Shown: positions 1 to 40,590 of the stretch, piece after piece | Position numbering within the stretch: the stretch's first letter is position 1 | Layout of the letters: each line of letters opens with the position of its first letter | Virus record (IMG/VR): IMGVR_UViG_3300034682_000448 | Location: 1-40,590 of that record | Length of the DNA stretch: 40,590 bases | Strand: one strand, 5' to 3' | Source: a virus | The notes under the pieces: model-generated | The model's input: only the letters and a program-made list of their open reading frames with translations | Told to the model about the DNA's origin: nothing | Databases searched by the model: none | Program-made: the position numbers and the translations under genes

Positions 1-981
1 GCGTAATGCGCTGAGTACGGCATTGTTGGACATCGGCCGGTCGCCTCCTCGTGCCGAGGGGAAGGCGTACCGATGTCTGCCGGTGAGTGGTTTCAGCTCG
101 CGCAGAACCGCGACTGCTTGTTGGCTGAGAGGAACCAAATGATCCGGCCGATCCTGTTTGGTGGCAGTAAGCCCTTTCATCTTGTGACCAGGAATCAACC
201 ATTCGCCCGTATCCAGATTGACCTCCGACCACTCCATGTGACGCAGGTCTCCGGGTCGGCAGAACAGCAACGGAGCCAGTTTTAAGGCACAACAAACAGG
301 CATCGTTCCGCTATAGCTATCCAGTGCTTTAAGCAGAGCGCCGAGCTTTTCAGGGTCGGTCACGGCAGCAAAGTGTTTCACCCGCTTGGCTGGGAGCGTA
401 CGTGAGAGATTCCCAATCTGGTTGGGTGGGGTGATGCCGGCAGCTTCGGCGAACTCGAAAATTTGCTTGTAGATCTGAGCAACACGACGTGCTGTCTCGC
501 GCGCGCCGCGCTTGATGATGCGCTGGAGGTTTTCTACCAGCATGGGCGTGCTGATGCTGCTGATCGGGAGTTTCCCCAGCCAGGGGTAGGCATTGAGCTC
601 AAGGCGCTGCCGCACCGTGCGGGTGTACTCCGGGTCCCAGGAGGACTCGCGAATACTCAGCCACTGCGTGGCAACTGACTCAAACGTGTGCTGGTGATCG
701 AGCTGGCTGACCACCTTGGCCATGCGTCTTTGCAGTGAGGGGTCTTGGCCGCTGGCGAGCTGGACACGAGCATCATCACGTTTTCGCCGCGCCTCCTGCA
801 GGCCGACCTCTGGGTAAACGCCAAGAGCCAAGCGTTTTTCCTTGCCCAGAAAGCGATACTTCAAGCGCCAGTAACGGCCTCCGTTGGGCTGCACTTCCAG
901 GTACAAACCTTGTTCGTCATACAGGCGGTACGGCTTGTCCTGGGGCTTGGCGTTGCGGCAGTTGGTGTCTTTCAGGGGCAT
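1..981 (-). CDS. P4-type tyrosine integrase, C-terminus beyond the window
   Basis: This minus-strand reading frame starts at ATG 981 and runs off the window edge, giving the first 327 residues of a site-specific recombinase that would integrate and excise a genomic island or prophage. The N-terminus (about residues 1-85) has the DUF4102 arm-binding character of P4-type integrases, including NGGRYWRLKYRF and the stretch ending ALGVYPEVGL. A core-binding segment follows at about 95-190. The catalytic domain begins near 205 and shows the first catalytic arginine in FCRPGDLRHMEW (R242). The catalytic His and Tyr lie outside the window. The gene points away from the tmRNA fragment at 1155 and is unrelated to the prophage integrase at 1850-3043, so it probably belongs to a second element at the same site. 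Whether it is intact cannot be seen. Confidence 0.88.
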   Translation of the reverse strand, partial: MPLKDTNCRNAKPQDKPYRLYDEQGLYLEVQPNGGRYWRLKYRFLGKEKRLALGVYPEVGLQEARRKRDDARVQLASGQDPSLQRRMAKVVSQLDHQHTFESVATQWLSIRESSWDPEYTRTVRQRLELNAYPWLGKLPISSISTPMLVENLQRIIKRGARETARRVAQIYKQIFEFAEAAGITPPNQIGNLSRTLPAKRVKHFAAVTDPEKLGALLKALDSYSGTMPVCCALKLAPLLFCRPGDLRHMEWSEVNLDTGEWLIPGHKMKGLTATKQDRPDHLVPLSQQAVAVLRELKPLTGRHRYAFPSARGGDRPMSNNAVLSALR

Positions 982-1086
982 TGGGGGCACATCCTCTCCG
1001 AGCGAGCTGATGAGCGTTTTATGCCCCCATATATGCCCCCGTCAACCGTGGGATGCCCTGGGATCAGCTGGGAAAACGCGGGCAAG

Positions 1087-1131
1087 AAAAAAGCCGTAAA
1101 GCGTTGATTTCTCTAGGCTTTACGGCTTTTC
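1087..1131 (-). terminator. Strong intrinsic terminator downstream of the ssrA 3' end
   Basis: A perfect 12-bp inverted repeat (1091-1102 with 1117-1128), flanked by A and T runs, forms a hairpin that can terminate in both directions. On the minus strand it lies directly downstream of the tmRNA 3' end, so it is probably the ssrA terminator carried along with the attachment site. The rest of 982-1154 holds no recognisable gene. Confidence 0.75.
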
Positions 1132-1154
1132 TGGGTCTTCCTGGAAAGACAAAT

Positions 1155-1205
1155 TGGTGGAGCCGGGGGGATTTGAACCCGCGTCTAGTCCAGTAATGAC
1201 GCGGG
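1155..1205 (-). other. Prophage attachment site: 3' fragment of a tRNA-like gene, probably ssrA (tmRNA)
   Basis: Read on the minus strand, this segment ends GGCTCCACCA (CCA at 1157-1155). It is preceded by a T-arm-like GCGGGTTCAAATCCCCCC. The GACGCGGGTTCAA plus GGCTCCACCA combination matches the 3' end of bacterial tmRNA better than an ordinary tRNA. The matching 5' half with its conserved GATTCGAC start is absent from the following several hundred bases, and coding sequence begins at 1234. It is therefore a fragment created by integration into the 3' end of ssrA. The exact core cannot be delimited because the other att copy is not in the window. One T-stem pair appears mismatched, so a different tRNA-like target remains possible. 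Confidence 0.7.
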
Positions 1206-1233
1206 CTTCAGCTAATAGGCTGCCATAAAGCTG

Positions 1234-1875
1234 TCATTTGCTGGGCGGTATCACGCTCATGGACGCCCAGGCTCGCAACTGAACCTCGGGAAAGCTCTTG
1301 GTGATCCCTTTGAAAATCTGCTTATAGATTCCAGTGCTTTCTCGCCCCAGGATCCCTGCTGCATATAGGTTTCTGTAGGTGTCTCCGCCAGCCTTCTTAT
1401 GCTTTTCAAAGAATCGCAAAGTCGTCACATCTGCGTAGATTTCAGCTTTAACTAAGTTCACGCTCATATTTGAGCTGTTAAAATTCTTTTGTAAATATAG
1501 GTCTTTGGCGTGCATCAGTTCGTGATGAAGCAGAATTGTTTGCAAAGCCCAGTAAATATTAGGAGCTTCAGCTTCCGTAACGCCAGCTGGTTCTTGGCCT
1601 AGAAAGACGGCAGTCCCTACTGTGCCGTTCCTGACATAGTTGGTAGCAAATCCTCCGGCATTGGCCATTGTATACCCATTGTCCTCAAGGGACTGGATAG
1701 ATTGGTCTTTGAAACGCAGTACCGAATCAAATTCGATTCCAGCTTCTTGCAAATTTTCTTCTGGTGTTCTACTGAATGAGTTTTGACCAATAAACCTAAT
1801 GGATACGTTCAGTTCCGGATAAAAATTGGAGACGGCATAGAAAAGATCCTTAGTCTCCAGGCTTTGCTCCAACAT
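1234..1875 (-). CDS. Putative zinc metallopeptidase with gluzincin signature, cargo next to the attachment site
   Basis: The product is 213 residues with start ATG 1875; an in-frame upstream start at 1977 would lie deep inside the integrase gene. It carries HHELMHAKD, giving HExxH at about 118-122. A second acidic motif AEIYAD (ExxxD) follows about 23 residues after the second histidine, the spacing seen in gluzincins such as thermolysin. No signal peptide or membrane segment is seen, so a cytoplasmic or lysis-released role is likely. The start overlaps the integrase 3' end by 26 bp and AAGGGA precedes it. The region is richer in A and T than its neighbours, which suggests a recently acquired gene. 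The family is not recognised. An ImmA/IrrE-like protease, which also uses HExxH, is a less likely alternative. Confidence 0.72.
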   Translation of the reverse strand: MLEQSLETKDLFYAVSNFYPELNVSIRFIGQNSFSRTPEENLQEAGIEFDSVLRFKDQSIQSLEDNGYTMANAGGFATNYVRNGTVGTAVFLGQEPAGVTEAEAPNIYWALQTILLHHELMHAKDLYLQKNFNSSNMSVNLVKAEIYADVTTLRFFEKHKKAGGDTYRNLYAAGILGRESTGIYKQIFKGITKSFPEVQLRAWASMSVIPPSK

Positions 1876-3043
1876 GCTTAATCCCTTCGTTCGTTTTAAC
1901 TGATGACCAAAATTTTTCGGCTTTGAAACCTGCATCCACATCTGCCGATGGCATCCATCGACCATAGACGCGGGCAATCATGGTCCAATCAGTATGCCCC
2001 ATTTGCTTCGCCACCCACATCGGGTGCTCTCCTGCAGAAAGCATCATCGAAGCGTAGGTGTGCCGAGTCTGGTAGGGGCGCCGGTATCGAACGCCCGCCT
2101 TCTTCATTGCCGGGTGCCACATCGTCTTGCGGATCGGTTGATCTCCTGCCCAGCGCTCAAGCGTCCGAGGGTTTTGGAAGACCTCTGCATCAGCCAGGAA
2201 CGTGTGCGCCTTCTGCGCCGCAAGCGCTTCTAGAGCAGGGCCCAGCAGCTTCACCGATCGCCGGCCTGCGGCAGTCTTCGTTACCTCAGCCACCCCACCT
2301 GCAGCCTGGGTCATTGCCCGGCTGATCATCACCTCCCCACGTACCCAGTCCACATCTCCCCAATTCAGCGCTACAAGCTCGCTCGTCCGGAGGCCGGTCC
2401 ATAGCGCAAACTGAACCATGTTCCTGGCCTGGCCGCTCAAGGCTGCCAGAATTGCCTGCTGCTCCTCAGGCGAGAACGGGTCCACATCGTCATCCTTCGG
2501 TGGCGCTTCCTTCCTGGCGTATGTCCACCCGGCCAGCGGGTTGATATCCAGCAACTCCTCATCGACGGCATCATTGAGTGCTGATCGGAGGCAGCTCTGG
2601 ATGTTGCTCAGTGTCTTGTTGCTTACCTGCAGGCCGTCCAGCCAGTCACGAACCGTCTTGCGTTTGAACTCGATGACCAGGTGATGGCCGAGGGCTGGAA
2701 TCAGCCTCAGCTCGACAATCTTCCTGTATCCCGCAAAGGTGCTGCTGGAAATGTGCTTCTGCTTAGCGGCCAACCACCTGGTCAGAAATCCGCCCACGGT
2801 TTCCTGGCTGGTCTCCGGTGCAAATTTGGCGGCGCGGGGGGAGCCGGGGAACGTGACGGCATAGTCGAACGTCCCCTGGGCAATGGCGTGCTCGATCGCG
2901 GCCTTATGCTGCTGAGCCTTCTTCAGATTAGTGGCGGTGGGCTTGAGCGCGACGCGCTCGCGGCACCTAACACCCCGGTACATGAACGTGATCTCGATGC
3001 TCGAGTCTGAGACTGCCCTGACACCGCTCCCGCCTCTACCCAT
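1850..3043 (-). CDS. int: Prophage tyrosine integrase (DUF3596 arm domain)
   Basis: This 397-residue site-specific recombinase should integrate the prophage at the adjacent ssrA attachment site. The N-terminus (1-70, with SSIEITFMYRGVRCRERV) is a DUF3596-type arm-binding domain. A SAM-like core-binding domain lies at about 84-175 and the catalytic domain at about 190-375. Catalytic positions visible are R219 (TGLRTSEL), K256 (VTKTAAGRR), R327 (YQTRHTYAS), H350 (QMGHTD) and Y360 (RVYGRWMP). As in related integrases, the histidine of the HxxR box is replaced by tyrosine. The start at 3043 lies 121 bp inside the excisionase gene, so expression of the two is probably linked. Length and motifs look complete, so the enzyme should be active. 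Confidence 0.95.
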   Translation of the reverse strand: MGRGGSGVRAVSDSSIEITFMYRGVRCRERVALKPTATNLKKAQQHKAAIEHAIAQGTFDYAVTFPGSPRAAKFAPETSQETVGGFLTRWLAAKQKHISSSTFAGYRKIVELRLIPALGHHLVIEFKRKTVRDWLDGLQVSNKTLSNIQSCLRSALNDAVDEELLDINPLAGWTYARKEAPPKDDDVDPFSPEEQQAILAALSGQARNMVQFALWTGLRTSELVALNWGDVDWVRGEVMISRAMTQAAGGVAEVTKTAAGRRSVKLLGPALEALAAQKAHTFLADAEVFQNPRTLERWAGDQPIRKTMWHPAMKKAGVRYRRPYQTRHTYASMMLSAGEHPMWVAKQMGHTDWTMIARVYGRWMPSADVDAGFKAEKFWSSVKTNEGIKHVGAKPGD

Positions 3044-3198
3044 GATTCATATCCTTCCATGTCAATCAGCGTCCGGCCATCCGGCGCCTTTAGCCAAATT
3101 TCACCAAGCCGCCAGATCCCGTCGCGGATCTTTGAGCGGATCGCGTCTTCGGTGTAGCCAGACTCGCTGGCGAACTTTCTGACGGTCATGTAGCGCAT
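2923..3198 (-). CDS. xis: Excisionase
   Basis: This 91-residue basic protein is predicted to act with the integrase as recombination directionality factor. The start is ATG 3198 with GGAG eight to eleven bases upstream; a longer frame to 3237 has no support. The N-terminus MRYMTVRKFASESGYTEDAI followed by RSKIRDGIW is a winged-helix excisionase signature, and WLKAPDGRTLIDMEGYESWV is typical of excisionases beside DUF3596 integrases. The C-terminal 40 residues are read from DNA that also encodes the integrase start and are Ser/Arg-rich low-complexity sequence, so they may matter little for function. Only four bases separate it from the upstream DUF1566 gene. Confidence 0.88.
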   Translation of the reverse strand: MRYMTVRKFASESGYTEDAIRSKIRDGIWRLGEIWLKAPDGRTLIDMEGYESWVEAGAVSGQSQTRASRSRSCTGVLGAASASRSSPPPLI

Positions 3199-3202
3199 TG
3201 AT

Positions 3203-3979
3203 CTACTCCACCTGACGCGCCAGGTTTTGGTTGTCACGCTGACCTGTCACAACAGCCGTTGCCAGTGCCGCCAGCTCAGCTACCAATGCGTCCGTGCGTC
3301 CGTAGAATTTGCCGGTGTCCTCGTTCACGAACCGCTCGAGCACGTTGGCCACGGCGTGCTGGTTGGCCAAGCCGCGCAAATTGGCGCTGGGCACGGCCGT
3401 CTCGGTCGACGGAGCGTGGACGAAAGACTCTTGGCTGATCAGCAAGGTGCGCACCGGCCTGATGCCCTTGCATTTGCTCACCCAGTTCGTATCAGGCACG
3501 CACCAGGGCAGCATGTGCATGCACCAGGCCGTCGCTGCGTTCTCCTTCTGACTGCTGGTCCAGTACTCGCTAAGGCCGAACGCCTGGGCCGCCCCCCTGG
3601 CTGTGTACGACCCGTCGTGCCCCCAGTCCGGGAGCTGCAAAAGATTGCAGCGCAGGACCTGCAGCTCCTCGATCGACGGGATGTGCCAGCCCCATGTACC
3701 ACGGATGTTCATTCCCAGCACCTTGCGGGCGATAGCGCTGCCCTCGGCGGCCATTGCCTGAGTGTTGGCCAGACCGTCGAAACGCGACGTGGCACCCCGG
3801 ATGCGCGGGCGAGGGCCTTCTTCCTGCCACCAGTGGGCGGCCACTTCGAACTCCCGACCTGCGTCGATGACTGCGTGCTCCGCGCCATCGAAGAAGAGGC
3901 GGCCGGCGAATAAGCCGCCAGCCAGGGGCTGCCCAACGGCGGGGAGGGCAGCCGGGTTGATTGCTCGATGTTTGATCAT
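3203..3979 (-). CDS. DUF1566-domain phage protein
   Basis: The product is 258 residues from ATG 3979, preceded by GGGGA. It belongs to the phage group with a DUF1566 (Lcl C-terminal) fold: GLFAGRLFFDG near residue 25, a DGLANTQAMAAEGSAIA stretch, WHIPSIEELQVL and YWTSSQKENAATAWCMHM are characteristic. DUF1566 domains occur in surface and phage proteins, and no biochemical role is established for this early-region form. No signal peptide is present. It sits in the leftward operon, overlapped by 4 bases (ATGA) by the small upstream gene and followed closely by xis, so it should be expressed with the integration genes. About 60 C-terminal residues, including VLERFVNEDTGKFYGRTDAL, resemble an added helical tail. 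Confidence 0.8.
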   Translation of the reverse strand: MIKHRAINPAALPAVGQPLAGGLFAGRLFFDGAEHAVIDAGREFEVAAHWWQEEGPRPRIRGATSRFDGLANTQAMAAEGSAIARKVLGMNIRGTWGWHIPSIEELQVLRCNLLQLPDWGHDGSYTARGAAQAFGLSEYWTSSQKENAATAWCMHMLPWCVPDTNWVSKCKGIRPVRTLLISQESFVHAPSTETAVPSANLRGLANQHAVANVLERFVNEDTGKFYGRTDALVAELAALATAVVTGQRDNQNLARQVE

Positions 3980-4119
3980 GGTTGTCCCCGGAAGTGATCG
4001 GCCAGCACCTGGCGCCCGTCCAGGCCGCAAGCGGAAGACAGGTCGAGCACCTGGCCAAAGGTGGTTTCGCGATGCTGCAGGGCATCCCACAGCAGCAGGA
4101 GCAGGCCGGCCTGGGTCAT
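3976..4119 (-). CDS. Small hypothetical phage protein, 47 residues
   Basis: The short frame begins [20 protein letters not shown] and ends DHFRGQP. Its ATG at 4119 overlaps the stop of the upstream gene by 4 bases (ATGA), and its own stop overlaps the start of the DUF1566 gene by 4 bases. The gene is therefore perfectly tiled into the leftward operon, the main argument that it is real. The sequence looks like a small alpha-helical soluble protein; the Leu run is too short to be a confident membrane span. No family is recognised. Confidence 0.6.
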   Translation of the reverse strand: MTQAGLLLLLWDALQHRETTFGQVLDLSSACGLDGRQVLADHFRGQP

Positions 4120-4787
4120 GGCTGCTGCTCCTGCACCACCTGCTGCTCTAAGGCTTCCAGACGCAGAGCCGTGTCGACCTCGCGGTCCAGCTCTTCATCA
4201 CAGAACCATTTGTTTCCGCGCACCACCAACAGGTCGTGGTCAGGATCATTCAGGCGCTCGCGGTCTCGCAGATAGCGGTACCGGCGCGCATCGGCAGCCA
4301 TCTGGACGTGGTCGTCGATGTTGAAGCTGGCGCCATCAATTGGAGGCTGTGAGATTTTTTTCTCCTCAGCCTTAAATTCTTCTGTCGATGGTCCGTCTAT
4401 CAGATGAGAAGGCGCTCGCGGCCTTCCCTGGGACAGATTGAGCACCAGTTCGATCTCAGCCAGTGCGTCCTCCGCCTCGCTCCACATCTCCTCGCTAGGC
4501 GTCATTCCGTGCCCGGCGACAGCCATGAACCCACCTACCTTCACGTCGATTCGTTTGAGCAGGTTCGCCATTTCCGGCGCAGCCAAGGCCAAGTGCTGAT
4601 CCACGCTCAGCGCTTCCTCCAGGCGCTCAACGTCCACCTGCAGATCACCCTCACTGGCGCCGGCGATCACTGCCAAGCCGCGCCCCACGGATACCATTTG
4701 GCCGAGCTTGATGAAGGGTAGGATGGCCGACAACGGCGCCGCCTCGCATGCGCGCAGCACCAGGGTGATGCGATCAGGAGCCGACAT
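4116..4787 (-). CDS. Hypothetical phage protein
   Basis: The product is 223 residues from ATG 4787; a GTG two codons earlier is possible. The N-terminal half is helical with a hydrophobic patch near residue 25 ([15 protein letters not shown]). The middle (about 120-165) is charged and likely a linker. The C-terminal 60 residues contain [12 protein letters not shown], a [12 protein letters not shown] stretch and [10 protein letters not shown]. The first two recur at the ends of many phage early proteins of unknown role. The gene overlaps the csrA-like gene upstream by 14 bases and the 47-residue gene downstream by 4, so it is translationally coupled within the leftward operon. No catalytic motif is visible. 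Confidence 0.75.
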
Positions 4788-5154
4788 ACGCACCCCCGGT
4801 GGCGGCCTGGAGGCCGGCCAAGAAAATCAGGTAGTCGCCGTGGGTGCGGTCATCGACGAAGCCGCTCACCGGACCTTTCTCCAGTTCAGTCTCGCTGGCG
4901 CCGATCGGGTTGGCGGCAATGAACAGGTCGCGAGGATCGACCGCCGCTGGCGAGGCCTCGGAACTTGGCGCGGTGGAGGTAAGGCTGTCGCCCTGAGCGC
5001 GAATGCGCTCGAAGATCTCCTGGCGATGCACGGGAACGCCTGCAGGGGCTTCCACCCCGATGCGCGTTTGCATGCCTTTTACGCCCAGTATGGTCACAGC
5101 AATGTCATTGTTGATGCGGATGGTCTCGCCAACACGACGGGTCAAAATCAACAT
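4774..5154 (-). CDS. CsrA/RsmA-family RNA-binding protein with C-terminal extension
   Basis: The first 60 of 126 residues are a clear CsrA/Rsm[35 protein letters not shown] and [10 protein letters not shown]. The RNA-contact residues L4, R6, R7 and R44 of the family are conserved. CsrA dimers bind GGA motifs in mRNA leaders and control stability or translation, so the prophage copy could reprogram host or phage mRNAs. The usual family length is 55-65 residues. Here about 65 extra residues follow (a Ser/Ala/Pro linker, then [20 protein letters not shown] at the end) with no recognised domain. The ATG at 5154 follows AAGGAG; a TTG two codons earlier is less likely. The 3' end overlaps the next gene by 14 bases. 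Confidence 0.9.
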
Positions 5155-5193
5155 GGTCAAACTCCTTGTAGGGGAGGGCGGCGATTGCCGCCC
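5155..5193 (-). promoter_or_regulatory. Leader hairpin and GGA-bearing Shine-Dalgarno of the csrA-like gene
   Basis: Upstream of the csrA-like start a 7-bp GC hairpin (5176-5182 with 5187-5193, 4-nt loop) is followed by ACAAGGAG as ribosome binding site. That site contains ANGGA, the core recognised by CsrA proteins, so autogenous translational control is plausible. The hairpin and motif are visible; the control is inference. Confidence 0.45.
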
Positions 5194-5199
5194 TTCAAT

Positions 5200-5403
5200 T
5201 CACTGCGTTGTGCGCAGCTCGTTGCGTGGTACCCAGCCGCCGGTGGTTTTCACCATGCAGCCGACGTAGGGCGCGAACTTGGTGTGCCGCTCGGTCTGGT
5301 AGCCGTACCATTGGCACGACCCCCAGTTCACAACAGCGGCGATTGCGAGCGCGCACAGGGCAAGCCCTACAACCGCGCCCAGGCCTATGTGCTTGCGCTT
5401 CAA
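5200..5403 (-). CDS. Small membrane protein
   Basis: The product is 67 residues. After MKRKHIG a hydrophobic segment at about 8-26 (LGAVVGLALCALAIAAVVN) forms one membrane span or uncleaved signal anchor. A short polar tail with two cysteines and WVPRNELRTTQ at the end follows, probably periplasmic. No methionine is available near the start; the gene begins at TTG 5403, which overlaps the stop of the TerB-like gene (TTGA), so translation is probably coupled. The function is unknown. Position beside regulators in the early leftward operon would suit a role at the host membrane, but nothing in the sequence proves it. Confidence 0.7.
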   Translation of the reverse strand: MKRKHIGLGAVVGLALCALAIAAVVNWGSCQWYGYQTERHTKFAPYVGCMVKTTGGWVPRNELRTTQ

Positions 5404-5837
5404 ACCTCGATACCGAAGTCTTTGGGGCGCAAGCCCAGCTGCACGCCAACCTCTGCCAGGACCTTGAGTTCTTCGGGACTGATGTTTCCGTCGCCCTCGG
5501 CAACGGTGATCATGTTCACGAACACCTCCTCGGCATCGAGAGGGTTGTTCTTGATGTCCGCGATCTCCCGCATGATGTTCATGCGCCCCAGGCGGAAGCC
5601 GGCCTGCAGTTGTTCGGTGAAGAGGTTCACGGTGGCGGTGATCTCTTGGCCGAAGTGCTCCAGGTTCTTGTTTGCCCGGATCTGGATGTCGATCTGAGCA
5701 GCTTCGTTCTTGCTGATCTCGCCGTCAGCCGCCGCCACCAGCAGGCAGCCACCAACGATGGCTTGCATCAGGTCACGGTTTTCCAGCTTCTTGACTGCGC
5801 GCTTGGCGCCGAACAGTTTCTTTCCAATACCGAACAT
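5400..5837 (-). CDS. TerB-like (tellurite-resistance TerB family) protein
   Basis: The product is 145 residues from ATG 5837, preceded by AGAGGAA. It matches the helical TerB/DjlA-like domain: LMQAIVGGCLLVAAADGEIS at about 34-53 and VNMITVAEGDGNISPEELKVL at about 107-127 carry the two acidic DGEIS and DGNISPEE metal-binding-like repeats of the family. TerB domains are cytoplasmic and linked to stress, tellurite and phage-defence modules, but no Ter operon partner is present here. It lies between the LuxR-type regulator and the small membrane protein in the leftward early operon. The exact role in the phage is unknown. Confidence 0.8.
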   Translation of the reverse strand: MFGIGKKLFGAKRAVKKLENRDLMQAIVGGCLLVAAADGEISKNEAAQIDIQIRANKNLEHFGQEITATVNLFTEQLQAGFRLGRMNIMREIADIKNNPLDAEEVFVNMITVAEGDGNISPEELKVLAEVGVQLGLRPKDFGIEV

Positions 5838-5943
5838 GGGTCTTTCCTCTTGGGTTGGTGGAGCTTTCATCAGGCAAGCCGGTGGCCTGCCGCGTTTGTT
5901 GGCTTTCGCAAAATCAGGGTTGGATCAGGTCAGGCGGGTAGCG

Positions 5944-6342
5944 TCACGCCACCGCCAAGACGCACTCAGCGCGCCGGGTTGCTACACGAACTTCTACCTT
6001 GCGCTCACCACCGTTACCGCCGCGGCGTATGCGCATTGCTTGGTCGTCGCCGATCATTCCATGGATAGCCATCAGCAGGGCCAGGGCGGTAGCGGCAGGG
6101 CTGATCACTCCGCGCTTGAATGCCTCAGCTACAAGCGCAGCACGACGGGTTACGCCCCACTTGGTGCCCAGCGCGATCAAGCGTTTCTTCACGCCGTCTT
6201 CGCTGATGCCTAGGGTGCGGGCAGCCTCTTTCCCGGAGGCGCCACCAGCAATAGCCAGCAGGCACTCAAGCTCGCGAGGGGCTGCGCCATGGCCAAGCAG
6301 GCCTTGCCAGTTACCGAGGGTTATGGTTGCTGTCGTGGTCAT
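5944..6342 (-). CDS. LuxR-type helix-turn-helix regulator
   Basis: This 132-residue protein has a GerE/LuxR-type DNA-binding domain at about 21-75: PRELECLLAIAGGASGKEAA, RTLGISEDGVKKRLIALGTK. It lacks any response-regulator or autoinducer domain. A hydrophobic stretch (ISPAATALALLMAIHGMIG, about 80-98) and a basic tail follow, an arrangement repeatedly seen in Pseudomonas prophages. The start is ATG 6342 with AAGGAG upstream. It is the first gene of the leftward operon, directly downstream of the candidate pL operator region, so it should be made early and be repressed by CI in the lysogen. A role in controlling the leftward genes or host quorum-related promoters is inference. Confidence 0.82.
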   Translation of the reverse strand: MTTTATITLGNWQGLLGHGAAPRELECLLAIAGGASGKEAARTLGISEDGVKKRLIALGTKWGVTRRAALVAEAFKRGVISPAATALALLMAIHGMIGDDQAMRIRRGGNGGERKVEVRVATRRAECVLAVA

Positions 6343-6365
6343 GGTGGCGCTCCTTGCTGGTTGGG

Positions 6366-6440
6366 ATGAGTCAAATATGGATTAACTCATATTTTTGGTC
6401 AAGGGGTTTTCTCATATTTTGGCGTGGATACTCATAACCC
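6366..6440 (-). promoter_or_regulatory. Candidate leftward promoter pL with repeated operator half-sites
   Basis: On the minus strand a TTGACC box (6402-6397) is followed after 17 bases by CATATT (6379-6374), a plausible sigma70 promoter for the LuxR-type gene and the leftward operon. An inverted repeat ATGAGT (6366-6371) / ACTCAT (6385-6390) overlaps the -10. CTCATATTTT recurs at 6386-6395 and 6411-6420, and CTCATA again at 6431. The same ATGAG/CTCAT half-site forms the dyad at 7281-7294 by the Cro-like gene, which suggests operators for CI and Cro. Confidence 0.6.
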
Positions 6441-6453
6441 TCGCAGCGCGGGC

Positions 6454-6477
6454 AAAAAAAATCCGGCCATTGGCCGG
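6454..6477 (-). terminator. Intrinsic terminator of the repressor gene
   Basis: On the minus strand a CCGGCC-AAT-GGCCGG hairpin (6463-6477) is followed by a run of T (A-run 6454-6461 on the plus strand). It lies 24 bases after the cI stop and before the candidate pL, and should end repressor transcription there. Confidence 0.8.
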
Positions 6478-6500
6478 AATTGCGGTTGCTTGAGTTGGGG

Positions 6501-7244
6501 CTATATGGTCGCGGTATACCAGAATACGCGACCGAGAATCTTGAGCTTGCCATCCAATGCTTCGACCAGTGGGTAATCTTCGTCCGGATGGTCCGCTCGG
6601 TTGTAGCTCCTTAGCCGAGTCCCATAATCGGGAAGGCTATGCAGGAGTTTCACTCTGAGCTGCCCCCTATGGGCAACTGCGTACATTCTCCCGTCATCGC
6701 CATCTAAGATCTGAGTGTTTATGGCAACCACGCTACCTGAGGGCAGGACAGGGTCCATCGAGTTTCCGCGCACCTCGATGCAAAATGCGCGATCCGGAGT
6801 GATTCCTTGCCGGCTGAGAATCTCAGTATCGAATCGCATTTTGCGAGTTTTAGACACTGCGAATCCTGGTGGTAGAACGAGGCCGCTCCTCAGCACAGAT
6901 TCGGGGGCATCTCGGTCCTCTTCAATGAACCAGAGGAACGTTTCCGAGTCATCTAGCGGCGAATCTACATCCCATGTGTTGAATGGGCGTGTAGTTTTGA
7001 ATCCATCAGGCACCGGGCCGCGAAAAATGACATGGTCCTCAACCATTGGACCCACGCCAGTCTCCAACCACACAGGGCTTACCCCGCATACGCTAGCAAT
7101 CGAGACGGTGTGCGAGGAGCCCTGAGACTTCCCTCTTTCGAGGTTCGAAATAGAGGTTTGGTCAATTCCAACCTGGCGAGCGAGCTCTGCCTGGGTAAGG
7201 CCTGCTTGCTTACGGGCTGCTTTCAAACGTTGGCTGTAGTTCAT
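6501..7244 (-). CDS. CI-like repressor, XRE HTH plus S24 peptidase domain
   Basis: The product is 247 residues, the length of a full lambda-type repressor. An XRE helix-turn-helix occupies 1-60 (RLKAARKQAGLTQAELARQV, then IDQTSISNLERG). A LexA/S24 peptidase domain lies at about 140-245 with catalytic serine S162 in VRGNSMDPVLPSG and general-base lysine K199 in LRVKLLH. It should keep the lysogen quiet by binding the dyads at 6366-6440 and 7266-7318. No Ala-Gly or Cys-Gly pair is present between the two domains, although these are the usual self-cleavage sites in LexA, lambda CI and UmuD. RecA-stimulated cleavage would therefore need another site, or induction works differently. ATG 7244 has only a weak ribosome binding site. 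Confidence 0.93.
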   Translation of the reverse strand: MNYSQRLKAARKQAGLTQAELARQVGIDQTSISNLERGKSQGSSHTVSIASVCGVSPVWLETGVGPMVEDHVIFRGPVPDGFKTTRPFNTWDVDSPLDDSETFLWFIEEDRDAPESVLRSGLVLPPGFAVSKTRKMRFDTEILSRQGITPDRAFCIEVRGNSMDPVLPSGSVVAINTQILDGDDGRMYAVAHRGQLRVKLLHSLPDYGTRLRSYNRADHPDEDYPLVEALDGKLKILGRVFWYTATI

Positions 7245-7265
7245 CTCAATATCTTCAGGGGTTTA

Positions 7266-7318
7266 CCCCTAGGCTTGCAAATGAGTATTCTCATGATATA
7301 GCCTAGGGGAAAGCTCAT
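7266..7318 (+). promoter_or_regulatory. Immunity operator/promoter: nested palindrome with candidate pR
   Basis: Between the divergent cI and Cro-like genes a 10-bp outer inverted repeat (CCCCTAGGCT 7266-7275, AGCCTAGGGG 7300-7309) encloses a second dyad ATGAGTATTCTCAT (7281-7294) with exactly the same centre (7287.5). A plausible rightward promoter is TTGCAA (7275-7280), a 16-base spacer filled by the inner dyad, and TATAGC (7297-7302). A further CTCAT half-site lies at 7314-7318, close to the Cro-like ribosome binding site. The layout fits repression of pR by CI or Cro. Confidence 0.65.
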
Positions 7319-7332
7319 AAAAGGTGTTGGAT

Positions 7333-7629
7333 ATGGATCTTCGCATCCAGAAGCTCATAAACCATTTCGGCACACAGCAGAAGGCAGCTGTGGCTCTGGG
7401 TGTCGACCAAACGACGATCTCTGGATGGTTGCGCGGCAAACACTCTATTTCGCCAGCAAATGCACTTCGTATTCAGATCGCCACATCTGGAGCTATCCAG
7501 GCTGCTGACGTTTGCTCTGTTCTCGCGGATTTGGCCCCGACCTTGAAGCAAATGGTACCTGCCAACAGCCATCAGCGTAACTCCACTGAGGCGGCTGTGA
7601 ATCCATCCAGTGCCGGAGGTGCCCAGTGA
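7333..7629 (+). CDS. Cro/YdaS-like DNA-binding protein
   Basis: The product is 98 residues from ATG 7333, which has AAAGG eight bases upstream; a GTG nine bases earlier is less likely. The first 65 residues carry an HTH of the Cro/YdaS antitoxin-like group: IQKLINHFGTQQKAAVALGV, DQTTISGWLRGK. It is the first gene rightward from the immunity operator and divergent to cI, the classical position of Cro, so it probably shuts down cI and early transcription. The C-terminal 30 residues are Ser/Ala/Asn-rich and look disordered. Its stop overlaps the GTG start of the next gene by 4 bases. Confidence 0.87.
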   Translation: MDLRIQKLINHFGTQQKAAVALGVDQTTISGWLRGKHSISPANALRIQIATSGAIQAADVCSVLADLAPTLKQMVPANSHQRNSTEAAVNPSSAGGAQ

Positions 7630-8234
7630 GCAACGTAATCCACCTCGACTTCGAAGGGCGGCAGGTAGACCTAAGCGCTGATGGGTGGCTGAACGCCACG
7701 AAAATCGCCAAGCAGTTTGGCAAGGAGCCGACTGCCTGGCTTCGCCAAATCGACACCCTCGAATACCTTTGCGTTATGGGAGATGCCCTTGGGGTCAATT
7801 CTGTCACCCTGACAGAATTCAATGAAATCAAAGAGTTAGATGCATCTAAGTCTTGGGTTCGCTCCAAGATTCTCGCTCTCGCGAAAAGGACTGGTCTCGT
7901 GATGACCAAGGCCGGCGGAAGCGGCGGGACATGGCTGCACCCGAAGGTCAGGGTTTATTTCGGTCGCTGGATCAGCACTAAGTTCGCTGTTTGGTGCGAT
8001 ACGAAAGTTGAAGCACTGCTGAGCGGTGCTCCGTCGAAGCTGGATCGACTCAATCGCGCTTGCAAGATTTTCGACGACCGCGAATCTCTCGCCAGCACCT
8101 ACGGGCGCGGACTTTGTGAGTGGAAGCGCGACAAGCCGCTGCTGCTAGGCGACATCGAGCGCGAGCTTGATTCACTGCAAATGGTGCTCGGCTTGAACAA
8201 CCCCAATCAACCTCGCCTGAAGGCCTTCTCATGA
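7626..8234 (+). CDS. KilA-N domain protein
   Basis: The product is 202 residues with a GTG start at 7626 that overlaps the Cro-like stop (GTGA). The N-terminal 130 residues form a KilA-N DNA-binding domain: DGWLNATKIAKQFGKEPTAW near 19-38, then GGSGGTWLHPKVRVYFGRW and STKFAVWCDTKVEALLSG. KilA-N proteins occur in large DNA viruses and temperate phages, often as antirepressors or regulators. The C-terminal part (about 140-202) is helical without a recognised domain. It is the second gene of the rightward early operon, and a terminator follows at 8289, so cro-kilA may form the first transcript before antitermination. Confidence 0.87.
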   Translation: MSNVIHLDFEGRQVDLSADGWLNATKIAKQFGKEPTAWLRQIDTLEYLCVMGDALGVNSVTLTEFNEIKELDASKSWVRSKILALAKRTGLVMTKAGGSGGTWLHPKVRVYFGRWISTKFAVWCDTKVEALLSGAPSKLDRLNRACKIFDDRESLASTYGRGLCEWKRDKPLLLGDIERELDSLQMVLGLNNPNQPRLKAFS

Positions 8235-8288
8235 CGGCCTCGGCGTCTCAGTTTTTGTTGTCCGGCTAAATCGCAGGCAACAAAAAAC

Positions 8289-8311
8289 CCGCTTCGCAGG
8301 CGGGCTTTTTA
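8289..8311 (+). terminator. Intrinsic terminator after the KilA-N gene
   Basis: CCCGC (8289-8293) pairs with GCGGG (8301-8305) and is followed by CTTTTT. It sits 55 bases after the KilA-N stop and upstream of the next ribosome binding site, comparable to a tR-type early terminator. An A run on the left would let it work for leftward transcripts as well. Confidence 0.75.
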
Positions 8312-8361
8312 ACCGTCCCCGGCAAGGGACTTTTTGAATCTTCGTTCTGTAGGAGGACGAG

Positions 8362-8709
8362 ATGCACCCGAAAAATACCACCGAGGCACCGCCAACGCAA
8401 GCGGGCTTGCTCGTGACCATGGCGACGAAATTCAACCAGAACGGCGATGAGTTCTTCTTCTCGACGGTGCCTGGGATCAGCTGCTCTGAGGCGTTCAACT
8501 TTGCAAGTGCCAATCTGAGCGCAGCAGAAGACCTGCTCGGCCAGCTCGTCCAGGTCAATGCAAGCTGTAACTTGGCTTTTGCGATCCGCGCATTGGTTGG
8601 CCAAGCGAGAGCGCTAATCGACTCCGGGGTTGGATCTGTCGAGCAGGCCGAAGACCTCGCACCACAAAACCCAACCTCTCCGGTTCGTGGCGCGGGGGTT
8701 TCGGAATGA
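8362..8709 (+). CDS. DUF3077 family protein
   Basis: The product is 115 residues from ATG 8362 with a strong ribosome binding site (AGGAGG). Residues about 28-80 match DUF3077, a small helical family frequent in Pseudomonas and its prophages: FFFSTVPGISCSEAFNFASA, then NLSAAEDLLGQLV. The biochemical function of the family is unknown. There is no signal peptide. It opens the second block of the rightward operon after the terminator at 8289, and its stop overlaps the next start by 4 bases. Confidence 0.82.
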   Translation: MHPKNTTEAPPTQAGLLVTMATKFNQNGDEFFFSTVPGISCSEAFNFASANLSAAEDLLGQLVQVNASCNLAFAIRALVGQARALIDSGVGSVEQAEDLAPQNPTSPVRGAGVSE

Positions 8710-8951
8710 GCCATCCCATGACCAAGTTTTCTTCCCCCGCCAAGCGCGTAGAGGAGGGGCTTGAGCTGCTGGCGATCCTCGCCGAGGTGCTTGAGCACAA
8801 CGGCGGCTTCAAGGACAGCGGCCCAGGCGAACACCCAGCAATGATCGGCGAACGCGGCGAGGACGGCATCATCCGTTCCATGCGAGTAATCGCCTGGGCG
8901 GCTCACCGTGAGTTTTGTCGGATGGCTACGGACTTGGAGATCCCCCAATGA
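8706..8951 (+). CDS. Hypothetical phage protein
   Basis: An 81-residue, mostly helical soluble protein (EEGLELLAILAEVLEHNGGF, then IRSMRVIAWAAHREFCRMAT). ATG 8706 overlaps the DUF3077 stop by 4 bases and its stop overlaps the next start by 4 bases, so it is an integral part of the operon. No family is recognised and no catalytic motif is visible. Confidence 0.75.
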   Translation: MSHPMTKFSSPAKRVEEGLELLAILAEVLEHNGGFKDSGPGEHPAMIGERGEDGIIRSMRVIAWAAHREFCRMATDLEIPQ

Positions 8952-9244
8952 ACCAGATTGTCCCGGTGTGGCAGCCAGATGGCTTGCATGGTGAGATCGT
9001 CCACGACGTGACCCTCACCGCAGCGGATATCGCGCGTTTCAACGAAGCGCGCGAATCATTCAAGTTGATCAAAGCCTTGTACTGGGCGCATGTCGTGCCC
9101 TCGCTTGGCGGATTCGGCAATCCTGTAACCGGGGAGCTTGAACGTCTGTTTGAGCGGGTCGTTTTCGACACCAGGAATTTCCTGTACCCGCACCGCAACG
9201 CTGCGGCCTTCCATGATGCAAAGGATGTGGGAGGTGATGCATGA
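8948..9244 (+). CDS. Hypothetical phage protein
   Basis: A 98-residue protein beginning MNQIVPVWQPDGLHGEIVHD at ATG 8948, coupled to the upstream stop (ATGA). An in-frame earlier start at 8915 would overlap the upstream gene more and is not preferred. It has a beta-like N-terminus and a helical C-terminal half (RFNEARESFKLIKALYWAHV). It ends at 9244 with a 4-base overlap into the ORF6N gene. The function is unknown; co-translation with DUF3077 and ORF6N proteins marks it as an early gene. Confidence 0.75.
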   Translation: MNQIVPVWQPDGLHGEIVHDVTLTAADIARFNEARESFKLIKALYWAHVVPSLGGFGNPVTGELERLFERVVFDTRNFLYPHRNAAAFHDAKDVGGDA

Positions 9245-10050
9245 ATCTGGTCACCATCCACAACACTCAACTGCCCGTCGTTGAGTACCGCGGCCAGCGC
9301 GTCGTCACCCTGGCGATGGTAGATGCAGTTCATCGACGCCCCGAGAACACCGCTCGCCGTAATTTCAATGAGAACAAAGACCGGTTCATTGAGGGGGAGG
9401 ATTTCTTCAAGACCACCCCCGCCGAGCTTCGCCAGCATTTCGTACGGGCATCGTGCGAAATCCCATGCAACAAGCTGGTGCCGATCCAGGGGCGCGGGGT
9501 AACTCTGCTAACTGAGCAAGGCTACCTCATGCTTTGCAAATCGCTGACAGACGATCTCGCTTGGGAGGTTCAGCGGCAGCTGGTCAATCGCTATTTCCGT
9601 CCAGAATCGAAGGTAGTTACTGCTCCTGCTCTCCCGAATGATTACATCGAGGCTCTGGAACACCTGCTGGCCTCGAAGCGCTCCGAGCAGCTAGCGCTGG
9701 AACAACGTGACCACGCGATCGCGACCAAGGCGGAGATCGGTAGCCGGCGCGAAGCCACGGCCATGGCCACCGCATCAGCTGCCGTGCGCAAGGTCATGCA
9801 CTTGGAGAACGAGCTGGGCAGGGGCTGCCAGCACGCCACTGTCACAGCGGTGGAGAAGGCCGCTCGCCGGTCGTTCGGCACCCAGGGTTTCCGGCCCCTC
9901 AAGACCTGGTGCGACAGCCATGGTGTGGCTGCCCCAAAAGTCCAAGACCCGCGATTCGGCTGGGTTCGCTCCTGGCCTGCCGCCGCCTGGGCGGCTGTTT
10001 ACCAAATTGACCTGGCCGAGCTGTTCGGCACTCCGGGAGAAACCGCATGA
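9241..10050 (+). CDS. ORF6N domain protein, probable antirepressor
   Basis: The product is 269 residues. The N-terminal 125 residues match the ORF6N domain of phage antirepressor-type proteins: LPVVEYRGQRVVTLAMVDAV, then RRNFNENKDRFIEGEDFF and LLTEQGYLMLCKSLTDDLAW. A long helix (about 140-195) links to a basic C-terminal domain (about 200-265, with KAARRSFGTQGFRPLKTWCD) that is likely DNA- or protein-binding. Proteins of this type can counteract phage repressors or act as early regulators. It overlaps its neighbours by 4 bases on both sides. It is the second antirepressor-type domain after KilA-N in the same operon. Confidence 0.85.
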   Translation: MNLVTIHNTQLPVVEYRGQRVVTLAMVDAVHRRPENTARRNFNENKDRFIEGEDFFKTTPAELRQHFVRASCEIPCNKLVPIQGRGVTLLTEQGYLMLCKSLTDDLAWEVQRQLVNRYFRPESKVVTAPALPNDYIEALEHLLASKRSEQLALEQRDHAIATKAEIGSRREATAMATASAAVRKVMHLENELGRGCQHATVTAVEKAARRSFGTQGFRPLKTWCDSHGVAAPKVQDPRFGWVRSWPAAAWAAVYQIDLAELFGTPGETA

Positions 10051-10688
10051 GCACCATCAAACTCGAAATTGCCGAAAAGATCGCAAGCATCGCGAACAAG
10101 CCCAACCTCTCTCGCAAAACGATGCTGATCCTTACTCAGCGAGTGGTGCGCAACGGTTTGGCCAAGCTGCAGCAGATTCGCGATGAACGCCGCGTCTTCC
10201 GTCGCGAGGCGGCAAAGCTCAAGGCGTACCCAGTGGCGCAGCACCAGGCAGACATCCTCATGGCGAAATCCAAGAGCCATCGTGAAGATGACCACAAGAC
10301 CATCAAACAGGGGTTGATCGGTTTGGGTTACTACCTGATCAAGGACACCGACAACAGCTACGACGCCATTGGCTTCGACTGCTTGTGCGACCTGCTGAGC
10401 ATCAACCCGGTACATCGTGCAGCTATCCAGAACGACGAGCGAGGTCTTGCCGGGCTGATCTACGTCGCAAGGTTGGAAAACAGTGCCAGCCCACAGTCCG
10501 AGGGCTGGGGAGAGGGCGGGCCTTTGTTTGAGGCGTGCTTCATGGCGATGGTCGACTGGATCAAGACGGCTCCCGAAGGCGACCTGCCTGATCTGTTCGG
10601 CCCAGGTTCGCCTTTTGCTGGCGCTGAAGTGGTCCAGGTCAACCCGTTGACGGATATCACCGGCCCATCATCGGAGACTCTCCAATGA
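10047..10688 (+). CDS. Hypothetical phage early protein
   Basis: A 213-residue protein. The N-terminal 70 residues are strongly basic and helical (KTMLILTQRVVRNGLAKLQQ, then RDERRVFRREAAKLKAY), which would suit nucleic-acid binding. The middle (about 75-145) is of mixed fold, and the C-terminus is rich in Gly/Pro/Asp. No family is recognised. The start ATG 10047 and the stop both overlap the neighbours by 4 bases, so it is co-expressed with the ORF6N protein and the replication genes. Confidence 0.75.
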   Translation: MSTIKLEIAEKIASIANKPNLSRKTMLILTQRVVRNGLAKLQQIRDERRVFRREAAKLKAYPVAQHQADILMAKSKSHREDDHKTIKQGLIGLGYYLIKDTDNSYDAIGFDCLCDLLSINPVHRAAIQNDERGLAGLIYVARLENSASPQSEGWGEGGPLFEACFMAMVDWIKTAPEGDLPDLFGPGSPFAGAEVVQVNPLTDITGPSSETLQ

Positions 10689-10915
10689 CCCCGACCACAA
10701 CCCACGCCCAGGCGCCCCAGCAGCGCGCTGGTGCAACGATCATCCCCGTGGGCTGGCCAACCTACAGCGCAATGCGGGGTCAGCCCGAATCGGTCCGCTG
10801 GCAGTTCTACGAGTTCAGCAAGCGGCTGCGTGCCGATCTGGAGGGTCATGGCTGCCTGTTCGTCGAGCCCTACGACGCCTTCTTGCGCCGCATCACAGAG
10901 GAGCTTGAGCTGTGA
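10685..10915 (+). CDS. Small hypothetical phage protein
   Basis: A 76-residue protein starting MTPTTTHAQAPQQRAGATII and ending in a helical stretch (RWQFYEFSKRLRADLEGHGC). ATG 10685 overlaps the previous stop, and its stop overlaps the GTG start of the replication initiator (GTGA). Frequent in replication blocks of Pseudomonas phages as an uncharacterised gene; nothing in the sequence indicates a specific role. Confidence 0.7.
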   Translation: MTPTTTHAQAPQQRAGATIIPVGWPTYSAMRGQPESVRWQFYEFSKRLRADLEGHGCLFVEPYDAFLRRITEELEL

Positions 10916-11694
10916 GCACCATCCTGATGACGGCCTGCTGGCCGCTCGAAATGAGCGCTGCCCAGAAGTCAGTGCTGATTTCCTTGGCCGACAACGCTAA
11001 CGATGACGGTGTTTGCTGGCCTTCCATTGCTAGGATCTGCGAGCGAACCTGCCTGAAAGAGCGGGCTGTGCGCAACGCGATCCGGTGGCTGGAAAGTGTC
11101 GGTTTGTTGGTGGCTAAAGAGCGCGCTGGACGGTCGACCTACTACGTCGTAACCCCGGCATCTTATGCCCCCGGCATTAAATGCCCCCCTGCACCAGATG
11201 CCGGGGACCCCGGCACCGCGTGCCCCCCACCCCGGCACCAGATGCCGGACACCCCGGCACCAGATGCCCCCAGAACCGTAATAGAACCCAAAGGTGAACC
11301 ATCAAAGAACCGTAAGAAGGGGAGTGATGGTTTCACGGTCGAGCAAATGCTTGAACTGGCACCGCCCGATCTGAGTGAGCAAACCGCCCGTGATTACTTC
11401 CAGTTCCGGAAGAAGAAGGGGCCTCTGAATCTGACGATCTGGAACAACGTTCTGGCCGAGCTTGAGGGTTGCCGGGCAGCGGGGATCAGCCCCGACAAAG
11501 CACTGGCCGAGGCAATGACTGCTGCCTGGCAGGGATTCAAGACCTCTTGGATTGTCGACCGGCTGAAAAAGGAAGCCTGGGCATCCGGCACCAGAGGCGC
11601 AGGCCAATCGCACCACACCGACCTCGACAAGATTGACCACACCGAAGGCCTGGTTCGCCAGCCCAACGGGACTTACCGGGTAGCAAGATCATGA
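10912..11694 (+). CDS. Lambda O-like replication initiator with HTH_36 domain
   Basis: The product is 260 residues from GTG 10912. The N-terminal winged HTH (about 5-85) reads MSAAQKSVLISLADNANDDG, CWPSIARICERTCLKERAVR, NAIRWLESVGLLV and is typical of phage O-type initiators and HTH_36 proteins. A Pro-rich linker (about 85-125) is encoded by the 22-bp-phased DNA repeats at 11173-11268. The C-terminal domain (about 140-235, with ARDYFQFRKKKGPLNLTIWN) resembles the DnaT/DnaB-interacting module. It probably binds the repeats inside its own gene and recruits the loader and helicase encoded just downstream, as lambda O does. It overlaps both neighbours by 4 bases. Confidence 0.85.
   Translation: MSTILMTACWPLEMSAAQKSVLISLADNANDDGVCWPSIARICERTCLKERAVRNAIRWLESVGLLVAKERAGRSTYYVVTPASYAPGIKCPPAPDAGDPGTACPPPRHQMPDTPAPDAPRTVIEPKGEPSKNRKKGSDGFTVEQMLELAPPDLSEQTARDYFQFRKKKGPLNLTIWNNVLAELEGCRAAGISPDKALAEAMTAAWQGFKTSWIVDRLKKEAWASGTRGAGQSHHTDLDKIDHTEGLVRQPNGTYRVARS
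11173..11268 (+). repeat. Iteron array inside the initiator gene, probable replication origin
   Basis: Five 13-bp units with the pattern GGCA-N5-TGCC lie at 11173-11185, 11190-11202 (first base T), 11212-11224, 11234-11246 and 11256-11268. The last four are spaced exactly 22 bp apart, two helical turns, so the same face of the DNA is presented each time. Two units are identical GGCACCAGATGCC. As 22 is not a multiple of three, the repeat is conserved as DNA rather than as protein. Position in the middle of the O-like gene is the same as the lambda origin. A more A/T-rich stretch follows at 11270-11330. Confidence 0.72.
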
Positions 11695-12464
11695 CCACTC
11701 CGAAAACTCTGGAATTCAAACCTGGCCAGTGCCGCGTGCACGGCGATTTCACTGATGAACTGATCGAGTCGTTCTCGGGCGACCACTTCTGGCAGGGCTG
11801 CACTCGCTGCCAGTTCGACGCACTGCACTCGGCTGACGAGGCGATCCGCAAGCCGGCGCAAGCTCTGCGGCGCGACTGGGCGATGAATGTCAGCCTGATG
11901 GCCGCTGAAATCCCACTGCGCTTCCGCGGTGCCACTCTGGACACCTACCGCGCCGAAACCGAAGGGCAGGCAGTGGCGCTGAACGAGTGCATTGACTACG
12001 TGAATGGCTTCGAGCGCAACTGGGAGCTGGGTCGCTCGATGCTGCTGCTGGGCAGCGTGGGCACCGGGAAGACCCATCTGGCCTGCGCCATTGCTCAGCA
12101 GGTGATTCGCTCCTACGGCGCTTCCGCTCGCTACACCATGGCTATCGAGATCATCCGCGACATCAAGATGACCTTCGACAAGAAGTCCGAGCAGACCGAG
12201 CGCGATGTGTATTCCTCCTTGCTGGCGCCGGACCTGCTGGTAATCGACGAGGTAGGCGTTCAACACGGCAGCGACTTCGAGCGCCAGGTGCTGTTCGAGG
12301 TGATCGACTCCCGGTACCGGCAGCTGATGCCGACCATCGTGATCTCCAACCTGGGTCTAGCCGGCCTGCGCAAGTGCCTGGGGGATCGCGCTGTCGACCG
12401 TCTGACCGATGCTGGCGGACCTGCTGTCCTGTTCACCTGGGCCTCGGCGCGAGGTGACGCATGA
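11691..12464 (+). CDS. DnaC/IstB-like helicase loader ATPase
   Basis: A 257-residue AAA+ protein. Cysteines and a histidine at C14, H17, C37 and C40 (CRVH then CTRC) form a likely N-terminal zinc site, as in many phage DnaC-type loaders. Walker A is GSVGTGKT at 121-128 and Walker B DLLVIDEVG at 181-189. A sensor-like VISNLG and an arginine-bearing C-terminus follow. It should load the adjacent DnaB-type helicase at the origin, equivalent to lambda P in role but DnaC-like in fold. ATG 11691 overlaps the initiator stop by 4 bases, and the stop overlaps the helicase start by 4. Confidence 0.92.
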   Translation: MTTPKTLEFKPGQCRVHGDFTDELIESFSGDHFWQGCTRCQFDALHSADEAIRKPAQALRRDWAMNVSLMAAEIPLRFRGATLDTYRAETEGQAVALNECIDYVNGFERNWELGRSMLLLGSVGTGKTHLACAIAQQVIRSYGASARYTMAIEIIRDIKMTFDKKSEQTERDVYSSLLAPDLLVIDEVGVQHGSDFERQVLFEVIDSRYRQLMPTIVISNLGLAGLRKCLGDRAVDRLTDAGGPAVLFTWASARGDA

Positions 12465-13870
12465 GCGAATTGGTAATGGGCTACCCGGAGGCCGAGCACG
12501 GCGTCCTGGGCGCAATCATGCTGGCGTCTCTCGATGGCAATGCCGCGCTGGTGGATGACATCGTGAGCCAGATGGCCAGTGGCGACTTCCTCTACGACGA
12601 CCACGCGGCTCTGTTCGATGTGATCCGTGATTGCCTGGGTCGTGGGTTGCCGGTCGATGCGGTAACGGTCGGGGATGTGCAGCGCACTCTGCCAAGCGGG
12701 CAGAGCACCCTGGCCTTCGCGGCCGACCTCTGCCGGAACGTGCCGTCGGTGGCCAACGCGATGGCGTACGCAAAGCAGGTCAAGCAGTGGGCGGTGATCC
12801 GCCAGGTGGTCGACATTGGTCATTCTGCGAAGGCCGCTGTTGCAAGCGGTCAGGTACCGGACGAGATTATCGCCCAGGCCCAGCTGGCTATGGCCGACCT
12901 GCGCGACCTCCAGGGCTCCGAGAAGGCCGGGTACAAGCGCATGGCCGAGGTGTTGCCGAAGGTCTTCGACGGCATGCAGGAAGTGCTGGATGACCGAGCA
13001 CCACCGAAGCTGTCCACCGGCTTGGCTGACCTGGACAAGCTGATCGGCTTCCTGCGCCCCAAGAGCATGGTGGTGATTGCCGGTCGTCCTGGCAGCGGCA
13101 AGACCATGCTGGGCCTCCAGATCGTCAACCACATCGCCATCCGCGGCGCCGGGGTGGGCCTGATCTTTAGCCTGGAGATGGACGAGAAGGAATTAACCGT
13201 CCGCACCATCGCCTCCCAGGGTGGTATCGACCTGCGCCGCATGGAGGAGGTCAAGAGCCTCGACGAGGACGAATGGCAGCGCATCGGTACGGCCGGCAGC
13301 AAGATCGAGGCTGCCCAGCTGTACCTGAACGACACTCCGGGCATGACCATGAGCGCCATCCGCTCGGAGGCTCGCAGGCTGCAGCGCGAGCAGGGCCTCG
13401 ACATCATGATGATCGACTACCTGGGCCTGGTGGGCGCGGAGGGCAAGAACCAGAGCCGCACCGATGCCGTGGCCAAGATCTCAATTGCCCTGAAGAACCT
13501 GGCCAAGGAGTTGAGCGTGCCGGTGCTGGTGCTGGCGCAACTCAACCGCAACCCGGCGAGTCGCCCAGGCAAGAAGCCCCAGGCCAGCGACCTGCGCGAC
13601 TCCGGTCAGATCGAGCAGGACGCCGATGCTGTGATCCTGGTCCACCACGACCCGGAGTCGGAAGCGGGTGAGCAGGGGGTTACTGAGCTGATCCTCGACA
13701 AGGGGCGTCAGGCGCCCCAGGGCTCTTGCCTCGTTCAGCGTCAGGGACAGTACGCCCGGTTCGTCAACTTCGCCGGCAACCGCCTACCACCTGACGACGA
13801 GGTCGAGATGGGCCGCGTCCTGAATTTCTCCAAGCACCGTAAGGGGAGCAAGCACCATGAAACTTTCTGA
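12461..13870 (+). CDS. Replicative DNA helicase, DnaB type
   Basis: The product is 469 residues, the normal length for DnaB. The N-terminal primase-interaction domain covers about 5-105 (EAEHGVLGAIMLASLDGNAA), then a linker and the RecA-like ATPase domain (about 180-450). Walker A is GRPGSGKT at 208-215, an SLEM motif lies at 237-240 and Walker B is IMMIDYLGLV near 315-324. VLVLAQLNR and a LRDSGQIEQDADAV stretch are the conserved DnaB H3/H4 region. With an O-like initiator and a DnaC-like loader it gives the phage a self-sufficient helicase module. The end overlaps the next gene by 14 bases. Confidence 0.96.
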   Translation: MSELVMGYPEAEHGVLGAIMLASLDGNAALVDDIVSQMASGDFLYDDHAALFDVIRDCLGRGLPVDAVTVGDVQRTLPSGQSTLAFAADLCRNVPSVANAMAYAKQVKQWAVIRQVVDIGHSAKAAVASGQVPDEIIAQAQLAMADLRDLQGSEKAGYKRMAEVLPKVFDGMQEVLDDRAPPKLSTGLADLDKLIGFLRPKSMVVIAGRPGSGKTMLGLQIVNHIAIRGAGVGLIFSLEMDEKELTVRTIASQGGIDLRRMEEVKSLDEDEWQRIGTAGSKIEAAQLYLNDTPGMTMSAIRSEARRLQREQGLDIMMIDYLGLVGAEGKNQSRTDAVAKISIALKNLAKELSVPVLVLAQLNRNPASRPGKKPQASDLRDSGQIEQDADAVILVHHDPESEAGEQGVTELILDKGRQAPQGSCLVQRQGQYARFVNFAGNRLPPDDEVEMGRVLNFSKHRKGSKHHETF

Positions 13871-14363
13871 TCTCTGGCCGGGCCGCAAGCCGCCAGCCCG
13901 TATGCCTGCAACTCCAGTCGTGTCGGTGACGGTGACAAAGCGCGCTGGCGCCGAGCCGGCTGCTGCCACTGGCAATGCGCCGGTGGCCAGCAATGCCCCG
14001 CGTGGGCCGGTTGAGCTGCCCGCTACCCTGGCCGAATGCGAGGTGCTGGAAGAGGCCCTGGCCCGCGATGCCATCCGCCTGGAATGCCAGATCGGCGTCG
14101 CCGAAGGCTTGGCCAAGACCGAGAAGCGCTATGCCGATCCCGTCTGGTACCACCGAGCGAAGGCTGCGCTGAAGCACATCAACCGGGATCGCCAACGCCT
14201 GATTCAGCACATGAAGGCCCTGCGAGTTGAGGCCCGCCGCAACTGCCCGGCATGGCAGGCTCGTGACAAGGCCATCCTGCGCGAACTGAACGCCCGGGTG
14301 CCGAAAGAGGTGTTCGACGAGTGCGTGCGAGTGGTGGAAGAAGATCTGGAGGTGATCCGATGA
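13857..14363 (+). CDS. Hypothetical phage protein downstream of the helicase
   Basis: The product is 168 residues from ATG 13857, with GGGGAG nearby as ribosome binding site, overlapping the helicase 3' end by 14 bases. The first 55 residues are Pro/Ala/Thr-rich and probably disordered. About 60-160 is a long, basic and acidic helical region (WYHRAKAALKHINRDRQRLI, then RVEARRNCPAWQARDKAILR), likely a coiled coil. No enzyme motif is recognised. Position between helicase and antiterminator fits a nin-like accessory replication or recombination protein, which is inference only. Confidence 0.72.
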   Translation: MKLSDLWPGRKPPARMPATPVVSVTVTKRAGAEPAAATGNAPVASNAPRGPVELPATLAECEVLEEALARDAIRLECQIGVAEGLAKTEKRYADPVWYHRAKAALKHINRDRQRLIQHMKALRVEARRNCPAWQARDKAILRELNARVPKEVFDECVRVVEEDLEVIR

Positions 14364-14647
14364 GCAACGTCACTGCGGCACTGCCGCGCAAAAGCATGAC
14401 CGCCGTTGAGTGCAAGTTCCTCAAGGTTGGGAACCGCATGTTGCTGGAGCAGACCAATGGCCGGATCGCCTCGGCCGCCCTGATGGACATCGTGGCTGAC
14501 TGGCACGCCGCCCGCGCCAATGTGGGGTTCGAGCAGTTCGCCAAGGGCTGGATTACCGAAGGCAACGCCAAGAACAAATACGCTGACAAGCTGCTGCGCG
14601 AGCTGTTCGGCCTGGACACCGATCCAACGCCCCGGAGGGCTGCATGA
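14360..14647 (+). CDS. Small hypothetical phage protein
   Basis: A 95-residue protein starting MSNVTAALPRKSMTAVECKF at ATG 14360, coupled to the stop upstream (ATGA). An in-frame upstream start at 14321 would give a larger overlap and is not preferred. The middle (NRMLLEQTNGRIASAALMDI) is mixed and the C-terminus helical (ADKLLRELFGLD). No family is recognised. It overlaps the antiterminator start by 4 bases. Confidence 0.7.
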   Translation: MSNVTAALPRKSMTAVECKFLKVGNRMLLEQTNGRIASAALMDIVADWHAARANVGFEQFAKGWITEGNAKNKYADKLLRELFGLDTDPTPRRAA

Positions 14648-15033
14648 AGAAACGGACCTACGTGGACAAACCGCTGGGTGATACCGAGTACCTACTGGAG
14701 CAGTGGGGGTTCTGGCGCATGTGTGAGATGGGCGTGCCCCGGTACGTTTCACCGCTCTACGCACTTATGCGCGACAACGTCCCATCCATGGGGGGCGCGC
14801 GCCAGCACGTGATCACGGACGATCTGGCCTTGGTCGTGGATGGCGCAGTGGCTAGGCTGGTGAAGCGTAACCAGCAGATGGGTGACTTCGTGTGGGCGTA
14901 CTATGGCTACAAGCACCCGGCTATGCGGGTTGGTCGCGAGGCGGGCATGTCCGAGCGCAAGGCACGGGAGATCATCAAGGCTGGAGTGGCATGGATCGAT
15001 TGCGCACTCGAAGAAATTCGAGAGGCTGCGTAA
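14644..15033 (+). CDS. Q-type late antiterminator
   Basis: The product is 129 residues and matches the phage antitermination Q family. LLEQWGFWRMCEMGVPRYVS at about 17-36, ITDDLALVVDGAVARL near 58-73 and WAYYGYKHPAMRVGREAGMS with KAREIIKAGVAWID are characteristic, the last a helix-turn-helix-like segment. Q proteins modify RNA polymerase at the late promoter so that it reads through terminators. That suits this phage, whose late region is studded with hairpin-T-run signals. It is the last gene of the rightward early operon and is followed by a strong terminator at 15110. Confidence 0.87.
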   Translation: MKKRTYVDKPLGDTEYLLEQWGFWRMCEMGVPRYVSPLYALMRDNVPSMGGARQHVITDDLALVVDGAVARLVKRNQQMGDFVWAYYGYKHPAMRVGREAGMSERKAREIIKAGVAWIDCALEEIREAA

Positions 15034-15109
15034 AAAGTTCTATGCGGGCGGATAAACACCTGTTTTCATAGCAGCGTGTCCAGCTTGCAAGCAACGCGAC
15101 ACAGAGAGA

Positions 15110-15135
15110 CCCCGGCCATCGCGCCGGGGTTTTCT
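15110..15135 (+). terminator. Intrinsic terminator after the Q gene
   Basis: A 7-bp perfect stem CCCCGGC (15110-15116) / GCCGGGG (15123-15129) with a 6-base loop is followed by TTTTCT. It lies about 75 bases after the antiterminator stop and may also bound the opposing lipoprotein gene. Confidence 0.85.
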
Positions 15136-15147
15136 GATAATGGATAG

Positions 15148-15501
15148 CTACGGGCGGCAAAAGAGCCGCCATCTCTGGTCAAAATCGTCTATCTCGCCCT
15201 CCATATGGCTGAAACTATATGTATAGGCACCATTTTTCTTCACGGCTATTGCGATAAAGCGCTTGAAGCCAGTGAATGCGCCGTATCTGTTTTTGCCATT
15301 AAGCTCGCCGCAGAATGTGTAGTTTCCAGGCTCGCCTTTCACTTGCACGTCGCGGTACTGCACCGCACCTGGGTCGAAGAAATCTTTCGTCATCCCCGAC
15401 TTGGCTGCTAGCTCAGCATCCCCGGTTTCATCATTTTTATCCGATGCGCTGTCGCAACCAGCTAGTAACGTTGCAATTATCAGCGATGCAGCAATCTTCA
15501 A
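15148..15501 (-). CDS. Prophage lipoprotein, opposite strand
   Basis: The product is 117 residues. A signal peptide MKIAASLIIATLLAGC ends in a clear lipobox (LAGC), so the mature protein should be lipid-anchored at Cys16, probably in the outer or inner membrane facing the periplasm. The start is TTG 15501, with AGGAG about eight bases upstream; a longer frame from TTG 15522 would spoil the signal peptide. The mature part has a conserved region of a small phage/plasmid lipoprotein family: FFDPGAVQYRDVQVKGEPGN, then YTFCGELNGKNRYGAFTGFK. Being on the minus strand between the Q terminator and the holin, it looks like a moron with its own control. A role in host-surface change or exclusion is possible but unproven. 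Confidence 0.78.
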   Translation of the reverse strand: MKIAASLIIATLLAGCDSASDKNDETGDAELAAKSGMTKDFFDPGAVQYRDVQVKGEPGNYTFCGELNGKNRYGAFTGFKRFIAIAVKKNGAYTYSFSHMEGEIDDFDQRWRLFCRP

Positions 15502-15639
15502 GGTAAACACTCCTGCGACCAAAATCCCAACCAGGACTGTAAACGGTAGCGTGATGTCGTTCTAGTGGCGACCCGCTGGTATGCACATAGAGTCAACTGC
15601 TCATCAGTGCTCGAATCGACGAAACCGCACCCATTCAAG

Positions 15640-15670
15640 GGCTCGCCATAACGGTGGGCCTTTTCTTTTT
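15640..15670 (+). terminator. Hairpin with T run before the holin
   Basis: An 8-bp stem (15640-15647 with 15653-15660, two G-T pairs) is followed by TTTTCTTTTT, directly upstream of the holin ribosome binding site. The stretch 15502-15639 shows no further gene. It is likely to contain the late leader; no convincing -10/-35 pair was identified. Confidence 0.6.
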
Positions 15671-15697
15671 CCGCTCCCCGCAACGGGAGGAATCGAG

Positions 15698-16018
15698 ATG
15701 GCCCATATGCCAGAGAAAGACCCATCCTTCTGGGTGCTTGTAGTTACAGCCCTGAGAGAGAACGGCCTGGCGATGGGCCTGACGTTCGCCTTGACCTGGT
15801 TACGGATTCAATACGACGGCCAGGAGACACGCCCAGCTCGCCAGCTGATCGAGGCCACGCTCGGTGCGCTGATCGTGATGGTGGTAGGACTGACCGTGAA
15901 GGAGTTCGGCTTGAGCATTGCCTGGTCGTTCGCCACCGCTGGCTTTGTCGGCGTGCTTGGGGTTGAGCAGGCTCGTCAGCTTGGCAAACGCTGGGCAGAG
16001 CGAAAGGTCGACGGTTGA
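15698..16018 (+). CDS. Phage holin, lambda S/LydA-like
   Basis: The product is 106 residues from ATG 15698, preceded by GGGAGGA. Two to three hydrophobic segments (about 20-33, 50-66 and 72-90: GLAMGLTFALTWL, TLGALIVMVVGLTV, LSIAWSFATAGFVGVLGV) are linked by short charged loops and end in a basic cytoplasmic tail, the pattern of phage holin class 3 in Pseudomonas lambdoid phages. It would permeabilise the inner membrane to release the endolysin at 38693. Unlike lambda, it lies at the start of the late region, separate from endolysin and spanins. Its stop overlaps the HNH start (TGATG). Confidence 0.86.
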   Translation: MAHMPEKDPSFWVLVVTALRENGLAMGLTFALTWLRIQYDGQETRPARQLIEATLGALIVMVVGLTVKEFGLSIAWSFATAGFVGVLGVEQARQLGKRWAERKVDG

Positions 16019-16344
16019 TGGCGAACAACTCTCCTTGGCATCACCTATACAACACCAAGCGCTGGTATCAGCTGCGTTGGCATCAGTTGCAGGCAGAGCC
16101 ATTGTGTCGTCGTTGTGCTTCGCAGGGCCGCACCGTTGCGGCCAGGATCGCTGACCACGTCGTTGCACACCGAGGCGATGAGTCTCTGTTCTTCGATGCT
16201 GGCAACTTGCAGAGCCTCTGCAAGCAATGCCACGACAGCGCCAAGCAGCGAGAGGAGAAGACCGGTGTCGTGGTCGGCTGTGACGTCAATGGCCTGCCTA
16301 TCGACCCAAACCACCACTGGAACCGACAGCGGCGCGCCAAATGA
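16018..16344 (+). CDS. HNH endonuclease
   Basis: The product is 108 residues from ATG 16018. Two CxxC pairs (LCRRC and LCKQC) frame the HNH core: ADHVVAHRGDESLFFDAGN, LQSLCKQCHDSAKQ, with the conserved D-H, N and H positions. In HK97-type and other cos phages such a gene sits next to the terminase, and the nuclease is needed with the terminase for cos cleavage. Here it directly precedes a noncoding stretch and terS, which supports that role. It overlaps the holin stop by one base. Confidence 0.92.
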   Translation: MANNSPWHHLYNTKRWYQLRWHQLQAEPLCRRCASQGRTVAARIADHVVAHRGDESLFFDAGNLQSLCKQCHDSAKQREEKTGVVVGCDVNGLPIDPNHHWNRQRRAK

Positions 16345-16474
16345 GAGTAGATCTCGAAAGTGGTCTGTGTAGCACGCCACAGCCCCTAGGGGAGGGTCAA
16401 AAAGTAGTCATTCTCGTCTAGCAAGACCGCCACCGAACCTCTTTACGCAAAAAGCCAGAATTGGAGCCTTTTTT
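16345..16474 (+). other. Candidate cos packaging region
   Basis: This 130-base noncoding stretch between the HNH and small terminase genes contains a 10-bp palindrome CCCCTAGGGG (16383-16392) followed by AGGGTCAAAA and a T-run with the terS ribosome binding site. HNH-adjacent intergenic DNA of this kind is the normal place for cos in HK97-like phages. The cut site itself cannot be read from the sequence. Confidence 0.42.
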
Positions 16475-16933
16475 TTGAAGGGCAGAACGCCAGCTCCCAC
16501 GGCCCAGAAAAAGGTCACCGGAACGTCGCGCCCGGCTCGGGAGAACAAGCGCGAACCCCAGCTCGCCGTCGCATCCTACCAGCCCCCGCCGCCACACATG
16601 ACGGCAGAGGGCCAGGCTGTGTGGAAAGTTTTCTGCCCCCTCGCATCCTCGATGGGGGTTCTTGCCGAAGCCGACCTCCAGACCCTGGAGCGGCTTTGCG
16701 AGGTCGCCGCCGAGGTCCGTCGATTGACGAAAGTGATCGCGGAGGAGGGGCACACCTACACAACCGAGAACGGGCTGATCAAGGCGCACCCTGCGGTGTC
16801 CATGGCGGCTGACGCTGACCGCCGCCTTCTGTCCTACCTAACCCACTTCGGCATGACACCAGCCGCACGTTCCAAGGTCCAGGCCATTGGCGAACCCCCG
16901 AGCAAAGACCCGGAAGACGAGTTCTTCAACTGA
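16475..16933 (+). CDS. terS: Terminase small subunit, P27 family
   Basis: The product is 152 residues. The start is TTG 16475, with GGAG at 16463-16466 at ideal distance; no ATG is available near the N-terminus. The family features are the basic N-terminus (KGRTPAPTAQKKVTG), TAEGQAVWKVFCPLASSMGV, ADLQTLERLCEVAAEVRRLT and a C-terminal MTPAARSKV box. The subunit binds the packaging site and regulates the large subunit. The 3' end overlaps the large-subunit frame by 47 bases. Confidence 0.9.
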   Translation: MKGRTPAPTAQKKVTGTSRPARENKREPQLAVASYQPPPPHMTAEGQAVWKVFCPLASSMGVLAEADLQTLERLCEVAAEVRRLTKVIAEEGHTYTTENGLIKAHPAVSMAADADRRLLSYLTHFGMTPAARSKVQAIGEPPSKDPEDEFFN

Positions 16934-18683
16934 GGTCAAGAAGGTTTCCTATGAGATCGACCCTGTAACCGCCTGGGCCCAGGACGTTCAATCCGGCAAA
17001 GTGCTGGCCGGTCCGGATATCCGAAATGCATGTGGCCGCCACCTTCGCGACCTTGAGGACGGGCCGAAGCGTGGTCTGGTGTGGGATATCGCGAAGGCTA
17101 GTCGGGCGATCCGGTACTTCAGCACGGTGCTCAAGCTCAACGGTGGCGAGCACGAGGGCAAGCCTTTCGTTCTTCTGCCGTGGCAAGCATTCATCGTCGG
17201 CTCGATCTTCGGCTGGCTGGCTTCCGATGGCTTCCGGCGGTTCCGGACGGTGTACATCGAGTCAGGTAAAGGCTCCGGCAAGTCGCCGCTCGCGGGCGGG
17301 ATCGGACTGTATTGCCTGACCTCGGATGACGAGCCGCGGGCCGAGGTGTATGCGGCAGCAACGAAGCGTGACCAGGCCATGATCCTGTTTCGCGATGCAG
17401 TAGCCATGGTTGATCAGTCGCCGGCCCTGAGCAAAAAGATCAAGAAGTCCGGTCGCGATGAGAAGGTTTGGAACCTTGCGTACCTGGCCACCGGCTCGTT
17501 CTTCCGGCCGATCAGTTCTGACGATGGTCAGTCTGGGCCACGACCGCATTGCGCGCTAATTGATGAGGTGCATGAGCACAAGAACAACAAGACCGTCGAA
17601 TTCATGCGGGCCGGCACGAAAGGTCGTCGCCAGGCGCTGATCCTGATGATCACCAACAGCGGCCATGATCGAACATCGGTCTGCTACAGCTACCACCAGC
17701 TTGGGGTCAACGTCTGCGCGGCCGGCGCCAAGGGCGTCACGAAGCGACACCGACACTTCAACGACAGCTTCTTCGCCTTTATCTGCTCGCTGGACAAGGG
17801 CGACGACCCGTTCAAGGACGAGAAATGCTGGGGCAAGGCGAACCCGTCACTGGGGCACACGTTCCAGCCGAAGTACCTGCGCGAGCAGGTCACCGATGCG
17901 AAAGGGATGCCGGCAAAGGCCAGCACCGTCAGGCGCTTGAACTTCTGTCAGTGGGTGGATGCCGCGAACCCATGGGTCGAGATCGACACCTGGTTGTCGT
18001 GCTGCGTCAAGTTTGACCCTGACAAGATGGCAGGACAGTCCTGCTACGGAGGTCTGGACCTGTCCGGCAAGCGCGACCTGACTGCGCTGAATCTGTACTT
18101 CCCTGAGGCAGGCAAGGCCATTACCGAGTTCTGGACGCCGAAGGACACGCTGCTGGATCGGGCGGCGATTGACGGGGTGCCATATGAGGTCTGGCTGCAG
18201 GACGGCCACATCCATGCGCCTCCCGGCAAGGCAATCAACTACGCCTTCGTGGCCAAGCGCCTGGGCGAGCTGGCGGCCAAGTACGACATCAAGGCGATCG
18301 CCTTCGACCCGTACCACATGACATACCTCGAGGCCGAGCTGGAAGCACAAGGTATCGAGTTGAATCTAGTGCCGCACGGCCAGGGGTTCAGGCCTGCGCG
18401 GGATTCAAACCTATGGATGACCCACTCCATTGACCTGCTGGAGGATCTGATCCTCACCGGCAAGATCCAGGTGCTGGAGAACCCGTGCCTCACTTGGAAC
18501 GTGGCCTCAGCGGTGATGGAAGCGGATGCCCAGGAAAACAGAATCTTTTCCAAGCGCAAGAAGACTGGTCGCATCGACGGCGCTGTCGCCATGGCGATGG
18601 CTGTTGGGGCTGCCAACCAAACCGAGAAGAAGTCCGAGAGTCTTTCGGACCACATAACCAAACACGGAATCAGAACCCTATGA
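16887..18683 (+). CDS. terL: Terminase large subunit
   Basis: The product is 598 residues with an N-terminal ATPase domain (Walker A GKGSGKS at 127-133, Walker B CALIDEVHE at 222-230). The C-terminal nuclease domain shows acidic residues in GGLDLSGKRDLTAL, AIAFDPYHM and GRIDGAVAMAMAVG. It translocates phage DNA into proheads and cuts it. The frame has no ATG or GTG near the N-terminus. The start used is TTG 16887, inside terS, with AAGG upstream; a later non-canonical start around 16930 cannot be excluded. Order and sequence are typical of P27-type HK97-like packaging modules. Confidence 0.95.
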   Translation: MANPRAKTRKTSSSTEVKKVSYEIDPVTAWAQDVQSGKVLAGPDIRNACGRHLRDLEDGPKRGLVWDIAKASRAIRYFSTVLKLNGGEHEGKPFVLLPWQAFIVGSIFGWLASDGFRRFRTVYIESGKGSGKSPLAGGIGLYCLTSDDEPRAEVYAAATKRDQAMILFRDAVAMVDQSPALSKKIKKSGRDEKVWNLAYLATGSFFRPISSDDGQSGPRPHCALIDEVHEHKNNKTVEFMRAGTKGRRQALILMITNSGHDRTSVCYSYHQLGVNVCAAGAKGVTKRHRHFNDSFFAFICSLDKGDDPFKDEKCWGKANPSLGHTFQPKYLREQVTDAKGMPAKASTVRRLNFCQWVDAANPWVEIDTWLSCCVKFDPDKMAGQSCYGGLDLSGKRDLTALNLYFPEAGKAITEFWTPKDTLLDRAAIDGVPYEVWLQDGHIHAPPGKAINYAFVAKRLGELAAKYDIKAIAFDPYHMTYLEAELEAQGIELNLVPHGQGFRPARDSNLWMTHSIDLLEDLILTGKIQVLENPCLTWNVASAVMEADAQENRIFSKRKKTGRIDGAVAMAMAVGAANQTEKKSESLSDHITKHGIRTL

Positions 18684-18889
18684 CCCCTGAACAAGAGGCG
18701 CCTCGCGAAGACGAGGTGTCGGCCCTCGCTCGTCTGCGCGAAAGCCTGCCGGACGTGGTCGGCATGGTCGGCTTCGGCCTACTTGCGCGCGGTCTCTGGG
18801 TTGGCTTTGGTGAGGCCGTCGCGCTGTCGGTGTGCGGGGTGATCCTCATGGCTCTGTCGGCATATGCCGTTATTCGAGGAGGGAGCTGA
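18680..18889 (+). CDS. Small membrane protein between terminase and portal
   Basis: A 69-residue protein from ATG 18680 that overlaps the terL stop by 4 bases. After a charged N-terminus (TPEQEAPREDEVSALARLR) two hydrophobic segments follow (VVGMVGFGLLARGLWVGF and VALSVCGVILMALSAYAVI). Similar small membrane proteins sit at this place in related phages without known function. Its stop overlaps the portal start (TGATG). Confidence 0.72.
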   Translation: MTPEQEAPREDEVSALARLRESLPDVVGMVGFGLLARGLWVGFGEAVALSVCGVILMALSAYAVIRGGS

Positions 18890-20100
18890 TGTTTAAGGCC
18901 CTCCTTGGGAGAAAGAGCAACCCGCTGGCCATCGACACGCCGGAGAAACTGGCGCAGGCGCTAGGCTCTGGATACGAAACATCGTCAGGCCAGCGCGTGA
19001 CCACTACCAGCGCTATGCAACAGCTGGTTGTTTTCAATTGCGTCCGCGTGCTGGCCGAGTCGATCGGCATGCTTCCCTGCCGGCTGATGAAACAGACGGA
19101 CAAGGTGCGCTTGCCTGCGACCAGTCACCGGCTTTATCCGCTGCTCAGCATGGCGCCAAATGGCTACATGACCTCCCAGGAGTTCTGGGAAATGCTGGTT
19201 GCATGCCTCTGCTTGCGCGGCAATTTCTACGCCTACAAGGTCGAGGCGCTCGGCAACGTGATCGAGCTTCTTCCACTCAATCCCGATATCGTTCAACCCA
19301 AGTTGAATGACGACTGGACCGTTGAATACAAGGTCGATTTCAAAAATGGGCAGAAAACGCTCTCGCAGAAAGAGATCTGGCACGTCCGACTATTCACTCT
19401 GGATGGGCTGAACGGCCTTAACCCCATCGCCTACGCCCGCCAGACACTTGGGCTTGGCCAGGCAATGGATGCCCACGCGGGCAAGCTGTTCACCAATGGC
19501 GCGGTCACCAGCGGCGTGCTGCGCACCGAACAGACGCTTACCGACGAAGCGTTCGCTCGACTGAAGGAGGAATTCCAGGGCGAGCACATGGGAGCGGCCA
19601 ACGCCTACAAGCCCATGATTCTGGAGATGGGGCTGGACTGGAAGCCCATCAGCCTGAACGCCCAGGACGCCCAGTTCATCGAATCCAAGCGCATGACTGA
19701 GGCGCAGCTCTGCGGCCTCTTCCGTGTCCCGCCGCACCTGGTGGCGAACATGGACAAGATGACGCTTAACAACGTTGAGCAGATGGGCATGAACTTCGTG
19801 AACTACTCGCTGGTGCCGATCATTACGCGCATCGAGCATCGGGTGCAGGTGGGGCTGCTCAACGAGAATGACCGGCTGACCCATTACGCCAAGTTCAATG
19901 CCGGGGCTCTCATGCGGGGCGACCTCAAGGGACGTTACGAGGCGTACGCGAAAGGCATTCAGTGGAGCATCTTGAGTGCCAACGAGTGCCGCGACCTTGA
20001 GGACATGAACCCCCGCGAAGGCGGCGACGTGTACTTGACCCCGCTGAACATGACTACCAAACCAGAGGCTGACGACGATGCAGACAAAGCAGCGCCTTGA
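18889..20100 (+). CDS. Portal protein, HK97 family
   Basis: The product is 403 residues from ATG 18889; a longer frame to 18832 lies in the upstream gene. Features of the HK97 portal family include SAMQQLVVFNCVRVLAESIG near the N-terminus, LPCRLMKQT, the KEIWHVRLFTLDGLNGLNPI segment, ESKRMTEAQLCGLFRVPPHL and the C-terminal acidic tail. Twelve copies form the ring through which DNA enters and leaves and to which the connectors at 22257-22897 dock. It overlaps the protease gene by 23 bases. Confidence 0.95.
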   Translation: MFKALLGRKSNPLAIDTPEKLAQALGSGYETSSGQRVTTTSAMQQLVVFNCVRVLAESIGMLPCRLMKQTDKVRLPATSHRLYPLLSMAPNGYMTSQEFWEMLVACLCLRGNFYAYKVEALGNVIELLPLNPDIVQPKLNDDWTVEYKVDFKNGQKTLSQKEIWHVRLFTLDGLNGLNPIAYARQTLGLGQAMDAHAGKLFTNGAVTSGVLRTEQTLTDEAFARLKEEFQGEHMGAANAYKPMILEMGLDWKPISLNAQDAQFIESKRMTEAQLCGLFRVPPHLVANMDKMTLNNVEQMGMNFVNYSLVPIITRIEHRVQVGLLNENDRLTHYAKFNAGALMRGDLKGRYEAYAKGIQWSILSANECRDLEDMNPREGGDVYLTPLNMTTKPEADDDADKAAP

Positions 20101-20731
20101 CCTGCCGCTGACCATCAAGTCGGTCAGCGATAGCGGCGAGTTCGAGGGCTATGGCTCGGTGTTCGGCGTCGAGGACAGCTACGGCGACGTGGTTGTCCGT
20201 GGCGCCTTCGCAGCGAGCCTGGTCAGATGGAAAGAAAAGGCCCGGCTGCCGGCCATGCTCTGGCAGCACCAGATGAGCGAGCCGATCGGTGTCTACAACG
20301 AGATGCGTGAGGACGACGTTGGGCTGTACGTAAAAGGCCAGCTCCTGATCGAGGCCGATCCTCTGGCCAAACGCGCCCACGCTCACATGAAGGCTGGCAG
20401 CCTGACCGGTATGTCGATCGGCTACATGCTCGATGACTACGAGTACGACAAAGAGAAGGGCATCTGGCTGTTGAAGGCGATCGATCTGTGGGAAGTCTCC
20501 CTGGTCACCTTCCCGGCCAACGATGAGGCCCGGATCACCGACGTGAAATCTCTGCTGGCTCGCGGCGAAACCCCGCCGCCCAGCAAAGTGGAGCGGGCCC
20601 TGCGAGAGGTAGGGTTCTCTGGCTCCCAGGCCAAGGCCTTCATGGCCAAGGGCTACGGCGCAGTTTCACCGCGAGAGGCGGGTGCCGACGAAGCACTTCA
20701 ATCCCTGAAATCCCTTTTGGACAAAATGTAA
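20078..20731 (+). CDS. Prohead maturation protease, HK97 gp4-like (U35)
   Basis: A 217-residue serine protease that removes the capsid scaffold (delta) domain during maturation. The predicted catalytic residues are H64 in MLWQHQMSEPIG, S113 in SLTGMSIGY and E139 in LWEVSLVTFPAN. The C-terminal 60 residues are a flexible helical tail. It overlaps the portal 3' end by 23 bases and is followed after ten bases by the capsid gene, the standard portal-protease-capsid order. Confidence 0.94.
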   Translation: MQTKQRLDLPLTIKSVSDSGEFEGYGSVFGVEDSYGDVVVRGAFAASLVRWKEKARLPAMLWQHQMSEPIGVYNEMREDDVGLYVKGQLLIEADPLAKRAHAHMKAGSLTGMSIGYMLDDYEYDKEKGIWLLKAIDLWEVSLVTFPANDEARITDVKSLLARGETPPPSKVERALREVGFSGSQAKAFMAKGYGAVSPREAGADEALQSLKSLLDKM

Positions 20732-20741
20732 GGAGCCTCTC

Positions 20742-21944
20742 ATGGCTGTTGAAAAGAAAGACATCGAAGACGTTGCCGAAGCCCTGGGCAAGAAGTTCGA
20801 CGAGTTCAAGGAAAAGAACGACAAGCGTATCGAGGGCCTGGAGGCAGAGAAGGGCAAGCTCTCTGGCCAGGTCGACACCCTGAACGAGAAGCTGGGTGAG
20901 CTGGATACGCTCAAGTCGGCGCTGGAAAAAGAGCTGGCTGAGCTGAAGCGTCCGGACGGCAGCGGCACCAAGGCAGCCAGCGAGCACAAGACCGCTTTCA
21001 TGCAGTTCGTTCGCAAGGGCATCGACACCGGCCTGGGCGACCTGCAGGCCAAAGCGCTCCAGATCGGCAACGACGCCGACGGCGGCTACGCGGTGCCGGA
21101 AGAACTGGACCGCAGCATCATCGAGCTGTTGAAGGACACCTCACCCATGCGCCAGGTGTGCAACCAGATCACTGTGGGCACCCCGGACTACAAGCGCTTA
21201 GTTAGCCTGGGTGGCGCCGGCTCCGGCTGGGTTGGTGAAACTGCCGCACGTCCTGCGACCGGGACCCCAACTCTGGGCCAGATCGCGGCCTTCATGGGCG
21301 AGATCTACGCCAACCCACAGGCAACCCAGACCAGCCTGGACGACATCTTCTTCAATGCCGAGGCATGGTTGAATGCCGAGGTGGCTCGCGAGTTCTCCGA
21401 GAAGGAAGGTGCCGCGTTCACCAGCGGCGATGGTGTGAACAAGCCTAAAGGCTTCCTGGCTTACGATCTGGTCTTGGATGGCGACAAAACCCGAGCGTTC
21501 GGCAAGCTGCAGAAGCTGATTTCCGGTACCGCCGGCGCTTTCAATGGCGACAAGATCATCGACTTGATCCACTCGCTGAAAGCAGGCTACCGCGCCAATG
21601 CCCGCTTCATGATGACCAACCTGACCGTCGCCTACGTCCGCAAGCTGAAGGACAGCCAGGGCAACTACCTGTGGCGCCCAGGCCTCGAAGCTGACAAGCC
21701 TTCCACCCTGCTGGGTTACGGCATTGTCGAAAACGAGGATGTGCCAGACGTGGCCGCCGATGCCAACGCCATCTCGTTCGGTGACTTCAAGCGCGGCTAC
21801 ACCATCGTCGACCGTATCGGCACCCGGGTGCTGCGCGACCCCTACACCAACAAGCCGTATGTTGGCTTCTACACCACCAAGCGCGTCGGCGGCATGCTCG
21901 TCGACTCCCAGGCGATCAAGGTTCTGACCCTGAGCGCTGCCTGA
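20742..21944 (+). CDS. Major capsid protein, HK97 gp5 fold
   Basis: The product is 400 residues from ATG 20742 with AAGGAG upstream. The N-terminal 70 residues are a coiled-coil delta domain (EALGKKFDEFKEKNDKRIEG, then EKLGELDTLKSALEKELAEL) that acts as scaffold and is probably removed by the protease. The HK97 fold begins around 105 with NDADGGYAVPEELDRSIIEL. Later hallmarks are NPQATQTSLDDIFFNAEAWL, YRANARFMMTN and GDFKRGYTIVDRIG. It forms the icosahedral head. A UUCG-capped hairpin follows the gene. Confidence 0.96.
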   Translation: MAVEKKDIEDVAEALGKKFDEFKEKNDKRIEGLEAEKGKLSGQVDTLNEKLGELDTLKSALEKELAELKRPDGSGTKAASEHKTAFMQFVRKGIDTGLGDLQAKALQIGNDADGGYAVPEELDRSIIELLKDTSPMRQVCNQITVGTPDYKRLVSLGGAGSGWVGETAARPATGTPTLGQIAAFMGEIYANPQATQTSLDDIFFNAEAWLNAEVAREFSEKEGAAFTSGDGVNKPKGFLAYDLVLDGDKTRAFGKLQKLISGTAGAFNGDKIIDLIHSLKAGYRANARFMMTNLTVAYVRKLKDSQGNYLWRPGLEADKPSTLLGYGIVENEDVPDVAADANAISFGDFKRGYTIVDRIGTRVLRDPYTNKPYVGFYTTKRVGGMLVDSQAIKVLTLSAA

Positions 21945-21950
21945 TCGAGC

Positions 21951-21968
21951 GGGCGCCTTCGGGCGCCC
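21951..21968 (+). terminator. UUCG-capped hairpin between capsid gene and next gene
   Basis: GGGCGCC (21951-21957) and GGCGCCC (21962-21968) form a 7-bp stem around TTCG. No T run follows, so it is more likely an mRNA 3'-end or processing/stability element that isolates the abundant capsid message than an efficient terminator. Confidence 0.5.
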
Positions 21969-21982
21969 ACTCTGGAGGACTT

Positions 21983-22264
21983 ATGCCAATCATTTCCGTG
22001 AAGAAGGCGTTCCCGTTCGCTGTCGACGGCAACCAGGTGGTTGAGATCCAGGCGGGCGAGCAGGAAGTGTCGGAGCGCTGCGCCCTGGTGGCGGTCGAGC
22101 ACCTTGGCGTGGCCGAGTACCTGGACGGCTCGGGCTCTCCTGAGAGCGATCCGCTCAAGATGAAGGTGCCAGAGCTGAAGGAATGGCTGACAGCCAAAGG
22201 CATCGCTTTCGAGCCGGGCGCGAAGAAGGAAGAACTGCAGGCCCTGGTGCCAAGCAATGATTGA
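21983..22264 (+). CDS. HeH/LEM-domain head-region protein
   Basis: The product is 93 residues from ATG 21983 with GGAGG upstream. The N-terminal half (KAFPFAVDGNQVVEIQAGEQ) is beta-rich. The C-terminal 32 residues (KVPELKEWLTAKGIAFEPGA, KKEELQALV) match the short helix-extended-helix (HeH/LEM-like) motif that is found in phage head-region proteins next to the capsid gene. The role may be capsid decoration or head completion; this is inferred from position. It overlaps the connector start by 8 bases. Confidence 0.75.
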   Translation: MPIISVKKAFPFAVDGNQVVEIQAGEQEVSERCALVAVEHLGVAEYLDGSGSPESDPLKMKVPELKEWLTAKGIAFEPGAKKEELQALVPSND

Positions 22265-22574
22265 CCTCGCCACCGTCAAGGCGCACCTGCGGGTTGATGG
22301 CGACGAGGAGGACAGCCTGATTCAAGGCTATATCGACGCCGCCATCAGTACCTTCGAGCTGTGGACGAACCGCTGGCTGATTGCCGAGGGCGAGGCCTTG
22401 CCTGACCCAGCAGGGAACGCGCTGATCATCACCAAGGCAATACGCCAGGGAGCACTCCTACTGATCGGTCACTGGTATGCAAACCGCGAGGCGGTGACCA
22501 CGGGCACTATCGCCACAGAACTGCCGCTTGCCACCAATTCCCTCTGGCTTCCGCACCGCTGGGTGAATCTATGA
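22257..22574 (+). CDS. Head-tail connector protein, HK97 gp6-like
   Basis: A 105-residue helical protein of the phage connector family: MIDLATVKAHLRVDGDEEDS, LIQGYIDAAISTFELWTNRW and a KAIRQGALLLIGHWYANREA helix. It assembles as a ring under the portal and extends the DNA channel. It starts at ATG 22257 inside the previous gene and overlaps the next start by 4 bases. Confidence 0.88.
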   Translation: MIDLATVKAHLRVDGDEEDSLIQGYIDAAISTFELWTNRWLIAEGEALPDPAGNALIITKAIRQGALLLIGHWYANREAVTTGTIATELPLATNSLWLPHRWVNL

Positions 22575-22897
22575 GAGCCGGACCCATGCGGCACCGCTGC
22601 CGGATCTACAAGCCCCACCGCGAGCAGAACCGCTCCGGCGGCGCCACGGAGACCTGGGTGGAGGTCGGCGAAGTATGGGCAGAGGTCACCACGCCGACGG
22701 GCAGGGTTTCACCTGTGGCCGAGCAACTTCAGGCGGTGATCAGCGCCGAGATCCGCATCCGGCCGCACCCGGACATCGTCGCTGGCTGGCGATTGACCGA
22801 GAAACGCACCGGCATGACTTACCGGGTCGAGGCACCGCTGCTCAACAACGAACGGGACATGCTGCGGCTGCTGTGCTCCAGCGTCCCCAACCCATGA
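22571..22897 (+). CDS. Head closure protein (SPP1 gp16-like joining protein)
   Basis: A 108-residue beta-rich protein matching the head-tail joining family: MRHRCRIYKPHREQNRSGGA, TETWVEVGEVWAEVTTPTGR and PHPDIVAGWRLTEKRTGMTY. It closes the filled head and provides the tail attachment surface. ATG 22571 overlaps the connector stop by 4 bases. Confidence 0.86.
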   Translation: MRAGPMRHRCRIYKPHREQNRSGGATETWVEVGEVWAEVTTPTGRVSPVAEQLQAVISAEIRIRPHPDIVAGWRLTEKRTGMTYRVEAPLLNNERDMLRLLCSSVPNP

Positions 22898-22905
22898 GGT
22901 GAACC

Positions 22906-23082
22906 ATGAAAATTCAAGCACTGGGGCCACTGACCGGCGCCTCTGGCGAGCGCGAGAAGGGCGAGATCTTCGTCGTCGAAAAGGCCTATGGCGAAGGGCT
23001 GATTGCCCGCGGCTATGCCGTGGAAATCAAGGACGAAGCCACCCCCGACAAGCCAGCGAAGGCCGCCCAGGCCAAGGAGTAG
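22906..23082 (+). CDS. Small head-tail region protein, 58 residues
   Basis: Starts at ATG 22906, preceded by GAGGTG, and encodes MKIQALGPLTGASGEREKGE, then a short beta segment with ARGYAVEIKDEATPDKPAKA and a Lys/Ala-rich end. It fills the gap between head closure and neck genes precisely. Small proteins with a similar EKG-to-GYA pattern occur at this position in related phages, some of them as capsid or connector accessory proteins. Its function is not known. Confidence 0.7.
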   Translation: MKIQALGPLTGASGEREKGEIFVVEKAYGEGLIARGYAVEIKDEATPDKPAKAAQAKE

Positions 23083-23085
23083 GCC

Positions 23086-23661
23086 ATGGCGCGCCGGTCC
23101 AGTATCCGCGGCGATATCCGGCTGCGCCGGACGCTGCGCAACATACACAAGACGATGGACAACGAACTGCAGCCGGCCATGGCCAAGGCGGCGGCGCGCG
23201 TGCTGGCCACTCAGCAGCAGCTGATCCCGAAAGACACTGGCGCTGCGTCGGCGGCCCTGCGGGTCTACGTCGCCCCCAGCGGCCTGGATGCCCAGGTCGG
23301 TATCAGGGGCAAGCGGGACAACCGGCGATTCTTCTACCTGCGGTTCCTCGAGTACGGCACGAAGGGCTATTCCGGCAGCATGTATCAGCGGGCTGACCGC
23401 GACGCGGTTGGCGGTGTACATACCAACAACCGTGACAAGTCGAAGCTGAAAGGGCGCCGCAATGCGTTCCGTCAGCGCGACACCAAGAACAAGTCGGATG
23501 GGCAGCACTTCTTTGGCAAGTATCCGGACATTCCCGCCAGGCCGGCTCACCCGTGGCTGCGGCCGTCGCTGGACGTCAATCGCGAATACGTGATGGCCGA
23601 CCTTCAGGAAGCTGTCCGGCGCACGCTGCGCAAGGCGAGCCAGGGGGTAGGCAATGGCTGA
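23086..23661 (+). CDS. HK97 gp10-like neck/tail-completion protein
   Basis: The product is 191 residues. The family features are the N-terminal basic helix (RLRRTLRNIHKTMDNELQPA), LIPKDTGAASAALRV, FFYLRFLEYGTKGYSGSMYQ and PAHPWLRPSLDVNREYVMAD. The protein links the tail tube to the connector. An insertion of Lys/Arg/Asn-rich sequence around 112-140 (NNRDKSKLKGRRNAFRQRDT) makes it longer than many homologues. It overlaps the next gene by 8 bases. Confidence 0.87.
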   Translation: MARRSSIRGDIRLRRTLRNIHKTMDNELQPAMAKAAARVLATQQQLIPKDTGAASAALRVYVAPSGLDAQVGIRGKRDNRRFFYLRFLEYGTKGYSGSMYQRADRDAVGGVHTNNRDKSKLKGRRNAFRQRDTKNKSDGQHFFGKYPDIPARPAHPWLRPSLDVNREYVMADLQEAVRRTLRKASQGVGNG

Positions 23662-24040
23662 TCCATCGCTGGCCCTGCAGGAGGCTATCTTCGCCAGGCT
23701 CCAGGCTGAGGTCAGTTGCCCGATCTACGATGGTGCGCCGCTGAATGCGGCCATGCCGTACGTGTCGATCGACCGGGAGGTCTCGGTCAACAGTACCCCG
23801 ATCTCAGGTCGCAAGCGCGAAACGCGCCTTCTGTACCTGTCTGTCTGGTCCGATGCTGTAGGCCAGGCTGAGGTCAAGCGCATCAACGGCGAGGTCATCG
23901 CAGCGCTCGACGAGCGACTTCTGCCGCTCGAGGTGGGCCGCGCCGTTTCCGTCCGGGTCGAGCAGGCTGACGCCCAGCGTGACGCCGACGGCATCACTTA
24001 CCAGGGCTCGATCACCGTTCGTGTAATCACCACCCACTGA
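23654..24040 (+). CDS. Tail completion/terminator protein (DUF3168, gp17-like)
   Basis: The product is 128 residues with the DUF3168 pattern: LALQEAIFARLQAEVSCPIY, DGAPLNAAMPYVSIDREVSV, then RETRLLYLSVWSDAVGQAEV. The family forms a ring at the end of the tail tube that stops polymerisation and docks to the neck. Located after gp10-like and before the tube gene, the usual order. A hairpin with T run follows. Confidence 0.87.
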   Translation: MADPSLALQEAIFARLQAEVSCPIYDGAPLNAAMPYVSIDREVSVNSTPISGRKRETRLLYLSVWSDAVGQAEVKRINGEVIAALDERLLPLEVGRAVSVRVEQADAQRDADGITYQGSITVRVITTH

Positions 24041-24051
24041 ATCACCCACCG

Positions 24052-24068
24052 GCCGCGCCGCGGCTTTT
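24052..24068 (+). terminator. GC hairpin with T run before the tail tube gene
   Basis: GCCGC (24052-24056) can pair with GCGGC (24060-24064), followed by TTTT. It lies between the tail terminator stop and the strong GGAGG site of the tube gene and resembles the other hairpin-T-run signals of the late region. The stem is short, so efficiency is uncertain. Confidence 0.5.
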
Positions 24069-24094
24069 ATCCAATGCCATTTGGAGGATCCCCC

Positions 24095-24595
24095 ATGGCC
24101 GATGACAACCTCAACACAGCCGCCGGCTGCCGGCTCGCGTTCGGCGGCAAGACTGCTCCAGCATCCCTCGCCGAGTACGAGGCCGACACCTATGTGCAGG
24201 TGGGCGAGATCGAAGACCTTGGCGAATTCGGCGACACGTTCAGCGCCGTGAACTTCACCGCGCTGAGCGACGGCCGTGTACGCAAGTACAAGGGTACCGC
24301 CGATGCCGGCAACATGACCCTGGCGGTCGGTCTGGACGCAGGCGACGCTGGCCAGAAAGCGGTGGCAGTCGCACACAAAGACCGCACCAAGGGCAACTAC
24401 AACGTCAAGATCACGCTCAACGACGGCGACCCGACCGCGACTCCCGCCATCCTGCCCACCACCTTCTACTTCGGTGTGAAGGTGATGAACAACACCGTTG
24501 CTGCGGGCTCGGCTGATAACGTGGTGCGCCGCAACATGACGTTCGCGATCAACACCGACATCATCGAAATCCCGGCCGGCCCGGCTGTCCCTTGA
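24095..24595 (+). CDS. Major tail tube protein
   Basis: The product is 166 residues from ATG 24095 with GGAGG upstream. It is acidic, beta-rich and Ala/Thr/Gly-rich (VQVGEIEDLGEFGDTFSAVN, FTALSDGRVRKYKGTADAGN), typical of siphophage tube proteins with the SSGDS/DGRVRK-like loop. Many copies stack into the tube whose length is set by the tape measure at 25259. Its position between the tail terminator and the chaperone pair supports the call. Confidence 0.87.
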   Translation: MADDNLNTAAGCRLAFGGKTAPASLAEYEADTYVQVGEIEDLGEFGDTFSAVNFTALSDGRVRKYKGTADAGNMTLAVGLDAGDAGQKAVAVAHKDRTKGNYNVKITLNDGDPTATPAILPTTFYFGVKVMNNTVAAGSADNVVRRNMTFAINTDIIEIPAGPAVP

Positions 24596-24600
24596 TCGGC

Positions 24601-24613
24601 GGGGCTGAGCCCC
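24601..24613 (+). terminator. Short hairpin after the tail tube gene
   Basis: GGGG (24601-24604) pairs with CCCC (24610-24613), followed by GTCCTTT. Weak as an intrinsic terminator, but placed between tube and chaperone genes, where expression must drop sharply. Confidence 0.35.
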
Positions 24614-24635
24614 GTCCTTTACTGTGAGAATTCCA

Positions 24636-24980
24636 ATGAGCGAAGCCTTGTACGGTACGGTCACGCTGGTGATCGGTGGCCGCAGCTACACCCTTAAACC
24701 CACCCTGGACGCGGCGTTGCTCATCGAATCCCGCTTCGGCGGGCTGCGTGCGGCGCTGGAGTCCATGAGGCTGATGAGCATCGCCGCCTGCGCGGACATC
24801 ATCATCGCCGGCGCCAATCTCAAACCGGACGAGCACGCGGTCATCGCGGGCGATGTGTTCCGTACCGGCGTGGCCAAGGTGTCGGGGCAGCTGACCGATT
24901 TCATTACCGTGCTGCTCAACCCGGTACCGCCGAGTGTGGCCGCCCGGGGAAAGGACGAGGCGGTCAGCACAGCGCGGTGA
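24636..24980 (+). CDS. Tail assembly chaperone, lambda gpG equivalent
   Basis: The product is 114 residues from ATG 24636 (a GTG four codons earlier is possible). The family appearance is a beta N-terminus (YGTVTLVIGGRSYTLKPTLD) then helices (AALLIESRFGGLRAALESMR) as in GTA-TAC-type chaperones. It should coat the tape measure protein during tail assembly. Codons 105-106 lie on the heptamer GGGAAAG (24947-24953) in the correct phase for -1 frameshifting. A fraction of ribosomes would make a roughly 192-residue fusion with the next frame, equivalent to lambda gpGT. Confidence 0.85.
   Translation: MSEALYGTVTLVIGGRSYTLKPTLDAALLIESRFGGLRAALESMRLMSIAACADIIIAGANLKPDEHAVIAGDVFRTGVAKVSGQLTDFITVLLNPVPPSVAARGKDEAVSTAR
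24947..24953 (+). promoter_or_regulatory. Programmed -1 ribosomal frameshift site GGGAAAG
   Basis: The heptamer is read as G GGA AAG in the chaperone frame, exactly the X XXY YYZ phasing, and is the same heptamer as in the lambda G/T slip site. The downstream frame is -1 relative to the first gene. Shifted ribosomes enter it at 24953 and pass directly through the GTG at 24977, so the fusion is open. Confidence 0.85.
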
Positions 24981-25213
24981 AGAACGGGAGCTACGTTGAC
25001 TACCTCTTCGGCGTGGCTACCGGCTGGCTTGGCTGGCCGCCCGATACCGCGTGGCACACCCCGATCCCGCAAATCATGCTCGCGCTCGATGCCAGGCTCG
25101 ATTGGACGGGGCGCGGCCAGGCGCAGGGCCAAGCCCCCGGCACGAAGTCTTCGACCCGCCAGAGCGTTGCGGACAAGTTGAAAAGCTTCCTGCGAGGGCG
25201 GCCCAAACAGTAA
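24977..25213 (+). CDS. Tail assembly chaperone frameshift partner, lambda gpT equivalent
   Basis: The frame encodes 78 residues (KNGSYVDYLFGVATGWLGWP, then PDTAWHTPIPQIMLALDARL and a basic SVADKLKSFLRGRPKQ end). A GTG at 24977 overlaps the upstream stop, but no convincing ribosome binding site precedes it. It is therefore probably made only as the C-terminal half of the frameshift fusion with the 24636 gene. As in lambda, this part would bind the tail tube protein while the G part binds the tape measure. A terminator-like hairpin follows at 25222. Confidence 0.8.
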   Translation: MKNGSYVDYLFGVATGWLGWPPDTAWHTPIPQIMLALDARLDWTGRGQAQGQAPGTKSSTRQSVADKLKSFLRGRPKQ

Positions 25214-25221
25214 ATAGCGTG

Positions 25222-25242
25222 CCGCCTCCGGGCGGTTTTTTT
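25222..25242 (+). terminator. Hairpin with T run before the tape measure gene
   Basis: CCGCC (25222-25226) and GGCGG (25231-25235) around TCCG, followed by seven T, a strong intrinsic terminator signature. The tape measure ribosome binding site TTGGAG begins within a few bases. The same stem and loop recur at 31427-31440 before gene J. Confidence 0.75.
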
Positions 25243-25258
25243 GTGCTTGGAGATTTGC

Positions 25259-28200
25259 ATGGCCGACCAACAAGTCGAGGGAATGCTGGTCCAGATCGAG
25301 GCCACCACGGCGCAGCTGCGCCGCGAGCTGGCTAGCGCCGACGAGGTGGTGGCGCGCACCTCACAGTCGATCGATCGCAATCTGGCTCAGGTCGACTCCG
25401 CGTTCGACAGCGCTGGCGGCGCAGCACAGCAGGCCGGCGTGTTGATCCGTGGCGCATTTGCGGCCGTGGCCGGGGCTGGCGTAATCGGCGGAATCATCAA
25501 GCAGGTCGACGCCTACGGGCAAATGTCCGACCGTATGAAAGCCGCCGCCGGTAGTGCTGGCGAATATCAGACGGTGCAGGAGCACCTGCTGCGTACCGCC
25601 CAGGACACTTACCGCCCCCTGGCCGAGGCACAAGAGCTTTACATCCGTACCGCCGATGCGATGCGCAGCCTGGGCTATGACACCCAGCAGACCCTCGACA
25701 TCACCGACAGCTTCAGTTTCCTGCTGGTGACGAACGCCGCGTCGGCCGACAAAGCCGGTTCTGCGCTTGGCGCTTACTCCAAAGCTTTGCAGACCGGCAA
25801 AGTCGAGGCCGATGGCTGGGTTTCGATTCAGGAAGCGATGCCAACGATCGTCGGAGCGATCGCTTCGGCCACCGGCAAGAGCGCTGAGGAGATCCGCAAA
25901 CTCGGCGTGGAAGGCAAGCTGTCGCTGGAGACCATCAACACCGGCCTCCTGCGCACTGTTGAGGCCAACCGCAAGGCTGCGGCCGACATGTCTACCAGCG
26001 TGCAGGACGCCCTGGTGAACATCGGCAACGCCGTTCAGACCTTCTTGGGCGGTATGGAGGAGCAGACCGGAGCCGTCGCGGGCCTTTCGAGCGTGCTGAT
26101 CGCGCTGGCGGACAACGTTGACCTGGTCGCGGTGGCCATGGGCGGCGTTGGCGTTGCAGCCCTGACCAACTATGTGGCGAAGTCCGGGCTGGCCGTGAAG
26201 GCTGCGCTGGCCGACAGGGCGGCTCGTATCGCCCAGGCTGAGGCTGTGGTGCAGGCGGCTGTCGCGGATCAACGCAAGGCCGAGACTGCAACCATCCTTG
26301 CCGCTCGCGAGGCTGCTGCGGCGCGCGGCACTGCGGTACAGACGCAGATGTCCATCCAGCTGGCCCAGGCGCGGCAGCGCGAAGCGGCCGCTACCGCTGC
26401 GGTGGCAACTGCACAGGCTGGTCTTCGCACCGTCAGTGCAGGGCTCCTCAGCGTCTTGGGTGGGCCCATGGGGCTTGCCCTGTTGGCCGGCACGGCGGCT
26501 GCCAGCTTTCTGCTGCTGAGCAATAACGCCGATCAGGCAGGCGTCAGCCTGGACGACTTGCACAAGCCGGTTGCCCAGCTGCGGGAGGAATTCTCAAAGC
26601 TCAACAAGGACCAGCGCGAAGCGTCGCTCGTCAAGTGGCAACAGGAGCAGGTCACTGCGACCGACAAGGTCAAGGACGCCTATGGCGACCTGGCCCAGTC
26701 CATTCGTTCTGCCGTGGTTACCGCGCCTGCGCGCGACTCTGGCGGCCAGTACAATCGACAGCTGGCTGAGTTCCAGGGCCTGGTTGATCGTCTCAATGAA
26801 GCGCGGTCGGCAGGCGAGGGGCTTTCGCCGATCCTGCAAGAGGTCGGTAACCGACTTCAGTTGCCGGCCGGCACGGTGCAGCAGTGGATTACCCAGGCCG
26901 GCGCGGTCAGCGATGCCGACCAGCGTTCCGGCCTGATCGCCGAAACGCTTCGGGTGCTCACCGGCGTCACCGAGGAAAACACCTCGGCCACCCAGGCCAA
27001 CAACGCCGCGAAAGCCGGCATGAGCTCGGCGGGACAGACCTACCTGGAAACGCTGCAGAAGCAGCTGGCCGGCCTCCAGGACAATGGCGATGCCACCAAG
27101 GCCGCCAACCGCTACATCGCGGAAAACGCCGACCTAACCGAAACCGATCGCCAGGCGATTCTTTCGGCGGCCAGCGCGATCGAGTCGCAGAAGAAGGCCA
27201 ACAAGGATGCCACCGAAGGCACGAAGGACCGCACCAAGGCCCTGAAGGATGAGATCAAAGCCCTCGACGCGATCATCGACCGGGCGCTGCCGGAGAAGAA
27301 GCGGCTCGCCGACCTGGCAGAAGGGGTGCAGGGCCTGCGCAAAGCTCAGGCTGCCGGCAAGATCACCGCTGCCGAGATGGAGCTCGGCATCAAGAACCTG
27401 AACACGGCGTACGCCGATACCACCATCCAGAAGCGTGCGGAGGAAGAAAAGAAGCTTGCGGATATCCGGCGCAACAGCGCCGAGGCCTATCGCAAGGCCA
27501 TGGAGGTGGTGCTCCAGACCAGGCAGGACGCGATAGATGCGGATGTGGCCGGTGTGGGCATGGGTGATGATCAGCGTGAAGAAGCCGACCGGCTGAATGC
27601 CGTACGGCAGAAGTACGCAGAGTCTCGCAGGCAGTTGGAAGAGCAGCAGGAGGACGTTTCCCGGCGCCTCAGTCAGAGCGCGTATGAGGAAAGGCTGGCT
27701 GATCTGGCTGACTACCAGGCCCGCGAGCTCCAGATGGAGGTCGATGGTTTCGAGGCCAGGCTGCAAGCCCAGCGGGACTATCGCAACGGCGCCAAACGAG
27801 CCTGGGCCAACATCCAGGCGGATGCGGCGAACGTGGCCGGCGCTACCGACGACATGCTCACCACTGGATTCAACACGGCCCGGGACGCCGTAGCCGAATT
27901 CGCGATGACGGGGAAGGCCAATTTCAAGGACTTCGCCACCAGCGTGATCTCGGACATGGCCAGGATCGCCAGCCAGCAGGCCGCCAGTTCACTGCTCAGT
28001 GGCTTGGTCGGCCTGGGCGTGTCTGCGGTTGGTAGTTACTTCGGCGGCGGTTCTGGCAACGGCATGACTCCGGGCTCTGCGGGCGCCATCTCCTCTAATC
28101 TGGGCGCATCCCAGGCTGGCTATGGAAGCACGTACTTTCCGCAGGCCTTGGGTGGCGCCTGGTCGAGCGGTGTGCAGCTGTTCGCCAAAGGCGCCGGGTT

Positions 28201-28549
28201 CGCCACCAACAGCATTTTGAACACGCCGACCATGTTCGGCATGGGCAATGGCGGCCTGGGAGTGGCCGGCGAGGCCGGGCCTGAGGCAATCATGCCGCTG
28301 GCCAGGGGCTCGGACGGGTCACTTGGCGTTCAGGTCGTTGGCGGCAATGGCGGCGGTTCCACGGTGGTTCAGCTCAACGTACCGGTTTCGGTGAGCGTTG
28401 AAGACCGGAGCGCAGACGGCATGGAGCTGGACAGCACCGCGCTTCAGCAAAACATCCAGCAGCAGATGCAAGGGGTGGCTGAGCGTGCCATTGCCGCTTC
28501 CTGGCGGGCGGGTGGCGTGAGCTATCGAAACAGTAACGGGAGACGCTGA
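25259..28549 (+). CDS. Tail tape measure protein
   Basis: The product is 1096 residues from ATG 25259, preceded by TTGGAG. It is a long, helical, Ala/Gln-rich protein. The N-terminal part carries the tape-measure domain (MLVQIEATTAQLRRELASAD, then YRPLAEAQELYIRTADAMRS and STSVQDALVNIGNAVQTFLG). A hydrophobic segment at about 394-420 (LSVLGGPMGLALLAGTAAAS) is a likely membrane-insertion region for DNA delivery. The C-terminus is Gly-rich with the GVAGEAGPEAIMPLARG motif typical of lambda-like tape measures. It sets tail length and is ejected during infection. The stop overlaps the next start by one base. Confidence 0.95.
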   Translation: MADQQVEGMLVQIEATTAQLRRELASADEVVARTSQSIDRNLAQVDSAFDSAGGAAQQAGVLIRGAFAAVAGAGVIGGIIKQVDAYGQMSDRMKAAAGSAGEYQTVQEHLLRTAQDTYRPLAEAQELYIRTADAMRSLGYDTQQTLDITDSFSFLLVTNAASADKAGSALGAYSKALQTGKVEADGWVSIQEAMPTIVGAIASATGKSAEEIRKLGVEGKLSLETINTGLLRTVEANRKAAADMSTSVQDALVNIGNAVQTFLGGMEEQTGAVAGLSSVLIALADNVDLVAVAMGGVGVAALTNYVAKSGLAVKAALADRAARIAQAEAVVQAAVADQRKAETATILAAREAAAARGTAVQTQMSIQLAQARQREAAATAAVATAQAGLRTVSAGLLSVLGGPMGLALLAGTAAASFLLLSNNADQAGVSLDDLHKPVAQLREEFSKLNKDQREASLVKWQQEQVTATDKVKDAYGDLAQSIRSAVVTAPARDSGGQYNRQLAEFQGLVDRLNEARSAGEGLSPILQEVGNRLQLPAGTVQQWITQAGAVSDADQRSGLIAETLRVLTGVTEENTSATQANNAAKAGMSSAGQTYLETLQKQLAGLQDNGDATKAANRYIAENADLTETDRQAILSAASAIESQKKANKDATEGTKDRTKALKDEIKALDAIIDRALPEKKRLADLAEGVQGLRKAQAAGKITAAEMELGIKNLNTAYADTTIQKRAEEEKKLADIRRNSAEAYRKAMEVVLQTRQDAIDADVAGVGMGDDQREEADRLNAVRQKYAESRRQLEEQQEDVSRRLSQSAYEERLADLADYQARELQMEVDGFEARLQAQRDYRNGAKRAWANIQADAANVAGATDDMLTTGFNTARDAVAEFAMTGKANFKDFATSVISDMARIASQQAASSLLSGLVGLGVSAVGSYFGGGSGNGMTPGSAGAISSNLGASQAGYGSTYFPQALGGAWSSGVQLFAKGAGFATNSILNTPTMFGMGNGGLGVAGEAGPEAIMPLARGSDGSLGVQVVGGNGGGSTVVQLNVPVSVSVEDRSADGMELDSTALQQNIQQQMQGVAERAIAASWRAGGVSYRNSNGRR

Positions 28550-28887
28550 TGGCGATCGAAACCTTCACTTGGACTCCAGACGACGAGGCCAGCGGTGACA
28601 GCACCTTGCGCACCCGGAAATCACAGTTCGGTGACAACTACGCCCAGGTGTCCACCGATGGCCTGAACGCCGAGTCTGACAGCTGGTCGCTTTCGTTCGG
28701 CGGTCTGGCTGACGAGGTCGCGCCCATCCTGGCGTTCATCCGGCGGCACCAGGGCGCCAGGTCTTTTCTATGGACGAACCCCGAGGGCGTGCTCGGCTTG
28801 TACCGATGTGAGACGTTCCGGCAGCAGCGCAAGCCGGGTGGTGTGGCGGTGCTGACAGCCACCTTTGAAAGAGCATTTCATCCATGA
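28549..28887 (+). CDS. Minor tail protein M
   Basis: The product is 112 residues and belongs to the lambda gpM family: TLRTRKSQFGDNYAQVSTDG near 25-44 and FIRRHQGARSFLWTNPEGVL are diagnostic. It is a tail-tip component added after the tape measure and before gpL. ATG 28549 shares a base with the tape measure stop, and it ends with a 4-base overlap to gpL. Confidence 0.92.
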   Translation: MAIETFTWTPDDEASGDSTLRTRKSQFGDNYAQVSTDGLNAESDSWSLSFGGLADEVAPILAFIRRHQGARSFLWTNPEGVLGLYRCETFRQQRKPGGVAVLTATFERAFHP

Positions 28888-29633
28888 GCTTAATCAGTCA
28901 GTTGCAGAAGCTGGAACCGGGTGCGGAAATCCTGCTGTTCGAGCTGGATGGCTCGGACTTTGGTGCCGACACGCTGCGTTTCCACGGGCATGCGATTCCG
29001 CACACACCCGAGGAATTGGCTGCCGCAGGTGCGAACGCCGACCAGTTACCGGCCAAGTCGATCTGGTGGCAGGGCAACGAGTACGGCGCCTGGCCCATGC
29101 AGATCGAGGGCATCGAAGCGAACTCGGACGGTACCGCCGTGCGCCCCACGCTCACCGTGGGCAACGTCAACGGCCGGATTACAGCCCTGTGCCTGGCCTT
29201 CGACAACCTGCTCGAGTTCAAGCTGACCATGCGCCACACGATGGCGCGGTACCTGGATGCGGTGAACTTTCCGGCAGGCAACCCAGAGGCCGACCCGACC
29301 GAGGAAGCCATCGAGGTCTGGTACATCGACCAGAAGGTGTCCGAGAACGGCACCACGGTTTCTTGGGAGTTGGCCAGCCCTGGCGACGTGGGCGGGGAGA
29401 CGATCGGCCGGCAGATGACCCAGCTCTGCCACTGGGCAATGACCGCCGGGTACCGTGGTCCAAACTGCGGCTACACCGGCCCCTACTACGATTTGGACGG
29501 CAACCCCACGGACGACCCGGCCAAGGATCAGTGCAACGGCTGCCTCGACTCAGGCTGTACCGTTCGCTTTGGCCAGGGCAACCAACTGCCCTTTGGCGGC
29601 TTCCCGGCTGTTTCCCTCATCGCACGGAGCTGA
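28884..29633 (+). CDS. Minor tail protein L, probable iron-sulfur binding
   Basis: The product is 249 residues of the lambda gpL family: PHTPEELAAAGANADQLPAK, TLTVGNVNGRITALCLAFDN, WYIDQKVSENGTTVSWELAS. The C-terminal domain has cysteines C182, C195, C217, C220 and C225 (LCHW, NCGY, CNGC, GCTVRF), matching the cysteine-rich domain of lambda L that holds an iron-sulfur cluster. It is part of the baseplate-like tip between M and I/J. Confidence 0.92.
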   Translation: MSLISQLQKLEPGAEILLFELDGSDFGADTLRFHGHAIPHTPEELAAAGANADQLPAKSIWWQGNEYGAWPMQIEGIEANSDGTAVRPTLTVGNVNGRITALCLAFDNLLEFKLTMRHTMARYLDAVNFPAGNPEADPTEEAIEVWYIDQKVSENGTTVSWELASPGDVGGETIGRQMTQLCHWAMTAGYRGPNCGYTGPYYDLDGNPTDDPAKDQCNGCLDSGCTVRFGQGNQLPFGGFPAVSLIARS

Positions 29634-29635
29634 CC

Positions 29636-30391
29636 ATGCGCAAACACATCCTCTCCGCCGTGCAAGCGCACGCCGCGGCTGAATACCCGCGCGAGAGCTG
29701 CGGGTTGATCGTCGCTATCGGGCGCGCCCAGCGCTATGTGGCCTGCGAGAACACCGCCACCGAGCCAGCCGAGGAATTTCGGATCTCACCTGAACAGTAC
29801 GCGGCGGCCGAAGACCAGGGCGAGGTGATCGGCATCGTGCACTCGCACCCCGACGCTACGAGCAAGCCATCGCCGCGCGACCTGGCCATGTGTGAGGCCA
29901 CCGGCTTGCCCTGGCACATCCTGTCGTGGCCGGAGGGTGACCTGCGCACCGTCACGCCCACCGGTCACACACCTCTGCTCGGGCGGCCGTTCGTGCACGG
30001 TGCTTGGGACTGCTGGCAGGTCTGCGCGGACTGGTACCAGCGGGAATGGGGCCTCGACTTCCCGGCCTATACCCGGGAGGAAGGATGGTGGGAGCAGGCC
30101 GACGGCCCAAGTCTCTACGAGCAGGCCTATGAGGCAGCCGGCTTCTACCAGGTCAGCCAGCCACAACGCGGCGACATGATCGTCATGGCCGTGGGCCGCA
30201 CGGCTCACCCGAACCATGCCGGCATCTACCTGGGCGCTGACGCTCGGCTGCCGGAGGAAGCGGCGGAGATCTTCGGACCTGGTCCGTTCATGCTGCACCA
30301 CCTGCTCGGGCGGCCATCAGAGATCGTCGTGTTTGGCGGGCCCTGGCTCGATCGGACGCGCCTGGTGTTGCGCCACCGCGATGCCAAGTGA
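29636..30391 (+). CDS. Tail tip peptidase K: JAMM plus NlpC/P60 domains
   Basis: The product is 251 residues from ATG 29636 with GGAG upstream; the reading frame is open further left but that is the shadow of gpL. The N-terminal Mov34/JAMM metalloprotease-like domain has E20, the HSHP motif (H69, H71) and the SPRD box (S79, D82). An NlpC/P60 cysteine-peptidase domain follows with C126 in WDCWQVC and its histidine in AHPNHAGIYLG. As in lambda K, it probably processes the peptidoglycan or tail tip during assembly and entry. The order L-K-lipoprotein-I-J matches lambdoid tails, apart from the inserted lipoprotein. Confidence 0.93.
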   Translation: MRKHILSAVQAHAAAEYPRESCGLIVAIGRAQRYVACENTATEPAEEFRISPEQYAAAEDQGEVIGIVHSHPDATSKPSPRDLAMCEATGLPWHILSWPEGDLRTVTPTGHTPLLGRPFVHGAWDCWQVCADWYQREWGLDFPAYTREEGWWEQADGPSLYEQAYEAAGFYQVSQPQRGDMIVMAVGRTAHPNHAGIYLGADARLPEEAAEIFGPGPFMLHHLLGRPSEIVVFGGPWLDRTRLVLRHRDAK

Positions 30392-30424
30392 TGGTACATT
30401 CCCGGTTTTCAAGGGAGGGATCAC

Positions 30425-30769
30425 ATGCGAATTCTGATCGGTGCGGCGGCGCTGGTTCTGCTGGCTGGGTGTGTGACAACCGCAGATTTGGAAGGAAACG
30501 ATCCTTCGATTAGTGCGGTGACGAAGAAAGATCCAAAGCAGTATGCTTTATGCGTATTCCCTAAATGGCAGGCCGCCAGAACGGAGTCCTCGATGGTGGA
30601 GACCGAAAATGGCTACCGCCTGTGGGTATCGAATGGCAGCATGGCAGACGAGCTTCTTGATATCACCAGGACGCCCGCCGGCAGCTCGATCGCTCTTCGA
30701 CAGCGCATGCCATGGTCGGCCATGCCGGGTCGTTCCGCTGTGGAGCGCGCCGTCAGGTCATGTATTTGA
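30425..30769 (+). CDS. Lipoprotein inside the tail-tip operon
   Basis: The product is 114 residues from ATG 30425 with GGGAGGG upstream. The signal peptide MRILIGAAALVLLAGC has a clear lipobox, so Cys16 would be lipid-modified. The mature part contains DPKQYALCVFPKWQAARTES and a Cys near the C-terminus (VRSCI), suggesting a disulfide. Unlike the other two lipoproteins it is on the late strand and would be made during lytic growth. Lambdoid phages of the T1/HK97 group carry exclusion lipoproteins (Cor-type) close to tail genes. Similarity to Cor cannot be shown here, so exclusion is a hypothesis. A terminator follows. Confidence 0.8.
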   Translation: MRILIGAAALVLLAGCVTTADLEGNDPSISAVTKKDPKQYALCVFPKWQAARTESSMVETENGYRLWVSNGSMADELLDITRTPAGSSIALRQRMPWSAMPGRSAVERAVRSCI

Positions 30770-30783
30770 TCGCACACCACAAA

Positions 30784-30803
30784 CCGCCTGCTGGCGGTTT
30801 TTT
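30784..30803 (+). terminator. Hairpin with T run before gene I
   Basis: CCGCC (30784-30788) and GGCGG (30793-30797) around TGCT, followed by six T. It ends the lipoprotein message unless polymerase is antiterminated, and lies directly before the GGAGG of the gpI gene. Confidence 0.75.
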
Positions 30804-30819
30804 AATGCCTGGAGGAATC

Positions 30820-31407
30820 ATGGCAGCTACAGCGGCCAGCTATCAACCAATGACCATTATCAAGCTATCGGGATCTTTAGCTCAGAAGTTCGGGCGAACG
30901 CATCGTCGACAGCTTGACAGCGGTGAGACCTGGGAGGCTTTCAAGGCTCTGAAAGCCACGCTAGAAGGATTCGAGGAGGAAATCAGGCGACTCGATGGAC
31001 TGGGGTTGCGCTTCGCCATCTTCCGTAATCGCAAGAACATTGGCCTAGACGATATGAATCTCCGAGGCACTCGGGAGGTTCGCATTGTGCCGGTTATTCA
31101 TGGCAGCAAGCGCGGCGGTATTCTTCAGACCATCATCGGAATCGCTTTGATGGTGTCTGCCATATGGTTGGGCCCATCCGCATTTTACGCTGGACTTTCC
31201 ATGACGCTGGGCGGAGTAGTTCAGATGCTCAGCCCCCAGGCCAAGGGTCTATCCCAAAGCGCAGCGCCGGAAAATCTGCCGAGTTACGCATTTGGCTCAG
31301 CTAAGAACACCACAGCCAGTGGCAATCCGGTCCCGATCTGCATTGGCGAACGCCGCTGGGGCGGGGCGATCATCTCTGCCTCGATCGAGGCGCAAGACAA
31401 GGCCTAG
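30820..31407 (+). CDS. Tail assembly protein I
   Basis: The product is 195 residues from ATG 30820 with GGAGG upstream; the frame is open further left but enters the terminator. It belongs to the lambda gpI family: TIIKLSGSLAQKFGRTHRRQ at the N-terminus, a central hydrophobic region with ILQTIIGIALMVSAIWLGPS, GLSMTLGGVVQMLSPQAKG, and a C-terminal PVPICIGERRWGGAIISASI. It is needed for tail-tip assembly with J. It is followed by a terminator and gene J. Confidence 0.92.
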   Translation: MAATAASYQPMTIIKLSGSLAQKFGRTHRRQLDSGETWEAFKALKATLEGFEEEIRRLDGLGLRFAIFRNRKNIGLDDMNLRGTREVRIVPVIHGSKRGGILQTIIGIALMVSAIWLGPSAFYAGLSMTLGGVVQMLSPQAKGLSQSAAPENLPSYAFGSAKNTTASGNPVPICIGERRWGGAIISASIEAQDKA

Positions 31408-31426
31408 GGCCGATTCAGCAAGCAGA

Positions 31427-31446
31427 CCGCCTCCGGGCGGTTTTTT
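31427..31446 (+). terminator. Hairpin with T run before gene J
   Basis: CCGCC (31427-31431) and GGCGG (31436-31440) around TCCG, then six T. Stem and loop are identical to the signal before the tape measure gene at 25222. GGAGG for gene J begins a few bases later. Confidence 0.75.
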
Positions 31447-31463
31447 ATTGCCCGGAGGAAAGC

Positions 31464-34400
31464 ATGGGCCCAGCAGATCACGTTGATATCACTGGCGCCA
31501 AGGGCGGCAGTAGCAAGCCGAAAACGCCTGTAGAGGCACCCGATAGCCTGCAGTCGACCAACATCGGCAAGATTCTGATTGCCGTGGGAGAGGGTGAGTT
31601 CGACGGCGTTCCAACTGACCGCGACATCTTCCTCGACAACACCCCGATCGTTGATACCAGCGGCAATGTGAATTTCCCCGGGGTGAAGTGGGAGTGGCGC
31701 CCAGGTTCGGTCGAGCAGGACTACATCCAAGGCATCCCCGCGATCGAGAACGAGACCACCGTTAATGTGGAGCTGCGCAGCGACAATCCGTTTGCCCGTG
31801 CCCTGAGCAACACCCAGCTGTCGGCTGTGCGCGTGCGAATGGTCTGGCCTCGCCTGGCGCAGCAGGATAGCAGTGGCAATACCAATGGTTACCGCATTGA
31901 GTACGCCATTGATATCGCTACCGATGGTGGCGCCTACGTCGAAGCGCACTTGGGGGCGGTGGACGGCAAGACCACCAACGGCTACCAGCGCTCGGTGCGC
32001 GTGAACCTGCCCAAGGCAACCTCCGGCTGGATGCTGCGCGTGCGCCGTATCACTCCGAATGCCAACAGCGGCACCGTGGCCGACACGATGACCGTTGCCG
32101 GCTACACCGAGATCATCGACCAAAAGTTGCGATACCCGAACACCGCTCTGCTGTACATCGAGTTTGACGCCCAGCAGTTCCAGAACATCCCGGCCGTGAC
32201 GGTGAAGTGCAAGGCCAAGCGCTGGCCGGTGCCGAGCAACTACGATCCGGTGGCCCGTACCTACACCGGCGTTTGGGACGGCAGCTTCAAGCAGGCCTGG
32301 ACCAACAATCCGGCGTGCGTGACCTTCGGCCTGTGCGTAGAGGACCGTTTTGGCCTGGGCAAGCGCATCAAGTCTTGGATGGTCGACAAGTGGGAGATGT
32401 ACCGCATCGCCCAGTATTGCGACCAGCTGGTGCCGAACGGGCAGGGCGGTCAGGAGCCTCGCTTCCTGTGCGACATGAACCTGCAAGGCCGGGCTGAAGC
32501 CTGGACGCTGCTTCGAGACCTGTCGGCAATCTACCGGGGCATGGTGTACTGGGCTCACGGCGCTCTGTTTATGCAGGCAGACATGCCGCGCGCCCAAGAT
32601 ATCGATTACGTGTTCACCCGGGCCAACGTCATCGACGGCGACTTCGTCTATGGCGGCGCGGAGCGCAACACGCACTACAGTCGAGCCCTGGTCAGCTACG
32701 ACAATCCGGCCAACAACTACGACACCGACGTCATTCCGGTGACAGACAACACGCTCCAGCGCCGGTACCGGGACCGCCCGGTGGAGATCTCTGCCATCGG
32801 TTGCACCCGTGCTTCCGAGGCTCAGCGCCGCGGCAAGTGGGCGCTGCTGAGCAACAGCCAGGACCGTACTGTCACCTTCAAGACCGGCATGGAAGGCCGT
32901 ATCCCGCTGCCGGGCTACGTGATCCCGGTGGCTGATGAGCTGGTGGCGGGCCGGCCGAACGGTGGCCGGATCTCGTCGGCAGCCGGACGCGTCGTGACGC
33001 TGGACCGTGACACACCGATCAAGGCCGGGGACCGCCTGATCCTGAACCTGCCGAACGGGACCGCCCAGGCGCGCACCGTGCAGTCTGTCGCTGGGCGTGC
33101 GGTGACCGTGACCACCGCGTACAGCGTGCAGCCAGAACCTGAATTGCAGTGGGCGATCGACTACGACGACCTTGCGGTCCAGCTGTTCCGCGTGCTGAAA
33201 ACTGTGCGCACCCAGGAAGGTGAGTACGAGATCACCGCCCTGGAATTCAACCCGAGCAAGTTCGCAGCAATCGACACGGGCGCGAAGCTGGACGAGCGCC
33301 CGATCAGCGTCATTCCGGTAACCACCGTGCAGCCACCGGCTAGCGTGACCCTGTCGTCTGCTCACATGATCGACCAAGGCATCGCGGTCAGCACCATGAC
33401 CATCGCCTGGGCGGCCGTTGAAGGCGCTGTCGCCTATGACGTGGAGTGGCGTAAGGACAACGGTAACTGGGTGAGCCTACAGCGTGTTGGCACAACCTCT
33501 GTGGATGTTGTCGGGATCTATGCCGGCGCCTACCTGGCGCGCGTGCGTGCGGTCAGCGCATTCGACATTACTTCGATCTGGAAAAGCTCTGTCCTCACCC
33601 AGCTCAACGGCAAGGAAGGCCTGCCGCCAGCGGTCACCTTCCTCGACACCGAAAGCCTGCTGTTCGGCATCGGTATCAAGTGGGGCTTCCCAGCCGGCGC
33701 CGAGGACACCCAGCGCACCGAACTGTGGTACAGCGAGGGCACTGACCTTGGCCTGGCCACCAAGCTGGCGGACCTGTCGTACCCGCAGAACGAGTATGTG
33801 ATGCAGGGCCTGCGTGCCGGGCAGCGCTTCTACTTCTGGGCGCGCCTGGTGGATCGCTCCGGCAACATTGGACCGTTCTTCCCAGTTGAAGGCACGCTGG
33901 TGTCTGGCATGGCCAGCGCAGATGCAACTGCGATCCTCGAGCAGATCAAGGATCAGATTACCGAAAGTGAGCTGGGCCAGGAGCTGACCAAGCGCATCGA
34001 TCTTATCGACATGAATGGCCCTGGCTCGGTGAACGAGCGCCTGGGCGAAGTCCGTAACGAACTGAACCAGCAGATCAGCGATGTGAGCAATCATGTCGGC
34101 GAGGTCCAGAGCGAACTGCAGCAGCAGATCGACACAATCACCGACCTGGCTGACTCGATGCCGTACAAGTCCGACCAGGCCTACACCGCTGGCCAGGGCG
34201 TGCTGGGTGATGACGGGAGGCTGTACCAGGCCAAGGGCGATGTTCCGGCCGGAAATCCTCCACCGAACGCTACCTACTGGATCGACATTGGCCAGGCGGT
34301 ACAAACGGCCAATGGTATGGCCGCCCGTGTGCAGACAGTCGAAACCAAGGTTGAGAGTCTGGAGGGCGTGACCACCGCCCAGTCGCAGCAGATCACCGGG

Positions 34401-37400
34401 CTGCAATCGAGCTTGACCACCACCAATGGAAATGTCGCTGCAGCACAGCAGGCCGCCCAGGACGCGGCAACGCTGGCCGGTGGCAAGGGCAAGGTCATCG
34501 TCCAGTCGGCCGCGCCGGCCGTGGCTGATCGCCTGACGCAGAACCTCTGGATCGATACCACGGGCAATGCCAACACCCCGAAACGCTGGAACGGCTCGGC
34601 CTGGGTCACCGTTACCGACAAGGTGGCCACCGATGCAGCAGCTGCCGCTCAGTCGGCGCTGAGCCAGGTTGCGCAGAAGGCTGATGCGAGCGTGGTGAGC
34701 AGCCTGACCACCCGTGTTAGCGATGCGGAAGGCAAGCTTTCTTCCCAGGCGACCCGCCTGGACGGCATGCAAACCAGCATCGACGGAAAGGCCAGCTCCC
34801 AGGCGCTGCAGCAGGTGACCAGCCGCGTTACAGCGACCGAGCAGAAGGATGCCGCCCAGGACCAGCAGCTGACATCGCAGAGCCAGGCATTAACTTCGCT
34901 GACCGACAGCGTGAGCAAGAAAGCCGAAGCCTCGACCGTCCAGAGTCTTAGCAACGACGTTTCTCAACAGGGCCAGGTCTTGGCGGCCCAAGGCCAGTCG
35001 CTAACCCGGATCGATGCGGCGCTGCCGCTGCTGAGCGGGGAGAACCTGCTGCCCAACAGTTCGTTCGAAGACCTGATTGCCGACGGCAGCAGGCCTAAAC
35101 ACTGGGCGATTACGGGCAGTGCCTCGCGCTCGTTGGTGGACTCGCCACTGACTAGCAGCCTTTCGGCACTGCGTGTTTCCGGCAATGTGGCAGCCAACGG
35201 CTACTTTGAAGTCGTTTCGACACCAAACGACGGGCGATCCCGGGTTAAGGTTATGGGCGGGACGACCTACACCCTGAGCGTGTACGCGCGCGGTCTGGGC
35301 GCTCCTGCGCGGCTACGTTTGTACATGCAGTTTCTGGATGCCAGTGGCGCAGTACTGACAGCACCTTGGACGGCAGATGGGTTTGTCCTGACTGATGCGC
35401 TTGCGCGCTACACACTGACTGGCGTTGCGCCTGCAAATGCTACCCAGGCGAACCTGTATGTGGGCCGGCTGTTCAACACGGGTACGGCGGCGGCTGTGCT
35501 TTGGATGGAGATTGACAACGCCCAGCTTCAAGAGGGGGCCGTTGCCACGGCCTATCAGCCGTCAGTAGTGGCGGCCAGTGAGGTCAGTGCCGAAGCCACC
35601 AACGCGATTTCAGCGCGTGTTGATAAGAACGAGCAGGGTATTTCCTCGACCAGCTCGCAGGTCACTCAGCTCAGCGGCAAGCTGGACACGACCAACCAGA
35701 ACGTTACCAGCGCGCAACAGGCCGCGCAGGCGGCAGCCACAGCAGCAGGCGCCAAAGGGGAGGTTATTTACGGTTCCGCCGCGCCGGCCGCTGACAAGCG
35801 ACTTACGCAGAACCTGTGGATCGACACCACCGGTAACGCCAATACGCCCAAGCGTTGGAACGGCAGTACTTGGGTGGTGGTGACGGACAAGGCGGCGACG
35901 GATGCGGCGGCCGCTGCAGCCAGTGCCCTTACCCAGGTCGCGACTAAGGCTGAGGCCGCAGCAGTGCAGGCGCTGACCAACCGTGTCGCTGCGGTTGAAG
36001 GCGTGAACACCAGCCAGTCCACCAGCATCACCGACCTGACCAACAGTGTCGGCGCTATCAAGGGCGCGCTTGGGGCCTCTGGCCTCGACCCGGCACCTGG
36101 AGCGATCTGGCAATTTGATAGCGCCTCGGAAGCCTGGTCTGGGGTCAATGCCACCGTTACCTCCAGCCCGGGTTTTATCAAGATCACCCCAACAACTGCT
36201 GATCCACAGCTGGTAAGCAGTTCAAGTAACTTGTTGGCTATTGATGGGAAAACCTACACACGCGTGCGGGTTGGCCTGACCCGGCGGGGCGGCACTGCTT
36301 GGAGTGGTCAATTCTATTACGCGACAAGCGGCCACGGGTTCTCCGGGAGCTACGTCAAAACGCTGCCGAATCCGGGCATAGCTGTTGGCCAATCAGCGGT
36401 GATTGAGTGGGATATGGCCGGACTGACCGATTGGGCCGATAACACCATCACAAGGCTTCGCTTTAACTTCGGTAACGCCACAGACGCTGTGTGGGATGTA
36501 GATTGGATTGCTGTCGGCCGGGTCGGACCCTCCGCATCTAGCCGGGCCTTGGAATCCCTATCGTCAACGGTGACCCAACAGGGCGACAAGCTCACCGCCG
36601 AGGGGAAGCGCGTCGACGGGCTGTATACGTCGGTAGGCGCCGCCAATGCAGCGATTCAGAACGAGGCCACGGCTCGAACCAATGCCGACACCGCGCTCAG
36701 CCAGCAGATTCAGACCACGCAGTCGTCTTTGGGTGATACCAACGCTTCGGTGCAGCAGATCAGCACGGCGCAAACAGACCTCAAGGGGAAAGTCGACACC
36801 TCGTACGCGGTAAAGCTTCAGACCTTCGCTAACGGCATTTATGCCGCCGCTGGCTTTGGGCTGGGTATTGAGAAAAATGGCCCTGTTCTGCAGTCGACAT
36901 TTGCGGTGATGGCTGATCGGTTCGCCGTGTTGAACCCGACGGCAAACGGCTTCGTCAGTCCGTTCGCGATTCAGAACGGTCAGGTGTTCATGAACGATGC
37001 GTTCATGCGTGACGCAAGCATCACGAACGCCAAGATCGCAGATGCTGCTATCACCTCTGCAAAAATCGGAGTCGCAGAGGTCGACACGCTTCGTATTCGT
37101 GGCAACGCGGTCACCGTCCCGGTATCTGCTACAAGCGCGGGGAATGTGGCCGGGGTCGGCGTGGGTCAATGGCGGGATTTGATAGCCGTTGGCGTGCAAA
37201 TGGACCAAGCCGGGTACATCACGGCGCAGTACAGCTGCTATCAAGGATTTGGTAGCGGCATTCGCAAGTACCAGTTCCGGATGGAAATCAACGGCCTGGT
37301 TCTCGCTGAAGGCGGCGGCGACTGGGCTGATGGGTTCCCCAACCTGATGGGCTCCATCGGCGTTGGCGTGGGTTATTTCGTCATCACAGTGAAGTGGTGG

Positions 37401-37463
37401 GGGGAAAACTCGGGGGTAAGCGTCCAAAACCACACGCTGTATGCAATGGGAACCAAACGATGA
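31464..37463 (+). CDS. Tip attachment protein J (host specificity)
   Basis: The product is 1999 residues, much longer than the 1132 of lambda J. The conserved J core covers about 1-620 (DSLQSTNIGKILIAVGEGEF, NLQGRAEAWTLLRDLSAIYR, VYGGAERNTHYSRALVSYDN). A fibronectin-III-like region lies at about 625-715. A coiled coil follows (about 820-900), then a small chitin-binding-like module (YTAGQGVLGDDGRLYQAKGD, near 906-942). Two near-copies of a TQNLWIDTTGNANTPKRWNG module lie near 993-1079 and 1414-1499. Galactose-binding-like jelly rolls follow each copy (about 1190-1365 and 1540-1690). The C-terminal tip (about 1790-1999, with SITNAKIADAAITSAKIG) resembles DUF1983-type J ends. It should bind the host receptor. 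Confidence 0.93.
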   Translation: MGPADHVDITGAKGGSSKPKTPVEAPDSLQSTNIGKILIAVGEGEFDGVPTDRDIFLDNTPIVDTSGNVNFPGVKWEWRPGSVEQDYIQGIPAIENETTVNVELRSDNPFARALSNTQLSAVRVRMVWPRLAQQDSSGNTNGYRIEYAIDIATDGGAYVEAHLGAVDGKTTNGYQRSVRVNLPKATSGWMLRVRRITPNANSGTVADTMTVAGYTEIIDQKLRYPNTALLYIEFDAQQFQNIPAVTVKCKAKRWPVPSNYDPVARTYTGVWDGSFKQAWTNNPACVTFGLCVEDRFGLGKRIKSWMVDKWEMYRIAQYCDQLVPNGQGGQEPRFLCDMNLQGRAEAWTLLRDLSAIYRGMVYWAHGALFMQADMPRAQDIDYVFTRANVIDGDFVYGGAERNTHYSRALVSYDNPANNYDTDVIPVTDNTLQRRYRDRPVEISAIGCTRASEAQRRGKWALLSNSQDRTVTFKTGMEGRIPLPGYVIPVADELVAGRPNGGRISSAAGRVVTLDRDTPIKAGDRLILNLPNGTAQARTVQSVAGRAVTVTTAYSVQPEPELQWAIDYDDLAVQLFRVLKTVRTQEGEYEITALEFNPSKFAAIDTGAKLDERPISVIPVTTVQPPASVTLSSAHMIDQGIAVSTMTIAWAAVEGAVAYDVEWRKDNGNWVSLQRVGTTSVDVVGIYAGAYLARVRAVSAFDITSIWKSSVLTQLNGKEGLPPAVTFLDTESLLFGIGIKWGFPAGAEDTQRTELWYSEGTDLGLATKLADLSYPQNEYVMQGLRAGQRFYFWARLVDRSGNIGPFFPVEGTLVSGMASADATAILEQIKDQITESELGQELTKRIDLIDMNGPGSVNERLGEVRNELNQQISDVSNHVGEVQSELQQQIDTITDLADSMPYKSDQAYTAGQGVLGDDGRLYQAKGDVPAGNPPPNATYWIDIGQAVQTANGMAARVQTVETKVESLEGVTTAQSQQITGLQSSLTTTNGNVAAAQQAAQDAATLAGGKGKVIVQSAAPAVADRLTQNLWIDTTGNANTPKRWNGSAWVTVTDKVATDAAAAAQSALSQVAQKADASVVSSLTTRVSDAEGKLSSQATRLDGMQTSIDGKASSQALQQVTSRVTATEQKDAAQDQQLTSQSQALTSLTDSVSKKAEASTVQSLSNDVSQQGQVLAAQGQSLTRIDAALPLLSGENLLPNSSFEDLIADGSRPKHWAITGSASRSLVDSPLTSSLSALRVSGNVAANGYFEVVSTPNDGRSRVKVMGGTTYTLSVYARGLGAPARLRLYMQFLDASGAVLTAPWTADGFVLTDALARYTLTGVAPANATQANLYVGRLFNTGTAAAVLWMEIDNAQLQEGAVATAYQPSVVAASEVSAEATNAISARVDKNEQGISSTSSQVTQLSGKLDTTNQNVTSAQQAAQAAATAAGAKGEVIYGSAAPAADKRLTQNLWIDTTGNANTPKRWNGSTWVVVTDKAATDAAAAAASALTQVATKAEAAAVQALTNRVAAVEGVNTSQSTSITDLTNSVGAIKGALGASGLDPAPGAIWQFDSASEAWSGVNATVTSSPGFIKITPTTADPQLVSSSSNLLAIDGKTYTRVRVGLTRRGGTAWSGQFYYATSGHGFSGSYVKTLPNPGIAVGQSAVIEWDMAGLTDWADNTITRLRFNFGNATDAVWDVDWIAVGRVGPSASSRALESLSSTVTQQGDKLTAEGKRVDGLYTSVGAANAAIQNEATARTNADTALSQQIQTTQSSLGDTNASVQQISTAQTDLKGKVDTSYAVKLQTFANGIYAAAGFGLGIEKNGPVLQSTFAVMADRFAVLNPTANGFVSPFAIQNGQVFMNDAFMRDASITNAKIADAAITSAKIGVAEVDTLRIRGNAVTVPVSATSAGNVAGVGVGQWRDLIAVGVQMDQAGYITAQYSCYQGFGSGIRKYQFRMEINGLVLAEGGGDWADGFPNLMGSIGVGVGYFVITVKWWGENSGVSVQNHTLYAMGTKR
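34441..34700 (+). repeat. J internal repeat, copy 1
   Basis: Encodes AAQQAAQDAATLAGGKGKVI, VQSAAPAVADRLTQNLWIDT and KRWNGSAWVTVTDKVATDAA. It matches copy 2 at 35704-35960 over about 85 residues, with the block TQNLWIDTTGNANTPKRWNG identical in both. DNA identity is lower than protein identity, with many third-base changes, so the duplication is old or selected as protein. Confidence 0.85.
35704..35960 (+). repeat. J internal repeat, copy 2
   Basis: Second copy of the module at 34441-34700, with AAQAAATAAGAKGEVI, YGSAAPAADKRLTQNLWIDT and KRWNGSTWVVVTDKAATDAA. Each copy precedes or follows a different jelly-roll-like segment, so the shaft of J looks built from a repeated cassette of coiled coil, small beta module and carbohydrate-binding-like domain. 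Confidence 0.85.
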
Positions 37464-37840
37464 GCAGCATTGAACACTACGCAGCCTATGAGACTGACGG
37501 ACGGATCGTCTTTGCCGTCAGCTGCCCGCCCGAACATGGGAAGAAGATCATCAGGCTGAACACCGACCGCCCCTACATCCAGGTGGCCACCCCGGCAAGG
37601 GCGGCTGAGCACTTTGTGATGGGGCAAATGCTCAAGGAGCGCCCCCTGATGGGGGCGGTACTCCAAGGCAACTGGTTGAAAGGCGTCCACGCAGGTGCCG
37701 CCGTCAACATCGAGAGCGAAACCTACACCGCTGACGGCAGTGACATCGAGCTGGGATTCTCGGCGCCGGGCACCTACACCGTCACGGTCAGCCTTTGGCC
37801 CTACCGCGATCAGGAGTTCACCGTTGAAAATTCAGCATAA
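37460..37840 (+). CDS. Tail fibre-associated protein downstream of J
   Basis: A 126-residue protein from ATG 37460, overlapping the J stop by 4 bases; the frame is open further left but inside J. The sequence is beta-rich (HYAAYETDGRIVFAVSCPPE, VNIESETYTADGSDIELGFS, then YTVTVSLWPYRDQEFTVENS). The family is not recognised with certainty. Translational coupling to J suggests a tip or fibre component or a chaperone for it. Confidence 0.75.
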   Translation: MSSIEHYAAYETDGRIVFAVSCPPEHGKKIIRLNTDRPYIQVATPARAAEHFVMGQMLKERPLMGAVLQGNWLKGVHAGAAVNIESETYTADGSDIELGFSAPGTYTVTVSLWPYRDQEFTVENSA

Positions 37841-37994
37841 GTGCGACCACACCAAGCGCCGTGCGGCCGAGTATCCGCCGGTGGAGGAACAACTGGACAT
37901 GCTCTGGCACGCCATGGATCAGGGCCTGGTGCCCAAGGCTGAGCCGTTCTACACGACCTTGCACAGGGTCAAACAGCAACACCCGAAAGCTTGA
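37824..37994 (+). CDS. Small tail fibre accessory protein, TTG start
   Basis: The product is 56 residues (MKIQHKCDHTKRRAAEYPPV, then EEQLDMLWHAMDQGLVPKAE). The start is TTG 37824, with AGGAG eight bases upstream, overlapping the previous gene by 17 bases; no ATG or GTG is possible. AEYPPVEEQLDMLW is a pattern seen in small proteins encoded directly after tail-fibre genes of Pseudomonas phages. A terminator-like hairpin follows. Confidence 0.72.
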   Translation: MKIQHKCDHTKRRAAEYPPVEEQLDMLWHAMDQGLVPKAEPFYTTLHRVKQQHPKA

Positions 37995-38013
37995 ATGCAG
38001 CACACCAACCCAT

Positions 38014-38038
38014 GCCCGCCAAGAGCGGGCTTCTTTTT
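38014..38038 (+). terminator. Hairpin with T run after the fibre accessory gene
   Basis: GCCCGC (38014-38019) and GCGGGC (38025-38030) around CAAGA, followed by TTCTTTTT. The next ribosome binding site (TGGAG) begins immediately after. Confidence 0.75.
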
Positions 38039-38053
38039 GTCTGGAGAAAACCT

Positions 38054-38278
38054 ATGCCCTATGTCGCCATCAACCTCAGCAATGACTACGAAGTCGCCAA
38101 CAAAACCCGTTTTGCCACCCAAGAGGAGGCCGATGCGCGTGCTCGAACGATCCTCTCCCAGTTCCCGGCCGCTCAGGTCTGCGTCGCTCAGGTTCTGAAG
38201 GACTACACCGCCACGGTAGCCATTACTGTCGCAGACCCGGCCGAGCTAGCGCCTGAGCCCGAAGCGCCCTCTGCCTGA
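38054..38278 (+). CDS. Hypothetical late protein
   Basis: A 74-residue protein from ATG 38054 (YVAINLSNDYEVANKTRFAT, QEEADARARTILSQFPAAQV, then CVAQVLKDYTATVAITVADP and an acidic Pro-rich tail). A small alpha/beta fold is likely. No family is recognised. It is separated from both neighbours, stands between two hairpin-T-run signals and is followed by the opposing lipoprotein gene. Confidence 0.72.
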   Translation: MPYVAINLSNDYEVANKTRFATQEEADARARTILSQFPAAQVCVAQVLKDYTATVAITVADPAELAPEPEAPSA

Positions 38279-38287
38279 AACTGAGCA

Positions 38288-38608
38288 TCAATACTCCAGT
38301 CTTCGGATGGGCACATTGCCGCGCTTGTACTGCTGGTACCCGGTGTAGGGAAGGATGAGGGTATCAGCAATACCTGAGGCAGCCATGTCGATCAGGATGG
38401 GGAATGGTGCCCAATGCGCGCCCGTTCTTTGTGGTCCGTTCAGGTTGCAAAACTGATAAGCGACACCGCTGTACGCCCGAGGGATCGTGTGGCAATCGGT
38501 GTGCCATCGTGCCAGGTCATCTACTGCCTTTGACTCGTTCGACATTGTGCGCACCGTCCCGCACCCGCTCAGCACGGCTGCCAGCACCACCCCAATCCAT
38601 AGCTTCAT
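38288..38608 (-). CDS. YceK/YidQ-family lipoprotein, opposite strand
   Basis: The product is 106 residues from ATG 38608 with GAGG upstream. The signal peptide MKLWIGVVLAAVLSGC has a lipobox (LSGC). The mature part resembles YceK/YidQ (DUF1375) lipoproteins: RAYSGVAYQFCNLNGPQ, APFPILIDMAASGIADTLIL, PYTGYQQYKRGN. The family is found in chromosomes and prophages and has no firm role. It lies against the direction of the late genes, just before endolysin. On the minus strand TATGAT (38640-38635) could be its -10, but no clear -35 is seen. It looks like a lysogeny-expressed moron. Confidence 0.85.
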   Translation of the reverse strand: MKLWIGVVLAAVLSGCGTVRTMSNESKAVDDLARWHTDCHTIPRAYSGVAYQFCNLNGPQRTGAHWAPFPILIDMAASGIADTLILPYTGYQQYKRGNVPIRRLEY

Positions 38609-38657
38609 AAGGACACCTCACCTGTGATGGCCGAATCATAGCGCATTTGATTTTGGA

Positions 38658-38678
38658 CCCGCCTTGAGCGGGCTTTTT
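38658..38678 (+). terminator. Hairpin with T run before the endolysin gene
   Basis: CCCGC (38658-38662) and GCGGG (38668-38672) around CTTGA, followed by CTTTTT. The AGGAG of the endolysin gene follows at once. Confidence 0.7.
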
Positions 38679-38692
38679 CGCCAGGAGAAAAC

Positions 38693-39181
38693 ATGGCCAG
38701 ACTCACCGAACCCCAGGCCGGAGGCGCGAACGTGCTCCGTTTCCTGGACCTGATCGCCTTTTCAGAGGGCACCTCGACCGTCAAAGGCAGCGATGATGGA
38801 TACAACGTCCTGTACGGGCGAGGGCTGTTCACGGGTTACGCGGACCATCCGCGAAAGAAGCTGACCTTCGCCATCAACGGCAAACCCGTGACCAGCACGG
38901 CAGCTGGCCGATACCAGCTGCTCGAGCGCTACTGGGACGCGTACCGGGTCAGTCTTCGCCTGGCTGGCGGATTCACGCCGGAGAACCAGGACCGCATCGC
39001 GCTGCAGCAGATCCGCGAGCAGAAGGCTCTGGACGAAATAAAGGCTGGCCGCATCCAGCAGGCTATCGCCAAGTGCTCCAACATCTGGGCCAGCTTCCCT
39101 GGCAATACCTATGGGCAGAACCCACACCGCCTGGAAAAGCTGTTGGCTCAGTGGCAGAGGCTCGGCGGGGTGCTTGCATGA
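38693..39181 (+). CDS. Endolysin, lambda R-type lytic transglycosylase
   Basis: The product is 162 residues from ATG 38693 with AGGAG upstream. It aligns well with lambda gpR (GH104-like transglycosylase): RFLDLIAFSEGTS with catalytic glutamate E25, YNVLYGRGLFTGYADHPRK, STAAGRYQLLERYWDAYR, RIQQAIAKCSNIWASFPG and YGQNPHRLEKLL. No signal peptide is present, so export needs the holin encoded at 15698. Its stop overlaps the Rz-like gene by 4 bases, giving an R-Rz-Rz1 lysis block. Confidence 0.95.
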   Translation: MARLTEPQAGGANVLRFLDLIAFSEGTSTVKGSDDGYNVLYGRGLFTGYADHPRKKLTFAINGKPVTSTAAGRYQLLERYWDAYRVSLRLAGGFTPENQDRIALQQIREQKALDEIKAGRIQQAIAKCSNIWASFPGNTYGQNPHRLEKLLAQWQRLGGVLA

Positions 39182-39540
39182 ATGCCTGGCTGATGCGGCT
39201 GGCTGGTGCCGGCCTTCTGGTTCTAGTCGGTATGTTGATTGGAATCTGGGCTGCCACCGGTCACTTCCGGCCGCTGCTTGATGCCGAGCAGAACCAGGCT
39301 GCCAGTTGCAAGGCTGCCCGCGACAACCTGAGCGGGCTGGCGGCGGAGCAGGGCAAGGCCTTGGGCGACTTGACCCTGGCGGCGGAGGTTCGCCAGGCCG
39401 GGGCTGAGCAGGCGGTGGGTAAGGCTAAGGCAAGCGCGGAAGTCGACTACGCCGTGGCAAACCGCCTGCAGCAGGAGCGCACCGGCGGTGACCAGTGCGC
39501 GGCTGCCATCTCGATCATCGACAAGGAACTGGGTCTATGA
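39178..39540 (+). CDS. i-spanin, Rz-like
   Basis: A 120-residue type II membrane protein: an N-terminal anchor at about 8-27 (LAGAGLLVLVGMLIGIWAAT) then a long helical periplasmic domain (AEQNQAASCKAARDNLSGLA, AEQGKALGDLTLAAEVRQAG). Together with the Rz1 lipoprotein it spans the periplasm and disrupts the outer membrane at the end of lysis. It is DUF2514-like. It overlaps the endolysin and the Rz1 start by 4 bases each. Confidence 0.87.
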   Translation: MNAWLMRLAGAGLLVLVGMLIGIWAATGHFRPLLDAEQNQAASCKAARDNLSGLAAEQGKALGDLTLAAEVRQAGAEQAVGKAKASAEVDYAVANRLQQERTGGDQCAAAISIIDKELGL

Positions 39541-39878
39541 GGCTGGGGCTGAAATCAAAATGCTGTGGGAGCGGAATAGGGTGGTTTCGGTCTGCAAGCC
39601 TTGTAATCCGTGGCCTTGCCCGTGGGAGCGGAATGGTACTGGTCCTGTGCCTCGCCGGGTGCGCCCGCAAGGTAGAGCCACAAATCCAGTACGTGCGCGT
39701 TGAGGTGCCAGTGCAGGTGCCGTGTCGGGCGCCGGAGGTCGCGGTACCGCCATGGGCAGCTGCCAGCCTGCGAAAGACCGACAGCCTGGAGCTGAAAGTT
39801 CGGGCGTTGCTGGCTGAAAGGAGGCAGCGTATCGGCTATGAGCGCGAGCTGGTCGCAGCAATCGCCGCCTGCAGGTGA
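39537..39878 (+). CDS. o-spanin, Rz1-like lipoprotein
   Basis: The product is 113 residues from ATG 39537, which overlaps the Rz stop by 4 bases. A lipobox (VLCLAGC) lies unusually far in, near residue 42, behind a 32-residue Cys/Gly/Arg-containing leader. An internal ATG at 39633, with GGGAG five bases upstream, would give a protein that begins MVLVLCLAGC, but its signal peptide lacks any basic n-region. The mature part is Pro-rich (EPQIQYVRVEVPVQVPCRAP) as expected for Rz1. Two copies of GTGGGAGCGGAAT lie in the leader region. Rz1 is the outer-membrane partner of the Rz-like spanin. Confidence 0.82.
   Translation: MRLGLKSKCCGSGIGWFRSASLVIRGLARGSGMVLVLCLAGCARKVEPQIQYVRVEVPVQVPCRAPEVAVPPWAAASLRKTDSLELKVRALLAERRQRIGYERELVAAIAACR
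39565..39634 (+). repeat. Pair of 13-bp REP-like repeats in the Rz1 leader
   Basis: GTGGGAGCGGAAT occurs at 39565-39577 and 39622-39634, 57 bp apart, so both are in the same codon phase. CTGTGGGAGCGG is the conserved start of a common Pseudomonas REP element. The pair could be a decayed REP that now forms the extra leader of Rz1. The repeats are seen; the origin is inference. Confidence 0.5.
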
Positions 39879-39895
39879 ACTGATCGAATGGAGGT

Positions 39896-40261
39896 TTACT
39901 TCGAATGTCTTTTGATGACGATTTTGCTGGAGTGGCCTTTTTTTGAGGTTACAACGTAAACAGATCCGTCATCTGCCCCGGTCGCTACAGCCTGAGTCGT
40001 CAGAGCTCCACCAAATCGACGTACTAACCTACCTGTCATGACTCTCAGGCCGGAGCTACCCAGCTTTTGAGTGACTTTGGCCTCAGCGGTAGGTACAGCT
40101 TCCGCACAGGCCTTGGCCACTGCGTGACTCATCTCATCCCGGTCTTCGAAGCTTGAATTCTCGTATTCACCAAAAAACTCTTGCCTATCAACTTTTTTGG
40201 CCAGGGAGCGCATACGATCGAAGAAATCATCCTCGGTCTCGACCTGAAAAGTCTTGGTCAT
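39896..40261 (-). CDS. Unknown partner of the TumE-like protein, possible antitoxin
   Basis: A 121-residue protein from ATG 40261, which overlaps the TumE-like stop by 4 bases. The N-terminal 50 residues are acidic (TKTFQVETEDDFFDRMRSLA, QEFFGEYENSSFEDRDEMSH); the C-terminal half is basic (GLRVMTGRLVRRFGGALTTQ, VTSKKGHSSKIVIKRHSK). No helix-turn-helix is evident, unlike typical TumA antitoxins. Gene order and coupling suggest it belongs to the same module as its neighbour. It converges on the spanin genes and is probably not part of the late operon. Confidence 0.7.
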   Translation of the reverse strand: MTKTFQVETEDDFFDRMRSLAKKVDRQEFFGEYENSSFEDRDEMSHAVAKACAEAVPTAEAKVTQKLGSSGLRVMTGRLVRRFGGALTTQAVATGADDGSVYVVTSKKGHSSKIVIKRHSK

Positions 40262-40590
40262 TTGGATTTCCTCTCTTCAAGATACTGCTGCCAGTCTGCC
40301 TGAAATTTGGCCAAGGTGTCTTCGATTGAGACAAACGTGACCGGCTCAACCTCCCCCATGTAGTGACGGTGGTCGTAGCCATGAGCGTTGTCGTATCCCA
40401 CGACTCTGCCGTTGTCTCCAGAATAAACCCTGGGGTTGATGTATGCCATGCTGTACGTCAGCACCTTCCCGCACTCTTCAATGACATATTCAATTCTGAT
40501 CTGACCGTTCCCACGCTTTGTGGAAATCGAGAAGCGTTCGGAGATCTTTTTCGTGGCGCTCTTGCCGGCCTTGCCTTTCGATTTCCCCAT
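40258..40590 (-). CDS. TumE/DUF6516-like toxin, may begin outside the window
   Basis: The visible frame starts at ATG 40590, the last base of the window, giving 110 residues; the true start might lie further right. After a Lys/Ser-rich start the sequence carries IRIEYVIEECGKVLTYSMAY, then VGYDNAHGYDHRHYMGEVEP and TLAKFQADWQQYLEERKSK. The DNAH-x3-HRH motif plus the spacing resembles the TumE/DUF6516 family, small proteins associated with toxin-antitoxin pairs. With the overlapping partner it forms a compact accessory module at the distal prophage end, a common site for addiction or defence genes. The family match is moderate and toxicity is not shown. Confidence 0.62.
   Translation of the reverse strand: MGKSKGKAGKSATKKISERFSISTKRGNGQIRIEYVIEECGKVLTYSMAYINPRVYSGDNGRVVGYDNAHGYDHRHYMGEVEPVTFVSIEDTLAKFQADWQQYLEERKSK

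Follow-up and report, generated by a model that had tools for sequence, protein, structure and literature searches.

A candidate zinc metalloprotease gene carried as a one-gene cassette between the integrase gene and the tmRNA attachment site of a Pseudomonas siphoprophage

The stretch of DNA analysed here (the window) comprises 40,590 nucleotides of the IMG/VR virus record IMGVR_UViG_3300034682_000448, and near its first letters a tyrosine integrase gene (int) and a fragment of a tmRNA gene enclose an open reading frame for a zincin-like protein of 213 amino acids (Table 1). An earlier note, made from the letters alone, had described this reading frame as an unrecognised gluzincin-type protease gene that is wedged between integrase and attachment site, is AT-richer than its surroundings and starts within int, and as regards the sequence itself each of these observations holds. 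The motif HELMH occupies residues 118-122 and AEIYAD residues 144-149, with 23 residues from H122 to E145; the 5' end of the gene has 26 bp in common with the 3' end of int; and the GC content of the gene is 0.45, compared with 0.595 for int and 0.607 for the whole window. A ribosome-site-like AAGGGA lies upstream of the start, and scans for promoters and terminators returned nothing above chance. When the residues of the protein were shuffled, HExxH arose in 0.5% of the shuffles and HExxH followed by a downstream ExxxD in 0.015%, and comparison of the gene with its closest copies gave dN/dS values of 0.05-0.18. By these measures of the sequence the reading frame is a real gene under purifying selection, and its product is a candidate cytoplasmic, single-domain zinc metalloprotease.

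Table 1. Features around the zincin-like gene, in positions of the window
Feature	Position	Strand	Remarks
Second integrase, Arm-DNA-bind_3/Phage_int_M type	1..981	-	Open at the window edge; beyond the tmRNA fragment
tmRNA 3'-end fragment, GGTTCAAATCCCCCCGGCTCCACCA	1155..1179	-	One side of the attachment site; identical to the 3' end of the intact tmRNA gene of L171
AATGACAGCTTT	1227..1238	-	Border of the cassette on the att side; contains the stop codon of the zincin-like gene
Zincin-like gene, 213 aa	1234..1875	-	ATG at 1875; residues H118, E119, H122, E145 and D149
Swappable cassette (last part of int and zincin-like gene)	1238..1940	-	Break points of DNA homology with relatives
Tyrosine integrase (int), 397 aa	1850..3043	-	Arm-DNA-bind_2, SAM-like, Phage_integrase
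Excisionase	2923..3237	-	phrog_9668

The att side of the gene is marked by the tmRNA fragment. At the related locus L171 an intact tmRNA gene, called by ARAGORN, ends in the same GGTTCAAATCCCCCCGGCTCCACCA; the tmRNA gene is therefore the most likely integration site of the phage, and the window carries a displaced 3' fragment of it. No tmRNA was called within the window, where GGTTCAAATCCCCCCGGCTCCACCA was matched only once; it contains neither the second attachment site nor the full host tmRNA gene. The short sequence AATGACAGCTTT recurs at L171:1305-1316, there between the intact tmRNA gene and a relative of the zincin-like gene; it is probably an arm-binding site of the integrase, and a possible recombination border for the exchange of cassettes. 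The second integrase, on the far side of the tmRNA fragment, belongs to a neighbouring element or island and is not part of the zincin cassette, and the presence of two different tyrosine integrases flanking a tmRNA fragment suggests elements in tandem at one and the same tmRNA site.

The extent of the mobile unit can be read from relatives whose int genes are 93-96% identical to that of the window. DNA homology with these relatives ends at about 1940-1906 on the int side and returns at about 1248-1238 on the att side, from where it continues through the att fragment, the exact borders differing by relative. Since homology is lost and regained at the two ends of the gene, the exchanged unit consists of the last part of int and the zincin-like gene alone, which supports the view that this Pseudomonas siphoprophage carries the gene as a single-gene cargo cassette. 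That the gene is accessory cargo had been proposed before, and among these relatives the swapping of cassettes is seen directly.

In Pseudomonas siphoprophages the slot from int to tmRNA (1154-1940 in the window) is a hotspot for cassettes. In related prophages 72 int-att slots hold 37 distinct cassettes, every one of the 72 being lower in GC than its own int (mean 0.477 vs 0.597), and between its conserved flanks the slot has a cargo, defence genes among it, of high turnover. This cargo comprises DarT with DarG, HEC-06/GmrSD, PD-T4-10_B, PDC-M18A, PDC-M32A, PDC-S33 and Hp1/Hp2, and further an AriA/OLD-like ATPase, an HTH-M78 protein, SocA/Panacea with a partner, a zeta toxin and a RelA/SpoT-domain protein, some of the slot proteins having been picked by eye for the family search. 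A scan of 43 cargo proteins, one representative for nearly every cluster of slot cargo, gave at least nine defence families named by PADLOC among the 25 matches listed, as a raw count. The association with defence that the earlier note had expected of genes between int and att is thus borne out, for this slot, by the cassettes of the relatives. Hotspots of a comparable kind in prophages of the P2/P4 type have been found by experiment to act against phages (PMC9122126). Those loci are likewise small, of high turnover, near int, between conserved elements and filled with diverse defence genes, whereas the present slot is found in another group of phages, siphoprophages of Pseudomonas that occupy the tmRNA gene, and its neighbours are int and att instead of psu and int or Q and A. 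As hotspot cargo also includes toxin-antitoxin modules and genes of unknown function, location alone proves no defence role. A search of the open-licence literature found no description of the int-tmRNA slot or of the zincin-like gene family.

Two other kinds of cargo in the slot may be mentioned in their own right. The RelA/SpoT-domain proteins, of 388-389 amino acids, are encoded at L123:5187-6350 and L024:2722-3888, and may be CapRel-like phage-sensing toxins. At L022:6165-7861 the HTH-M78 (ImmA-like) protein is accompanied by a downstream partner of 172 amino acids that has no Pfam match.

Twelve relatives of the zincin-like protein, with identities of 28-99%, were recovered from Pseudomonas genomes and prophages. 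Four viral contigs have copies that are 92-99% identical, three of them visibly at the same place beside att; divergent relatives were present in 3 of 399 Pseudomonas genomes in the genome search, and alignment searches added the viral loci L193-L198 and one further genome, L203. The family falls into two clades, with about 30% identity between them and about 70% inside the second. An alignment search of 369 genomes of the class gave 0 matches, and the genome contig collection and the annotated phage and plasmid collections likewise returned no relatives; with none in the class sample and three in that of the genus, the family appears confined, in the sample searched, to Pseudomonas and its prophages. 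The position of the gene does not seem to be the same in all carriers. Tail or lysis genes adjoin the relatives in L193-L197, and in L171 the relative stands directly behind the tmRNA gene, so that in some carriers att seems to be flanked by the gene on the opposite side. In L194 the relative directly adjoins a pair of genes homologous to the PD-T4-10-like cassette. The relative in L203 is near a Schlafen-group helicase. A closer relative at L170:1456-1983 (51% identity over the matched part) has an N-terminal half that is broken or replaced, with HELMH and AEIYTD intact.

Throughout the family the presumed active site is constant. None of the residues H118, E119, H122, E145 and D149 varies in the alignment of 13 sequences, which extends down to an identity of 28%; all five are among its 21 invariant columns, a coincidence with a chance of 6e-6. 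HELMH and AExxxD are kept in the protein and in all 12 relatives, with a spacing from H to E of 23 in every case. The earlier note had recognised in this spacing the HExxH...ExxxD pattern of gluzincins and had counted homologues lacking the motif as evidence against its reading; the pattern is strictly conserved, and no such homologue occurs among the 12 relatives.

Structure prediction and fold search, which had been suggested as a check, answered in part. A first model, built from five near-identical sequences, reached a pLDDT of 47 and was useless, and a second, from 13 sequences, is of medium confidence (pLDDT 63, pTM 0.64). In the second model strands at 75-82 and 85-92 are accompanied by a helix with HELMH (105-128) and a helix with E145 (141-158), which is the gluzincin arrangement of HExxH on one helix and the downstream E of ExxxD on another. 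Foldseek found no significant match for the second model in the PDB (every E above 0.1) or in BFVD (best E 6e-3), the weak BFVD matches including SprT, IrrE and M48-type viral proteins. In VIA-align HExxH-type metalloproteins fill nearly all of the best 31 rows (Z 7.3-3.7), among them Ste24, ACE/AnCE, M48-like proteins, selecase, abylysin, ArdC and DUF885, and unrelated folds appear from Z 3.3 down; as a common arrangement can be enough to give Z values below 8, these rows make a zincin fold likely and leave it unproven. The check thus favoured a zincin as regards the VIA-align rows, but not as regards the Foldseek searches or the confidence of the model. Overall, a zincin-like fold is likely, at moderate confidence, and the conserved active-site pattern is stronger evidence for a zincin than the fold comparison. 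One of the fold matches is an HExxH oxygenase domain (8s5f, Z 5.3), and one could suppose that the protein is an HExxH metalloprotein of some other chemistry, or that its role is structural or regulatory; the strict conservation of both the catalytic Glu and the gluzincin ExxxD makes this very unlikely.

The presence of ArdC among the zincin rows (6sna, Z 4.7; 6i89, Z 4.6) brings up counter-defence. ArdC of plasmid R388 helps conjugation to get past restriction. It is a metalloprotease-domain protein and is required for conjugation when the recipient is Pseudomonas putida (PMC7213743). By analogy, the present protein would destroy or block host defences, such as a restriction enzyme, a Cas protein or another sensor, and so aid the establishment of the phage, and expression early or in the lysogen would be in keeping with a position beside att. 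Both proteins would then be zincin-like domains employed in conflicts of mobile elements, in moderate structural alignment. For the ssDNA-binding part of ArdC, however, a single domain of 213 residues leaves little room, there is no Pfam match, and the recognised cargo of the slot is mostly defence or toxin-antitoxin-like rather than known anti-defence. We regard counter-defence as unlikely.

In family searches the protein had no match above cut-off in Pfam, NCBIfam, PHROGs or PADLOC, and its relatives had nothing convincing in NCBIfam, PHROGs or PADLOC; the word unrecognised was apt, the protein being claimed by no curated family in these collections. The profile searches against peptidase families that the note had also recommended produced a match to Peptidase_M91 (PF14891) which, at 13.6 bits (E 0.07-0.09), stays below the Pfam gathering cut-off of 25 bits, and no family passed. 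Alignment by hhalign with M91 domains from Pseudomonas gave a probability of 81%, but over only 17 columns round HExxH. The likeness is thus one of the HExxHA helix and a sub-threshold score, whereas the residues round the presumed third ligand differ, and what comes after HExxH in the M91 proteins of Pseudomonas (ERQAVGL ... FDFDNDP) is absent. Membership of Peptidase_M91 was rejected on these grounds. The same partial likeness might suggest an M91-kind effector of lysogenic conversion, which the bacterium would deliver into a eukaryotic host or a competitor; as the protein lacks a delivery domain and any additional N-terminal region, and lies in a slot whose recognised cargo is defence or toxin-antitoxin-like, such a role is highly improbable.

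The alternative offered in the earlier note, an ImmA-like role in the cleavage of a repressor, has been weakened. Peptidase_M78/ImmA-IrrE (PF06114) proteins resemble the zincin-like protein in outline, with HExxH and a downstream helix containing E, and the slot of L022 holds one M78 member. In sequence there is no match: Pfam returned no Peptidase_M78 at E values up to 1, and hhalign against M78/ImmA domains from Pseudomonas gave a probability of 1.7%. The cassette has one gene and no paired repressor gene, and membership of the family is unsupported. A peptidase of this kind would cleave the repressor of its own or of a competing phage, and thereby control induction or exclude prophages, but integrase relatives with other cassettes evidently manage without the zincin-like gene, and we consider the probability of such a role to be very slight indeed. 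Nor was there a Pfam match to Peptidase_U49 (PF10463), the family of Lit, of which no members were found among the 143 genomes or the controls searched. What remains is likely a zincin family without a name.

The company of DarTG, SocA/Panacea with its partner and the zeta toxin in the slots of relatives might point to the toxin of a toxin-antitoxin or addiction module that kills cured cells, in which case the antitoxin would be encoded elsewhere or be an undetected short RNA or peptide. Against this stand the swapping of the zincin-like gene alone and the lack of a conserved second gene beside its relatives in L171, L172, L193-L197 and L203, and an addiction role is accordingly rated as distinctly unlikely.

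Taken with the slot in which it is found, the zincin-like protein most likely acts in conflict between phages, and perhaps as a Lit-like abortive-infection protease. Few of the known anti-phage systems are, to our knowledge, stand-alone proteases, and Lit, encoded by the E. coli prophage e14, is longer than the 213 residues considered here. Lit is a single prophage-encoded HExxH protease, as the zincin-like protein would be, and the activity proposed for the latter is likewise a cleavage triggered by phage; the mode would be alike, with no homology implied between the two. In the case of Lit, the Gol peptide of phage T4 activates the protease, which then cleaves EF-Tu (PMC9712102).

We tentatively propose, as a possibility that falls somewhat short of an even chance, that the zincin cassette protects the lysogen against other phages as a phage-triggered, Lit-like zinc protease. 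For the protein we infer zinc binding, proteolysis, a trigger, a target and a protective effect, as follows. Zinc would be held by H118, H122 and E145 in the manner of gluzincins, with E119 as the general base and D149 orienting a histidine. Within the lysogen the protease would be kept harmless until a component of an infecting phage switched it on, whereupon it would cut an essential protein of host or phage, and infection would stop. No defence model of PADLOC matches the protein. The main reading of the earlier note, an accessory effector or anti-phage protease, is strengthened as far as sequence allows.

A bolder and rather doubtful suggestion is that Pseudomonas prophages carry, in these genes, single-gene anti-phage zinc proteases of a new family that is absent from the catalogues; besides Lit, and independently of it, they would provide a second example of a stand-alone protease which senses an infecting phage and stops it by the cleavage of a cellular protein. 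With its many cassettes that belong to no known family, the slot offers numerous candidate defence genes that are as yet unclassified, and a solo zincin in a slot of this defence type lends itself to direct testing, from which a new sensor of infection and a new cleavage target could emerge.

Follow-up and report, generated by a model that had tools for sequence, protein, structure and literature searches.

The tail of a phage CsrA protein is a mobile module that is shared among CsrA, Arc-type, and gN proteins and is under purifying selection. The protein is encoded in the window, which is the whole stretch of DNA analyzed here (40,590 bases) and corresponds to an entire virus record (IMG/VR IMGVR_UViG_3300034682_000448), classed as linear and possibly a fragment. 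Its gene, csrA-tA (4774 to 5154, minus strand), encodes 126 amino acids that make up a CsrA core, a linker, and a tail module, tA, as recognized with Pfam, NCBIfam, and IMG/VR relatives. CsrA proteins are regarded as small stand-alone dimers, and we know of few protein partners of CsrA. Phage CsrA itself is already known, but tails that are shared and swapped between regulators appear to be new; no report of tails common to CsrA and Arc-type proteins came up in searches of open-licence literature. The best explanation, to which we assign a probability of roughly 0.6, is that csrA-tA encodes an Rsm regulator of the early operon that damps host responses, with tA as a swappable acidic adaptor that likely binds protein.

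The window has lambda-like tail genes (tape measure, gpJ). At the DNA level, the phage collection offers 17 Pseudomonas phages as near matches, none of which covers more than 7% of the first 20 kb. The phage is probably a lambda-like temperate phage of Pseudomonas.

Architecture of the CsrA protein

The open reading frame of csrA-tA runs from an ATG at 5154 to a stop at 4774 on the minus strand; a plus-strand reading of the interval gives an unrelated peptide and was rejected. Residues 1–53 form a CsrA/Rsm RNA-binding core (4996 to 5154, minus strand). PF02599 matches residues 1–52 with a score of 74 bits, where the cut-off is 27 (E = 9.1e-21; positions 1–52 of the 53 in the profile), and two NCBIfam CsrA equivalogs match above cut-off. 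With the translation, which has L4, R6, R7, and R44 at those positions, these matches bear out the claim of a preliminary description, made from the letters of the DNA, that the core is complete and has these residues. L4, R6, and R44 are invariant in an alignment of 16 cores and R7 is variable (N7 in L007 and L008); R44 is also given as an RNA-contact residue in PMC7366521. The AlphaFold2 (AF2) monomer model is of moderate confidence (mean pLDDT of 75.8, pTM of 0.41). When searched with Foldseek, it matched 13 PDB chains at E ≤ 0.001, all of them CsrA, RsmE, or RsmA chains and all on the core, which also has sequence matches in PDB. Judged from its sequence, the core should bind GGA-containing RNAs as host RsmA does.

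The ∼70 residues that follow the core consist of a linker and a conserved module. The linker (residues 54–71; 4942 to 4995, minus strand) is mostly predicted to be disordered, with pLDDT below 50 at residues 56–70, and is the boundary of tail exchange, as other tails follow the same core in L009–L011. The module tA (residues 72–119; 4798 to 4941, minus strand), delimited by profiles, the AF2 model, and charge, is acidic and modeled with helices at residues 74–81 and 102–119. It matches the A1/A3 profile, DPxxxF...NP.G....L......GF.D.....Y..FLAG, at E = 5.2e-36, the window being a seed row of that profile.

Conservation indicates that the tail is real. When the window protein was used to scan IMG/VR, 16 loci were recovered (L002–L017). 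Five (L002–L006) keep the whole protein in frame, 87–91% identical to that of the window, with L004 and L005 encoding the same protein. In two others (L007 and L008) the tail is kept but the core has diverged, in seven (L009–L013, L015, and L017) a core is present but tA is absent, and two (L014 and L016) match in the tail only. Across 10 pairs each among the window, L002, L003, L004, and L006, dN/dS is 0.04–0.28 for the tail and 0.02–0.10 for the core. These values and the in-frame conservation in relatives identify the tail as a translated and selected domain. The preliminary description had set the presence of the tail in close homologs as a test, its absence pointing to a frameshift artifact; the tail survived, and an artifact is rejected, on the strength of L002–L006 and the dN/dS of the tail.

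The description of the extra C-terminal residues as a new type also holds up, with ∼70 amino acids lacking a match in the family libraries tried. Pfam has no match to the tail among 21 members tried (best E of 0.1), nor do NCBIfam and PADLOC. In PHROG, the one family that recurs for the tail is phrog_32555, which 5 of 21 rows reach at E ≤ 10 (best E of 0.0039, and 0.013 in another search); a search for phrog_32555 in 149 Pseudomonas genomes returned 0 matches, but as the controls matched nowhere either, this carries little weight. A Foldseek search of PDB with the AF2 model found no significant fold match for the tail beyond the core, and BFVD has no match at E ≤ 0.001, the best being CsrA proteins at E = 1.1e-3 and worse. 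Deposited phages have a single match to the tail (E = 3, in a terminase gene) and deposited plasmids have none at E ≤ 0.01. We also considered tA as a version of a motif that ends the gN gene of L049; with 0 matches in phages and 2 weak matches in 199 genomes besides its own, this stays no more than an impression.

In 20 of 21 rows the tail is acidic and the core is basic, a contrast that makes RNA a less likely ligand of the tail and a protein a more likely one. Opposite charges would also suit a tail that switches the core, by inhibiting it within the molecule or the dimer until a ligand or partner lifts the inhibition, in the way that FliW acts on the C-terminus of Bacillus CsrA, and both FliW and CesT are known to act on CsrA (PMC7366521). 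We consider a switch improbable, however, because the linker is disordered in the AF2 model and tA also occurs on Arc and gN heads and alone, so that contact specific to a CsrA core is not its general role. For the same reason, of the two functions that had been proposed for the extension, an interaction or adaptor role fits better, and tuning of dimerization is less likely as a general role of a module found on unrelated heads.

Sharing of the tail among regulators

The same ∼48-residue tA ends CsrA, Arc-type, and gN proteins, starts long mosaic proteins, or stands alone. It is at the end of Arc-type ribbon-helix-helix proteins in L014, L163, L181, and L050 (the Arc head of L163 matches PF03869 at E = 2.9e-13) and at the end of gN, the N-terminal domain of the gene downstream of csrA-tA in the window, in L027/L160 and L162. 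In long proteins it is followed by a variable C-terminal part, and in L068 and L178 it is encoded alone. The search for the tail as a stand-alone protein, which the preliminary description had recommended, was thus positive and in addition recovered Arc and gN heads. Some residues of tA are invariant or nearly so across the three heads despite wide divergence. Of 28 loci, mostly with tA of the N-terminal type, 15 have in their vicinity a gene that looks from its sequence like a methyltransferase gene, a match to integrase or excisionase, or both.

To catalog combinations, one profile for each head or tail (eight in all) was scanned against all frames of the collected loci and distinct proteins were counted. 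The searches that supplied the loci used CsrA, tA, and gN as queries, and near-copies remain among them; the tallies below should be taken as a catalog, not as frequencies. CsrA occurs with no recognized tail in 59 distinct proteins, with tA in 16, tD in 13, tC in 5, tB in 3, and gC in 1. Arc occurs alone in 23, with tA in 4, and with gC in 3, and gN with gC in 20, with tB in 5, with tA in 2, and with none of these in 3. Another 30 distinct proteins have tA without another profile (alone or N-terminal), and gC is alone in 1. At least six types of tail occur on CsrA cores. The profiles recovered all of their own seeds with no cross-matches at E ≤ 10, and a control with shuffled frames gave 0 matches in 14,548 frames; tail C, considered as a relative of gN, was rejected for lack of a cross-match at that threshold. 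In a separate scan for phage CsrA cores, the best 80 of 539 include 54 with no recognized tail, 10 with tD, 8 with tA, 5 with tC, and 3 with tB. A tail is therefore not required.

Other arrangements were seen among these proteins. Phage CsrA proteins of L093, L138–L140, and L142 have another tail of ∼60 residues (HIDDRVK..EPAFMTVVFKLP), joined by an IDDRVK-like linker; by eye, a similar linker leads into tA and gC as well in several proteins. In L016 (3632 to 4171), an in-frame stop splits an Arc-type gene from tA; the two are fused in L014.

Of 398 sampled Pseudomonas genomes, profile A1 has a match at E < 1e-3 in 12 (15 places in total) and at E ≤ 0.1 in 26, the remainder being weak; it also matches one locus in a scan of GTDB contigs, and the wider profile A3 matches 36 IMG/VR loci. 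Among 390 order-level genomes, the only match was G001, itself a Pseudomonas, so none came from outside the genus, although a sample of this kind does not prove absence.

Exchange of heads and tails

Comparisons of DNA show both sides of the exchange. Between the window and L010, core DNA is 95.5% identical and the tails, tA and tB, are unrelated. Between the window and L007, tail DNA is 81.5% identical and core DNA is 60.8% identical. The tB of L010, on CsrA, and the tB of L006, on gN, are 88.7% identical in DNA. In the tree of cores, the window is in a supported clade of eight (SH-aLRT of 98) with five tA and three tB tails, and supported branches force at least four changes of CsrA-tA state, a rough figure from a quick tree. 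The head label needs 9 changes on the tail tree (shuffled mean of 19.4) and the tail label needs 15 on the core tree (shuffled mean of 35.8), with 0 of 200 shuffles as low in either case; both trees rest on ∼50 columns and most of their forks are open. Because head and tail labels are strongly clustered, pairing is not free and swaps are recurrent rather than rampant.

Gene order suggests a route. Across 14 loci, heads are in the order csrA, Arc, gN wherever two or more occur, and their ends often overlap or abut, so that in-frame deletion or recombination within the operon would be a simple way to exchange tails. The same arrangement could also produce a neutral hitchhiker, that is, a leftover of in-frame deletions between adjacent overlapping genes that the flexible end of the core tolerates while CsrA alone does the work. 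The 54 proteins with no recognized tail among the best 80 of 539 phage CsrAs are in keeping with this, as is a plasmid CsrA with an extra helix that complemented rsm mutants, the helix being deemed non-interfering (Agaras 2013, as cited in PMC7366521). But the dN/dS of 0.04–0.28 in 10 pairs, the residues of tA kept across three heads, its re-use on several core lineages according to the rough tree, and its being encoded alone all argue against neutrality, and we regard a hitchhiking tail as unlikely.

Gene neighborhood and the putative early left operon

In the window, csrA-tA is in a leftward set of genes. A CI-type repressor gene (6501 to 7244, minus strand; HTH_3 and Peptidase_S24 in Pfam) is followed by an intrinsic-terminator-like site (6462 to 6478, minus strand) and then by operator-like half-sites, ATGAG/CTCAT, and promoter-like hexamers (6402 to 6374) in a putative pL-like region (6366 to 6435). 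The first gene of the left operon encodes a LuxR/GerE-type HTH protein (5944 to 6342, minus strand; Pfam, and phrog_3282 at E = 2.1e-45). It is followed, all on the minus strand, by a TerB-like gene (5400 to 5837; PF05099 at E = 4.9e-12), a gene for a small protein of phrog_27356 in the same operon (5200 to 5403), and csrA-tA. The downstream gene (4116 to 4787, minus strand), of the form gN-(insert)-gC, overlaps the end of csrA-tA by 14 nt with its ATG, chosen by hand, at 4787. Beyond it on that strand are a gene with weak similarity to Lcl_C, below the Pfam cut-off, and to phrog_4245 (3203 to 3979), an excisionase-like gene named from its position and sequence (2923 to 3198), and a gene for a tyrosine integrase (1850 to 3043; PF00589 at E = 2.4e-15).

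The simplest reading is that a pL-like leftward operon under CI control extends through to xis and int. An operator-like palindrome, ATGAGTATTCTCAT, is between cI and cro (7281 to 7294), and of the 59 occurrences of ATGAG/CTCAT in 40.6 kb, the cI/cro interval and the region upstream of the GerE gene hold the two densest 100-bp windows (4 each), though the word was picked by eye from these regions and the enrichment is post hoc. A promoter scan of the cI-GerE region gave 2 matches versus 1.2 expected from shuffles, which is not above chance. In other phages, the region upstream of cI and the cI-GerE region share the words GTACCAA (L014), ATTACAA (L162), and AACACCG (L163), none controlled by shuffles; they share no word in L016. 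A hairpin with a T-rich stretch follows cI in five of five loci as judged by eye, weakest in L014.

Further features of this region were noted. In sister phages, two kinds of insert separate gN and gC of the downstream gene, whose RYRYLR-type C-terminal part also ends Arc and CsrA proteins; the AF2 model of a gN-gC relative is poor (61.0). A hairpin of the type GGCAGGCC..GGCTTGCC (5870 to 5895, minus strand, in the window) is after the GerE-like gene and before the next cassette, TerB or csrA. In L007, L009, and L011, as in the window, hairpins of this type come after the GerE-like gene; they are also just before csrA in these three loci and in L012, where the hairpin is farther from the GerE gene. 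The recurring hairpin is possibly a recombination or processing site. Just beyond the integrase gene is a gene (1234 to 1977, minus strand) for a protein with a HExxH-like HELMH and no match in Pfam or PADLOC. The rightward early region has genes for antirepressor-like KilA-N/ORF11CD3 and ORF6N proteins (7626 to 8234 and 9241 to 10050, plus strand).

Leader and possible control of phage mRNAs

The Shine-Dalgarno (SD) sequence of csrA-tA, AAGGAG (5162 to 5167, minus strand), is within ACAAGGAG, a CANGGA match, and is preceded by a GC hairpin (5175 to 5194, minus strand; AGGGCGGC-AAUC-GCCGCCCU) with an 8-bp stem. A similar hairpin sequence is present in L003, L004, L006, and L010. An ANGGA in the ribosome binding site behind a GC hairpin, from which autoregulation had been proposed, is thus there to be seen, but any AAGGAG contains ANGGA and the loop of the hairpin, AAUC, has no GGA. 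Autoregulation of csrA is possible going by sequence, with the SD itself as the ANGGA site.

More broadly, the csrA-tA protein could mainly regulate the mRNAs of the phage rather than those of the host, in autogenous or operon control or the timing of lysis and lysogeny. Three genes, csrA, the GerE-like gene, and int, have CANGGA at the SD, which makes 3 of 9 leftward genes (cI included) and 0 of 26 rightward genes, a post hoc comparison, and lambda genes between exo and xis influence lysogeny (PMC7093339). On the other hand, the numbers are small (ANGGA in 5 of 35 leaders, CANGGA in 3 of 35), starts were hand-picked with one off by a base, and the sites are ordinary SDs. The loop of the hairpin speaks against such control as well. 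Likewise, the window has no cluster of ANGGA (at most 3 per 150 nt) and no Rfam match at gathering cut-offs, and an RNA sponge in the window was rejected on both counts. We hold control of phage mRNAs as the main role to be a minority possibility and favor regulation of the host.

Known relatives and the predicted role

The closest experimentally studied relative that we found is Bci (bacteriophage control infection), encoded by bci of the Pseudomonas aeruginosa prophage AUS531phi, a protein of 123 residues of which 1–51 form the CsrA domain (PMC7546807). Phage deleted of bci infects more weakly, and infection with it raises lasR, rhlR, and qscR ∼5-fold and pqsR ∼13-fold, compared with ∼1- to 1.5-fold for the wild type (PMC7546807). 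When bci is present, motility is down and biofilm and pyocyanin are up (PMC7546807); these two rises are unlike simple RsmA-like repression. Like the window protein, Bci and the CsrA of F116 have a phage CsrA core (residues 1–51) and a C-terminal extension of ∼70 residues. However, their tails are of type E and that of the window is tA, so the window protein does not follow the Bci/F116-type plan; identity to the window protein is 54.9% over residues 1–51 for AUS531phi and 34.6% over residues 1–104 for the F116 type. The function of Bci is therefore carried over to the window by analogy.

In F116, genes for a CI-like repressor and an exonuclease flank csrA. Immediately upstream of csrA is F116p25 (L202, 2254 to 2466), a stand-alone relative 43% identical to the tail of F116 CsrA. 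With Bci and F116p25, phage CsrA of the core-plus-tail form has at least one tested member, and sharing of a tail extends to a second group of phages. Assignment of F116 CsrA to a phrog_5527 type with a gC tail was rejected; phrog_5527 matches CsrA and gC, and the F116 tail is another.

Other phage-linked Rsm proteins have been described. Sobrero and Valverde (2020, PMC7366521) cover RsmM of P. aeruginosa phages (F116 and relatives), the phage-linked RsmL and RsmD, and plasmid CsrA, and already put forward long CsrA C-termini as scaffolds. RsmL and RsmD are, as described there, likewise phage-linked paralogs, RsmL with two extra C-terminal helices, but their description in the relevant part of that source does not include a tail shared with other proteins (PMC7366521). 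In Serratia, CRISPR-Cas is under repression by RsmA, and an anti-CRISPR role has been suggested for phage RsmA (PMC8450108, 2021); such homologs, like the window protein, may suppress host immunity, but in the relevant part of that paper their tails are not described. Mosaicism of domains within phage proteins is also the subject of work on shuffled protein fragments (PMC10684548, 2023), whose main text nowhere mentions CsrA, ribbon-helix-helix, or Ea22, and the accessible part of a paper on Pseudomonas phage MD8 (PMC8508860) does not mention CsrA.

Early left operons of lambdoid phages offer another parallel. To our knowledge, proteins of the Ea22/exo-xis region have no CsrA or Arc heads. Ea22 and the lambdoid exo-xis proteins are also encoded in the early left operon, and Ea22 proteins have similar N-terminal and differing C-terminal parts (PMC7093339).

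We suggest the following course of events for the favored reading. If the CI-type repressor controls the leftward early operon, csrA-tA would be expressed early. Its core would bind GGA RNAs as host RsmA does and push the infected cell to an "Rsm-on" state, which would damp quorum sensing and those responses under Gac/Rsm control that hinder the phage, as reported for Bci. Rewiring of the host, as had been proposed from the sequence, is plausible to this extent, since Bci affects both infection and expression of quorum-sensing genes of the host (PMC7546807). An early phage Rsm protein would also be expected to oppose CRISPR-Cas immunity and the restriction of phages by activated Gac/Rsm. The tail tA would most likely bind a protein partner and be exchanged, by in-frame recombination or deletion, with Arc- and gN-type proteins in the same operon slot of sister phages. 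Four Pseudomonas genomes with tA on CsrA or Arc (G059, G166, G249, and G410) each have four or five CsrA matches, one of them partial; the phage copy thus comes on top of other copies.

A broader reading, which we put forward tentatively and with more doubt than belief, is that of a head-and-tail kit. CsrA, Arc, and gN heads would recombine with a common pool of adaptor tails in the early left operon of Pseudomonas phages, the tail would guide regulators of RNA and DNA to the same host machine or defense factor, and a change of tail would re-aim the set.

One tail on RNA-binding and DNA-binding heads provides a natural domain-swap set for probing the extensions of CsrA. Because activating Gac/Rsm restricts phages in P. 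protegens (PMC11888443), the sharing of tA is also relevant to the ways in which phages may counter immunity linked to Gac/Rsm.
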